A DNA stretch of 49,510 nt from a bacterium (lineage in GTDB: Bacteria > Auribacterota > UBA3054): the NCBI GenBank assembly GCA_017557885.1, contig JAFYXV010000013.1, forward strand, positions 1 to 49,510, given 5' to 3'. The notes below the pieces were generated by a model. The model saw only the letters and a program-made list of their open reading frames with translations. It was not told where the DNA came from and made no database searches. The first letter of the stretch is position 1, and each line of letters begins with the position of its first letter. Below are positions 1 through 49,510 of this stretch, piece by piece. Made by a program: the position numbers and the translations under genes.

Positions 1-36
1 CAAAGAGCGGCTGTTTTTGGCTTTTCACCTTAAGCT

Positions 37-1746
37 TTAGCGCTGCTTGCGGGCAATAAAGAGGCCCAGGAGAGCCAGGACGCCGAAGATGGCGGGCTCA
101 GGCAGCGTTCCGGACTTGATCAGCTCGACGCTGAAGTTGTCAACGTAGTAGCCTTCAGAGGCGCTGAAGGTGTAGTTGCGGAACTGCAGGAAGTTCTCGT
201 TGTCGCCGGCCGCGCCGGGGACGTATTCGTTGTCGAAATGGTAAGTTTCGCCGTCGAATTCAGCGTAATGGAGCACCCAGGGGCGGGTGTCGTCGCTGGC
301 GAGACCAATCGTGTAGGTGTAGGCCACGTTGAACCACTGGCCGTAGGGAGCCAGGTTGGGAACGTCAACGCCCTGGAAGGGTTCGCCGCCCAGTTTGATG
401 CCGCCGCCGGGGTGGCTCAGGCTGACTTCGCCCATTCTGTGTCCAAGGTCGGTGCCGAAGACCAAATACGGCGTGACGCCTTCGGGATAATACATATCCA
501 TGGAGACGCGGACATCATAGGTCGGATAGATCACGTCCGGCATATTGACCGCAGTGTGGATCTGGCCGCCGCCCGTGATCTTCAGGCACTGGTTGTTGGG
601 ATCTTCGGGATCGACTGCGATCTCGTTGGCGGCGCCGGTCTCGCCCCAGCCGGGCTGAAGCTTGACATCGCCGCCCACGGGCATACCTTCAAAGTCTGTG
701 GCGTAGAGCGCCCAGCCAAGGCCCTTGTTGCCGTTCTGGACCAAAATGGAGTTTGTGATGACCTTGTCTTCTTCACCGTTGTTATAGGAATAGGTGACGG
801 TGGCGGCGGGCATGTTGCGGACGTTCGCGGGCAGATTGGCGCTGAAGGTCAGGGTCTGCGGGGTGCCGGGCTGGACAAGGATCTGCGCGGCGTAGGGCTC
901 GATGGAATTCTGAATGGAGAGCCAGTTGCCGTCGGATTCAACGTCAACATGAACAGTGGCGGAATTGCCGGTGGCGGAGATCACAGACTGAATGGGATCC
1001 TCGCTGCCGAACTTCACGATGCCGGGGTTGGTGACGGTCACATTGGCGGTGGGAGGAACATCGACGAATTCGCATTTCAAATTATCGACGTAGAGGTGGC
1101 CCTGGCCGCCCCAAATGAAGAAGCGCAGACGACGGAATTTGTCAGGAGACGTTTGGTTGCCGATGGGGATGTTCAGTTTTTCATAGGTCTCGTCGCCGAA
1201 AGTGCATTCGCGAAGGAAGGCGCCGTTGGCGGTGGTGTTGAGGGTGTAGCTGAAATACACCCACTCGTCGCGGGGCTCGGAGTTGGCAACGGTGTACTGC
1301 GGGGAGCAGGCGGAGAAACGGATGCCGAACTGGCCGTCCTTTTTGATGAAGTGGTTCTCGCCCAGGCCGTCGTTGCTGCCGAAGATAATGTCGCCGGTGT
1401 ATTCGCCGGATTCGTCGGCTTTCTGCGTCGGCCTTTTCACCATCATGGACACCTTGTAGTCGTACTGGGCGGACTGTCCGCCCACATTGTCGATGTCCCA
1501 GTGAATGCCGAACAGACCGGAGGCGGTCATATGCAGGCATTTTCCGCCTTCATAGCCGCCTTCTTCCACGAGGGCGTTGCCGTCGTTGCCGGGGGTGCCG
1601 TAGGCGGTGGTCCAGCCGTTCTGGCCGATAACGTTATCGCCGACCGCGTAGCTTTCGAAGTTGTCCTCGACGATCGTGGAGGGAGCAGCTTGCGCCATCA
1701 ACGCGCAAACGAAGACGGCGAGCGTTAAGAGGATCAGTTTTTTCAT
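37..1746 (-). CDS. Secreted PEP-CTERM protein with two jelly-roll-like domains
   Basis: A 569-residue exported protein. Residues 1-20 form a signal peptide (Lys-Lys, hydrophobic core, AQA cleavage site). Two related regions follow, about 27-228 and 347-545; each opens with a D/N-FE motif and contains Trp-rich strands and a late YVDN motif (YVDNLKCEF, YVDNFSVEL), which suggests duplicated concanavalin/LamG-like beta-sandwiches. Between them (about 229-340) lies an Ig-like, BACON-like stretch. The C-terminus has the complete sorting signal: LPEP, a hydrophobic helix and the basic tail ARKQR. In the family such tails are cut by an exosortase and the protein is placed at the surface or in extracellular matrix; no exosortase gene is in the window. 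An AAGGA ribosome site lies about 10 bases before the ATG. Carbohydrate or matrix binding is an inference from the fold; no catalytic motif is visible. Confidence 0.8.
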   Translation of the reverse strand: MKKLILLTLAVFVCALMAQAAPSTIVEDNFESYAVGDNVIGQNGWTTAYGTPGNDGNALVEEGGYEGGKCLHMTASGLFGIHWDIDNVGGQSAQYDYKVSMMVKRPTQKADESGEYTGDIIFGSNDGLGENHFIKKDGQFGIRFSACSPQYTVANSEPRDEWVYFSYTLNTTANGAFLRECTFGDETYEKLNIPIGNQTSPDKFRRLRFFIWGGQGHLYVDNLKCEFVDVPPTANVTVTNPGIVKFGSEDPIQSVISATGNSATVHVDVESDGNWLSIQNSIEPYAAQILVQPGTPQTLTFSANLPANVRNMPAATVTYSYNNGEEDKVITNSILVQNGNKGLGWALYATDFEGMPVGGDVKLQPGWGETGAANEIAVDPEDPNNQCLKITGGGQIHTAVNMPDVIYPTYDVRVSMDMYYPEGVTPYLVFGTDLGHRMGEVSLSHPGGGIKLGGEPFQGVDVPNLAPYGQWFNVAYTYTIGLASDDTRPWVLHYAEFDGETYHFDNEYVPGAAGDNENFLQFRNYTFSASEGYYVDNFSVELIKSGTLPEPAIFGVLALLGLFIARKQR

Positions 1747-1800
1747 TATGGTTTTTCCTTCCCTTTTCAGGGGGTTGTGATTAAAAAGGTTTTTCTTGCA

Positions 1801-1830
1801 AGTATAATTGGGGAACTTATTTTATCACAA
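1801..1830 (-). promoter_or_regulatory. Promoter for the PEP-CTERM gene
   Basis: On the minus strand, -35 TTGTGA (1830-1825), an 18-base spacer and -10 TATACT (1806-1801). The predicted start leaves a leader of about 45 bases before the ATG at 1746. The 255-base gap 1747-2001 contains this promoter and the diverging STAS promoter and no other gene. Confidence 0.45.
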
Positions 1831-1967
1831 TGTATTTCAAAACACAACATCGCATGTTTTTTCCCAGGAGGTCTTTCGCGTTAAAACGCCGCGGCAAGCG
1901 GTTTTAATATTTTGCGCTTTGTTTGGCGTTCCTTGAAATTTGGCGGCAGCCGCGAGGCTTTCCTATT

Positions 1968-1976
1968 TGGTATAAT
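1968..1976 (+). promoter_or_regulatory. Extended -10 promoter of the partner-switch operon
   Basis: TGGTATAAT, a perfect -10 hexamer (1971-1976) preceded by the TGn extension and by TT. No good -35 lies at the usual distance, as expected for an extended -10 promoter. Transcription would begin near 1983, 19 bases before the STAS start. Confidence 0.6.
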
Positions 1977-2001
1977 GTATAAAACTATCTTAAGGAGCTT
2001 T

Positions 2002-2301
2002 ATGACTTACGAGATCACATCTCCCGCCCCGGATCTGGCGATCCTGGTGAAAGGCCGGCTCGACACGCTGACCTCCCCGCAACTGGAAAGCGAACTTGAG
2101 CCTCTGCTAGGGAAAGCCGGCAGTCTTACCATTGACATGTCAGGCGTGGATTATCTTTCCAGCGCCGGTCTGCGCTTGATCTTAACGCTGCAGAAACACT
2201 TTAAAAAAGAAGGCGGCAGCTTCAAGCTCCGCAATATCCAGCCCGGAGTCATGGAGATATTGCGCATGACCGGTTTCCTGAAGATCCTCTCCGTCGAGTA
2301 A
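2002..2301 (+). CDS. STAS-domain anti-sigma factor antagonist
   Basis: A 99-residue single STAS domain of the SpoIIAA/RsbV type. It shows an early G-R-L-D-T-L motif and the phosphorylation loop DMSGVDYLSSAGLR, in which Ser53 or Ser54 is the expected phosphate acceptor. In the family the unphosphorylated form binds the anti-sigma kinase and frees the sigma factor. The ATG at 2002 is chosen because AAGGAG (1992-1997) lies 4-5 bases upstream and because the sequence begins where the family does; a longer in-frame reading from 1912 would run through the -10 element. It is followed after 6 bases by its probable phosphatase and then by its probable kinase, making a full partner-switch operon. No sigma factor gene is adjacent, so the final target is unknown. 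Confidence 0.9.
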   Translation: MTYEITSPAPDLAILVKGRLDTLTSPQLESELEPLLGKAGSLTIDMSGVDYLSSAGLRLILTLQKHFKKEGGSFKLRNIQPGVMEILRMTGFLKILSVE

Positions 2302-2307
2302 ACTTTT

Positions 2308-4170
2308 ATGCGCGGCACTTTTCAGCGTTGGCTTTTCCTTTTCCTGGCGGTCTCCTTCGCCGCTCTCTTTCTGCTGACTTTTTACATTCAGACCAGAGAG
2401 GCTTATTCCGATGCCGAGCACCTCATCCAGCTGCGATTGGAAGACGTGCAGAAACAGATCCGCATCAGCGAAAACGCCGCGCGCACCATCCTTAACGTCT
2501 ACAACGCCTCCGTGGCCAGCGACGTGCGCACGGTGGCTTATTTTTTGGAACGCTGCCCCGCCTACGCCACCAACAGCTTCCTGCTGGAAGAATTAAGGGA
2601 AAACACCGGCTATGACGAGATCCACGTCATCAACGAGCACGGCATTATTGAAAACTCCGCGGTGAACCCCGTTTTGGGCAGCCCGGAAAAATTCCTGGGC
2701 TTCAACATGCGGCTGCACGCCCAGTCCGAGCCTTTTTTGGAAGGCCTGAAGAAAAAGGATTTCGTATTGGTCCAGCCTCCCCTGCCCAGGGGCATTGATC
2801 ACAAGCTTTTTTTGTACAGCGGCGCTTCCCGAAAAGACGCGCCCGGCCTGGTCCAGCTCGGCGCTTCCGTGGACTTTTTGGAAGATTCGCTGGAAAACAG
2901 CCGCCTGGCCCAGCTCTCGCCCAGCCTGCGCGTGGGAACGAACGGCGAAATCCTTATCTGCAAAGGGGAAAAGATCATCGGGGCCGCCAGGACCGATTAC
3001 GAAGGCCGCACCCTGACTTCCATAGGCCTCAGGCAGGATCTCATCTCCGCTTTCCTGCAAGGGGACGGCGCTTTTGACGAGACCATAGAAGGCATTTCCT
3101 TCTACGGCCTGTACATGCAAACCACGGGGCTGACGCTTATCGGCGTCATGCCGAAATACGAGATCACGCAAAAACGCAACGGCATGGTGCTTTTGCTGAT
3201 CGCGACCTGCCTCTTTATGATTCTGGTGGTCTTCGTCGCTGTTTCCAAGCTCGTGCAAAAAATAGTGATAGACGGCATCGACCGCATCAACGTTTCCCTC
3301 GGCAAGATCACCGCGGGCAACCTGGAGGAAAAAGTCGAGGAACGCGGCTCTCAGGAATTCGACGATCTCTCCAACGGCATCAACACCATGGTGGACGCCC
3401 TCAAAGGCGCCATCGCCGCGGAAAAGACCCGCTTGAACAGCGAGCTTGATTTCGCCCGGGCCGTCCAGGCCTCCGCGCTGCCCCAGCTCCACTCGGACTC
3501 CCGCTATGAGATCTTCGCTTCCATGGAGCCCGCCAAGGAAGTCGGCGGCGATTTTTACGATTTCTTCCAGTTGGACTCCTCCCGCCTCGCCTTCCTCATA
3601 GCCGACGTCTCCGGCAAAGGCATTCCCGCCGCCATGTTCATGATGAAAGCCAAGGCCCAGCTTAAATCCAGCCTGCTCGCCAACAAGGGGCGGACCCTCG
3701 ACCAGATCATCGCGGAAGTGAACGACAGCGTCTGCGAAGGCAACGACGCCTGCATGTTCGTGACCGTCTTCGCCGGCGTTCTGAACATGGACACCGGTTT
3801 GGTGGTTTATGTCAACGCCGGCCACAACGCGCCCGTCCTCAGGAAATGCGACGGCGGCGCCAGCTGGCTCCCGGTGGACAACGGCTTCGTCATCGGCGGC
3901 ATGGACGGCGTGTCCTACGAAAGGCAAACCGTGCTTTTGAAAAAAGGCGACGGCCTGCTCCTCTACACCGACGGCGTCACTGAAGCCATGAACAAAACGC
4001 ACGCCCTCTACGGAGACGACAGGCTCATCTCTCTCATGGACGGGCCCATCATGCGCTCCGCGCCGGCCGATTGCGTTTTGAACGAAATAAAGGACGACGT
4101 GAAAAACTACGTCGACGGGGCGCCCCAATCCGACGACATAACCATGCTATTCCTCCGCTATCTAGGATAA
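2308..4170 (+). CDS. Membrane-anchored SpoIIE/RsbU-type serine phosphatase with sensor and HAMP
   Basis: A 620-residue PP2C-family phosphatase, expected to dephosphorylate the preceding STAS protein. Layout: transmembrane helix about 7-25; extracytoplasmic sensor of about 260 residues (dCACHE-like by size and position, inferred); second helix about 292-316; HAMP-type linker about 317-370; coiled segment; SpoIIE catalytic domain about 385-620. Metal-binding and signature motifs are intact: GGDFYDFF, ADVSGKGIPAAMF, YTDGVTEAMN and a terminal SDDIT. The arrangement lets an external signal control the partner switch directly. The ATG lies 6 bases after the STAS stop codon. The ligand cannot be read from sequence. 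Confidence 0.92.
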   Translation: MRGTFQRWLFLFLAVSFAALFLLTFYIQTREAYSDAEHLIQLRLEDVQKQIRISENAARTILNVYNASVASDVRTVAYFLERCPAYATNSFLLEELRENTGYDEIHVINEHGIIENSAVNPVLGSPEKFLGFNMRLHAQSEPFLEGLKKKDFVLVQPPLPRGIDHKLFLYSGASRKDAPGLVQLGASVDFLEDSLENSRLAQLSPSLRVGTNGEILICKGEKIIGAARTDYEGRTLTSIGLRQDLISAFLQGDGAFDETIEGISFYGLYMQTTGLTLIGVMPKYEITQKRNGMVLLLIATCLFMILVVFVAVSKLVQKIVIDGIDRINVSLGKITAGNLEEKVEERGSQEFDDLSNGINTMVDALKGAIAAEKTRLNSELDFARAVQASALPQLHSDSRYEIFASMEPAKEVGGDFYDFFQLDSSRLAFLIADVSGKGIPAAMFMMKAKAQLKSSLLANKGRTLDQIIAEVNDSVCEGNDACMFVTVFAGVLNMDTGLVVYVNAGHNAPVLRKCDGGASWLPVDNGFVIGGMDGVSYERQTVLLKKGDGLLLYTDGVTEAMNKTHALYGDDRLISLMDGPIMRSAPADCVLNEIKDDVKNYVDGAPQSDDITMLFLRYLG

Positions 4171-4183
4171 AAAGGACTTTATT

Positions 4184-4594
4184 ATGAACGTTGCCGTGAC
4201 TCTGCAATTTGCCGCCGATACGCAAAAACTTCCGGAAGTTTTGGATAAACTGGACACCAACCTCCTGTCCGCCGGCTGTCCGGAGGACGCCAGAACGCAG
4301 CTGGCCGTGGCCGCGGAGGAGATCTTCGTCAACATCGCGAGCTACGCCTACGAGGGGAAACAAGGCTCCGCCACCATCAACATAAAGGCCGACGCCCACA
4401 AGGCGACCATTTCCTTCGCGGACAGCGGCTTCCCTTACGATCCTTTGCAAAAAGAAGACCCCAACATCGAGCAGGCCGCGGAAGACCGCCCCATAGGCGG
4501 CCTGGGCGTTTTCCTCGTCAAGGAAATGTGCGACGAAGTGCATTACGAGCGCCGCAACGACATGAATATCCTGACGCTCGTCAAAAAATACTGA
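4184..4594 (+). CDS. RsbW/SpoIIAB-like anti-sigma kinase (HATPase)
   Basis: A 136-residue GHKL ATPase of the anti-sigma serine kinase family. The N box (EEIFVNIASYAY), G1 box (DSGFPYDP) and G2 box (IGGLGVFLVK) are all visible, so ATP binding should be intact. In the family this kinase phosphorylates the STAS antagonist and binds a sigma factor or another effector. It starts 13 bases after the phosphatase, with AAAGGA upstream of the ATG, and ends the operon. Because no sigma factor is nearby, it may control an effector other than a sigma factor. Confidence 0.9.
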   Translation: MNVAVTLQFAADTQKLPEVLDKLDTNLLSAGCPEDARTQLAVAAEEIFVNIASYAYEGKQGSATINIKADAHKATISFADSGFPYDPLQKEDPNIEQAAEDRPIGGLGVFLVKEMCDEVHYERRNDMNILTLVKKY

Positions 4595-4658
4595 CACCCC
4601 CCTGTTTTCTGCAAGCGCTGAACAAAATACCCCCAATTTCATACAACGCTTGCACATT

Positions 4659-4678
4659 TTTGGCATCTACTTGCCAAA
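4659..4678. other. Small hairpin in the convergent spacer
   Basis: TTTGGCA and TGCCAAA (7-base arms, 6-base loop). It lies in the 222-base spacer between the convergent kinase and vWA genes, without a strong T run. It may be part of a termination region. Confidence 0.3.
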
Positions 4679-4707
4679 CACAGCTCGAAATCTGCCGATC
4701 CGCTTTT

Positions 4708-4740
4708 CGACAAATCTGGAATTGAATTCCAGATTTGTCG
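4708..4740. repeat. Perfect 33-base palindrome
   Basis: Two 16-base arms (CGACAAATCTGGAATT and its exact reverse complement) around a single central G at 4724. It sits between convergent genes, 114 bases after the kinase stop and 77 bases from the vWA stop. There is no following T tract, so a classical terminator is doubtful. Like the array at 14128-14370 it is odd-length with a one-base centre. The rest of the spacer 4595-4816 holds one smaller hairpin and no gene. Confidence 0.7.
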
Positions 4741-4816
4741 CAAGGACTTTGTATTAAACAACGGAAAACAAGCTTGTTATAAAAGCGGCTGCCAACAACT
4801 TTTTCTGGGCGCCGAT

Positions 4817-5791
4817 TCATTCCACTTCGCGGAATTCCCCTTTCCCGTGGGAGGCCACTCTTTTTAAAAAGGCGCAGCCCCTCTCCGCTTTTTCCCTTCT
4901 CTTTACGCTCCCGTCCCTAGCCGGCCTGTAGGCGATGGCGTTTATCTGCGTGGCTTTCTCCCTTCGGCTTTCGTCGATCAGGGCCATTATCCTTCTTTCG
5001 TGGACGATTTCGTCTTCCCCCTGCAGGTACGGCGGATCGTCGCTTATCAGGACCACCGCGTCGGGCTTCAGATTCAGAGCGAACTCCAGCGCTTTAATAG
5101 GAGTTGAGCCGCTGGTATCGGGGTCGTTGCCGCGATTGACTTTCATCTCCTTTGCTAGCCAATCGGACAATTCTCTTTTGGCGCTCTTGGTGGCGAAGCA
5201 GAGGTTCGTTTTGAAAGGAAATTTGCCGTCGGTGAACAAAACGACGTTGAAGAGCGTGTCCGGGTGGAAGAGCTCGACTGTTTTCTCCGCCTCTTTCCTG
5301 ACCGCTTCGAATACGCCCTTCTGAACGATAGAAGAGGAGGAGTCCACCAGGATGACGATCGACCGGGCCGCGATCCTCTGCCCCAGGAACTCTATCTCTC
5401 CCCAGCCGTCGCCGCCCTTCGGTGCCTTTCCCAATCCGCTGTTCCCCAGGGAAAAAGAGAAGCTGTCGCTAAGGCTTAATCCTTCGCTTTCCCTTTTGAC
5501 ATCCGGCTTGGCGATTTCCGGCACCGGAAGCGCAAGGCTTCCCGCGTCGCACTTGGCGGCGAGCTTCAGATTCTTCGCCATGCTCTGCCCGTAGGAGGCC
5601 GCCTTCTTGCACAGCAGCCTGTGCTTCAACTCCCTGGCCTTCAGTTTCGGCCCCACCGCCTGGGCTGTGAAAAAGGGCTTCGGCGGCCGCACGGCCCGAT
5701 AGACCACTATCCCTCCCGCCACGAGAAAGAGGGCCAGATGAAGCCCTACGCTCACAATAAGGCTGCCGTAGCGCGAAAAGTCAATCTTCAT
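4817..5791 (-). CDS. TonB/TolA-type anchored von Willebrand factor A protein
   Basis: A 324-residue inner-membrane protein. Residues 10-33 form one transmembrane helix preceded by a short basic N-terminus, and the helix contains S14-V-G-L-H18, the S-x3-H motif found at the same place in TonB (S16/H20) and TolA. A low-complexity periplasmic linker (about 35-140) leads to a vWA domain (about 143-290) with a full MIDAS: D150-x-S152-x-S154, T230 in SGSTPIKAL, and D251 in LISDD. In known ExbBD systems the TonB/TolA helix is moved by the proton-driven motor, and a vWA domain binds protein ligands through a metal ion. The gene is last in the operon and overlaps the second exbD by 11 bases. TonB's usual C-terminal domain is absent. 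A MIDAS-dependent effector in place of TonB is my inference. Confidence 0.85.
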   Translation of the reverse strand: MKIDFSRYGSLIVSVGLHLALFLVAGGIVVYRAVRPPKPFFTAQAVGPKLKARELKHRLLCKKAASYGQSMAKNLKLAAKCDAGSLALPVPEIAKPDVKRESEGLSLSDSFSFSLGNSGLGKAPKGGDGWGEIEFLGQRIAARSIVILVDSSSSIVQKGVFEAVRKEAEKTVELFHPDTLFNVVLFTDGKFPFKTNLCFATKSAKRELSDWLAKEMKVNRGNDPDTSGSTPIKALEFALNLKPDAVVLISDDPPYLQGEDEIVHERRIMALIDESRREKATQINAIAYRPARDGSVKRREKAERGCAFLKRVASHGKGEFREVE

Positions 5792-6221
5792 CAGAGCAAT
5801 TGAAAGTCACGTTGGTTAGCCCGGCCTTGTGGCAGCAGTCCAGGACCAGCGCGATCCTTTCGTGCAGCGCATCGTCCGCGGCGGAAATGGAGATGAGAGC
5901 AGGGATCTTCGCGCCCCGGGAGGCCGCCTGGAAGCGCATTAGGGTCTCTGCTAGTTCTGTGAGTTCCCGGCTCTTGGCCGGGACAAGCGTCTGTCCGTTC
6001 AAAACGACCGCTCCCTCCTCGTCAACTTCTATGACCTGCTCGTCCGGCATGACGACCGCTTCCGCTGCCCGGCCTTCCCCCGGAAGCGAAAACCCCAGGT
6101 CCCCTTCTGTTTTGTTCAAAGAGCAGGCGGACATGAAATAGATCAAAAGCAGAAACGTGCAGTCTATCATGGAGGAAATAGGAAAGCTTATCTTGCCGGT
6201 TTCTTTTTTATTGATCCTCAT
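5781..6221 (-). CDS. ExbD/TolR-family protein (second copy)
   Basis: A 146-residue ExbD-like subunit with a short cytoplasmic basic end, one transmembrane helix (about 15-35) and a periplasmic domain. The helix keeps the proton-path aspartate, D20 in SSMIDCTFLLLIYF, equivalent to Asp25 of E. coli ExbD. It starts in a TGATG overlap with the stop codon of the first exbD, so translation is coupled. It differs clearly from the first copy in the periplasmic part, so the stator may be a heterodimer of two ExbD types. Confidence 0.88.
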   Translation of the reverse strand: MRINKKETGKISFPISSMIDCTFLLLIYFMSACSLNKTEGDLGFSLPGEGRAAEAVVMPDEQVIEVDEEGAVVLNGQTLVPAKSRELTELAETLMRFQAASRGAKIPALISISAADDALHERIALVLDCCHKAGLTNVTFNCSDED

Positions 6222-6631
6222 CAGCTCTCCTCATAGACGGAAAAGATTATTTTCGCCAAGCCCGCTTCCGCGCAGAGCTTCACGAATTTTTTCGTGACCT
6301 GGCTCTTGCTTCTTCGATCGATCCTTAAAAGCACCGTGCCCTTGGGCGTCGTCTTCGCGAAAGCTTCCAGCTCAGATTTTGCTTCCTCTATTTCGACTTT
6401 TCTCCCGTTGACAAGACAGCTCTCATCCCTTAGGATCGTCAGCGCGCAGAAAGCTTCCTCGCCTTCCCTTTTCCCGAAGTTCTTTACTTCCGGAAGCTCC
6501 AGCTCTTCCGGCGTGGAAAGGTTCTGCATGGTGGCGCTGCACATGAAGAAGATGAGAAGCAGAAAGACCATATCGATCATGGGCGCCATGTCCAGCTCAC
6601 ACTCCGCTTTCTTTTTCCTTGGCGGCCGCAC
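6221..6631 (-). CDS. ExbD/TolR-family protein (first copy)
   Basis: A 136-residue ExbD-like subunit. I start it at GTG 6631 because a strong AAGGAGG (6642-6636) lies 4 bases upstream and the protein then begins with a short basic segment as the family does; the longer reading from 6721 would lie inside exbB and give a long arginine-rich, shadow-like leader. The helix carries D20 (DMAPMIDMVFLLLIFF), the conserved proton-translocating aspartate. The first 35 bases overlap the end of exbB. It is expected to form the PMF-driven motor with ExbB. Confidence 0.88.
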   Translation of the reverse strand: MRPPRKKKAECELDMAPMIDMVFLLLIFFMCSATMQNLSTPEELELPEVKNFGKREGEEAFCALTILRDESCLVNGRKVEIEEAKSELEAFAKTTPKGTVLLRIDRRSKSQVTKKFVKLCAEAGLAKIIFSVYEES

Positions 6632-7400
6632 TTCTCCTCCTTTTCGGTTTTTCCTTTTCCTCTTCTTCCTCCAGGCCCAGCTTGACCCTGACTTTTTCCC
6701 TTGCCAAGCCCGCTCCCGCATACACGTCGATAAGTTCCGTAACGCGGGCCAGCAGCTCCCGCTCCCTGATGTCGAAACGGCTCTTCAAAACAAAGAAGGA
6801 AACCATGGCCGGAATGCCGACTATAAGTCCTGCGGCGGTGGTCAGCAGCGCTTCCCCGATGTCGCCGGCCAAAAGCTCCGGCTTGCCCATGCCGCCCAAA
6901 CCGATCTTTGAAAAAGCTTTTATCATGCCGCTTACCGTCCCCAACAGACCCAGCATCGGGGAGAGCGCCGCGATGGTGGAGAGCAGGTTGAACCAAAACT
7001 GCATCGCGATGCTTTTGCCCTCCCATTTTTCCAAGACCGCCTCTTCCGCCTGCGATCTCTCTTCCTTGTCGAGGGGATACTTCAGCTTTTCTATGCCCGG
7101 CGCCAAAACCAGCGCCAGAACGCTTTTGCTGAGCGCCAAAAGATCAAGCGCGGCTTTAAGGTCCCTCTTATAGAGCGCGGCCTCCAACCGCTCCGGAAGT
7201 CCTTTGGGAACAAACTTTCCTTTGCGCGTCTCGAAGAAACTGTAAACCGTGAGCCAGACTACCACGCAGGAGCAAATGGCCAGGGGATACATCAAAGGCC
7301 CGCCCGTCTTGAAAAGCCCCAATGCGGTGGTGCTAAGCGATTCCTCTTCCCCGAATGCGGAAAGAGCGGCGAAAACAAAACAAACGATCAAAAACTTCAC
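6597..7400 (-). CDS. MotA/TolQ/ExbB proton channel protein
   Basis: A 267-residue ExbB-family channel subunit. It opens with a signal-peptide-like segment (about 1-17), then has a transmembrane helix about 35-55, a cytoplasmic stretch rich in charged residues, and two further helices about 140-165 and 185-205 with the family's small-residue pattern (TIAALSPMLGLLGTVSGMI, LLTTAAGLIVGIPAMV). The C-terminus is a highly charged Lys/Glu/Arg tail (about 240-267) that exbD overlaps. Its stop lies within the exbD coding region, and its start overlaps the upstream gene by 4 bases. It should supply the proton channel for the vWA-linked motor. Confidence 0.92.
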   Translation of the reverse strand: MKFLIVCFVFAALSAFGEEESLSTTALGLFKTGGPLMYPLAICSCVVVWLTVYSFFETRKGKFVPKGLPERLEAALYKRDLKAALDLLALSKSVLALVLAPGIEKLKYPLDKEERSQAEEAVLEKWEGKSIAMQFWFNLLSTIAALSPMLGLLGTVSGMIKAFSKIGLGGMGKPELLAGDIGEALLTTAAGLIVGIPAMVSFFVLKSRFDIRERELLARVTELIDVYAGAGLAREKVRVKLGLEEEEEKEKPKRRRSAAAKEKESGV

Positions 7401-8236
7401 GGCAGCAGCTCCTCGGTGTAGGTGTTTATCAGGTGCGTCTTGGTATAGCGGTCTTTAATTTCCAGCCAGCGCAAAATAAGCTTCCTGTGCCGGCGGAATT
7501 CGACTTCCCTATATTCGTTGGTCAGTATCCCGGCCAAGCGGAAGGCCGTTTCCTGATCCCCCGCTCTCAGGGCGCAGACGCTCCCTAAAAAAAGGCAGTC
7601 CGCATCGACCTTCCTTTCCAGCGCGAAAAACATAGGAGGAGGGAGAAGATAAAAGAGCGCGTTCCTGAAATCCTCCTCCCGGTACAAGATGCGGCCCATA
7701 TAGTAGTGCCAGAGCGTCGCCGATTCTTCCTCTCCCTTTTCCCAAGCAAACTTTTCCAAGACTTCCCTGGCTTTTTTGTGATCTTTGGTCTTCCAATGGC
7801 AGATGCCCAGATACAGCCCGGCCGCTTCTTCTTTGCTTTTAACGAAATAGCGCTTGGCCTCCTGGTAGCGGGCGCAGTTGAAAAGCAATTTCCCGTAGGC
7901 GAAATACGGCGCCTCCGCCCCGCCGGGCCAGTAAGAACCCCAGGCGTAGAGCTCCCACAATTCTTTCCCCCGGTCCAGCGCTCGCTTCATTTTCGGCCCC
8001 CGGCGGTAGCTTTTTTCCGCCAATTCCGTAAGTTCCACAGGATCGCTTAATCTCAGCTTCGTCACCTGCTCCTTTTTGGCGCGGCACTTCATAAGGGAGC
8101 CGTCTTTAGCGTACCTTTCGTAAACGATCGCGTTCTCTTCGCGTTCCAAAAGCCGTCCGCTGAAACTCTGCCCGGACTGCAGCGTCAGCCTGATAGGCAG
8201 CATAACTGACAAAAACAAAAGGTACGGTCTTCTCAT
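7397..8236 (-). CDS. Exported small TPR-like protein
   Basis: A 279-residue protein starting at ATG 8236, which overlaps the stop of the upstream TPR gene (ATGA); an extension to 8278 would give an unlikely leader. Residues 1-18 look like a signal peptide. An N-terminal beta-rich module follows (SGQSFSGRLLEREENAIVYER; about 20-65), resembling a small SH3-like barrel. From about 85 onward it is helical, with TPR-like pairs (YFAYGKLLFNCARYQEAKRYF, GLYLGICHWKTKDHKKAREVL). No enzyme motif is seen. It probably bridges the large TPR protein and the ExbBD motor in the periplasm, judged only from context. Confidence 0.75.
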   Translation of the reverse strand: MRRPYLLFLSVMLPIRLTLQSGQSFSGRLLEREENAIVYERYAKDGSLMKCRAKKEQVTKLRLSDPVELTELAEKSYRRGPKMKRALDRGKELWELYAWGSYWPGGAEAPYFAYGKLLFNCARYQEAKRYFVKSKEEAAGLYLGICHWKTKDHKKAREVLEKFAWEKGEEESATLWHYYMGRILYREEDFRNALFYLLPPPMFFALERKVDADCLFLGSVCALRAGDQETAFRLAGILTNEYREVEFRRHRKLILRWLEIKDRYTKTHLINTYTEELLP

Positions 8237-10737
8237 AAATATCCCTTTTCCTTGGCTTCTTTTTCCGTGGCGGCCCAATCGTTCGTCCTGCCCAGCGCCT
8301 GAAAACAGACAAGGCTCTTTTCATAGGCCTCTTTCACCGCTTTCTTTTCCCCCTGGTACATGACGTAGACCCGCTGGTAGTAGCCCAGCGCCTCGCCGTA
8401 TTTCTTTCCCGCGATATAGCAGTCTCCCGCCAGCAGAAGCAAGGCGGCTTTTTTCTCCGGAGGAAGGCCCTTCTGCCCCAGAAGCGCCAGAAACTTCTGC
8501 AGCGCCTCCTCCGTCTTCCCTTGATTGAAGAATGATCTGCCCTGCAGTTCGTCCCTGCGGTAAAGATCCTCTATACGCTGGTAGGACTCCTCGCCTTCCA
8601 AAAGATAAGCCTCCGCCTCGGCGTAGCGCGCCTTTTCCACGCAACGTTCGGCCAGGCAGAGCCAGCCTTCGGAAGCGGCTGGATCCTTGGGGAATTCTTC
8701 CGTCAGATACTTCGCCAATTTTTCCGCTTCGCCTCCTTGCTTTTCCTTTGCCAGAATGAGCCGGCGCCTCAGGCCCTCCGGCCCCAGCGTCTGATATTTC
8801 AGCTTTCCCAACCCGGCGTCGTCTTTCAAAAACAAGGAGATCTTGGCATAGGCTCCCGTTTTGCCTTTTTCCAGTTCCAGAGCCGCCTCTTTTAAAAGCG
8901 CTTCCTTATACGCCCCGGCGTCCTCCGCAAACTGAAGGCCTGCCGTCAGCGCCCCCAACGCTTCGCCTTCCGCAAGCTCGTCCTTGGTCCTCAGCCAAAG
9001 TTTCCAAGCCGCGCTCCTGGCTTTTTCCTTTTCTCCCAGGATCCGGCAAGAACAAAGATAAGCGCTGAGGGCTTCGCCCCGGAAGCCTATCGTCCCTTCC
9101 GCAAGCAGGTAAGGCTCCAATAGTTCCATAGCGAGCCTCGGCCTTCCTAATACCTCGTAAATTTCCGCCGCTTTCAGAAGCGCGTAGCAGGCGAAATTGT
9201 CCGGCTTCTCTTTTTCCTGCGGCAGATTCCCTCTGTAAGCCGCCAGCGCTTCCGTAAGCTCCCCTGTGGCTCCCAGGGCGTCCCCTAAGGTGTTCTTCAC
9301 CTCTTTTAGGTTATCGTACTCGGGGTAGCGCTCCAAAACCGCTCTCAGGGCCTTCTGGGCCTCCAAATAGTCCTCCCTGCGGTAGAGAATGGCCGCCAAA
9401 CGGAACTCCACGTCCGCCAGGTGCGAATTCTTGGGATATTTTTGCTTGAAAGCGGAAAATGTCGCTTGCGCTTCCTCGTCCAGCACCTGATAATACGCCA
9501 GCATGCCCTTCCAATACATTGCCTCTGCCGACAGCTTATGCTCTTCCCCGAAAGCGGCGAGCCAGGCTTCCGTTTCCGCGAGGGCCGCCTTCTCTTCGCC
9601 CAGGAAGCCCAGGGCGCAGGCCGCGTACAGTTTCGCTTCCCCCAATAATTCGGAGGAAGGATATTTTTTGGCAAACTCCAGAAACCTATCCCGCGCCCTC
9701 TGGTATTCTGTGGCCCGCAGGGCGCCCTGGGCCGGCAGCAGCGCCAGCGCTTCCAGTTCATCCTCTTTCAGCTTTTCCCTTAAAAGCTCCGCCACGCCCC
9801 TTTCCAGACGGTCCAGGTATCCTCCCTGCAGACAGGCGTAGCAGGCTAGCTTTTTCAAGCCAACCTTCACGAAATCGTTGGTGGTTGTCCTTATGCCTTC
9901 CTCACAATAGACCGCGCATTCCGGATAATAGCAGGCATCGTAACAGGCCCTGGCCAATCTCGCCAGTCTCGCCTCGCCGCAGGAAGCTTTGTCCGCCAGA
10001 CGGTAAGCGCTAAGGGCGCCGGAAAAATTATTGCTCATATAAAGAACGTCCCCCATTCTCAGCGCCAGATAATTCCTTAAGGACGCGGAATCCTCTTTTT
10101 TGTTCAGCGCCAGGCCTTCCCGCAGCCACGAAAGCGCCGCGTCCGCCTTCCCGATTTCCAGCAAACACCAGGAAAGATTAAGCGAAGAAAGCGCCCGGAA
10201 TTTTTTCACCTCCTTCACTTCCTCCCAATAGGGCAGCGCCTCTTCATAGCGCCCCGCTTTCGTCAGGGACAGCGCCAGATTCGCTTTCACTTCCGCCGCG
10301 TCGCCAAATCCTTCTTGCAAAAGATTTCGGAAAGCGTCCGCCGCGATAAGATAATGCCCGAGCTCCATCTCCGCCATCCCGAAACCGAAACGCGCGTTCT
10401 TTGCTTCCGAAAAGGCAGGATACTCTTTCCCCGCCTTGGCAAACAGATCGGACGCTTCCTCGAAACGCTTTATCCTGTAGGCCGCCAATCCTCCGAAATA
10501 AGTCATGCGGGGAAAATAGTTCGTCATCTCCTCCTCTTCCCCGTAGCGCGCCAGAAAAGTCCGCGCCGCAAAAAAGGCGTTCGTCGCCTCTCCTCTTTTC
10601 AGCGAAGCGTAAGTAAAACGAAACAGCCCCGCCGAATCAAGCTCGTCAAGCTCTCCGCCCGCGGAGGAGTATCCTAAGACCAAACAGAGCCACAGGATGC
10701 CTGTTTCGGCAGCGATTTTAATTTTCTGACCGCACAT
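8233..10737 (-). CDS. Large periplasmic TPR-repeat protein, first gene of the ExbBD-vWA operon
   Basis: An 834-residue protein with an N-terminal signal peptide (about 1-27, ending SSAGG) followed by tandem tetratricopeptide-type helical pairs along nearly its whole length (recurring A-x-x-F/Y..G-x-x-x-E-A-L patterns such as RYEEALPYWEEVKE and KKYGEALGYYQRVYVMYQG). TPR arrays act as protein-docking scaffolds. In Vibrio and Shewanella TonB2-type systems a TPR protein is encoded with ExbB/ExbD and is needed for function; here the same association precedes a vWA protein. Start ATG 10737 has GAGGAA upstream. It heads a run of six genes with 4- to 35-base overlaps. Binding partners are unknown. 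Confidence 0.85.
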   Translation of the reverse strand: MCGQKIKIAAETGILWLCLVLGYSSAGGELDELDSAGLFRFTYASLKRGEATNAFFAARTFLARYGEEEEMTNYFPRMTYFGGLAAYRIKRFEEASDLFAKAGKEYPAFSEAKNARFGFGMAEMELGHYLIAADAFRNLLQEGFGDAAEVKANLALSLTKAGRYEEALPYWEEVKEVKKFRALSSLNLSWCLLEIGKADAALSWLREGLALNKKEDSASLRNYLALRMGDVLYMSNNFSGALSAYRLADKASCGEARLARLARACYDACYYPECAVYCEEGIRTTTNDFVKVGLKKLACYACLQGGYLDRLERGVAELLREKLKEDELEALALLPAQGALRATEYQRARDRFLEFAKKYPSSELLGEAKLYAACALGFLGEEKAALAETEAWLAAFGEEHKLSAEAMYWKGMLAYYQVLDEEAQATFSAFKQKYPKNSHLADVEFRLAAILYRREDYLEAQKALRAVLERYPEYDNLKEVKNTLGDALGATGELTEALAAYRGNLPQEKEKPDNFACYALLKAAEIYEVLGRPRLAMELLEPYLLAEGTIGFRGEALSAYLCSCRILGEKEKARSAAWKLWLRTKDELAEGEALGALTAGLQFAEDAGAYKEALLKEAALELEKGKTGAYAKISLFLKDDAGLGKLKYQTLGPEGLRRRLILAKEKQGGEAEKLAKYLTEEFPKDPAASEGWLCLAERCVEKARYAEAEAYLLEGEESYQRIEDLYRRDELQGRSFFNQGKTEEALQKFLALLGQKGLPPEKKAALLLLAGDCYIAGKKYGEALGYYQRVYVMYQGEKKAVKEAYEKSLVCFQALGRTNDWAATEKEAKEKGYL

Positions 10738-10785
10738 ATATTCCTCATATATATAACGGTCGCGAAAACGAAAAAGTTGCGCGAA

Positions 10786-13920
<3,135 letters not shown>

Positions 13921-13944
13921 TCAAACCGCGCCGCACCGCCCCGT

Positions 13945-13973
13945 TTGACTTTCAAACTAAGAAGTGCTAACAT
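13945..13973 (+). promoter_or_regulatory. Promoter of tRNA-Arg
   Basis: -35 TTGACT (13945-13950), 17-base spacer, -10 TAACAT (13968-13973) preceded by TGC. Predicted start near 13980, about 20 bases before the mature tRNA. Confidence 0.65.
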
Positions 13974-14000
13974 ATCTCGCACAATTTGATTTTGAAAAAC

Positions 14001-14077
14001 GCGCCCGTGGCTCAATTGGATAGAGCGTTTGGCTACGGACCAGAAGGTTAGGGGTTCGAGTCCCTTCGGGCGTACCA
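14001..14077 (+). tRNA. tRNA-Arg (anticodon ACG)
   Basis: A 77-base cloverleaf. Acceptor GCGCCCG pairs with CGGGCGT (G-U at the first pair); D stem GCTC/GAGC; anticodon stem TTTGG/CCAGA with loop CTACGGA, anticodon ACG; T stem AGGGG/CCCTT with TTCGAGT loop; discriminator A and encoded CCA at 14075-14077. ACG would be read as ICG after deamination by TadA. It is flanked by a strong promoter and a strong terminator, so it is a single-gene unit. Confidence 0.97.
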
Positions 14078-14084
14078 TCTTTTT

Positions 14085-14113
14085 CCGCCGGAGATTTTCT
14101 CCGGCGGTTTTTT
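14085..14113 (+). terminator. Rho-independent terminator of tRNA-Arg
   Basis: Perfect 10-base stem CCGCCGGAGA/TCTCCGGCGG with a three-T loop, followed by TTTTTTA. It lies 8 bases after the tRNA. Confidence 0.92.
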
Positions 14114-14127
14114 ATTTATTGCGCTGT

Positions 14128-14370
14128 TTCAAATTCGTGGCGCAGTGTGCCTCAAATTCAGCAAAGCAAGCCGAAAACAGTTAAACTCTTGATTACACGC
14201 AACTTCAAATTCGGCACACAGTGTGTGCCGAATTCAAAAAGTGCTTAACACATTGAAAACACGGCATTTCAAATTCGGCCCACAGTGTGGCGCGAATTCA
14301 GCAAAAGAGGCCAAAACCGTTAACTTATTGATATGTAGTTATTTCAAATTCGGCACACACTGTGTGCCGA
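14128..14370. repeat. Array of four long palindromic units
   Basis: Four units begin at 14128, 14204, 14268 and 14343 (steps of 76, 64 and 75), each opening with TTCAAATTCG. Units 2 and 4 are near-perfect palindromes of the form AATTCGGCACACA-N-TGTGTGCCGAATT (unit 4 has 14-base arms). Units 1 and 3 are degenerate. The spacers between them are themselves related (A-rich segment, then GTTAA, then TTGAT), so the real unit is a 64-76-base direct repeat containing a palindrome. The array fills most of the 427-base gap between tRNA-Arg and the YhcG nuclease; the remaining 14371-14504 holds that gene's start signals and nothing else I recognise. Confidence 0.88.
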
Positions 14371-14430
14371 ATTTAATTTTCTTGCTTCTTTGTCTCTTTT
14401 TTCCTACACAAAATTACCGACATGGATGAC

Positions 14431-14457
14431 TTGATATTTTTTGGCATTTCATACAAT
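14431..14457 (+). promoter_or_regulatory. Weak candidate promoter of the YhcG-type gene
   Basis: TTGATA and TACAAT separated by 15 bases, shorter than the optimal spacing. It lies 74 bases after the last palindrome and 48 bases before the start codon. Confidence 0.25.
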
Positions 14458-14504
14458 GGGGATAGATGATCGTTTTTTAGCCCTCATACAGGAGTATCGC
14501 ACAT

Positions 14505-15530
14505 ATGAAATCACCAACAGAACCAATCAACGACAAAACTACAGAGGCAATCTATACTTCCATAAGATCCTTTGTCATTAACGCTCAAAACAAAATTTAT
14601 TCTGCTATTAATTCTGCTATGGTTACTGCTTATTGGGAAATAGGAGAACAGATATACAAAGTATGCGGAGAAAACGATAGAGCTGAATATGGTCAAAACA
14701 TACTAAAATATCTTTCTGACAGGTTAATCGCAGAGTTCGGCAAAGGGTATACGGTGCGAAATTTACGAGCAATGCGTCAATTTTATTGTTGCTTTAAGTT
14801 TCGACATAAGTTGTTTGCTGAACTCAGTTGGTCGCATTATCGTTTGCTAATGAAGATCACAGATAAAACCGCTCGTGATTTCTACACAGAGGAATGCGTC
14901 AAGGCCGCCTGGAGCGTTCGGCAGTTGGAACGGCAGATCAACACGATGTATTATCAGCGGCTTCTCGCGAGCAAAGACAAAGATGCCGTTAGAGCTGAAA
15001 TACAAAGAACCGAGCCAAAACCGGAATATGAAAAAGTCGTCAAGAATCTTTATGTCATGGAGTTTTTACAAATAAAGCCTGACACCAAAGTTTATGAGGA
15101 GGAAATTGAACAAGCCTTGATCGACCATTTGCAGCAATTTCTTTTGGAGCTTGGACGCGGTTTTTCACTTGTCGCCCGTCAAAAACGTTTTACGCTGAAC
15201 GGACAGGATTTCTTTATAGATCTGGTGTTTTACAACTATATCCTGAAATGTTTTGTCCTGATCGACTTGAAAACAACCAAGCTCACGCATCAAGACTTAG
15301 GACAAATGCAAATGTACGTTAATTTCTACACAAGAGAATTGATGAACGAGGGCGACAATCCTCCCATCGGAATAGTGCTGTGCGCCGAAAAAAATGACGC
15401 TGTTGTCAAATATACCTTGCCCGTAGATAACAACCAGATATTCGCGTCAAAATTTTTGACCTGCCTTCCTACGGAAGAAGAGCTGAAGAGAGAATTGCGC
15501 CTGGATTCGTTTATAAAAATTGAGAAATAA
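14505..15530 (+). CDS. YhcG/DUF1016-family PD-(D/E)XK nuclease
   Basis: A 341-residue protein with the two-domain layout of the family: N-terminal helical DUF1016_N (about 10-165; AYWEIGEQIYKV, RNLRAMRQFY, LSWSHYRLLM) and a C-terminal PD-(D/E)XK-like nuclease domain (about 185-335). Probable catalytic residues lie in DFFIDLVFYN (Asp) and VLIDLKTTKLTHQDLGQMQMY (D-x-K, Gln). Family members are linked to restriction-like or defence functions and are often horizontally moved; the physiological role is unsettled. AGGAG lies 10 bases upstream of ATG 14505. It is more AT-rich than the neighbouring housekeeping genes. It converges on lpxK with only 5 bases between the stops. Confidence 0.92.
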   Translation: MKSPTEPINDKTTEAIYTSIRSFVINAQNKIYSAINSAMVTAYWEIGEQIYKVCGENDRAEYGQNILKYLSDRLIAEFGKGYTVRNLRAMRQFYCCFKFRHKLFAELSWSHYRLLMKITDKTARDFYTEECVKAAWSVRQLERQINTMYYQRLLASKDKDAVRAEIQRTEPKPEYEKVVKNLYVMEFLQIKPDTKVYEEEIEQALIDHLQQFLLELGRGFSLVARQKRFTLNGQDFFIDLVFYNYILKCFVLIDLKTTKLTHQDLGQMQMYVNFYTRELMNEGDNPPIGIVLCAEKNDAVVKYTLPVDNNQIFASKFLTCLPTEEELKRELRLDSFIKIEK

Positions 15531-15535
15531 AAACA

Positions 15536-16702
15536 CTATCGGCTGCAGATCTCTTCCACCATGTGGACAAAGTTTTCTTTGCCGGTTTTGATGTTGAGGG
15601 AGACCTTGAGGTAGTAGACGGGAGGGGGATTTAATTCTAATCCGGCGCGCTTTGAAAAGCGCACGGCGTCTTTTTCGGTAACGAGAATGGCCTGGCAGTC
15701 GAAGTTTTTGGCGGTCTCGTAGATCTTCTCTATCTCATAGCGCATGAAGCGGTGGTGATCGGCGAAGAAGCGCTTGGCGTTTATCTTTGCGCCGTTCTTT
15801 TCCAGGATATTGACGAAACCTTCGGGCTGGGCGATGCCGGTCACGACCATGATGGGAAGGTCCTTGAGAAGGGAGACGGGAGATTCCTTGTCGGTGTGGA
15901 CGCTGATTAGTTTGTCGGGCTCGTACTGGCAGGTCAGGATGTCGGCGTTTTTATTGTAAAGACGGATGTCGGCGACGAGGTCCTCGTATTTCTCTTCCGT
16001 TAAGTTTTCGGATTTCGTGATGAAGATGTGGTCGGCCCTTTCCAAGCCTTCTATGGGCTCCCTTAGGAGGCCGGCGGGCAGGATCCTACCGTAGCCGAAG
16101 GGACAGTTGGCGTCAACAAGAACGATGTCTTTCTGGCGGCGCATTCTCAAGTGCTGCATGCCGTCGTCTAAGATGATGGTGTCCACGCCGAATTCCCGCA
16201 TGGCGTAGCGGGCGCCCCGCACTCTGTCGGGATCGGTCACGACCACGACGTTTTTTAGCTCCTGGGCGAGCATGTAGGGCTCGTCGCCCGCGATCTTCGG
16301 GGAGAGCAGAAGATTCTTGCCGTCGCAGACGACCTTGGTCTTGTTGCTGAAATCCTTGTGTTTAAGCCTGAAGCGCAAACTTGGGGAATGGGATTTGTAG
16401 CCACGGCTCACGATGGCGACTTTTCTTCCGCCCTTGGAGAGCGCCTGGGAAAGCAGCGCGACAACGGGCGTCTTGCCGGTGCCGCCCACGGTGATGTTGC
16501 CGACGCTTATGACGTAGCAGCCGGGCCAGTAGCGCTTGCAGTAGCCCTTTTTGTACATGGCGTTGCGAAGGGAGACGATACCGCCGTAAATTTTGCCGAG
16601 GACAATGAGGATGGGCCAGACTATGTAGCGGCGCCAGGTGGTGTCGTTACCGGAAATAAGTCTTTTCCATTTCTGCTCTCTGGAGAGTTTGTTTTTTCTC
16701 AT
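15536..16702 (-). CDS. lpxK: Tetraacyldisaccharide 4'-kinase
   Basis: A 388-residue lipid A pathway kinase that adds the 4'-phosphate to tetraacyldisaccharide 1-phosphate at the inner face of the inner membrane. The P-loop GNITVGGTGKTPVV (about 67-80) and following conserved segments (RGY, GDEPYMLA, ILDDGMQH) are all present. Length is slightly above the usual 330-350. It starts in an ATGA overlap with the coaB stop. It implies a Gram-negative envelope with lipid A. Last gene of the rsfS-gmk-coaC-coaB-lpxK operon. Confidence 0.95.
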   Translation of the reverse strand: MRKNKLSREQKWKRLISGNDTTWRRYIVWPILIVLGKIYGGIVSLRNAMYKKGYCKRYWPGCYVISVGNITVGGTGKTPVVALLSQALSKGGRKVAIVSRGYKSHSPSLRFRLKHKDFSNKTKVVCDGKNLLLSPKIAGDEPYMLAQELKNVVVVTDPDRVRGARYAMREFGVDTIILDDGMQHLRMRRQKDIVLVDANCPFGYGRILPAGLLREPIEGLERADHIFITKSENLTEEKYEDLVADIRLYNKNADILTCQYEPDKLISVHTDKESPVSLLKDLPIMVVTGIAQPEGFVNILEKNGAKINAKRFFADHHRFMRYEIEKIYETAKNFDCQAILVTEKDAVRFSKRAGLELNPPPVYYLKVSLNIKTGKENFVHMVEEICSR

Positions 16703-17343
16703 TGCTTTTTAGAAGCGGATTCGGCTGCCTCTATGAGTTTTTTGGCGACGGTCGCTTTGCTGACAAGACCGCAGCGCTCCTCTTTCCCGTCGGGGAAAAG
16801 GAAGACGGCCCTTAATTTTTCGCTGGCGAAACCGGCGTCGGATCTGGAAACGTCGTTTGCTACGATCATGTCGAGGCCTTTCACGAACATTTTCCGTTTA
16901 GCGGAAGCAAGGATGTCGTTTGTCTCAGCGGCGAAACCGATGACGAAGCGCTTGCCCTTCTCTTTGGCGACGCCTTTAAGGATGTCTTTCGTGCGGACTA
17001 ATTCCAGGACCGCTTTCTCGGCGATCTTGTGCTCTTTCTGTTTCAGTCTTTTCGCTGGCTTGAAATCGCTGACGGCGGCGGTCATGATGAGGACGTCGCA
17101 TTTAGGGAATTCTTTCACAATGGCCTCATACATGTCCTCGGCGGAGACGACGGGAATGAATTTGCAGCCCTTGGGCGGTTTTAAATTCACGGGCCCGCTG
17201 ACCAGAACGCACTCATAGCCCCGCTTTACCGCTTCCTTGGCGACTGCGAAGCCCATCTTTCCGGAGCTGGGGTTGGAGAGGAAGCGCACCGGGTCGATGT
17301 ATTCCCTGGTCGGTCCAGCGCTGACTAAAAACCTTAATTTCAT
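16699..17343 (-). CDS. coaB: Phosphopantothenate--cysteine ligase (separate CoaB)
   Basis: A 214-residue stand-alone CoaB domain. It joins cysteine to 4'-phosphopantothenate using a nucleotide triphosphate. Typical motifs are seen: [37 protein letters not shown] and IGFAAET. I start it at ATG 17343, which overlaps the coaC stop as TAATG; readings further upstream fall inside coaC in another frame. In most bacteria CoaC and CoaB are fused as CoaBC; here they are two overlapping genes, so the activities are translationally coupled rather than covalently linked. Confidence 0.93.
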
Positions 17344-17867
17344 TACTGTTTCAGCGCTTTTATAATTTCTTCCAAAGGCGCGAGACGACCCAGGCCGCAC
17401 TTTCCGCAGGCCAGTTCGCCTTCCGTAGGATAGATGACTTCGACGCCCCTGTCTTTCAGCTTTTGGATGTTTTCCTTGGTGGCGCTTGCTTCCCACATGC
17501 CGTCGTTCATGGCGGGCGCCACGATCTTCCTGCCTCTGTGGGCGAGGATGACGGAGCTGGGGCCGTCGTCAGCGAAACCGTAAGCCATCTTGGCGATGAA
17601 ATCGGCGGAGGCCGGCAGCACTATTACCGTTTCGCAAAGCTCGGCCAGAGCTACGTGCTCGGGGCGCCAGTCCGCGGGCTGGGCGAACTGATCGATATAG
17701 ACGGGATTCCTGGAGAGCGTTCTAAAGGTCACTTCGCCGACGAATTCCGTCGCGGCTTTCGTCATGGCGACGTGCACGTTGAAGCCTTCCTTTACGAGAA
17801 GGCGCGTGAATTCGCAGGCCTTGTAGGCCGCTATGGATCCTGTGACGACTAAAAGAATGTCTTTCAT
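17343..17867 (-). CDS. coaC: Phosphopantothenoylcysteine decarboxylase (separate CoaC)
   Basis: A 174-residue flavoprotein of the HFCD family. It decarboxylates phosphopantothenoylcysteine to phosphopantetheine with FMN. The conserved His lies in [10 protein letters not shown], the substrate motif PAMN in [10 protein letters not shown], and the Cys of the flexible flap in [11 protein letters not shown]. It starts in an ATGA overlap with gmk and ends one base into coaB. With panC at 44695 it covers part of the coenzyme A pathway in this window. Confidence 0.94.
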
Positions 17868-18430
17868 TTGTTTCCTCCGTAGATGAGGTCCTCAAGTTCG
17901 TTTGCGGCCCGGTCGACGTCGTCGTTCACGACGACGTGGTCGAACCAGACGCTCTCGGCCATCTCGCTCTTGGCTTTGGCCAATCTTCTTTCTATCACTT
18001 CCTCGCTGTCGGTGGCGCGGCCTCTTAATCTTCTTTCCAGCTCTTCAAAGGAGGGCGGCATAATGAAGATAAGGTGCGCTTCCGGCATTTTTTCATGCAC
18101 GGATCTGGCGCCCTGGACGTCGATGTCCATCAGAACGTAGTAGCCCTCGCTGAGCTGCTTTTCCACCGCTTCCCTGGGCGTTCCGTAATAGTTGCCGTGC
18201 ACCGTGGCGTGCTCCAGAAAGCGGTCTTCTTTTAGCCAGGTCTGGAAGGTTTCCACTGTCAGGAAAAAGTAATCCTTGCCCTCCGTTTCGCCGACTCTCG
18301 GCGCTCTGGTGGTCGCGGAGACGGAGAAGCGCAGATCATCGTGCCTGGCCATCAGCTTGGCTACGATGGTGGATTTTCCCGCGCCGGAAGGACCGGTCAG
18401 GACAAACGCTCTGCATTTGGGATCAGCCAT
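17864..18430 (-). CDS. gmk: Guanylate kinase
   Basis: A 188-residue cytoplasmic kinase that makes GDP from GMP and ATP. P-loop GPSGAGKSTIV (about 13-23), GMP-binding segment (SVSATTRAPRVGETEGKDYFF) and lid (RLRGRATDSEEVIERRL) are intact, and the length is normal. TAATG overlap with the rsfS stop at 18430 and ATGA overlap with coaC. Confidence 0.96.
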   Translation of the reverse strand: MADPKCRAFVLTGPSGAGKSTIVAKLMARHDDLRFSVSATTRAPRVGETEGKDYFFLTVETFQTWLKEDRFLEHATVHGNYYGTPREAVEKQLSEGYYVLMDIDVQGARSVHEKMPEAHLIFIMPPSFEELERRLRGRATDSEEVIERRLAKAKSEMAESVWFDHVVVNDDVDRAANELEDLIYGGNK

Positions 18431-18942
18431 TACTGCTTTTTCGTTTTGATAGTCTTTTTGGCGGCGGGCTTTTTGGTTTCTTTCTTGGCGGCCGGTTTTC
18501 TTCCGGGCTTTTTGGCGGCGGGCTTTTCTTCCTCGGGTTCCTTGTCCTTTTTGGGCGCGGCTTTCTTGGCCGGGACCAGATCCTCGAAGAAGGTTTCCCT
18601 GTTGGCCCAGATCTCCTCGATGTTGTATTCCGCCCTGGCTTCTTCCGTGAAGAGGTGGACTATAACGTCGACAAGGTCGACCGCCACCCAGTTGTTGCCG
18701 GAGAGCGTTTCGTCCGCGCTGTAGGGCTTGACGCCCATGTTTTTCAGCTCTTTCAGAAGGTTCTGGCCGGCCGCCTGCATCTGCCTTTCGTTCCTGACGG
18801 AACCGACGATGAAGAAGTCCGTGATGGGAGAGAAGCCTCTGACATCATAGATCTTGATGTCGCTGACCTGCTTGTCTTCCAAAAGCTTGCGGTAGGTGAA
18901 AACGATCTCGGGGAGGTTGGGGTTCTTTGCGGTTTTTGCCAT
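18430..18942 (-). CDS. rsfS: Ribosomal silencing factor RsfS with a Lys/Ala/Pro-rich tail
   Basis: A 170-residue protein. Residues about 8-115 are a RsfS (YbeB/DUF143) domain, which binds ribosomal protein uL14 and blocks subunit joining when growth slows (ITDFFIVGSVRNERQMQA, WVAVDLVDVIVHLF, REFF-like REFFED region). Residues about 120-170 are an added low-complexity tail of AAKK/PAAKK repeats with one KKPGRKP segment resembling an AT-hook or histone-H1 tail. The domain alone is the usual whole protein (105-120 residues), so the tail is unusual. It lies one base after the HAD-NadD gene, keeping the common nadD-rsfS linkage. Confidence 0.93.
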   Translation of the reverse strand: MAKTAKNPNLPEIVFTYRKLLEDKQVSDIKIYDVRGFSPITDFFIVGSVRNERQMQAAGQNLLKELKNMGVKPYSADETLSGNNWVAVDLVDVIVHLFTEEARAEYNIEEIWANRETFFEDLVPAKKAAPKKDKEPEEEKPAAKKPGRKPAAKKETKKPAAKKTIKTKKQ

Positions 18943-18943
18943 G

Positions 18944-20179
18944 TTATTTTCCTGTATAAAGTTTTTTCGCTTGGATCAGTTTCCAAACGCTGGAAATAAT
19001 ATCTTTCTTATCTATCTTACCTTCTTTCAGTTTTTGACGCAAAGCCGTGGAAGAAACATCCGTGGCGGGACCTTTTATCAGAAGGTCCCCCGGCTTTATC
19101 TTCGCCGTTTCTCCCTTGCGCTGGTAAACGGCTAGCTTCGCCAGTTTTTTTATTTTTTGGGGTTCGCGCCAGGTATTGAAACCCAAGTAATTGTCGGAGC
19201 CCAAAAGGAAGTAGAGCTCGCAGGGCGCGAATCTTTTTTTCAGCGTTTGCAGCGTTTCCACGGTGTAGGAAACGCCGCCTCTTTTTAGTTCGCAGCGCTC
19301 CAACCTGAAGGCGGGGTCTTTTTTCAGCGCGGCGTTTATTAGCTCGCAGCGGACTTCGTTGTCAGCGTAGATCCTGCCTTTTTTGTGCGGCGCCTGGTAG
19401 GCCGGCACAAAAAGCAGAAGATCGAGTTTCAATTGCTTTTTCGCCCTTCTGGCGATCGCTAGGTGCGTCTTGTGGACAGGGTCGAAAGAGCCGCCGAAGA
19501 CGCCGATCTTCAGTTTCGCCCGACGAGGCTTCAGAAGTTTCGCGATGTCACGGGGCTTTTCGGCGTAGAGTTCCGGCTTGTAGGGCGCGACGTCGCTTTT
19601 GTCCCGGAAGCCCCATTTGACCGCCATCACGGGGATACCGGCGTTCCTGGCGGTCTGCATGTCCACTTCGGAGTCTCCTACGTAGATCGCTTCCTCAGAT
19701 TTGGCGTCAAGCAATCTCAGGGCTTCCCAGACCGCGTCAGGAGCGGGCTTCCTACTCCTCCCCTCCTTGTCGCCCAAGGCGACGTCCCAAAGCGCGGGGA
19801 AAAAGCGCTTGGCCAGTTTTCTGACCGCACGCTCGGGTTTGTTGGAAACGATGGCGATCTTGAAGCCAAGGTCCCTTAGTTTTTTCAGCTCTTCTATGAT
19901 CCCGGAATAGGGCCTGGTCTTTACGACGGTATGCGCCGCGTAGTAGCGGCGCATATCCGCCAGCATTTCCGAATATTCGGGATCGCTCAGGCCCAGTTTG
20001 AGCGAACGCTCCACGAGTTTTCCCACGCCGTTGCCAACGTAGCGCCGAGCCTCGCCGAGCGTGATAGGAGGCCTATTATGTTTGCTCAGGGCGAAATTGA
20101 CGGCGGTCTGGAGATCCATTAGGGTGTCAAGAAGCGTCCCGTCAAGATCGAAGACCGCGCATTTGATGGTCTTGCCCAT
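18944..20179 (-). CDS. nadD: Fusion of HAD phosphatase (Gph-like) and nicotinate-nucleotide adenylyltransferase
   Basis: A 411-residue fusion. Residues about 6-217 are a haloacid-dehalogenase phosphatase with nucleophile Asp11 and Asp13 (VFDLDGTLLDT), motif II Ser in IAIVSNKPE, Lys in GRSRKPAPDA and motif III GDSEVDMQTA; it resembles phosphoglycolate phosphatase. Residues about 223-411 are a full NadD with GGSFDPVH (229-236), PAYQAPHK and the C-terminal DVSSTALR, which makes deamido-NAD from nicotinate mononucleotide and ATP. No stop codon or frameshift separates them. ATG 20179 overlaps the previous stop (TGATG); a GTG three codons upstream is an alternative. The phosphatase substrate is not known; a link to NAD chemistry is inference. 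Confidence 0.9.
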   Translation of the reverse strand: MGKTIKCAVFDLDGTLLDTLMDLQTAVNFALSKHNRPPITLGEARRYVGNGVGKLVERSLKLGLSDPEYSEMLADMRRYYAAHTVVKTRPYSGIIEELKKLRDLGFKIAIVSNKPERAVRKLAKRFFPALWDVALGDKEGRSRKPAPDAVWEALRLLDAKSEEAIYVGDSEVDMQTARNAGIPVMAVKWGFRDKSDVAPYKPELYAEKPRDIAKLLKPRRAKLKIGVFGGSFDPVHKTHLAIARRAKKQLKLDLLLFVPAYQAPHKKGRIYADNEVRCELINAALKKDPAFRLERCELKRGGVSYTVETLQTLKKRFAPCELYFLLGSDNYLGFNTWREPQKIKKLAKLAVYQRKGETAKIKPGDLLIKGPATDVSSTALRQKLKEGKIDKKDIISSVWKLIQAKKLYTGK

Positions 20180-21144
20180 CAATTCCACCAGAGCGCGCCC
20201 TCCATCTTTTGCCTGATCATGTTCCTCTTGAGGAAACCTATGGCGCTCTCCAAGCCTTCCCTGGGCGTCATAAGACTGTCTTCGTGCTCGATACTAAGGG
20301 CGTAGTCGTAGCCCTCCATTCTAAGGGCGCCGAAGATCTGCTTCCACTTTTGCTCAGACATGCCGTGGCCGACGGTCCTGAAGAGCCAGGCGCGGTCCCT
20401 TTCCTTGTCGAAGGGCTTCGTTTCCAATACGCCGGTTCTGTTTGCGACTTCCGGATGCATCTCGGTGTCCTTGGCATGGAAGAAGTGGATCGCTTTGCCA
20501 AGGTAGCGGATGACGGAAACGATGTCCATGCCCTGCCAGATGAGGTGCGAAGGATCAAGGTTTGCGCCTACTATGTCGCCAACGGCCGCTCTCAGGCGGA
20601 GCAGACTGTCGGGATTATAGACGCAGAATCCCGGATGCATTTCAAGGGCGACGTATTTCACACCGCCGTTTTCCGCGATCTTCGCGGCCTTCTGCCAGTA
20701 CGGAATCAGAACTTCGTTCCACTGGTAGTCCAGGACTTTCCTATACTCGGTGGGCCAGGTGCAGGTCACCCAGTTGGGCTGGTCGCCCTTGCCGTCGCCG
20801 GGACAGCCGGAGAAGGTCACCAGGTGATCGACGTTAAGCTGCCCGCAGAGCTCGCAGGCCGCCTCGTAATCCTCTTCGAATTTCGCGGCGATCTCGGGAT
20901 TAGGGTGCACGCAGTTGCCGTGGACGGAGAGCGCGACCAAATTGATTTGGTGCTTCTCGAAGGTGTCCAGGAGTTCCTGCCTGGCCTTGGGGTCTTTCAC
21001 GAGCTTCTTCGCGTCCGCGTGCGCCGTGCCGGGGTATCCTCCGACGCCCAGCTCCAGGGCCTCGACGCCCAATCCCTTCAGATACGCAAGGGCGGCGTCC
21101 AGGCTCATGTCGCTCAACGCGGGGCTGAATACGCAAAGCTGCAT
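20179..21144 (-). CDS. Sugar phosphate isomerase/epimerase (TIM barrel)
   Basis: A 321-residue member of the xylose-isomerase-like / AP endonuclease 2 superfamily. Metal-site residues are recognisable: Glu in ALEMHPGF, Asp and His in NLDPSHLIW, His in FHAKDTEM, Glu in SIEHEDSL. In the family this site binds a divalent metal for isomerisation or epimerisation of a sugar or sugar acid. AAGGAG precedes ATG 21144. It follows the oxidoreductase gene by 9 bases, and together with two Gfo/Idh/MocA enzymes and ThuA it makes a typical sugar-derivative catabolic set. Substrate unknown. Confidence 0.88.
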   Translation of the reverse strand: MQLCVFSPALSDMSLDAALAYLKGLGVEALELGVGGYPGTAHADAKKLVKDPKARQELLDTFEKHQINLVALSVHGNCVHPNPEIAAKFEEDYEAACELCGQLNVDHLVTFSGCPGDGKGDQPNWVTCTWPTEYRKVLDYQWNEVLIPYWQKAAKIAENGGVKYVALEMHPGFCVYNPDSLLRLRAAVGDIVGANLDPSHLIWQGMDIVSVIRYLGKAIHFFHAKDTEMHPEVANRTGVLETKPFDKERDRAWLFRTVGHGMSEQKWKQIFGALRMEGYDYALSIEHEDSLMTPREGLESAIGFLKRNMIRQKMEGALWWN

Positions 21145-21153
21145 AATGTCTCC

Positions 21154-22254
21154 TTATTTCTTGGTGGCTTTCTGCTTCTTGAAGTAATAGGGTTTGCCGG
21201 TCTTGGCGGATTCGTAGATGCCTTCCAGGATCTGCGTGACGACATAGGCCTGCTCGGCCTTGACAACGAGTTCGCCCTTGCCGAGGACGGCCTGCGTGAA
21301 GACGCGGGCTTCCCTGTCTTCGGAAGTCTCGGAGTGACCGTCGTAGAAAGCGACGCCGCTGGCTTTGAGGTCGGGTTTAAGGACGTAGCGGGCGTTGTTC
21401 TTGATGCCGTTGATCCTAAGCCCGTCCTTCATGTCGGCGCCGGCTAGGGTGCCGCTGAATTCCGTACAGGCTTCGCCGGTATTGAGCGTGTTGAGAGCCC
21501 AGCTGGATTCCACGATGATGGTGGCGCCGTTTCTCATGACGACGAAACCGAAGGCGCTGTCTTCCACGGTGAATTTTTTGGGATCCCAGTCGCCCCAGGC
21601 GTTGCCCTGGTCGGTCTGCTTGTTGAGCTTGTGGTACGTCGTGCCGACGGCGTAGGCGGGCTCGTAGTTGTTCAGCATGTAGAGCGTCAGGTCGAGAGTA
21701 TGCGTGGCGATGTCGATAAGGGGACCGCCGCCCTGCTGCTTCTCATCAAGGAAGACGCCCCAGGTGGGGACGGCTCTGCGCCTTATTGCCTGGGCCTTGG
21801 CGTAGTAGATGTCGCCGAAGGTGCCCTTCTCACATTCCTTCTTCAAAAAGATGGCCTGAGGGGTGTAGCGGCTCTGATAGCCGATTGTGAGGATGCGTTT
21901 ATATTTCTTGGCGGCGTCCAGCATTTTCTTCGCTTCCTTGCTGTTGATAGCCATGGGCTTTTCGCACATGACGTGCTTGCCGGCTTTCATGGCGTCCACG
22001 GAAATGAAGCTGTGGGCGAGGTTCGGAGTCAGGACCAGGACCGCTTCTATTGACTTGTCTTTCAGAAGTTCCTTGTAATCCTTGTAAACTTTTGCGCCGG
22101 GAACGCCGTATTCCTTGGCGGCCTTTTCCGCTCTTTCCACGATGATGTCGCAGAAAGCGACCAACTCAGAATCAGGGTTGTGCTTGTGGGCCGGAAGGTG
22201 CTTGCCGTTGGCAATGCCGCCGCAGCCGATGACGCCGATGCGAACTTTTTTCAT
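21154..22254 (-). CDS. Gfo/Idh/MocA-family oxidoreductase
   Basis: A 366-residue NAD(P)-dependent sugar or inositol-type dehydrogenase. Rossmann motif GVIGCGGIANGKH (about 6-18), the catalytic EKP motif in MCEKPMAINS (about 97-106), and the C-terminal alpha/beta domain (about 125-350) are present. There is no Tat or other signal peptide, so it is cytoplasmic. AAGGAG precedes the ATG. Second oxidoreductase of the cluster; only family-level similarity with the one at 23043. Confidence 0.92.
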   Translation of the reverse strand: MKKVRIGVIGCGGIANGKHLPAHKHNPDSELVAFCDIIVERAEKAAKEYGVPGAKVYKDYKELLKDKSIEAVLVLTPNLAHSFISVDAMKAGKHVMCEKPMAINSKEAKKMLDAAKKYKRILTIGYQSRYTPQAIFLKKECEKGTFGDIYYAKAQAIRRRAVPTWGVFLDEKQQGGGPLIDIATHTLDLTLYMLNNYEPAYAVGTTYHKLNKQTDQGNAWGDWDPKKFTVEDSAFGFVVMRNGATIIVESSWALNTLNTGEACTEFSGTLAGADMKDGLRINGIKNNARYVLKPDLKASGVAFYDGHSETSEDREARVFTQAVLGKGELVVKAEQAYVVTQILEGIYESAKTGKPYYFKKQKATKK

Positions 22255-22288
22255 TTTTATCTCCTTAAGTTTGGGATGTTATTTTTGA

Positions 22289-23020
22289 TTACTTTTCTTC
22301 GATGGGTTCCAGAGGCTTGACGTTGGGACAATCGATCTCACTAAGCCACTTGTCGGGCTTCACGAATTCGGCGATGTTAGAGAGAAGTTTCTGGATCTTG
22401 GGATCCTGATAGATCGGATAAGTCTCGTGTCCGGGCTGGAAGTAAATGATCTTCCCGTAGTAGCGCTTGAAGAAAGCGATGGATCTAAAGACTTCTCCTC
22501 CCTGGAACCAGCCGATGCCGAGAAGCCTGTCGGGCTGCGGGATGCCGAAAGGTTCGCCGTACATTTCTTCATGCGGCAGCTCGAGGTATTCGCCCTCCAG
22601 GCCTTCGAAGATCTGATGATTGGGCTCCACGAACCAGAGTCTTTCCTTTTCGGCCACTTCCCTCCATTTGAGCGTGCAGGGGCCGCCCACCAAAGCGCGG
22701 AAGGGCTTGGCAAGGTGCGCGGAATGCAAAAAGACGACGCCCATGCCTTTCCAAACGCGGCGCACGATCTTTTTGACGAGCTCGTCGCTAACGTTGCCGT
22801 GATAGCAATGCCCCCACCAGAAGAGCACGTCGGTGGATTCCAATATCTCGTCCGTCAGCTGCTTTCCGTCGTCGCCTTCATTTTGCAGAACGAGCGTCGT
22901 TTTGTTGCCGGCTTTTTCCAAAAAGGCGGCGATGGTCTCGCCCATGCCGATGGGGTAGGCTTCCTTTACCCTGCCTTCGCGCATCTGCTTGTAGTTTTCG
23001 CACCAGACCGTGATGTTCAT
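22289..23020 (-). CDS. ThuA-family protein
   Basis: A 243-residue ThuA-like (type I glutamine amidotransferase-like fold) protein. Recognisable stretches are VWCENYKQ at the start, DVLFWWGHCYHG, GMGVVFLHSAH and the terminal FQPGHETYPIY. ThuA proteins accompany trehalose or sugar-acid catabolism and are proposed to act with Gfo/Idh/MocA dehydrogenases; the reaction is not well defined. It lies 22 bases after the second oxidoreductase and 34 before the first. GGGGGA precedes the ATG. Confidence 0.9.
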   Translation of the reverse strand: MNITVWCENYKQMREGRVKEAYPIGMGETIAAFLEKAGNKTTLVLQNEGDDGKQLTDEILESTDVLFWWGHCYHGNVSDELVKKIVRRVWKGMGVVFLHSAHLAKPFRALVGGPCTLKWREVAEKERLWFVEPNHQIFEGLEGEYLELPHEEMYGEPFGIPQPDRLLGIGWFQGGEVFRSIAFFKRYYGKIIYFQPGHETYPIYQDPKIQKLLSNIAEFVKPDKWLSEIDCPNVKPLEPIEEK

Positions 23021-23042
23021 AATTTCCCCCGAAAAGTTTGTG

Positions 23043-24095
23043 TTAAAAATCTATCTCGATCACTTTGTTTTCCGCGGCGGATTTGGCGGCCGCAGTCATG
23101 ATCTTAAGTACGCGCAGGACTTCCCAGTTCTTGACATAAGGATCCTCTTCCTTTCTCATCGCCTTGATGAAATGCTTGTAGAAAGCGAAGGGCTCGGGCT
23201 TCACGATTTCTAAGGGCAGCGTCTCCACGGTGTCGTGGGGACGGTACGCCATCGTCTTGGTGAAGCCGTTGCCGGCCTTGATGCCGGTTATTTCCCTGGG
23301 TTTTTCCGTGTAGATGGGCCTGACCATCTTGCCGTTAAGGTCCCAGTCCTCCACTACCGCCGTGCCGTCGTGGCCGTAGACCACCCAGCGGGGAAGCGGC
23401 GTGAAGCAGTTGGTGTCAACGACGACTTCGACGCATTTGTTGCCGCTGAAAACCATCTCGAGCTTGAAGGCGTCGTCGCAGTCGTAGCCCGCTTCGTAAG
23501 AGTACTGGCAGTAAAGGTGCAGAAGCTTTTCCTTCATCATGAACATGATTTGGTCGATCATATGCACGCCCCAGTCCAGCATCATGCCGCCGCCTTTGAT
23601 TTTCTCGCATCTCCAGCCGCCGGGCACGCCGTTGGCGCCCTGGACTCTCGATTCTATGCGGCCGATGGGACCCAAAAGATTCTTCTCGTAAATGTTTTTC
23701 ACGATCAGGTAGTCTTCGTCCCAGCGCCTGTTCTGATGCACCATGAGAAGCGTTCCGCATTCGTCGGCGGTCTCCGCCATGTCCTCGAAAAGACTGGGAT
23801 TGATGGCGGCGGGCTTTTCGCAGATGACGTGCTTGCCCGCTTTGGCGCAGGCTTTGGCGTAGAAGGGATGCCAGTCGTTGGGCGTCGCGATAAGGACCGC
23901 TTCCAATTCCGGATCCGAGAGCATTTCCTCGTAAGTCTTGTAAACGTACAGTCCGTTTTCAATTGCTCTCTTCTGGCTCTTGGGGTCGATGTCGTAGATG
24001 CCCTTCGCTTCGATTATCCCGCTTTTGGCCATATGTTTGACATGGTATCCGCCCATGCCGCCGTAACCGATGACGCCGATCTTAACCGTGCTCAT
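23043..24095 (-). CDS. Gfo/Idh/MocA-family oxidoreductase
   Basis: A 350-residue NAD(P)-dependent dehydrogenase that opens the sugar cluster. Rossmann motif GVIGYGGMGGYH (about 7-18), catalytic EKP in ICEKPAAINPS, then the C-terminal sheet domain. Cytoplasmic, no signal peptide. AAGGAG lies unusually far (about 16 bases) from ATG 24095. Together with the next three genes it probably oxidises and rearranges a sugar derivative released by the glycosidases; the substrate cannot be read. Confidence 0.92.
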   Translation of the reverse strand: MSTVKIGVIGYGGMGGYHVKHMAKSGIIEAKGIYDIDPKSQKRAIENGLYVYKTYEEMLSDPELEAVLIATPNDWHPFYAKACAKAGKHVICEKPAAINPSLFEDMAETADECGTLLMVHQNRRWDEDYLIVKNIYEKNLLGPIGRIESRVQGANGVPGGWRCEKIKGGGMMLDWGVHMIDQIMFMMKEKLLHLYCQYSYEAGYDCDDAFKLEMVFSGNKCVEVVVDTNCFTPLPRWVVYGHDGTAVVEDWDLNGKMVRPIYTEKPREITGIKAGNGFTKTMAYRPHDTVETLPLEIVKPEPFAFYKHFIKAMRKEEDPYVKNWEVLRVLKIMTAAAKSAAENKVIEIDF

Positions 24096-24165
24096 AGTCT
24101 TTTAATTTTTTCTCCTTGCTTTTTGGTTTTTTATTATTGTTTATATTTTATTATTTTTTTCTTTT

Positions 24166-25080
24166 CTAGCTCATTGCGCGAAGCCGCGCCACTCTTTTCT
24201 CGATAGGCGGATGGGTGGAGAAAAGCGAATCGGCGCTGAAAAAGGATTTTTTGAAAGGCTCCGCGATATAAAGCGCCCTGGTGGCGCCGGAGGCGCCTTT
24301 CACCTCGCCGGGATCCCCGGCTATCTTTTCCAAAGCCCTGGCCAGGCCTTCGGGATTCCTGGTGAGGGAGACGGCGCCGGCGTCCGCCAGATACTCCCTT
24401 TCCCGGGAGATGGCCAGCTGCACGATGGTGGAAAGAATAGGCGCGAAGATCATCAGCGCCAGGGCCAGGATTATGACGAGCCCCTGGCCACCGCCCTTCC
24501 TGGAGGAGGACTTTCTGCTTCCCCCGAAGATCATGAAGCGCCAGGCGAAGCGGGCGATCATGGCCACCGCGCCCACCAAAACGCAGACCAGGGTGGAGAA
24601 AAGAATGTCGTAATGCCTGATGTGGGACAGCTCGTGGGCGATGACGCCCTGCAGCTCGTCGCGGTTCAGCTTTTGCAGAAGCCCTCTGGTGACCGCCACC
24701 GCGCTGTCCTTGGGATTCCTTCCGGTGGCGAAGGCGTTGGGCGCCGCTTCCTCCATGATGTAAACCTTAGGCATGGGGAGTCCGCCGGCGATGGTCATTT
24801 CTTCCACCACGTTGTAAAGCTGTTTCTCAACTCTGGGATCCGCCTCTTTGGCTCCGCTCAAAGCCATGATGGCCGCGCTTCCCTGGAAATATCCGAAGAG
24901 AATGTAAACCGCAACGAAGATAAGGGAAAGGAACACTATGAAGCCCTGCTCCTCGGGAGGGAAGAATGCGGAAAGCGCCAGGCAGAAAGCCGTCAGTAGG
25001 ATCGCCAGAAGCGCGACGAAGAAAACGGATTTCCGCTTGTTGGCCGCGATGCAGTCGTGGATGCTTTTTCTTTCCGCCAT
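24166..25080 (-). CDS. htpX: M48 membrane zinc metalloprotease HtpX
   Basis: A 304-residue membrane protease for damaged membrane proteins. Transmembrane helices lie at about 19-41, 46-65, 160-185 and 201-222. Zinc ligands are H149 and H153 of HELSH with catalytic E150, and E229 in REREYLADAGA. Length is typical. It follows lemA by 13 bases, a pairing common in many phyla (LemA-HtpX). The 70 AT-rich bases to the next gene contain no clear terminator. Confidence 0.94.
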   Translation of the reverse strand: MAERKSIHDCIAANKRKSVFFVALLAILLTAFCLALSAFFPPEEQGFIVFLSLIFVAVYILFGYFQGSAAIMALSGAKEADPRVEKQLYNVVEEMTIAGGLPMPKVYIMEEAAPNAFATGRNPKDSAVAVTRGLLQKLNRDELQGVIAHELSHIRHYDILFSTLVCVLVGAVAMIARFAWRFMIFGGSRKSSSRKGGGQGLVIILALALMIFAPILSTIVQLAISREREYLADAGAVSLTRNPEGLARALEKIAGDPGEVKGASGATRALYIAEPFKKSFFSADSLFSTHPPIEKRVARLRAMS

Positions 25081-25093
25081 TTACAGCACCGTG

Positions 25094-25636
25094 TCAGAAC
25101 TTCACTTCCGGAGCGGCCTGCTCCGCTTCCGAAACTTGGAAGCATTCGTAGGGCTTGAAAGAAAAAAGCTTCGCGATGATCACGCTGGGAAAACTTTCGC
25201 AGCGGGTGTTGAAAGAAAGAATGCTGTCGTTGTAATGCTGTCTGGCGAAAGCCACTTTGTTTTCCGTGGACGTCAGCTCTTCCTGCAGCGAGAGCATGTT
25301 GGCGTTGGCTTTCAGTTCCGGGTATCTTTCCACCACCGCCAGAAGCCCGTGCAGCGAGCTTGTCAGTTTGTTTTCCGCGGCGACGGAATCGCGGACATCC
25401 TTGGCGTTCAAAGCCTGGTTGCGCGCCTCTATGACTTTTTCCAGCGTCTCTTTCTCATACTGCATGTAGCCTTTGACGCACTCCACCAGATTGGGGATCA
25501 GTTCATGGCGCCTTTTAAGCTGCACGGAGATCTGGCCCCAGGCGTTTTTGATCTCGTTTGCCCCGCGGATAAAAGCGTTGTAGGTCGCGATGATCCAGAA
25601 GGCCAAGACCGCCAGCACGATAATAGTTATAAGCAT
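25094..25636 (-). CDS. lemA: LemA family protein
   Basis: A 180-residue LemA protein: one N-terminal membrane helix (about 1-18) followed by a four-helix coiled domain with the family motifs NAWGQISVQLKRRHELIPNL and RYPELKANANMLSLQEEL. Its role is unclear; it is commonly encoded with htpX and is thought to be a membrane-associated quality-control partner. AAGGA lies 6 bases upstream of the ATG. Confidence 0.95.
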   Translation of the reverse strand: MLITIIVLAVLAFWIIATYNAFIRGANEIKNAWGQISVQLKRRHELIPNLVECVKGYMQYEKETLEKVIEARNQALNAKDVRDSVAAENKLTSSLHGLLAVVERYPELKANANMLSLQEELTSTENKVAFARQHYNDSILSFNTRCESFPSVIIAKLFSFKPYECFQVSEAEQAAPEVKF

Positions 25637-25673
25637 AGTCGTCCTTGTTTTTTATTTCTTAAATTTCTTATTT

Positions 25674-25682
25674 ATTGTAGCA
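25674..25682 (-). promoter_or_regulatory. Extended -10 promoter of lemA-htpX
   Basis: Minus strand TGCTACAAT preceded by TT. Predicted start near 25667, about 31 bases before the lemA ATG. Confidence 0.5.
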
Positions 25683-25694
25683 AATCCGAGCAGA

Positions 25695-25717
25695 GTTAAA
25701 AAGCCCGCCCGGGCTTT
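25695..25717 (-). terminator. Terminator-like hairpin upstream of lemA
   Basis: Stem AAAGCCCG/CGGGCTTT with a 2-base loop; on the minus strand it runs into TTTTT. It would stop any minus-strand transcript arriving from the dnaA side before the lemA promoter. No minus-strand gene is recognisable upstream of it. Confidence 0.45.
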
Positions 25718-25835
25718 GATTTTCCGCAAACTTTTCGCTTCATTTTCAAGGGCGCTCCGCCAATTTTGAAAGCCGAGCGCTCCGCGGTTTCGTTTTCGCC
25801 TTCTTCCCGCGGCCGGCAAAAGTGAATAATTGGTT

Positions 25836-25878
25836 TTTTCCACATTCTTATCAACAGGTTGCTAACAAGTTATCCACA
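25836..25878 (+). promoter_or_regulatory. DnaA-box cluster upstream of dnaA
   Basis: TTTTCCACA (25836-25844), TTATCAACA (25848-25856) and a consensus TTATCCACA (25870-25878). Two more degenerate boxes, TTATCCGTG (26075-26083) and TTATCAACC (26088-26096), lie nearer dnaA. A TGCTAACAA promoter-like element (25860-25868) sits between the second and third boxes. Confidence 0.7.
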
Positions 25879-25978
25879 TAATGTATGTCTTCCTTCTTCC
25901 GACATTTGCCCAAGCTTTCGAAGGCGGCGCAAAAGTCCTTCCGGACGGGCCCGGCAGCCTTGGGCCGGCGCTTTTTTC
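25875..25978 (+). ncRNA. Candidate short transcript between DnaA boxes and dnaA
   Basis: Hypothesis from signals only: an extended -10-like TGCTAACAA at 25860-25868 and, about 75 bases downstream, a stem CCGGC/GCCGG (25951-25955 with 25964-25968) running into CGCTTTTTTC. The 12-mer GGCGCTTTTTTC occurs twice in tandem (25967-25978, 25979-25990). No reading frame of note lies inside. It could instead be part of the dnaA leader region or chance. Confidence 0.25.
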
Positions 25979-26044
25979 GGCGCTTTTTTCGCTTTGCTCA
26001 AATTAGCGGTTTGCAAATATTTATATTTTAGCTCTCCGCCTCTC

Positions 26045-26073
26045 TTGCTTTTCTCGGTCCGGTTTGGTAGAGT
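26045..26073 (+). promoter_or_regulatory. Candidate dnaA promoter P1
   Basis: TTGCTT (26045-26050), 17-base spacer, TGG extension and TAGAGT (26068-26073). Two DnaA-box-like sites begin 2 and 15 bases downstream, which would allow autorepression by DnaA. Confidence 0.4.
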
Positions 26074-26161
26074 GTTATCCGTGCCTTTTATCAACCCTAG
26101 GAAAGAGTCTTCTTTCGGCTGAGATATTAACAGCCTTTTGAAACTTTTCCAAAAAACCGTC

Positions 26162-26190
26162 TTTACAAACGGGGAGGATTTTGATAAAGT
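26162..26190 (+). promoter_or_regulatory. Candidate dnaA promoter P2
   Basis: TTTACA (26162-26167), 17-base spacer, TAAAGT (26185-26190). The predicted leader of about 130 bases contains two hairpins: AGAGCA/TGCTCT (26234-26248) and a TTCG-looped CCC/GGG stem near 26286-26299. Confidence 0.35.
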
Positions 26191-26330
26191 GGTGCCGTTC
26201 TTTTTTGTGAAAAAAGCAAAAGAGGACCCAGAAAGAGCATGGTGCTCTCTTTGGTGTGTGTGACCATAAAACAGATATTATCGCTTCCCTTCGGGGGATC
26301 GTTATAACTTTATTCGTGTAAGGTTTTTTT

Positions 26331-27710
26331 GTGAACGACTATCAGAGAATGTGGGAGAAAGTCCTGGACCTTGTCCGCCAGACAACGGATCCGATGGTAT
26401 TCTCGGCTTTCTTCTCTTCTGTGCAACCTGTGTCTTTTACAGATGGACTTTTCTCAATTCGTACTAACAATCCGCTGACCGCGGAATATGTGAAGAAGAA
26501 TCTGGGAGCCGTCATCGAGAGCAATCTCTCGAAGGAAGCCCAAAGAAAAGTGACTCTGCAGGTCATCGTGAAAGATGATCCGGAAATAGAAGATGAGCCG
26601 CCTGCTTTCGAGGAGGAGGCCGATGCTTTGCCTGTTCCCGAAACAAAAACGCTGCGCGCCCAGGAACCGCCGAAATTGAACGCCAATTACGTTTTTTCAA
26701 ATTTCATTATCGGCCCTTCCAACCAGTTCGCCCACGCCGCCGCTTACGATGTCGCCCACAATCCGGGAACGTCTTACAATCCGCTTTTCATCTACGGCGG
26801 TTCCGGCCTTGGAAAAACTCACCTTCTGCACGCCATCGGGCATGCGATCTACGAAAGGGACAACAGCAAGCGTATCCTCTACATCACCTGCGAGAACTTC
26901 TGCTCCGATTTCCAGGCCTCTCTTTCCCTGAGGAACAACATCCATTATTTCAGGGAAAAATACCGCTCCAACTACGACGCCATTCTTATAGACGATATCC
27001 AGCATCTTTCCCTAGTGAACAAGACGCAGGAAGAATTCTTCAATCTTTTCGAGTATCTCTATTCCAACAAATGCCAGATCGTCATGACCTGCGACAAGTC
27101 TCCGAAAGATCTGAAGAATATTTCCGAAAGGCTTATCACACGTTTCGAATGGGGCGTGGTGGCGGACATTCAGCCGCCTGATTTTGAGACCAGGCTCGCC
27201 ATCATCAAAAACAAGTGCTTGTCGCTCGGCTTCGACATCGGCGACGACGTGGGCCGTTTCCTGGCCGAGAAGATTCAGAATCACGTCAGGGAAATAGAAG
27301 GCGTTCTGACCAGGCTCAGCATTTACGCGTCTCTTCAGAATCAGCCCATATCCATCAAGCTGGCCAAAGAATGTCTGAAGGAATACACTTCCGACCAGAA
27401 CATCTCCATGGACGTCATCAAGCGCGCCGTGGCCGCTTATTTTGACATCAGCATCGCTGACCTTACTTCCAAGAAGCGTCCGAAAAATATCGCCAAGCCC
27501 AGACAGCTAGCCATGTTCCTCTGCCGCTCCATGACCAACAGCTCCCTTAACGAGATTGCTGCTTCTTTCGGCGGCAAAGACCACACCACCGTGCTCTACG
27601 CCTGCCGCAAGATTGAAGAATGCAAAAACACCGACGACGATCTGAGTTCCCAGATAGACACGCTGAAAAAGTACATCATAAAAAATAGAAGAGAAGAGAT
27701 AGACCACTAA
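26331..27710 (+). CDS. dnaA: Chromosomal replication initiator DnaA
   Basis: A 459-residue initiator. Domain I (about 1-80), short acidic linker (about 85-112), AAA+ domain with Walker A GGSGLGKTH (156-164) and Walker B AILIDDIQHL (about 215-224), and DNA-binding domain IV with the signature GGKDHTTVLYACRKI (about 420-434). It opens oriC by binding DnaA boxes. The GTG start at 26331 follows GTAAGG by 7 bases and matches family N-termini. DnaA boxes lie on both sides of the gene, and a terminator follows. The gene marks the switch in gene orientation of the window. Confidence 0.98.
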   Translation: MNDYQRMWEKVLDLVRQTTDPMVFSAFFSSVQPVSFTDGLFSIRTNNPLTAEYVKKNLGAVIESNLSKEAQRKVTLQVIVKDDPEIEDEPPAFEEEADALPVPETKTLRAQEPPKLNANYVFSNFIIGPSNQFAHAAAYDVAHNPGTSYNPLFIYGGSGLGKTHLLHAIGHAIYERDNSKRILYITCENFCSDFQASLSLRNNIHYFREKYRSNYDAILIDDIQHLSLVNKTQEEFFNLFEYLYSNKCQIVMTCDKSPKDLKNISERLITRFEWGVVADIQPPDFETRLAIIKNKCLSLGFDIGDDVGRFLAEKIQNHVREIEGVLTRLSIYASLQNQPISIKLAKECLKEYTSDQNISMDVIKRAVAAYFDISIADLTSKKRPKNIAKPRQLAMFLCRSMTNSSLNEIAASFGGKDHTTVLYACRKIEECKNTDDDLSSQIDTLKKYIIKNRREEIDH

Positions 27711-27723
27711 CTTTTCTTAAAAG

Positions 27724-27753
27724 ACGGCTCCGAAAAAAGGAGCCGTTTTTTTA
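27724..27753 (+). terminator. Rho-independent terminator of dnaA
   Basis: Stem ACGGCTCC/GGAGCCGT (27724-27731 with 27739-27746), loop GAAAAAA, then a run of T. Confidence 0.92.
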
Positions 27754-27774
27754 TGCCTTTTTTCTCTTCTTCTT

Positions 27775-28065
27775 TTATCTACAACTTACTCACAAATTAC
27801 TAATAAGTAAAAAAAATAGCGATAAGCTGTGAATAAAATGCGAAGAATTTTCCTCAGTTTTCCACATGTTGAAAACCCCCTGCTTTTTTCACTTTTCTAT
27901 TCACAGCTTTTCAACCGCCTTTTAAGTTATAAATATTTATAAAAACCTAACTTATATTTTTATCTACTTAATTCAACAAGCATAATGATAATAATAAATA
28001 TAGATATTTAAAGATTATTTTTTGTTATTGAAGGTGCAAAAACAAAAGCGCTCTTTTTATCAACA
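27775..28065. other. Probable replication origin (oriC) in the dnaA-dnaN spacer
   Basis: The 440-base spacer 27711-28150 holds, besides the dnaA terminator, DnaA-box-like sites TTATCTACA (27775), TTACTCACA (27786), TGTGAATAA in reverse (27828), TTTTCCACA (27858), CTATTCACA (27897) and TTATCAACA (28057), and an AT-rich stretch at about 27915-28030 suited to unwinding. Genes point away on both sides. With the boxes upstream of dnaA this resembles the bipartite origin of Bacillus and Helicobacter. The exact unwinding site is not determined. Confidence 0.7.
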
Positions 28066-28082
28066 GTCTTTTCATAGCTTCC

Positions 28083-28112
28083 TTGTCAGCGGAGAAGAAA
28101 ATATGCTAGAAT
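28083..28112 (+). promoter_or_regulatory. Promoter of dnaN
   Basis: -35 TTGTCA (28083-28088), 18-base spacer ending in TGC, -10 TAGAAT (28107-28112). The leader of about 32 bases is pyrimidine-rich and has no Shine-Dalgarno site. Confidence 0.55.
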
Positions 28113-28150
28113 AGGATAATAAAAATTTAACCTTTTACCTTTTCCCCTTT

Positions 28151-29245
28151 ATGAAATTTACATGCGCTATTTCCGACCTGCGCGACGCCGTGCAGCTTTT
28201 GCAGCCAGTTTGCTCCAATAAACCGGCTTTTCCGATCGTGGCCAACATTCTCATCAAGACCGGCGAAAATTTCGTCGAGCTGGTTGGGACGGACCTGGAC
28301 ATCACCATCAAGACTTCCATTGAAGCGACGGTGGAAAGTCCCGGCGAAACTACCGTTCCCGTCCGCTATATGAGGGACACTTTGGTCAAGATCAAAAACG
28401 TCGCCCAGATCAACGTTGAGGTCGATGACAACAACGTGATCAAAATTACCGCCGGCGAAAGGATCAAATGTAATTTGAGAGGCATGGCGGCCGCTGATTT
28501 CCCGACTTTCCCGGTTTTGAGCGACTGCGAGACCGTGACGATCCCCGTCAAGGAATTCTCGAAGATGTTGCGTTACACCGGCTACGCCATGTCTCATGAC
28601 GAGCAGAGATACATCCTGAACGGCATATGCTTCAGTTTCGGCGAGCAGCTCGACGTGGTGGCCACGGACGGACGCCGTCTGGCGAAATATTCTCTTCCTG
28701 AAGTGAAGAGCGAAAAAGTCAGCCAGATCATCATCCCTACCAAAGCCATCAACATGATGCAGCAGCTTCTCATCGGCGACGATCCCGTGACTGTCCGCTT
28801 CTCCTCCTCCCAGGTCGAGATCACCGTGGGCAAAAACACGCTGGTCGCCAGGTTGATGGACGGCCATTATCCCGATTACAAACAGGTGCTGCCGAAAAAC
28901 AAGAGTTTCTCCCTGACGCTTAATTCCGGAGATTTCTCCAACGCCGTCGAGCTTGCCTCCGTAGTCACCGACAAGAACAAGCAGGGCGTGGTGAAACTGA
29001 GCCTTGCCTCCGGCAAGATGAAAGTTTCCGCCCAGACCGCCGAGATTGGCGAAAACAGTGCGGAACTTGAAACGGAATACGCCGGAGAACCCATGGACAT
29101 TTCCTTCAACCCCGCTTATCTCATGGATGTTTTCCGCAACATTGACGAAACGGAAGTCACCATGGACGTCATCAATCCCATCAGCCCCACTGTCATCAAG
29201 ACCAACGAGAATTTCATCAGCATCATAATGCCGATGCGCTTCTGA
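28151..29245 (+). CDS. dnaN: DNA polymerase III beta subunit (sliding clamp)
   Basis: A 364-residue clamp with the three-domain repeat and family features: MKFTC start, QRYILNGICF, VATDGRRLA (about 170-178), HYPDY (about 240), and the C-terminal IIMPMRF. It tethers polymerase III to DNA. Length is normal. No ribosome-binding site is visible before ATG 28151, only CT-rich sequence. It follows the presumed origin and is followed by a terminator-like hairpin. Confidence 0.98.
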   Translation: MKFTCAISDLRDAVQLLQPVCSNKPAFPIVANILIKTGENFVELVGTDLDITIKTSIEATVESPGETTVPVRYMRDTLVKIKNVAQINVEVDDNNVIKITAGERIKCNLRGMAAADFPTFPVLSDCETVTIPVKEFSKMLRYTGYAMSHDEQRYILNGICFSFGEQLDVVATDGRRLAKYSLPEVKSEKVSQIIIPTKAINMMQQLLIGDDPVTVRFSSSQVEITVGKNTLVARLMDGHYPDYKQVLPKNKSFSLTLNSGDFSNAVELASVVTDKNKQGVVKLSLASGKMKVSAQTAEIGENSAELETEYAGEPMDISFNPAYLMDVFRNIDETEVTMDVINPISPTVIKTNENFISIIMPMRF

Positions 29246-29274
29246 TCTTTCTGGCAAAGCTGAATCAAAAAAGA

Positions 29275-29302
29275 AAGAAGACCGCCGGAAGGCGGTTTTC
29301 TT
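29275..29302 (+). terminator. Probable terminator after dnaN
   Basis: Stem around ACCGCC-GGAA-GGCGGT extended by A/T pairs to 12 bases with one G-U pair; the descending arm is T-rich (GGTTTTCTT). Confidence 0.6.
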
Positions 29303-29340
29303 CTCTCTAACGAAAAAACGCAACATTCCCGCTGCAAAAA

Positions 29341-29628
29341 ATGACAAAGAACCCGTTTAAAAAAAGCGACGAGCTGGTGGAGGATTTTCTGAAAGACATT
29401 CTTGGCGACGAGAAGGGAGCGTTCATAAAGATCAAAAACGGCTGGAAGGAAACAGTCGGCGACGAGCTGGCCAAGCACACCGAGCCGGAGGAATTCAACA
29501 AGGGCGTTCTTTACGTCAAGGTCACAGGAACGATTTGGCGCAAAGAGCTTAAGATGACCGCCGGGAGGAAGGTCGAGCAGGTCCTTGCAGGCAAGTTTCC
29601 CCAGATAAAGAAGGTCGTCTGGCGATGA
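29341..29628 (+). CDS. dciA: DciA-like DUF721 protein
   Basis: A 95-residue DUF721 domain protein. The family motif GWKETVGDELAKHTEP and the strand FNKGVLYVKVTGTIWRKEL are typical. DciA is the widespread loader or operator of the replicative helicase DnaB in bacteria lacking DnaC/DnaI, and its gene is often near dnaA/dnaN, as here. No clear ribosome site precedes ATG 29341. It overlaps the following gene by 4 bases (ATGA). Confidence 0.85.
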   Translation: MTKNPFKKSDELVEDFLKDILGDEKGAFIKIKNGWKETVGDELAKHTEPEEFNKGVLYVKVTGTIWRKELKMTAGRKVEQVLAGKFPQIKKVVWR

Positions 29629-30194
29629 AGGGAAAAATACTGCTGGGCTGTTTCGATGTTTTCCGGGACGAGGATGTCTGCCGTTCCAGGGAAGCGTATT
29701 TTTGGCTCAAGGAAAACAAAAACGACGCTTTCGCCGCCAGGCTCCTGACGGTCGGCTGGGAGGAAAACCGCAGGGAGACGGAAGCGATCGCTCAGGAAGA
29801 CTGGAGAGCCGTGGTGTTTCTGGGCAACGGCCGGGGCGGCGAGCACAAGATAGAAAAGCTTGGCTTGAACGCCCAGGGCACGAACATCCTGGACAACCGG
29901 AACGAAAGGTGCGGCCGGGACGTCATCCTGGAGGAAGGCAAGGCGGCGTATTTTTCTGTTTGGAACACGGAGAAGCTTTTGGAAGAAATGCGCAAAAAAG
30001 CCATCCCCTGCCAGCTCTCCTACTATCCCGGGCTTTTTCTTTGCAACGGATCGCTGTACCGTTCGCTGCACCATGAGAGCGGGAAGAAGGAGAAGCGTCC
30101 GACGCTGCTTATTCACTTAAGCCCGGAGCGGGAAATCGCAAAAGACCTGCCCGGGATCCTGGAGGCTCTGCAGGATTCTCTTGCCGGGATCTAG
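29625..30194 (+). CDS. Pyroglutamyl-peptidase I-like protein (family C15)
   Basis: A 189-residue protein resembling C15 cysteine peptidases that remove N-terminal pyroglutamate. The three expected catalytic residues can be placed: Glu77 in EHKIEKLGLN, Cys140 in YYPGLFLCNGSLYRSLHH and His164 in LLIHLSPERE. It is shorter than typical members (about 200-215) and divergent around the glycine loop (GNGRGGEHK in place of GQAGGR). Coupled by ATGA overlap to dciA, an unexpected partner. A role in peptide recycling is likely from the family; a replication-related role is only suggested by position. Confidence 0.7.
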   Translation: MKGKILLGCFDVFRDEDVCRSREAYFWLKENKNDAFAARLLTVGWEENRRETEAIAQEDWRAVVFLGNGRGGEHKIEKLGLNAQGTNILDNRNERCGRDVILEEGKAAYFSVWNTEKLLEEMRKKAIPCQLSYYPGLFLCNGSLYRSLHHESGKKEKRPTLLIHLSPEREIAKDLPGILEALQDSLAGI

Positions 30195-30229
30195 GCCGGA
30201 AAAAGCTTCCTCCATTATCTGGCGCGATC

Positions 30230-30238
30230 TGCTATAAT
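30230..30238 (+). promoter_or_regulatory. Extended -10 promoter of nadB
   Basis: TGCTATAAT, with the consensus hexamer at 30233-30238. It ends 7 bases before the nadB ATG (30246), so the transcript is predicted to be leaderless. No convincing -35 is seen. Confidence 0.6.
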
Positions 30239-30245
30239 TAATTAT

Positions 30246-31808
30246 ATGAAAGGAAAAAATTACGAAACGGACGTCCTCGTCATCGGCTGCGGAGTCGGCG
30301 GCGCGGTGACGGCTTTGGCGGCGGCCGACAACGGCTGCAAAGTCATCATGCTTTCCCGCAAGGAAGGCGTGGAGGACACCTCCACGGTGCGCGCCCAGGG
30401 CGGCATAATCTACAAAGGAAAACTTCCGCCGGAGGAACTGGGCAAAGACATCCAGACCGCCGGCTGCGGACGCTGCTGGCAGAAAGCCGTGGATCACATG
30501 ACGAAAGTCGGCCCGGAGCTTGTGGACAAATGGCTGGTCCAGCGTTCCGGAGTGAAGTTCGACGAAGGCAAGGACGGCTACGATCTGACCAGGGAAGGCG
30601 GCCACGGGGAGCCCAGGATCGCCCACTGCCGGGACAAAACGGGCTACGACATCGCCCACTGTCTTTTCGACACCGCCAAAAAGCATCCCAACATCACTAT
30701 TTTGGAAGACGCCACGGCCATCGATCTTTTGACCACCTCGCACCATTCCATCGATCCTCAGGATCTTTACACCCCCACGGAGTGTTTCGGGGCTTACGTT
30801 TTGTTAAACAAGCCCCATGAGATCGTCGAGATCTACGCCAAGGAAACGGTCTTGGCCACCGGCGGATTGGGCCGCATTTATCTGCACACCACCAACAACG
30901 AAAGCGCCCGGGGCGACGGCTACGCCATGGCCTACCGCGCCGGCGCCAGGCTCCTCAACATGGAGTTCGTGCAGTTCCATCCCACCACCTTGTACCTTGA
31001 GGGCGCCAGGAATTTCCTGATCACCGAGTCCCTCAGGGGCGAGGGCGCTATATTGAAGGACCGCCACGGCCGCACCTTCGCCGAGCACTACCACGCCATG
31101 GGATCATTGGCCCCCAGGGACATAGTGGCCAGAGCCATCCATCACGAGATGCTGAAAGAACAGCAGAACTGCATGTACCTGGACATCTCCTTCAAGGATA
31201 GCGAGTGGCTGAAGGAGCGTTTCCCCACCATCTACCAGAACTGCCTGCAGTTCGGGATAGACATAACCAAGGAGCCAATCCCCATCGTGCCGGCCGCCCA
31301 CTACTCCTGCGGCGGCGTGCTGGTGGACCTTAAAGCTCGTTCCAGCATCGACAGGCTGCGGGCGGTGGGCGAAGTCAGCTGCACCGGCATCCACGGCGCC
31401 AACAGGCTGGCTTCCACCTCGCTTCTGGAGGCGGTCATCTGGGGCGCCTGCGCCGGCGAGGACATCGCCAGAAGAGTCGCGGAACAGAAGGAGTGGGCTT
31501 TCCCAATTATCAACCAGTGGAAAGAGGAGAACGAGTCCGTGGAGACCGCCATGATCAAGCAGGACTGGATGACCATCCGGCAGACCATGTGGAATTACGT
31601 GGGCCTGGTGAGAAGCCCCAAAAGGCTTCACCGCGCCAAACTGATCCTGAGGGAACTTCAGAACGAGACGGAAACCTTTTACCGCCGGGCAGCGCTGACG
31701 GACATGATCATCGGGCTGCGCAACGGTTTGCAGTCCGCCATGCTGGTCTTGTACTCCGCCATCCTGAATCCCAGGAGCAGCGGATGCCATTACATTGAGA
31801 ACGATTAA
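30246..31808 (+). CDS. nadB: L-aspartate oxidase
   Basis: A 520-residue flavoprotein that oxidises L-aspartate to iminoaspartate, the first step of de novo NAD synthesis. FAD motif DVLVIGCGVGGAVTALAA (about 9-26), then the diagnostic NadB run: MEFVQFHPTTLY, ITESLRGEGA, APRDIVARAI, PAAHYSCGGV and CTGIHGANRLASTSLLEA. The C-terminal helical domain is present. Adenylylsulfate reductase and fumarate reductase subunits were considered, but the NadB-specific motifs decide. nadA and nadC are not in the window; nadD is (18944). No Shine-Dalgarno site; see the promoter 7 bases upstream. Starts a six-gene operon. Confidence 0.93.
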   Translation: MKGKNYETDVLVIGCGVGGAVTALAAADNGCKVIMLSRKEGVEDTSTVRAQGGIIYKGKLPPEELGKDIQTAGCGRCWQKAVDHMTKVGPELVDKWLVQRSGVKFDEGKDGYDLTREGGHGEPRIAHCRDKTGYDIAHCLFDTAKKHPNITILEDATAIDLLTTSHHSIDPQDLYTPTECFGAYVLLNKPHEIVEIYAKETVLATGGLGRIYLHTTNNESARGDGYAMAYRAGARLLNMEFVQFHPTTLYLEGARNFLITESLRGEGAILKDRHGRTFAEHYHAMGSLAPRDIVARAIHHEMLKEQQNCMYLDISFKDSEWLKERFPTIYQNCLQFGIDITKEPIPIVPAAHYSCGGVLVDLKARSSIDRLRAVGEVSCTGIHGANRLASTSLLEAVIWGACAGEDIARRVAEQKEWAFPIINQWKEENESVETAMIKQDWMTIRQTMWNYVGLVRSPKRLHRAKLILRELQNETETFYRRAALTDMIIGLRNGLQSAMLVLYSAILNPRSSGCHYIEND

Positions 31809-31832
31809 CAAAAAACGCCGAGGAAAAACATT

Positions 31833-32984
31833 ATGCACTACCAAATCGCGCCTCACGGCAATGAATTGATAAACCGCGTCCTCACCGGGGCGCAGAGAGA
31901 TTTTTGGCAGGAAAAGGCGGAATCTTTACCCAGCATCACGCTGGATAAGAGAAAAGTTTACGACGTCATGATGATCGCGGACGGCGCCTACAGCCCCCTG
32001 GAGGGCTTCATGGGCTCCGAGGACTACACCAGCGTCCTCAACAAGATGCGTCTGCCCTCCGGCCTGCCCTGGCCCATCCCCATCGTGTTGGGCGTCCATC
32101 CCGACCGGGCCGACGAGTTCGACGTTTACGGTCACATCGCCCTTAAGGACAAGACGGGCCTGACGCTCGCCATCTTGCATCTCACGGAAAAATTCAAAGT
32201 CAACAAGGATCTGGAGCTGGCGAAGATCTACCGCACCACCAATCCGGACCACCCCAGCGTCAAGTATCTTTTGGAAGAGAGAGGCGACGTTTTGCTGGCC
32301 GGCCCCATCGACGTCATCAACCGTCCGGCGGACGACTTCTTCGACACCAACCGCATGACGCCGGCCCAGACCAGGCGCATTTTCAAGGAACACGGCTGGA
32401 GCCGGATCGTGGGCTTCCAGACGCACAATCCCATCCTTAGAAGCCACGAATACATGATCAAGACGGCCCTGGAGCTTTGCGACGGGCTTTTGCTGCACCC
32501 TCTGCGCTCCACGCCGCACGCCAACGCCGTGCCCACGGAGCTCAGGATGAAGTGCTACGAGACTTTCATAGAGAATTACCTTCCCGAGGAGCGGGTGCAG
32601 CTGGCGGTCTTCCCCATGACCCAGCGCTTCGCCGGCCCCAGGGAGACGGTCCTTCACGCCATCGTGCACAAGAATTACGGCTGCTCGCATTTTATCGTGG
32701 GCTACGACCACGCCGGCTGGAAGGATTACTACAACGCCATCGACACCACCAGGATCTTCAGGAATTTCGGGCCTACGGAACTGGGCATCCAGCCCATGTT
32801 CTTCGACAGAGTGGTCTATTGCAAAAAGTGCCACGCCATGGTCACGGCCAAGACCTGCCCCCACAGCAGCGGCGATTATGTCAGCCTTACCTGCACGGAA
32901 GTCAGGGAAATGCGCCAGAAGGGCATGCCCATGCCGGAGGAATTCATCCGTCCCGAGATCGCGGAACTTCTGATGACGAAGTAA
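31833..32984 (+). CDS. sat: Sulfate adenylyltransferase (ATP sulfurylase, Sat type)
   Basis: A 383-residue monofunctional ATP sulfurylase that makes APS from ATP and sulfate. N-terminal PUA-like region (GAYSPLEGFM), active-site QTHNPILRSH (196-205, the HxGH-like loop), GPRETVLHAIVHKNYGCSHF and GYDHAGW are present, with a C-terminal zinc-ribbon-like YCKKCHAMVTAKTCPH. No APS kinase domain is fused. No APS or PAPS reductase gene is near, so its pathway (assimilation or other) is open. GAGGAA precedes ATG 31833. It sits 24 bases after nadB. Confidence 0.93.
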   Translation: MHYQIAPHGNELINRVLTGAQRDFWQEKAESLPSITLDKRKVYDVMMIADGAYSPLEGFMGSEDYTSVLNKMRLPSGLPWPIPIVLGVHPDRADEFDVYGHIALKDKTGLTLAILHLTEKFKVNKDLELAKIYRTTNPDHPSVKYLLEERGDVLLAGPIDVINRPADDFFDTNRMTPAQTRRIFKEHGWSRIVGFQTHNPILRSHEYMIKTALELCDGLLLHPLRSTPHANAVPTELRMKCYETFIENYLPEERVQLAVFPMTQRFAGPRETVLHAIVHKNYGCSHFIVGYDHAGWKDYYNAIDTTRIFRNFGPTELGIQPMFFDRVVYCKKCHAMVTAKTCPHSSGDYVSLTCTEVREMRQKGMPMPEEFIRPEIAELLMTK

Positions 32985-32985
32985 A

Positions 32986-34203
32986 ATGCCGAAGGTCTTT
33001 ACTCACGCGACGGGCTGCAAGATAAGCTACTGCGACACGAAGGAAGCGGAGGAGCTTTTTTGCGCGGCGGGCTGGGAGATCGCCAGGAAGCCGGAAGAAG
33101 CGGATCTTTTTCTTCTGACGGCCTGCACGGTGACCAAGAAAGCGGACGCCGACTTGAGAAAGGCCGCAAGGCAATTGAAAAACAAAAATCCCCGGGCGGA
33201 ACTTTGGATCTACGGCTGCTGGGCCAGGGTCGCGGAAAAGCACGAGCCCCTGGAACGGGCGGACGCGGTCATAAAAAGCAGGGAAGAGCTGAAGGAACGC
33301 TTGGCGAAAAGACAGGGCGAAGCGAAAGCTAAGCCGGAATTGGAAAGGAACAGGCTCTTTGTAAAGATCCAGGACGGCTGCGACCGCTACTGCGCCTACT
33401 GCATCGTGCCCTTCGCACGAGGGAACCCGCAAAGCACCCCTTATGAGGAGATCAAAGCGCGAGTTTTGAAAGCGGCGGCCATCGGCCTCAAGGAATGCGT
33501 GCTCTCCGGGATCCATTTGGCTTCCTGGCGGGACGGCGAAAAAGACATTGCCGACCTTAGCGCCGCGCTGCTTAAGGACACCCCCATTCCCCGCTTGAGA
33601 ATAAGCTCCCTGGACGTGACGGGAGCCGGCGGGAAATTAAGGAAGCTGATGCGGGAGGAGAAAAGGCTCATGCCGCATCTGCACATTCCCCTGCAGTCCG
33701 GCAGCGACCGGGTACTCAGGCTCATGAACCGCCCGCTTTCCCGCGGCCAGCTCATGGACGCCATGCAAGCCTTCCTGGAGGAAGTCCCCTCTATGATGCT
33801 CTCCACGGACATCATCGTGGGCTTCCCGGGCGAAACGGAAGAGGATTTCCAGGAGACCTTGTCCTTCGTAAAGAAGATCCCCTTCGGCAAGATCCACTAT
33901 TTCCCCTATTCCCCCAGGCCCGGAACAGCGGCGGCCCAAAGGATAGCGGATTTCGTTCCGGAAAAAGTGAAAAAGGAACGGGAAGAGAGGCTGCGCCAGG
34001 CGGCGGAAGAGGCGGCCAGGATCTGCCGGGCGCCTTTCCAGGGACAAAGCTTCCAAGTTCTCCTTGAAACTCAAGGACCTTCCGGCTGGCTGGGATTTAC
34101 GGAAAATTACTTAAGGGTCTGCTCCAAGAAGGCAAATCTCAAGGCCAACGAAATAGCGACCCTCACGATAGACGGTAAAGAGACAGAATTTATTCCTCAA
34201 TAA
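32986..34203 (+). CDS. mtaB: tRNA t6A37 methylthiotransferase MtaB
   Basis: A 405-residue radical-SAM methylthiotransferase that converts t6A37 to ms2t6A in tRNA. The N-terminal UPF0004 domain holds the three cluster cysteines (HATGCKISYCD, LTACTVTKKA, IYGCWARV); the radical SAM motif is CDRYCAYCIVP (about 131-141); TDIIVGFPGETEEDF follows. The C-terminal TRAM-like region (about 345-405) is present. MtaB rather than MiaB is chosen from the CDRYCAYCIVP style and length. It starts one base after the sat stop. Confidence 0.92.
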   Translation: MPKVFTHATGCKISYCDTKEAEELFCAAGWEIARKPEEADLFLLTACTVTKKADADLRKAARQLKNKNPRAELWIYGCWARVAEKHEPLERADAVIKSREELKERLAKRQGEAKAKPELERNRLFVKIQDGCDRYCAYCIVPFARGNPQSTPYEEIKARVLKAAAIGLKECVLSGIHLASWRDGEKDIADLSAALLKDTPIPRLRISSLDVTGAGGKLRKLMREEKRLMPHLHIPLQSGSDRVLRLMNRPLSRGQLMDAMQAFLEEVPSMMLSTDIIVGFPGETEEDFQETLSFVKKIPFGKIHYFPYSPRPGTAAAQRIADFVPEKVKKEREERLRQAAEEAARICRAPFQGQSFQVLLETQGPSGWLGFTENYLRVCSKKANLKANEIATLTIDGKETEFIPQ

Positions 34204-34206
34204 GCT

Positions 34207-34887
34207 ATGTGGCAAAAAACCAAAGAAGTTTTAACGGATCTTCTCTACAGAGTGATCTACTTTTTCGGCTGGTGCGGTTTCTGGCTCCTCTTCGGAGTCG
34301 GTCACAGGTACAGCATACACCGCACCGACAGGAAGAAAACTTTGAAGGGCAGGAAGCAGGGAGTGCTCATCGTGGCCAACCACGCCAGCTTCCTGGATCC
34401 CGGGATCGTCGGCATCATCTTTTTCCACCGCATCTGGTACCTGGCCAGACAGTCGCTTTTTGAGAACAGATCCTTTGCCTGGCTCATCACCGCCGTGGGC
34501 GCGCTGCCCATTTCCAGGGAAAAATTAGATCTGGCCACCCTGCGTCAGGTCAAGGCGTACATAGAGCAGGGGCGCGACGTTCTCCTGTTCCCGGAAGGGA
34601 CGAGGACGGAGGACGGCGAGCTTCAGGAAGGCCAGGCCGGCGTCGGCTTCTTCGCAGACAAAGTCAAAGCGGACATCCTGCCCGTTTACGTCAAGGGCTC
34701 CTTCGAGTCCTGGCCCAAGAGCGGGAAATATCATTTCGCCAAGCTTGATTCCATCGTGGGCGATCTTATCCCCTACGAACACTGGCAGACGCTGCCTGCC
34801 GGACGCGAGCGCTACCAGCTCATTGCCGACGGCATCATGGCAAAGCTGGCGGAACTGAAAAAAGAACTGGAAGAGATCAAAAAGTGA
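34207..34887 (+). CDS. plsC: 1-acyl-sn-glycerol-3-phosphate acyltransferase
   Basis: A 226-residue membrane acyltransferase making phosphatidic acid. An N-terminal hydrophobic segment (about 8-30), the catalytic NHASFLDP (H-x4-D, about 58-65), the substrate motif FPEGTRTEDG (about 128-137) and a third motif (VYVKGSFES) are intact. Its stop overlaps the GTG start of fmt (GTGA). Confidence 0.92.
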   Translation: MWQKTKEVLTDLLYRVIYFFGWCGFWLLFGVGHRYSIHRTDRKKTLKGRKQGVLIVANHASFLDPGIVGIIFFHRIWYLARQSLFENRSFAWLITAVGALPISREKLDLATLRQVKAYIEQGRDVLLFPEGTRTEDGELQEGQAGVGFFADKVKADILPVYVKGSFESWPKSGKYHFAKLDSIVGDLIPYEHWQTLPAGRERYQLIADGIMAKLAELKKELEEIKK

Positions 34888-35840
34888 AGGAAAAAAGCGG
34901 GATAATTTTTCTGGGCACTCCCCAGATAGCGGCCGCCTGCCTCAAAAGGCTCATTAAGGACGGCCGTCCTGTAAAAGCGGTCCTTACCCAGCCCGACCGT
35001 CCGGTGGGCCGGCACAGGATCGTAACCAAAAGTCCCGTCAAGCAAGCCGCGGAGGAAGCCGGCATCGCCGTTTATACGCCGGAAAGCCTGAAGACCGAGG
35101 AAATACATGCGCTTTTCGAGGAGCTTTCTCCCAAGGTCGCCATAATCGTGGCTTACGGCAAGATCATTCCCCCAAACCTGCTCTCCATTCCGGAAAGCTT
35201 CATCAACCTCCATTTCTCGCTCCTCCCCCTCTACCGGGGCGCCGCGCCTGTGCAAAGAGCCCTCTATGACGGCAGGACCACAACGGGCGTCTCTATTCAG
35301 TATCTGGCGGCCAAATTAGACGCCGGCGACATCATAGCCGAGGCACCATTCACCATCAACCCCAAAGACACCACGGAGACCCTGTGGGAGCGTTCTGTGG
35401 CCATCGGAGCGTCGCTCCTGACCAGAGTGGCCGCCCAGCTTCTGGAAGGACGGCTCCCCGCCGTTCCCCAGGACGAAACGAAAGCCACCTACGCCGCCAA
35501 GATGAGCCGCGAGGACGGCTTCATTGACTGGACCTGGAGCGCCAAGATGATCCACGACCACATAAGGGCCTGCAATCCCTGGCCCGGCGCCGTGACCTGG
35601 CGCAAAGGCAAGGAGATAAAACTTTGGAAAAGCGAATGGCCGGTCCCGGATCCCGGCCCCCTGGGCATCCCGGGAGAAATAACCGTCGCCAAAAAAGAGC
35701 TTTTCGTCTCCGCCCGGGACGGCTTCATCAAGATCACGGAACTTCAGCCCGCCGGCGGTGCCCGCCAGACGGCGGAAGCCTTCGTCGCCGGCCTCCGGGG
35801 CGAAAAAGTCTTTCTGGAAAACAAGCCAGAGGGAATCTGA
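34884..35840 (+). CDS. fmt: Methionyl-tRNA formyltransferase
   Basis: A 318-residue enzyme that formylates initiator Met-tRNA. Catalytic-domain motifs INLHFSLLPLYRGAAPVQRAL (shown across about 108-128), the QYLAAKLDAGDII segment, and the C-terminal OB-fold tRNA-binding domain (about 208-315) are present. Start is GTG 34884 overlapping the plsC stop. The usual partner def is not in the window; rsmB follows, a common fmt-rsmB order. Confidence 0.95.
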   Translation: MKEKSGIIFLGTPQIAAACLKRLIKDGRPVKAVLTQPDRPVGRHRIVTKSPVKQAAEEAGIAVYTPESLKTEEIHALFEELSPKVAIIVAYGKIIPPNLLSIPESFINLHFSLLPLYRGAAPVQRALYDGRTTTGVSIQYLAAKLDAGDIIAEAPFTINPKDTTETLWERSVAIGASLLTRVAAQLLEGRLPAVPQDETKATYAAKMSREDGFIDWTWSAKMIHDHIRACNPWPGAVTWRKGKEIKLWKSEWPVPDPGPLGIPGEITVAKKELFVSARDGFIKITELQPAGGARQTAEAFVAGLRGEKVFLENKPEGI

Positions 35841-37051
35841 TGGCGGCGAAAGCATCCCCCGCCAGGGCTCTGGCCCTGAAAGCGCTCATAACTTGGAGCC
35901 GCGACCCTGAAAGCCATCTTGAGCAGCACCTGAAAGGCCTGCCGGATCCCAAAGACCTCGATCTCGCCTACACCATCTGCCGCGGCGTTCTGAAAGAAAA
36001 GACTTTCCTGCAAAAAGTTGTTGGCCGCTACCTCGCCCGCAAAGGCAAAAACCTCCCCTTACCCGTCGAGCTCATCCTTCTCCTCTCCTTCTACCAAAGA
36101 CTCTTTCTGGAAAAGATCCCAAATTATGCTGTCGTCTTCGACGCCGTGGAGCTTTGCAAAGAAAAAAAGCCCGTTTTCTCCAATCTCGTCAACGCCGTCT
36201 TAAGAAACCTGGACCGAGATCTGAAATCCGGCTTTGATCCGCAAAAAGAGCCAATGACCCTTGAAGAGCGCTACTCCCATCCCAAGGAACTCATAGACCT
36301 CATAAAAGAGGAAACCAAAGACGAAGCCACAACCGAACAGATCCTCAAATGGGACAACGCCAAACCCAAAGCCTTCCTGAGAAAAAGGAACGGCAGCTGC
36401 GAGGAATGCCTTGACGTTAAAGCCGCCGTGCAAAGCGACGACTTCAAAAGCGGAAAGATCTATTTCATGCAGCTCTGGTCTCAGGAAGTCGCCAACGCCG
36501 CGCCCGTAAAGGACGGCGCCACGGTCCTTGATCTCTGCGCCGCACCCGGCGGCAAAAGCCTCGCCCTTTTAGACAGAGCCAAAATTAAACTCACCGCCTG
36601 CGATTTCTCCGAAACCAGACTCGCGCAATTAAAAGAAAACTTCGCGCGCCTCGGCTACGAAAACGCTCCCAATATCACGATAAAGCAGCTGGACGCCCGG
36701 AAAGCCAGCCAAGCATTCCCTCCAGAATCTTTTGACCTCGTTCTCCTGGACGCCCCCTGCTCCAGCCTGGGCACCATCCAGCGCAACCCCGAACTCCGCT
36801 GGCGCTTCAAAAAAGAGCAGCTTGCTGAATACGCCGCGCTGCAAAGAGAGATCCTAACTTCCGCTAAAGAGCTTGTCGCTCCCCAGGGCTATCTTCTCTA
36901 TTCCGTCTGCTCCTTTGCCGAAGCCGAGCGCGAAGCGGCAGATCTTCTCCGCCAAGACAAAACCTGGACACTTGTCAAAGAAAAGCTCACCTACCCCGGC
37001 GAGCAAGACAGTTTCGACGGCGGCTACTACTCCCTCTGGCAAAAGAACTGA
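35840..37051 (+). CDS. rsmB: 16S rRNA m5C967 methyltransferase RsmB
   Basis: A 403-residue methyltransferase starting at ATG 35840 (TGATG overlap with fmt). N-terminal NusB-like RNA-binding domain (about 5-140) and C-terminal SAM domain with LDLCAAPGGKSLALLD (SAM binding), catalytic Cys in LDAPCSSLGTIQRNPE and the second Cys in YSVCSFAEAE. A longer reading from 35624 lies in fmt and is rejected. Last gene of the nadB operon; the 148 bases following contain the promoter of the next block and no clear terminator. Confidence 0.94.
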   Translation: MAAKASPARALALKALITWSRDPESHLEQHLKGLPDPKDLDLAYTICRGVLKEKTFLQKVVGRYLARKGKNLPLPVELILLLSFYQRLFLEKIPNYAVVFDAVELCKEKKPVFSNLVNAVLRNLDRDLKSGFDPQKEPMTLEERYSHPKELIDLIKEETKDEATTEQILKWDNAKPKAFLRKRNGSCEECLDVKAAVQSDDFKSGKIYFMQLWSQEVANAAPVKDGATVLDLCAAPGGKSLALLDRAKIKLTACDFSETRLAQLKENFARLGYENAPNITIKQLDARKASQAFPPESFDLVLLDAPCSSLGTIQRNPELRWRFKKEQLAEYAALQREILTSAKELVAPQGYLLYSVCSFAEAEREAADLLRQDKTWTLVKEKLTYPGEQDSFDGGYYSLWQKN

Positions 37052-37127
37052 ACTGGCATCACAGGAAGAAATCCTTTTTGGCAAAGGCCAGGATTTAAAT
37101 CCAAGAAATAAGCTGTTTATTTTTTTA

Positions 37128-37156
37128 TTGATTTATAAAAACAAATTTTATATAAT
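37128..37156 (+). promoter_or_regulatory. Promoter of the PEP-CTERM island
   Basis: -35 TTGATT (37128-37133), 17-base spacer, -10 TATAAT (37151-37156), in an AT-rich setting. Predicted start near 37163; GAGGAAAG precedes the ATG at 37200. Confidence 0.7.
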
Positions 37157-37199
37157 TAAGTAAAGATTTAGACCATATTTATCATCTGAGGAAAGAGTT

Positions 37200-38354
37200 A
37201 TGAAAAAAACATTGCTGCTGTTTAGCCTTTTTATATCTTTCAGCCTTTGCGCGGAAGACGTATCGGTAAAACCCGCAGGGGAAGGCACTGCGGAAAGCCC
37301 TTATTTGTTTGACCGTTTGGAGAACTTCTTCTGGCTCAGAGATAATATCCTGGACATGGATCCTAATGTCCCAGTCTATTGTAAGCAGACAAAGGACATC
37401 GACGCAAGCGCGACGCAGAAGGGAGGAGATTACGCTTGGCAAACGATAGAGTTTAAAGACCACCTTTTCGTTTACGATGGGCAATGTTACACAATCTATG
37501 GTCTCGAGCCGGAGGAACAAGGAGCTTTGTTCGGAAAGGGTTATCTTCAATTAAAAAATATCAGGATACACGGTGCAGAAGGAAAAAAGACTTGCGGTTT
37601 GGCGAAGGGCTTATATTCATCGTCCATCAAAAACGGATATCTTGAAAACTGTCACATAAAAGGTCTGCTGGTAGGAATGCCTGCGCTGGCGACAACGGTT
37701 TTCGGAAGCGGTATAGTAATAAACGGCTGCATCGTGGAAGCTGATATAGAGGAATTAAAGAACGGAGCATTAATATCTGAATGCAGGCTTTTTGAGAAAA
37801 ACATCATTAAAAACACTTGCTTTAAGGGAAAAATAAAGCCAACAACTTCCACAGCTCTTTTAAGCGGGCTCGCTAATGGTATAACATTAGATATAATCGG
37901 CAATACGGAAGTCACTATCGAAGATTGTTATTTTAATTTTGATATAGAAAGCAATCCTGGAGCTCGGTACGCTGTAGGAGGATTAATATTTGATGTAATC
38001 ATGTTTCGCAACACAAATGTTGCGTTAAATATAGAGCGTTGCTATGTATCAGGGTCAACAGACGAAAGACTAGAAAACGGCCAAGCCTTTATTTATAACT
38101 TAACAAACACCGTCAACACAATAAACGTCAAAGACTGTTTTTATAGCGAAACGCTGAATTTGACAGATAAATATGCCACGCTTAAAACCGAAGAAGAAAT
38201 GAAACAAAAGGCGACATTCAAAAATTGGGATTTTGAAAACGTTTGGGATATCGACGAAGGCGAAGGAATGCCGTTCTTAAGATGCGAGATTCCCGAACCG
38301 ACAGGACTGATGATTCTGCTTTTGCTGGCTTTTTTAAAATCACGAGAACGCTAA
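37200..38354 (+). CDS. Secreted PEP-CTERM protein with GLUG-like beta repeats (copy A)
   Basis: A 384-residue exported protein: signal peptide (1-18, ending SLCA), an N-terminal GEGTAESPYLFDRLENFFWL module, a middle of short beta-helix-like repeats with Asn/Cys turns (LENCHIKG, IEDCYFNF, IERCYVSG, VKDCFYS), a conserved EEEMKQKATFKNWDFENVWD block, and a PEP-CTERM tail (IPEPTGLMILLLLAFLKSRER). The block before the tail is typical of GLUG-type surface proteins. It is a paralogue of the protein at 40845. Likely surface-anchored after exosortase processing; adhesion is inferred. AT-rich compared with the genes before it. Confidence 0.8.
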   Translation: MKKTLLLFSLFISFSLCAEDVSVKPAGEGTAESPYLFDRLENFFWLRDNILDMDPNVPVYCKQTKDIDASATQKGGDYAWQTIEFKDHLFVYDGQCYTIYGLEPEEQGALFGKGYLQLKNIRIHGAEGKKTCGLAKGLYSSSIKNGYLENCHIKGLLVGMPALATTVFGSGIVINGCIVEADIEELKNGALISECRLFEKNIIKNTCFKGKIKPTTSTALLSGLANGITLDIIGNTEVTIEDCYFNFDIESNPGARYAVGGLIFDVIMFRNTNVALNIERCYVSGSTDERLENGQAFIYNLTNTVNTINVKDCFYSETLNLTDKYATLKTEEEMKQKATFKNWDFENVWDIDEGEGMPFLRCEIPEPTGLMILLLLAFLKSRER

Positions 38355-38375
38355 CACAACCAGGAGGAAAAATGC

Positions 38376-39842
38376 ATGATTAACGAAAATAAAAAGACAC
38401 GCATAAGGTTGTTGATTGCGGTTTTGGCAGGAACGTTTTCTTTAACAACGTTTTCTTCTCAGATACATTTTTTAAATATTTGTGGACCTTCGTATTTAGC
38501 AGTTGGAAAACCAGATGCGACATATAATATTAGTTATTATGTTAACGGGACGTTTTGTGAATGTAGATTCTCGGTTGATGCAACCTTAGATTATCCCCCC
38601 TATCTCGTTTGCATTGCAGATAATGGCCCCGCTTATCAAAATCTTGGTCTGACATTTGACACACCGGCTAATGAATGCTTTTTGGTCATGACGGCTAGAT
38701 TAACTTATATGGCAAACACATATCCGGTAACATATCCTTTTTTGCTTGAAGAAAGGCTTGTGGAAGTCCAAAAGCCGGTTTTAATTACAGCCAGAACAGG
38801 ATTAAACGGTGTTGTTTATGAAAACAACGCCACTGCTGTACCCATACATTGGAATATAGATGACGATGACAGATCAGGGTTTGGCGTAGTTCATCCTAAT
38901 ATTAGTTACGGAGAAGATTATAGGCAGTACGAATTTTTGTCTGAAAACGGCTATGATGATGATTTATACAGCATACAAGCATATATTGAGAACTCTGATC
39001 TTGATACCGCTGGATGTAACTTTAAAATCAAAACGCCAGATTCAATGCGTTTGTGGTATACCCAAAATAAAAGCGCATTATGCTGCGATTCAAACAGCGT
39101 GTTTGAGACAAATTGTAATATTGTTGATTGGTTCAACACACATGCTAATTCACCAGGAAACAGACTGTATGTTGAATGGGTGGTCCCGCCTAACACGACA
39201 ACAAACGAATATATTGAATTTTACTGCAACGGAGTTCAATTTGCCAAATTGCGTTACAAGGGTTATGCGCTTTCTAACCCAGCGTATATAAATATGCCAA
39301 CCAAATCAGAAAGAACGTTCTTCGAGGGGTTTTGTGAATTAGACGGATGCGAATGGGGAATAAACAAGCAAGGCAGCATGCGGCTTCCTGATCGCAACTC
39401 TATCGCGGAAGCAGTTGACCCACACTGGACAAGGTATGGAGAAGCGTTTGTCGCAACCAAAACAAGTCCTGTGTGTCCGGACATTTATACTTTGCGGAAC
39501 GGGGCGTACAGTAATTTTGTATGTCGCTGTATGAGCATGGATACTTTCAACAACCATAACTATTTGTTTGAAGAAGCTGACGTTACAGCTTTTTTCACCA
39601 TACTTAATTTTTGGACATACAATTATCTTGACATAGATTTGCATGGCGCTCTTGGCGATATTGTTTATTACAGCGGTCCTTTCGCTGCGACTAGAGTGCC
39701 GTCTTATTGGTTGACAAATTGCAGACCTTCCTGGGATATATTCACAAGCCGCTTTTTCAATCAACCAAAGATTGTTCACAATCCATATCAACTCGAATCT
39801 ACCAGAGCCATTTTAGACACATATGTTATAGATCTGCCTTAA
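38376..39842 (+). CDS. Unknown cysteine-rich secreted protein
   Basis: A 488-residue protein I do not recognise. Residues about 9-28 look like a signal peptide or anchor. It is rich in Cys (about 16), aromatic residues and Asn, as in disulfide-bonded secreted proteins. The C-terminal 120 residues (VCRCMSMDTFNNHNYLFEE, then DLHGALGDIVYYSG, then SRFFNQPKIVHNP) loosely recall CHAP/NlpC-like amidase folds with Cys and His, but no triad can be confirmed. ATG 38376 is used because the ATG four bases earlier meets a stop after three codons; AGGAGG lies upstream. No PEP-CTERM tail. It sits between two PEP-CTERM paralogues. Confidence 0.7.
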   Translation: MINENKKTRIRLLIAVLAGTFSLTTFSSQIHFLNICGPSYLAVGKPDATYNISYYVNGTFCECRFSVDATLDYPPYLVCIADNGPAYQNLGLTFDTPANECFLVMTARLTYMANTYPVTYPFLLEERLVEVQKPVLITARTGLNGVVYENNATAVPIHWNIDDDDRSGFGVVHPNISYGEDYRQYEFLSENGYDDDLYSIQAYIENSDLDTAGCNFKIKTPDSMRLWYTQNKSALCCDSNSVFETNCNIVDWFNTHANSPGNRLYVEWVVPPNTTTNEYIEFYCNGVQFAKLRYKGYALSNPAYINMPTKSERTFFEGFCELDGCEWGINKQGSMRLPDRNSIAEAVDPHWTRYGEAFVATKTSPVCPDIYTLRNGAYSNFVCRCMSMDTFNNHNYLFEEADVTAFFTILNFWTYNYLDIDLHGALGDIVYYSGPFAATRVPSYWLTNCRPSWDIFTSRFFNQPKIVHNPYQLESTRAILDTYVIDLP

Positions 39843-39861
39843 TATTAATTGGAGAAAAAAC

Positions 39862-40827
39862 ATGAAAAGATATTTATTTAGTTTTTACATGATTTTATTG
39901 TCTTTGCTTGCTCTTGGAATAGATTCTGATGAATACGCGCTTTTGTTAGAAAAGGCTGAGCAAACTCCCGCCATCGTTTTTGACAAGGAGGATTTTTCTT
40001 GGGACAAATATCCGGCGGAAATTGAAAAGCAGTTTTTTGATGGCGTTAAGGCACAAGGAGAGCTTAATAAGGTGCCTTCGTCAGAATCGATACCGTTGCT
40101 TTTTGATTTTGTAGAGAATGGCAAAAACATTGATAAAAAAGTTGTGGTATATTTGGAGCAATACGGATATTACACAAATTATTTCTTTGAAAGAATTTAT
40201 AAGCAAATAAGGAATCAAAACGGTATCAGTTGCGGATACAGCGGATTGGGAAATCTGGCTTTTCCATGGTTAACAAAAAAACACAGGGGCAAAGATTTCA
40301 ACGAATACGAGATCCAATACTTCTGGTGGGTCTATGACAGAAAACACATTCAGAACATTTGGCAAAACTGGTATCAGTGCTGGCAGGAAGAAAACGCTAA
40401 GCCAGAACCGAGAAAATATGTGCAGAAGCGTTTGATTTCTGACGTGTTGTGTCTGGGCTTTTATCTTTTTCCTTACTTGGCGGAAAATTTGATAAATGAC
40501 AAAAGTTTGGAAGATATAGTTGATGAGTTAAGGTCTTATTCCTGTTTTTCCATCAGGGGCGATTTTTTAACATGGTGGGAAGAAAACAGCGAAAGATATT
40601 CTTTTCCGGAAGCAAAGGGCTGGGAACATGCGTTAGAGATTCTTAACCGGGGAAAGTTAATGGTTAGTAAATCCGCCATGGAAAACATGCCTGTTTGGCA
40701 CGAGCTGGCGGAGGCTTATTACTCTGGGAACATAAATCGGTATTGGTATTATTTTCTTTCCGACAAAAACGAAATAACGGAAGAAGACATTACCGAAGCG
40801 ATTTGCAAATCAATTGAAGACAAATGA
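39862..40827 (+). CDS. Unknown secreted protein
   Basis: A 321-residue protein of unknown function. Residues 1-20 form a signal peptide (KRYLF, hydrophobic core). The rest is Trp/Tyr-rich and mostly helical (YFWWVYDRKHIQNIWQNWY; WHELAEAYYSGNINRYWYYF). A single LEKAEQ/WEHALEIL pattern hints at alpha-solenoid packing. No catalytic motif is seen. GGAGAA precedes ATG 39862, 19 bases after the previous stop; it overlaps the leader of the next gene. AT-rich like its neighbours. Confidence 0.68.
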   Translation: MKRYLFSFYMILLSLLALGIDSDEYALLLEKAEQTPAIVFDKEDFSWDKYPAEIEKQFFDGVKAQGELNKVPSSESIPLLFDFVENGKNIDKKVVVYLEQYGYYTNYFFERIYKQIRNQNGISCGYSGLGNLAFPWLTKKHRGKDFNEYEIQYFWWVYDRKHIQNIWQNWYQCWQEENAKPEPRKYVQKRLISDVLCLGFYLFPYLAENLINDKSLEDIVDELRSYSCFSIRGDFLTWWEENSERYSFPEAKGWEHALEILNRGKLMVSKSAMENMPVWHELAEAYYSGNINRYWYYFLSDKNEITEEDITEAICKSIEDK

Positions 40828-40844
40828 TCTTCAAGGAGAATATT

Positions 40845-42044
40845 ATGAAAAAAGCGTTGCTGTTTGTTTGCATTTGGGCATGCGTTTGCTTGGCTTTGGC
40901 CGACGGCGTTTCCGTTGCGCCTAAAGGAGAAGGGACGCAAAAAGCTCCTTATCAAATTACGCAGATGGGAAACTTTGTGTGGCTGTCGCATCAAAGCGAC
41001 ATGATCGATGCCGGAACAACAATTTATTGCGTTCAGGAAAACGATATTGACGCGGTGGAGACGGAAGAATGGCAGAGTTTCCCTGGTATTGAAACCAACA
41101 ACATTAATGGTGAAAACAAAGGGGCCTGGACTTTGAATTATGACGGCCAAGGTTTTAAAATAGAAAATCTTTGCATTAGTCAAACCAAAGGTTTTTACAG
41201 CGCGCTGTTTTGCTTAGGCAGCTTCCAATTGAAAAACATCAATATTAACGGAGTGAAAAGCAAGGTGCCGTGGGGAAGCACGGGAATTTTGGTAGGAAAC
41301 ATGGGAGCCGGGTATATAGATAATTGCCATATAAGCGGAACAAATCTTCGCGCCACGGCCGGTTTGATCCAGGAAGTAATCGTTCCGCAGGGAGGAAGTA
41401 TTGAAATCAGCAATTGTTCTGTAGAGACGGATTTAACAAACGCTTGGGCGGGGGTAATAGAGCAAGCGCATGTTTATGGAACGCTAGTAATTAGAAACAC
41501 ATCTTACAAAGGAAAAATTACGATCGGGGATGAATCTGGCGGAGACGTAATTTCAGCTGGCTTTGTCAAAGGATTGCAGTTGGAAGAAAAACATGCCAAA
41601 GTGGTCATTGAAGACTGTTATTCTGCTGCCGAGATAAAATGCGCTAATTCTTATTTAGGTCTTTCCGGATTTGTAGGCATAATTAACAACGCGAATTATG
41701 GAGAACCAGTTGACATTGAGATCAATCGCTGTTATTCCACGGGATCAATAAGCAACACAAGACCTTGGGGCAGCGCTAGTTTTCTGACCGTGGTGTACGG
41801 ATGCGAACCGGTGGTAAAGGATTGCTACTATAATTCCACGACGTTAAAAAAAGCTGACAAATACGCGCTTCCCAAGACAGAAGAAGAGATGAAACAATTG
41901 GCCACTTTTGAAAATTGGGATTTTGAAAATGTCTGGGATATAGATGAAGGCAAGAGTATGCCGTATCTCGTATCAACGCTTCCCGAGCCATGCGGGATAG
42001 TTGCCCTGCTTTTGCTGACTTTGCTTTTAACAAGAAGAAAATAA
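40845..42044 (+). CDS. Secreted PEP-CTERM protein with GLUG-like beta repeats (copy B)
   Basis: A 399-residue paralogue of the 37200 protein. I start it at ATG 40845, 6 bases after AAGGAG; an in-frame ATG at 40824 would add a non-signal leader. Signal peptide 1-19 (ending CLALA), GEGTQKAPYQITQMGNFVWL module, beta repeats with IEDCYSAAEI, INRCYSTGSI and VKDCYYNS, EEEMKQLATFENWDFENVWD block and a PEP-CTERM tail (LPEPCGIVALLLLTLLLTRRK). A strong bidirectional terminator follows. Confidence 0.8.
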   Translation: MKKALLFVCIWACVCLALADGVSVAPKGEGTQKAPYQITQMGNFVWLSHQSDMIDAGTTIYCVQENDIDAVETEEWQSFPGIETNNINGENKGAWTLNYDGQGFKIENLCISQTKGFYSALFCLGSFQLKNININGVKSKVPWGSTGILVGNMGAGYIDNCHISGTNLRATAGLIQEVIVPQGGSIEISNCSVETDLTNAWAGVIEQAHVYGTLVIRNTSYKGKITIGDESGGDVISAGFVKGLQLEEKHAKVVIEDCYSAAEIKCANSYLGLSGFVGIINNANYGEPVDIEINRCYSTGSISNTRPWGSASFLTVVYGCEPVVKDCYYNSTTLKKADKYALPKTEEEMKQLATFENWDFENVWDIDEGKSMPYLVSTLPEPCGIVALLLLTLLLTRRK

Positions 42045-42059
42045 AATTGCATAAAAAGG

Positions 42060-42093
42060 AAGGCGGGAACTCTTGTTCCCGCCTTTTCTTTTT
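42060..42093. terminator. Bidirectional terminator
   Basis: 11-base stem AAGGCGGGAAC/GTTCCCGCCTT with loop TCTT, followed on the plus strand by TTCTTTTTT and on the minus strand by CCTTTTTA. It separates the PEP-CTERM island from the convergent xylosidase gene. Confidence 0.92.
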
Positions 42094-44039
42094 TAGAATT
42101 TGCCGGCGAAGGGGCCTGGGAGAATTTGACCTTCGCGTTTGTTGCCGTCGAAGTCGGTGTCGAAAACGATGGGCGTGCCGTCGGGGTTCTCGAAGGGCTG
42201 GTCGGGCTGGAAGGCTTTGCCCAAGGTTTCCGTTGAGATCATGTTTACCTGGTGGTTTTTGATGATCTCGTAAAGGTTGGTCTTGAGGGTGTATTTTCCG
42301 TCTTTTTCTTCCAGTTCAAGGAAGACCTTGCTTTTGTCGTCAACGAAGGGATCTTTTTCTTTCTTCCAGGGCTTGGCGCCTCCCAAGTAAACGTTGCCCT
42401 GACACCAGACCGGGAGATAGCGGAAGTGGAATTTTTCCAAGGCTTCCATATCGGGTGTTTCGTTGTCCATGTCAAAGTTGGCGATCCATTCCTCGTAAGT
42501 CGGGAACTCATCGAAGACGGAAGTGCCGGTCTCAGTCTTGAATTTGTAGTTGTCTCTTTTGATGAAAATATTGTTCATTATCCTGTCGTCGCCGTGAAGG
42601 ATGGTCATGAAGCCCATGACTTCCGTGCGGTGCGGGATGTGATACGGCGTGTAGCGTTGACGGAGTTTTCCTTCCACCATGCCGTCGCAGCCGTCGTCTA
42701 TGGAGGCGATGGGGCCGGTTATTATATTGTGCACAAGGGCGAAGCCTTCAGTGGCCATACGGAAGGAGACGTCGGATAGGAGAATGTTGTTGTCTATGAG
42801 CGTGGGGCCGTGGCTGACTTCCACGAAGATATCCTGGCTGCCCATGCCGCCGGGAAGATATGTCGCGTAGGGCGGGCGGTGGTTGTCGTGCAGCAGATTC
42901 TGGGTTATGCGGGTGCCCTGGGCTTCCCAGTCCGTCCAGATGCCCATGACGCAATGGTGGATGTGATTGCGCCTTATAACGACGTCTATGGCGGCGTGGA
43001 GCTTGATGCCGGCCACTTCGGCGCCGCCCAATTCCATCATGTTGTTGATATGGTGGATGTGGTTGTCCTCGATAAGCGAGAAGACGCCGCCCATGCGGCC
43101 TATGATGCCGCCCTGTTCGCAATGGTGGATGTTGTTTCTTCTAATGATGTGCGAGCCGATTTTTTCCTTGAGCCAGCCGTGGTACTGTCCGCGGCAGACC
43201 GCGTCGCGCTCCATTTGTGTCGGGCTTTTTACGTGCTTAAATGTGAAGAAATGTTCGTTTTCGGGATCTAAGTATTTGCCTACGCAGATGCCGGCGCACT
43301 TAGAGAGGCTTATGTCGCAGTCCTCTATTATCCAGCCCTTGGACCAATGCGGCCCTATCATGCCGTCCTGGAAGGCGGCGGGCGGCGCCCAGGTCGTGGC
43401 GGCCTTGTTGATCTTGAAGCCCTGGACTGTGATGAAGCCCACGCCTGTTTTGGAGGGGAAGAAGCATCTTCTGCGGACGTTGATCTCGACTTTCTCTTTG
43501 TTGGGATCCTTGCCTTGGAAATTGGCGAAGAATATGGTCTTGCCGTCCTTCTTTTCAAAGAACCATTTGTAAATGGAATTATCGGGATCCCAGGAATAAT
43601 CGGTTTTTTTGCCTTCCAAACATTCCTCCAGGCTCCCCGCTTCGTAGAAGGCCTGGTCGTTCATGTAGAGCGAGCCGGTGTGCTTCGTTCTGCCCGCAAA
43701 ATACCAGTCGCCGTAAACGAAGGTGGAGTAAGGGTCGTAGTCTCCGAAAATAGAATCATCGACTTCCGCGGTCCAGACGGTGCCTTTGTAAAGTTTCCAA
43801 TTCGTCAGAAGCTCGGCGCCGGTTATTTCCGCGCCCAGGGGTTCGGCGCTGCGATACGTTATCCGCTGCTCTTCGGTTCCGGCGTTCTTGGGATCGACGT
43901 ATTCGCGGTAAAGGCCTGGGAGGACAACTACCTCATCGCCGGGCTTGGCAATTTGCGCGGCTTCGTTGATCTTTTGAAAAGGAGCTTCTTTGCTGCCGTT
44001 TCCGGCGGACTTGGCATGAGCGTCAACGTAGATGATCAT
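42093..44039 (-). CDS. GH120 beta-xylosidase
   Basis: A 648-residue right-handed beta-helix glycosidase. It follows GH120 enzymes such as Thermoanaerobacterium XylC along its length: EAPFQKINEAAQIAKPGDEV at the start, NVRRRCFFPSKTGVGFITVQ, WSKGWIIEDCDIS, GIKLHAAIDVVI and FDTDFDG near the end. The expected nucleophile is Asp370 (WTDWEAQGTR) and acid/base Glu407 (IFVEVSHGP). A stretch of about a dozen residues (PYATYLPGGMG) appears inserted between them. No signal peptide, so it should cleave imported xylo-oligosaccharides in the cytoplasm. It starts 2 bases after the preceding gene's stop. Confidence 0.9.
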   Translation of the reverse strand: MIIYVDAHAKSAGNGSKEAPFQKINEAAQIAKPGDEVVVLPGLYREYVDPKNAGTEEQRITYRSAEPLGAEITGAELLTNWKLYKGTVWTAEVDDSIFGDYDPYSTFVYGDWYFAGRTKHTGSLYMNDQAFYEAGSLEECLEGKKTDYSWDPDNSIYKWFFEKKDGKTIFFANFQGKDPNKEKVEINVRRRCFFPSKTGVGFITVQGFKINKAATTWAPPAAFQDGMIGPHWSKGWIIEDCDISLSKCAGICVGKYLDPENEHFFTFKHVKSPTQMERDAVCRGQYHGWLKEKIGSHIIRRNNIHHCEQGGIIGRMGGVFSLIEDNHIHHINNMMELGGAEVAGIKLHAAIDVVIRRNHIHHCVMGIWTDWEAQGTRITQNLLHDNHRPPYATYLPGGMGSQDIFVEVSHGPTLIDNNILLSDVSFRMATEGFALVHNIITGPIASIDDGCDGMVEGKLRQRYTPYHIPHRTEVMGFMTILHGDDRIMNNIFIKRDNYKFKTETGTSVFDEFPTYEEWIANFDMDNETPDMEALEKFHFRYLPVWCQGNVYLGGAKPWKKEKDPFVDDKSKVFLELEEKDGKYTLKTNLYEIIKNHQVNMISTETLGKAFQPDQPFENPDGTPIVFDTDFDGNKREGQILPGPFAGKF

Positions 44040-44041
44040 AA

Positions 44042-44698
44042 TTAGGCTTGTTTGGTTGCGGTTCGGCGTTTCCTGATCAGATCTAAAAAGAGCTCGTCGG
44101 AAAGGCCGTAGTCTTTGTCCCAGGTTAAAAGCAGTCTGACCAGCGCGTTTTCGGAAAGCGCGGAGTTTTCGTCGATGATATCGGTGATCTCGTTCTGCTC
44201 TTCCTGAAGGGTGAGGAAAAGCGCGGCGGCTTTCTTCATTTCCGGCCAGAGCAAGGGATCGCTTTTGAAAGCTTTTTTCTCTACGAGGAGCGTTTGGTAC
44301 CAGAGATTGGCGTTTTGAAAGGCGGAAAAAGCAAAGGAGCGCAATTCCTGGTTGTTTTTGAATTCGTCGATAAGCTTTATGGTGACGGGAAGCTCGCGGC
44401 CCAATTGCGCAAGGTAAGCCAGAATGGTAAGCAGGTTCGTTTGGCAGAAAGCCTCGAAACCGAAAACCAGCGTCAGCTCTTCTGAGAGAAGCTTGTCTTT
44501 TTGTGGGAGCGCGCCTATGACTTTTTCCGCGTATTCCGCTTCGCTCTCGTTGTGGTAGGCGGCGCGGGCTTTTATGAAGGCGGGAGAAAAGACCTCGCTG
44601 TCGCTTGGTCCTGCGATCATTGTTTCCCTCATGGGCGCGCCGTTTGGGTAGAGATCCTTGATGGCGTCTCCGGGGATAATGAAAACGGGGGCGGTCAT
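44042..44698 (-). CDS. Unknown protein, DUF1835-like
   Basis: A 218-residue cytoplasmic protein. An N-terminal FIIPGDAIKDLYPNG and a central ELTLVFGFEAFCQTNLLTI resemble DUF1835-type proteins, where a VIWFEHDLYDQ-like motif is common; I am not certain. The rest is helical. It overlaps panC by 4 bases (ATGA) and is followed 2 bases later by the xylosidase, so the three are one transcript. No function can be given. Confidence 0.6.
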   Translation of the reverse strand: MTAPVFIIPGDAIKDLYPNGAPMRETMIAGPSDSEVFSPAFIKARAAYHNESEAEYAEKVIGALPQKDKLLSEELTLVFGFEAFCQTNLLTILAYLAQLGRELPVTIKLIDEFKNNQELRSFAFSAFQNANLWYQTLLVEKKAFKSDPLLWPEMKKAAALFLTLQEEQNEITDIIDENSALSENALVRLLLTWDKDYGLSDELFLDLIRKRRTATKQA

Positions 44699-45564
44699 TT
44701 CTTGGGCGTGGTGAGCCAGACGTTGTCTATGAGCCTTGTGGTGCCGAAATAGACGGCCAGGGCGACGAGGATCTTCTGGCCTTTCTTGAAGGTTTTGACT
44801 TCCTCAAGGGTTTCCCGGTCGCAAACGCTGATGTAATCTATTTTGGCCAGAGGAGATGTCGCGATGATTTTGGCGATGAGCTTTTTCGTTTCCGCGGCGC
44901 TTTTGCCTTTCGCCACGGCGTCTTTGGCGGCTTTGAGGGATCTGGAAAGCACCAGGGCCTCTTTCTTTTCCTCGGGGCTCAGGTATTTGTTGCGGGAGCT
45001 CAGGGCCAGGCCGCTCTTTTCCCTGATGAGGGGGCATTCCACGATCTTTATGGGGAAGTCCAGGTCCCTGACCATGCGCTCAAGGATAAGAAGCTGCTGG
45101 GCGTCCTTCTTGCCGAAGCAGGCGAAGTCGGGCTGCACAAGGTTGAAGAGTTTGGAGACGACGGTGCAGACGCCTTTGAAGTGGCCTATTCTTCTGGCGC
45201 CGCAGAGAAATCTTGAGAGTGCTTCCTCGTTCACCCAGGCGGAGCGATCGTCAAAGTACATTTCCTTGGGCTGAGGGGCGAAGACCGCGTCGGCGCCCAT
45301 TTCCTGGCAGACCAGAAGATCTTCCTTTAAGGTGCGGGGGTATTTGGCGAAATCTTCGTTGGGGCCGAACTGGGTGGGGTTGACGAAAACCGAGACCACC
45401 ACGGCGTCGGCCAGTTGGCGGGCTTTTTTGATAAGCGAGGCGTGGCCGGCGTGCAGGGCGCCCATGGTGGGAACGAGGGCGATGGTCTTGCCGTCTTTTT
45501 TGGCGCTTTTTATGAATTTGCGCAGCGCCGCTTTGTTCTTAAGGAGCAGAGGAGCCTTGTTCAT
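44695..45564 (-). CDS. panC: Pantoate--beta-alanine ligase
   Basis: A 289-residue pantothenate synthetase that joins pantoate and beta-alanine with ATP. Motifs: PTMGALHAGHASLI (HIGH-like, about 32-45), VSVFVNPTQFGPNEDFAKYP, CFGKKDAQQLLIL and SGLALSSRNKYL (KMSKS-like). Length is normal. It lies 13 bases after the DUF1844 gene. panB and panD are not in the window. Confidence 0.96.
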   Translation of the reverse strand: MNKAPLLLKNKAALRKFIKSAKKDGKTIALVPTMGALHAGHASLIKKARQLADAVVVSVFVNPTQFGPNEDFAKYPRTLKEDLLVCQEMGADAVFAPQPKEMYFDDRSAWVNEEALSRFLCGARRIGHFKGVCTVVSKLFNLVQPDFACFGKKDAQQLLILERMVRDLDFPIKIVECPLIREKSGLALSSRNKYLSPEEKKEALVLSRSLKAAKDAVAKGKSAAETKKLIAKIIATSPLAKIDYISVCDRETLEEVKTFKKGQKILVALAVYFGTTRLIDNVWLTTPKK

Positions 45565-45577
45565 ATTGCCTCCCTTT

Positions 45578-45907
45578 TTATTCGCTTTTGGGCGTTTCGG
45601 AGGGATCTTCTTTCTTTTCCTCTTTTTTGGCGTCCTCGGCGGTCTCGGCGTAGTTCATCTGCAGCATGGCGATCTGGTCGTCAAGAAGGTCGGATTCCTC
45701 TTTGGAGAAATTGCCCTTGGATTTTTCCCGCAGCATGACGAGAGAATCGATGAAATAACGGGCGCCCTGCAGATCGACTTTCGTTTCGTGCGTTTCGGGG
45801 TTGGCGATCTTGCCAAGGTTGACCATGGCCAATTGGGCGAAATTGAAGATCAGCATCACAAAAAGATGGCTGTTGTGATCGTGCGCATGTTCATGCTCTT
45901 CACTCAT
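45578..45907 (-). CDS. DUF1844 protein
   Basis: A 109-residue protein with an N-terminal His-rich segment (EEHEHAHDHNSH), a DUF1844 core (FNFAQLAMVNLGKIANPETHE, QGARYFIDSLVMLREKSKGN) and a charged Lys/Glu tail. The function of the family is unknown. The His-rich start could bind metal, an inference. AAAGGAG precedes the ATG and an extended -10 promoter lies 34 bases further up. First gene of the panC-xylosidase operon. Confidence 0.88.
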   Translation of the reverse strand: MSEEHEHAHDHNSHLFVMLIFNFAQLAMVNLGKIANPETHETKVDLQGARYFIDSLVMLREKSKGNFSKEESDLLDDQIAMLQMNYAETAEDAKKEEKKEDPSETPKSE

Positions 45908-45940
45908 AATAAACTCCTTTAATGATTGTTTACAAAAAGA

Positions 45941-45949
45941 ATTATAGCA
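45941..45949 (-). promoter_or_regulatory. Extended -10 promoter of the DUF1844-panC operon
   Basis: Minus strand TGCTATAAT preceded by AAA. It lies directly after the terminator of the upstream peptidase gene. Predicted start near 45934. Confidence 0.6.
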
Positions 45950-45954
45950 TTTGC

Positions 45955-45996
45955 CATAAAAAACGCCCCGATGTGCCTTGGGGACAAATCGGGGCG
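45955..45996 (-). terminator. Terminator of the M60 peptidase genes
   Basis: On the minus strand, stem CGCCCCGAT/ATCGGGGCG (45996-45988 with 45972-45964) with a 15-base loop and then TTTTTT. It lies 22 bases after the peptidase stop codon. Confidence 0.92.
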
Positions 45997-46017
45997 GTCA
46001 AAGAGCCGGCGTGGGTT

Positions 46018-47238
46018 TTATTGCCAGCCGTATTTTTTAGCGATCTCGGTCAGTTGCTCCTCCGTCACCGGGAAGCGCCAGAGCTGATAATACTTGATGA
46101 GGTTCTGGCCGGTGGCGACGTTCAGGGCGGCCAGGGCCACCGGGAGACGGGCCTCTTCTTTTTCGATTTTCGGAACGCCTTTTTCATTCAGTTCCACGAA
46201 GAGGCGGTACCATTTTTTCATAGCGTCCCAGCCGTAAACCCTGACGATCTTCTGGAAAAAGCCGTTGATCTCGTCGCTGTCAAGCGAGTCGTAGGTCCTT
46301 TCGCTGTTTCCGAGGTAGGAGTCGCCGTAGCAGAGGAAGAAGCGGTCGGCCAGCTTCTTTATGGGCATCCTTTTTTCGGTGGAGAGCGGCAAAAAGTCCG
46401 TTCCCTTCCAATAGATGCCGAGATAGTCGGCGCTGGGCATATGGGAGAAGGCGTAGGTAAGCTTGAAGTTGGCGTGGAATTCCGCGCAGGGGCCGCTCCA
46501 GATGTAATAGTCGCCGATCTCGTCGTCGAAGTTGTGGCCCATCTCGTGGGTCCAGCCGAAGCTCATGATGCCCTGCTTGAATTCTTCCAGCGTCTGGGGA
46601 ACGAAGTCCATGGTCAAAACTATGGGGTTGCCGGCGTAGGCCCAGGCGTAGGCGTTGGGAGTCTCCTCGATCTTGGAAAGCGCGCCCTTGAAGGGGCGGT
46701 GTCCGGTCAGCTCCATCATGGCGGCGTAGGCTTCGTCCATCCAGCCGAGCATTTCCTTTTCCCACTTTTCGCCCGTCCAGTTTTTCTTCTGCAGGGAAAC
46801 TATCATGTAGTTCCCGGTGAGGGCCTGCAGCGGCGTTTCAAGGGTCGCGGTCTTGACCTCCAAAAGGGAGGGAAGGGAGATCGTCTCGCCGTTTGCTTTG
46901 GTGAGAGTGAACACGCCCTCCACGGCCGGGCCCTGAGGGGAGAGCGTCCTGACGCTATCTGGGTAATACATGGCGGGGCCCCAGCTGGCTTCCGAGGAAG
47001 GCTCCAGGGCGATGTCCAGATTTTCCTCCCAAGTGTCGTTGTCGCCGCGCCAATGCGCCACGAATTTCGTTACCTTGTAACTGTCGGGGGAGGGATTCTG
47101 GAAGGTGTATTTCGCCCAGTTCCAGCCGTTGCTCATCCAGCCGCGCTCGGGAGTCAGGGCGGCGTTGACGACGGGACCGAAATTCGGAGCGGCGAAAACG
47201 GAAAGGGAGGCGAAAAGCAGGAAAAGGAGTTTTTTCAT
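46018..47238 (-). CDS. Secreted M60-like zinc metallopeptidase (copy A)
   Basis: A 406-residue exported peptidase. Signal peptide 1-16 (SLSVFA). Zinc motif H231-E-M-G-H235 in FGWTHEMGHNFD, with the third ligand E253 in PCAEFHANF, spaced 18 residues on, as in M60/enhancin gluzincins, several of which cut O-glycosylated mucin peptides. An N-terminal beta-sandwich (about 25-140) probably precedes the catalytic core. The usual separate mucin-binding domains are absent. It follows its paralogue by 21 bases. Confidence 0.85.
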   Translation of the reverse strand: MKKLLFLLFASLSVFAAPNFGPVVNAALTPERGWMSNGWNWAKYTFQNPSPDSYKVTKFVAHWRGDNDTWEENLDIALEPSSEASWGPAMYYPDSVRTLSPQGPAVEGVFTLTKANGETISLPSLLEVKTATLETPLQALTGNYMIVSLQKKNWTGEKWEKEMLGWMDEAYAAMMELTGHRPFKGALSKIEETPNAYAWAYAGNPIVLTMDFVPQTLEEFKQGIMSFGWTHEMGHNFDDEIGDYYIWSGPCAEFHANFKLTYAFSHMPSADYLGIYWKGTDFLPLSTEKRMPIKKLADRFFLCYGDSYLGNSERTYDSLDSDEINGFFQKIVRVYGWDAMKKWYRLFVELNEKGVPKIEKEEARLPVALAALNVATGQNLIKYYQLWRFPVTEEQLTEIAKKYGWQ

Positions 47239-47259
47239 TGTAGTGTGCTTACGGTTTGA

Positions 47260-48495
47260 TTACAGTCCGTATTTGTCCGCGGCGGCTTTGAGGGATTCCT
47301 CGGTGACGGGGAAGCGCCAGAGCTGATAGTACTTGATCAAGTTCTGACCGACGGCTTTGTTCAAAGCGGCGAACTGGAAGTTGACTTTTTCTTCCGGGGT
47401 CGCGGGGGCGGGCAGGCCTTTGTCTTTGACCGCGCCGATTATTCTGTACCACTTCTTGATGGGATCCCAGCCGTAAACTCTCACGATCCTCTGATAGAAG
47501 GACTGGAGCTCGTCGCTGTCCAGCGTTTTCCAGGATCTGGTCTTGTCGGCCAGGTATTTTTCGCCGTAGAGCAGGAAGAAGCGGTCGCCCAGTTTGGTGA
47601 TGGGAATGCGCTCGTCTTTGTCCACGGGCAGGATGTCGGTGCCTCTCCAGCGGATGCTCAGATATTCCCTGGAGGGCATGTGATCGAAGGCGTAGAGGAC
47701 TTTGATGTTGGCCTGGAACTCCGTGCTGTCGTGGTCCCAGCGGAGGAAGTCCGTCAGGTCGCAGTCGAAGTTGTGGCCAACTTCATGCGCCCAGCCCCAG
47801 CTCATAAGCCCCTGCTTGAATTCGCTGATGGTGTCGGGAACGTAGAGGCCGGTCAAGGTCACGGGGTTGCCGGCGTAGGCCCAGGCGAAGCGGTTGGGGG
47901 ATTCTTTCATGCCGGTTATTTTGCCGTCGAAGGGCTTTCTGCCGACCAGTTCGACGTAACATTCGTAGCATTCGTCCATCCACTTCAGCATGTCCCTTTG
48001 CCAGAGGCCGCCGTCAAAGCGGGATTTCTGGAAGGAAACATAGATGTACTGTCCGGTGACGGCGGCCAGGGGCTCCTCGAGGACGGCCCTCTTGGTCTTG
48101 AGCTCGAAGGGCAGATATGTCGCCTTGCCTTCCCTTTTGACTCTGAATTTGCCTTTCATGACGACTTTGCCGTCGGGCATTTTCTCGAACATGTCTTTGG
48201 GAAGATAAGTGTCGTGCAGCCATTTGGCTTCTTTGCCGGGGGCGACGGTGACGTTGACGGGGGCGGTCCAGGCTTCGGAATTTTCCGTGCCGATCCACTG
48301 GGCTTCCATCTCCTCCACGGTCCAGTCTTTCTGGCCGGAGTTTTTGAAGACGAATTTGGCCTTGTTCCAGGCGCCGACATCGAAGCCGATGTCGAATTCC
48401 GGGCCGGCCTTGACGCTGAGGGCGGTCTGGGCGGGCGGATCGGCTAAAAGCGTTGCGGCGCCCAAAAGGGCGAGGAAAAGGGCGGTTCTTAACAT
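47260..48495 (-). CDS. Secreted M60-like zinc metallopeptidase (copy B)
   Basis: A 411-residue paralogue of the previous peptidase, started at ATG 48495 because AAGGAG lies upstream and the signal peptide (1-18) begins there; the longer reading from 48525 lacks both. Zinc site H237-E-V-G-H241 in WGWAHEVGHNFD and E259 in DSTEFQANI. The catalytic half matches copy A closely; the N-terminal beta domain (about 25-150) differs more. The pair indicates digestion of host-type glycoproteins. Confidence 0.86.
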   Translation of the reverse strand: MLRTALFLALLGAATLLADPPAQTALSVKAGPEFDIGFDVGAWNKAKFVFKNSGQKDWTVEEMEAQWIGTENSEAWTAPVNVTVAPGKEAKWLHDTYLPKDMFEKMPDGKVVMKGKFRVKREGKATYLPFELKTKRAVLEEPLAAVTGQYIYVSFQKSRFDGGLWQRDMLKWMDECYECYVELVGRKPFDGKITGMKESPNRFAWAYAGNPVTLTGLYVPDTISEFKQGLMSWGWAHEVGHNFDCDLTDFLRWDHDSTEFQANIKVLYAFDHMPSREYLSIRWRGTDILPVDKDERIPITKLGDRFFLLYGEKYLADKTRSWKTLDSDELQSFYQRIVRVYGWDPIKKWYRIIGAVKDKGLPAPATPEEKVNFQFAALNKAVGQNLIKYYQLWRFPVTEESLKAAADKYGL

Positions 48496-48547
48496 ATTGG
48501 CTCCTTGATTTTGAAAATTAAGCAATTATTTAACTTGTTATGTAAAA

Positions 48548-48556
48548 ATGTTAGCA
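48548..48556 (-). promoter_or_regulatory. Extended -10 promoter of the M60 pair
   Basis: Minus strand TGCTAACAT preceded by TTT, identical in the nine bases to the tRNA-Arg -10 region. Predicted leader about 46 bases. Confidence 0.5.
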
Positions 48557-48615
48557 AAAATACGAGCGCCAGTCCATGTGTTTTTGTTTTGTTTCGGCTG
48601 TAAATTTTCCGGGGA

Positions 48616-48657
48616 CCGCGGCCGGCCGCCGGGGATCCGCGCCGCGGGGGCTTTTTT
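48616..48657 (+). terminator. Orphan terminator-like hairpin before hppA
   Basis: Stem CCGCGGC/GCCGCGG (48616-48622 with 48641-48647) in very GC-rich DNA, then GGGC and six T. It faces the plus strand although no plus-strand gene precedes it nearby. It may stop antisense transcription from the M60 side. Confidence 0.35.
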
Positions 48658-48716
48658 GCTTCCGGCCCGGGGGCCAAGCAGCTTTTTGCCACCGGCTTTG
48701 ATTTTGGAACGGGGTT

Positions 48717-48725
48717 TGGTATAAT
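48717..48725 (+). promoter_or_regulatory. Extended -10 promoter of the pyrophosphatase
   Basis: TGGTATAAT preceded by TT, the same eleven bases (TTTGGTATAAT) as the STAS operon promoter. Predicted leader about 49 bases. Confidence 0.6.
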
Positions 48726-48780
48726 ATCTAATACTATTTTTTTAGTTAATTTCCTTTAACCCCATTCATACTTAGGTGCT

Positions 48781-49510
48781 ATGAAAAAACTCTCCCTGGC
48801 CGCTTTGGCCTTGGCTTGCGTCTCTCCGGCTTTCGCCGGCGAGTGCAGCGCGTTGCAGTACGCCCCCTTCTTCGCGGTGGCTGCTGCTGTTCTGGCTCTT
48901 TTGGTGGCGTTCACCTGCTATAAGCTGATGGTGAAGGCTCCGGAAGGCTCTCCCCGCATGATCGAGATCGCGAAATACGTTCGCGAAGGCGCTATGGCTT
49001 ATCTCAACCGCCAGTACAAGGTGGTGGGCGCGGTCTTCGCCATCCTCTTTGTCATCTTCACGATCCTGGCTATCTTCAAGATCCAGAATCCGTTTGTTCC
49101 CATCGCTTTCTTAACGGGCGGCTTCTTCTCCGGTTTGTGCGGCTACATCGGCATGAACACGGCCACGAAAGCCAGCTCCCGCACCGCCCAGGGCGCTTCC
49201 GAAGGTTTGAACCGCGGCTTGCAGGTCGCCTTCCGTTCTGGCGCCGTCATGGGTCTTTGCGTAGTCGGCCTTGGTCTTTTGGACATCTCCCTTTGGTGGA
49301 TCATCCTTGACAAGCTGGTCTTCACCGCTTCCAACATGGCCAACGGTCTTTCCATCGGCGGCCTTGACCTGGTCCACGCCGGCACCGACAACGCTCACAA
49401 ATACATCGAGATCACCACGACCATGCTGACCTTCGGCATGGGCGCTTCCACCCAGGCCCTCTTCGCCCGTGTCGGCGGCGGCATCTACACCAAAGCCGCT
49501 GACGTATGCG
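48781..49510 (+). CDS. hppA: Membrane-bound pyrophosphatase (partial, 5' part)
   Basis: The first 243 codons of an integral-membrane pyrophosphatase, open at the window end. It uses pyrophosphate hydrolysis to pump H+ or Na+ out of the cytoplasm. After a signal-peptide-like start (about 1-20) come membrane helices and family motifs: EIAKYVREGAMAYLNRQYK, TGGFFSGLCGYIGM, ASSRTAQGASEGLNRGLQVA and the end FGMGASTQALFARVGGGIYT. Whether it is K+-dependent or Na+-pumping depends on residues beyond the window. A weak AGGTG precedes ATG 48781. Confidence 0.95.
   Translation, partial: MKKLSLAALALACVSPAFAGECSALQYAPFFAVAAAVLALLVAFTCYKLMVKAPEGSPRMIEIAKYVREGAMAYLNRQYKVVGAVFAILFVIFTILAIFKIQNPFVPIAFLTGGFFSGLCGYIGMNTATKASSRTAQGASEGLNRGLQVAFRSGAVMGLCVVGLGLLDISLWWIILDKLVFTASNMANGLSIGGLDLVHAGTDNAHKYIEITTTMLTFGMGASTQALFARVGGGIYTKAADVC

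Follow-up and report, generated by a model that had tools for sequence, protein, structure and literature searches.

ExbB/ExbD motors are the textbook drivers of TonB and Tol. An operon within the stretch of DNA analysed here (49,510 nucleotides, hereafter the window) raises the question of what such a motor would drive when its operon ends in a gene for a vWA protein.

The operon and its gene products

The operon occupies positions 10737 to 4817 of the window on the minus strand and consists of six genes in the order TPR1-TPR2-ExbB-ExbD1-ExbD2-vWA, with overlaps between neighbouring genes at every junction, as a sequence-only reading of the window had described. TPR1 (8233–10737; 834 aa) encodes a putatively exported TPR superhelix protein that matched TPR_16 (5.6e-14) and, above the cut-off, the YbgF-like family TIGR02795 (tol_pal_ybgF; 1.8e-30), and that has a weak likeness to PorW/SprE (1.1e-9, under the cut-off). 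TPR2 (7397–8236; 279 aa) was matched by TPR_2 (2.1e-6), and its AF2 model (pLDDT 79.5) consists of a small five-stranded β-barrel (residues 13–63) followed by TPR helices. The ExbB/TolQ-type motor subunit (6597–7400; 267 aa, GTG start; PF01618, 9.6e-24), ExbD1 (6221–6631; PF02472, 6.1e-23) and ExbD2 (5781–6221; 146 aa; PF02472, 7.8e-15) all matched their Pfam families above the cut-off. The last gene (4817–5791; 324 aa) encodes the vWA protein, a putative force transducer.

The TPR2 start codon, an ATG at 8236, overlaps the stop codon of TPR1 in an ATGA junction, TPR2 and ExbB share a GTGA, ExbD1 and ExbD2 share a TGATG, and the ExbD2 and vWA genes overlap by 11 nt. ExbB and ExbD1 overlap by 35 nt, provided that ExbD1 begins at GTG. 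This GTG, at 6631 after AAGGAGGAGAA, is the best start, as it has a strong AAGGAGG ribosome-binding site and the upstream ATG is absent in congeners. The proton-path Asp that had been placed at residue 20 is present in both ExbDs, with the GTG start required for this numbering in ExbD1. Comparison with congeners gave dN/dS values of 0.06–0.19 across all six genes, indicating that they are not chance, and the value for the vWA gene (0.08) is similar to those of the motor genes.

Both TPR proteins had been proposed to be exported. The signal peptide of TPR1 is plausible; that of TPR2 is weak, though that of its L010 paralogue is clear by eye. That the TPR scaffolds take the place of the usual receptors is an interpretation offered in the sequence-only reading rather than an observation. 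Matches to the operon on contigs C4 and C6 of the genome do not reflect a duplication, since C6 is identical with the window and lies within C4.

The vWA protein and its putative docking helix

The vWA protein comprises a TM helix (residues ~8–34), a linker (~35–130) and a vWA domain (130–324). The domain is weak in sequence (PF00092, E = 0.0055, under the cut-off), and a search of PDB sequences with the vWA profile returned nothing significant (best E = 0.76). The fold is clear in the AF2 model, where residues 130–324 matched the vWA domain of the inter-alpha-inhibitor with a Z of 16.8 and an rmsd of 2.3 over 156 aligned residues. The MIDAS residues are D150, S152, S154, T230 and D251. Both D150-x-S152-x-S154 and D251 are kept in all ten aligned orthologues, in which the third MIDAS position is Thr or Ser, confirming the earlier description of a membrane-anchored vWA protein with an intact MIDAS. 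Searches of Pfam and NCBIfam gave no match to a TonB_C or TolA C-terminal domain in this protein. The linker of ~95 residues is predicted to be disordered, with pLDDT values below 50 over most of residues 37–130 in the AF2 model; this low-confidence model contains a predicted helix at residues 52–80 and no motor-box β-strand after the TM helix.

The TM helix, SLIVSVGLHLALFLVAGG, has an S14-xxx-H18 arrangement with the spacing of TonB and TolA, in which the docking Ser and His are S16/H20 and S18/H22, respectively. The window and its genus have only the Ser and His (S14 and H18) of the Ser-His-Leu-Ser motif, the other two positions being A25 and V29. In relatives G010 and G011, the docking His is replaced by Ala while the ExbDs and the vWA protein remain linked. 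In a survey of about 100 motor loci that used a simple hydropathy rule for the helix and included non-independent loci of related genomes, SxxxH occurred in an N-terminal hydrophobic helix in 37 of 84 proteins adjacent to ExbB/ExbD and in 5 of the 103 not adjacent to them (Fisher p = 7e-11). Three of these five are vWA transducers that lie one gene farther along a motor operon, past an intervening TPR gene, which lowers the background to about 2/103. This strong enrichment beside ExbB/ExbD in the phylum makes the motif a marker of motor partners in these loci. The combination of a TonB/TolA-type helix, a disordered linker of ~95 residues and a vWA head thus points to the vWA protein as probably the force transducer of the motor.

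In E. coli, TolA H22A and TonB H20A abolish function, and a disordered domain II is enough for force transfer (PMC10666116). The His-to-Ala replacements in G010 and G011 contrast with the inactivity of these mutants. Features counted against the coupling were the half SHLS motif, Ala in place of His in G010 and G011, the lack of a motor-box strand in the low-confidence linker model and the lack of an adjacent ExbB in G011.

Conservation and ancestry of the motor

Orthologues of the vWA protein are present in six of the eight genomes of the genus, its own included, and in four more genomes of the order (36–43% identity); with a threshold of E ≤ 1e-8, the rest of the phylum yielded none. The two genus genomes with no orthologue are 83% and 90% complete. 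According to their record titles, the genus members are MAGs from the rumen, omasum and reticulum of yak, goat and buffalo. A check suggested earlier, whether the vWA gene is linked to exbBD in relatives, came out positive: among genomes whose contig includes DNA upstream of vWA, ExbD1-ExbD2 lies directly upstream of it in eight of eight (G000, G002, G003, G005, G006, G010, G011 and G012). ExbB is present in seven of these, with none beside the genes in G011. Not only the genus but also other families of the order, with vWA identities of 36–43%, keep the gene order of the operon. Conservation of the GH2, SpoIIE phosphatase, STAS and PEP-CTERM neighbours is confined to the genus.

The same genome contains an operon of identical layout, TPR-TPR-ExbB-ExbD-ExbD-transducer (C7; L010, 3559–10069), in which the head of the transducer is DUF4159 (PF13709, 3.6e-29); TPR1 and its paralogue in this operon share 22% identity over 875 columns. 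Two further motors are encoded as ExbB-ExbD-ExbD followed by a TonB/TolA-like gene (PF03544) at C9, and as ExbB-ExbD at C2. A TonB that might serve the window motor had been suggested as a counter-indication; the gene at C9 does exist, but it is accompanied by its own ExbB-ExbD-ExbD, which belongs to a different ExbB clade. No match to PF00593 or PF07715 was found in the genome (assembly 92.7% complete), and a TonB-dependent receptor as the partner was consequently rejected.

Relationships were drawn from a survey of the phylum's ExbD clusters. The ExbB tree has 111 rows, with congeners 87–90% identical to the window ExbB standing in for it; there, the vWA2D motors form a single clade (100/99) whose sister group is the DUF4159 motors (89/84). 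The two groups fall within a 100/97 clade alongside the vWA1D and cyclase-like-partner motors, and the TonB-type motor of the genome lies in a separate clade (100/95). In the ExbD tree, the D2 subunits of the vWA operons, the DUF4159 operons and G176 form one clade (99/97), and the D1 subunits group apart, less firmly and on few columns. This grouping suggests that the two ExbDs are an old pair. The trees place the ancestry of the vWA-type and DUF4159-type motors apart from that of the TonB motor. On their moderate support, the sister operons are probably products of a chassis duplication after which the head changed.

The chassis appears in other phyla. G176 encodes TPR-TPR-ExbB-ExbD-ExbD-transducer (L189) with the helix motif SAAIH; the head of this transducer can be aligned to the vWA family, has DTNRQ in place of DxSxS and gave no Pfam vWA match. 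G379, also from another phylum, encodes TPR-TPR-ExbB-ExbD-ExbD-DUF4159. Judged from these gene orders, the chassis is spread wider than one lineage. The loss of the MIDAS in G176, with gene order and motor kept, argues that metal-dependent adhesion is not essential and speaks against the earlier suggestion of metal-dependent binding as the essential output.

We lean towards the view that these operons encode modular periplasmic force machines, in which one chassis (TPR, barrel-TPR, ExbB, ExbD1, ExbD2, docking helix and linker) would carry swappable vWA or DUF4159 heads, with several such machines running in parallel beside TonB/Tol.

Proposed mechanism, alternatives and known systems

The proposal that the ExbBD motor works with a vWA protein in place of TonB or TolA is well supported by the SxxxH helix, the linker, the vWA head and the adjacency in eight of eight genomes, and we put the probability that a dedicated PMF motor drives a TonB/TolA-like vWA transducer at about 0.7. 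Regarding docking, force, partner and location, we infer the following scheme. An ExbB pentamer with ExbD1 and ExbD2, probably as a heterodimer, would form the motor, onto which the N-terminal helix of the vWA protein may dock through its S14/H18 face. The disordered linker could span the periplasm, so that the vWA head might take hold of a partner at the outer membrane or in the outer part of the periplasm. This partner would most likely be a protein that the two co-encoded, putatively exported TPR proteins assist or present. Proton flow through Asp20 of the ExbDs would then pull, release or remodel this partner. LpxK is encoded within the window, which fits an LPS outer membrane.

Alternatively, the vWA protein could be a passive membrane-tethered scaffold or regulator of the motor, for example one that senses load or that assists assembly together with the TPR proteins, while the ExbDs pass the force on to peptidoglycan or the TPR proteins. 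The TPR proteins could indeed be the load, and the lost docking His in G010 and G011, where ExbDs and vWA stay linked, and the lost MIDAS in G176, where gene order is kept, are in line with such a role. We nevertheless regard it as improbable, since the helix bears the SxxxH signature of motor partners ahead of a ~95-aa linker, and DUF4159 takes the place of the head on the same chassis, which is how an output domain would be expected to behave.

Two narrower versions of the force-transducer reading concern what the machine does. A Tol-like envelope system, with the vWA head in place of TolA domain III and a YbgF/CpoB-like TPR1 coordinating cell-wall or outer-membrane constriction in division, would agree with the TIGR02795 match of TPR1 and with two OmpA/Pal-like proteins in the genome. 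However, YbgF matches occur widely in unrelated TPR proteins, the operon has neither TolB nor Pal, and the absence of the vWA operon outside the order argues against a core division system; we consider this version rather unlikely. Even less likely in our estimation is a force-driven surface machine for gliding or secretion (cf. Agl-Glt/CglB or GldLM) that moves an adhesin gripped by the vWA head: the PorW/SprE likeness of TPR1 hints at it, and Williams-Jones et al. 2025 (PMC12204202), who left the function of related proteins open, suggested a gliding role, yet no gliding or T9SS genes were seen beside the operon. Glycan uptake, a further suggestion of the sequence-only reading, finds no support in the neighbourhood, as the GH2 neighbour is kept in the genus only and TonB-dependent receptors were not found. 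Adhesion, secretion and glycan uptake are all guesses at function. A Zorya-like or other defence system was also rejected, since PADLOC-DB models matched generic TPR only.

The coupling of such a motor to a vWA protein is not a new idea, having been published as a prediction (PMC12204202). That study, the one literature source we found for this transducer class, described vWA proteins that share the topology of TolA/TonB and have a ~100-residue linker and, in "many" rather than all cases, an SHLS helix, and presented an AF3 complex in which the vWA helix docks via its His. In the PVC group, these proteins are encoded downstream of a TPR gene, a tolQ-like gene and a pair of tolR-like genes (TPR–tolQ–tolR–tolR–vWA; PMC12204202). 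Matched by this description, the window operon fits the first family (Tichowtungia type) of the class, which is itself a prediction: it has the TM helix with a putative docking His, the disordered linker of ~100 residues and the vWA head, encoded behind TPR and tolQ-like genes and a tolR-like pair. It differs in having two TPR genes, the second with an N-terminal β-barrel, and only the S and H of SHLS, with the His lacking in some relatives. The second published family has a trans-pore helix with an Asp and no tolR/exbD, whereas the window protein has no Asp within helix 8–34 and two adjacent ExbDs.

Beyond PMC12204202, our analysis adds the DUF4159 sister operon, with the same order recurring in another phylum, the natural losses of the MIDAS (G176) and the docking His (G010 and G011), the lack of a detectable TonB receptor and the location of the TonB/TolA-like gene on a different motor. 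No paper naming DUF4159 was found in the literature searched, PMC12204202 included. Should these motors drive other heads as well, the current view of envelope energetics in PVC and related bacteria is too narrow, and an 'ExbB/ExbD' annotation in these groups does not have to signify nutrient uptake. The natural losses of the MIDAS and the His, along with the sister operons for vWA and DUF4159, offer a way to tell the parts needed for force transfer from those needed for target choice.

Like TonB-ExbB-ExbD and TolA-TolQ-TolR, the window system combines a PF01618 and PF02472 motor with a docking helix, a linker and a C-terminal head; unlike them, it carries a vWA head where they have TonB_C or TolA_C, possesses two distinct ExbDs along with TPR partners, and has no receptor. 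Its ExbB and ExbD subunits have their nearest relatives in the C7 operon and related operons of identical order (including L231, from another phylum), from which it differs in its head, DUF4159 having a solved, uncharacterised relative (4i66). The vWA1D operons (L080, L116, L156 and L188) likewise combine ExbB, an SxxxH-vWA transducer and a TPR protein of ~800 aa, but they have a single ExbD, the order ExbB-ExbD-TPR-vWA and a separate motor clade.

The window and its copy in the assembly

The entire window (contig C6 of genome G000) is contained in another contig of the same assembly (G000:C4:9536-59045) and is thus present twice. Because C6 lies wholly inside C4, a biological duplication was rejected and C6 is regarded as a redundant contig. 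Within the window, an exported protein (37-1746) carries a C-terminal PEP-CTERM-like signal (LPEPAIFGVLALLGLFIARKQR), and the DNA around a gene of the DUF1016/YhcG PDDEXK nuclease family (14505-15530) is locally rich in AT, with a GC fraction of 0.44.

Related motor operons and their partners

The sister operon on contig C7 of the same genome (stretch L010, 3559-10069), with the order TPR-TPR-ExbB-ExbD-ExbD-DUF4159 transducer, adjoins nusA/infB-like genes. Only one relative in the family of the DUF4159 head has a solved structure, the uncharacterised 4i66. In two further stretches (L113 and L154), the gene directly after ExbB-ExbD-ExbD encodes a membrane protein of ~700 aa with a Zn-ribbon and terpene-cyclase-like repeats, and these motors share a clade with the vWA and DUF4159 motors. 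The TonB/TolA-like gene (L011, 5965-6906) has its own motor, and no TonB-dependent receptors were detectable in the genome that carries it.

Transducer-type helices

Four tandem DUF4159 proteins in L232 (G187:C76) each possess a TonB-like N-terminal helix, with no ExbB or ExbD within 9 kb. Lone vWA proteins with an SxxxH helix occur in L184 (7120-8103) and L185 (7266-8393), each in a 15-kb stretch containing no ExbB or ExbD. The docking His is naturally Ala or missing in two families (L027, L028, L159 and L168), among vWA and DUF4159 transducers alike, whereas His mutants of TonB and TolA are inactive (PMC10666116).
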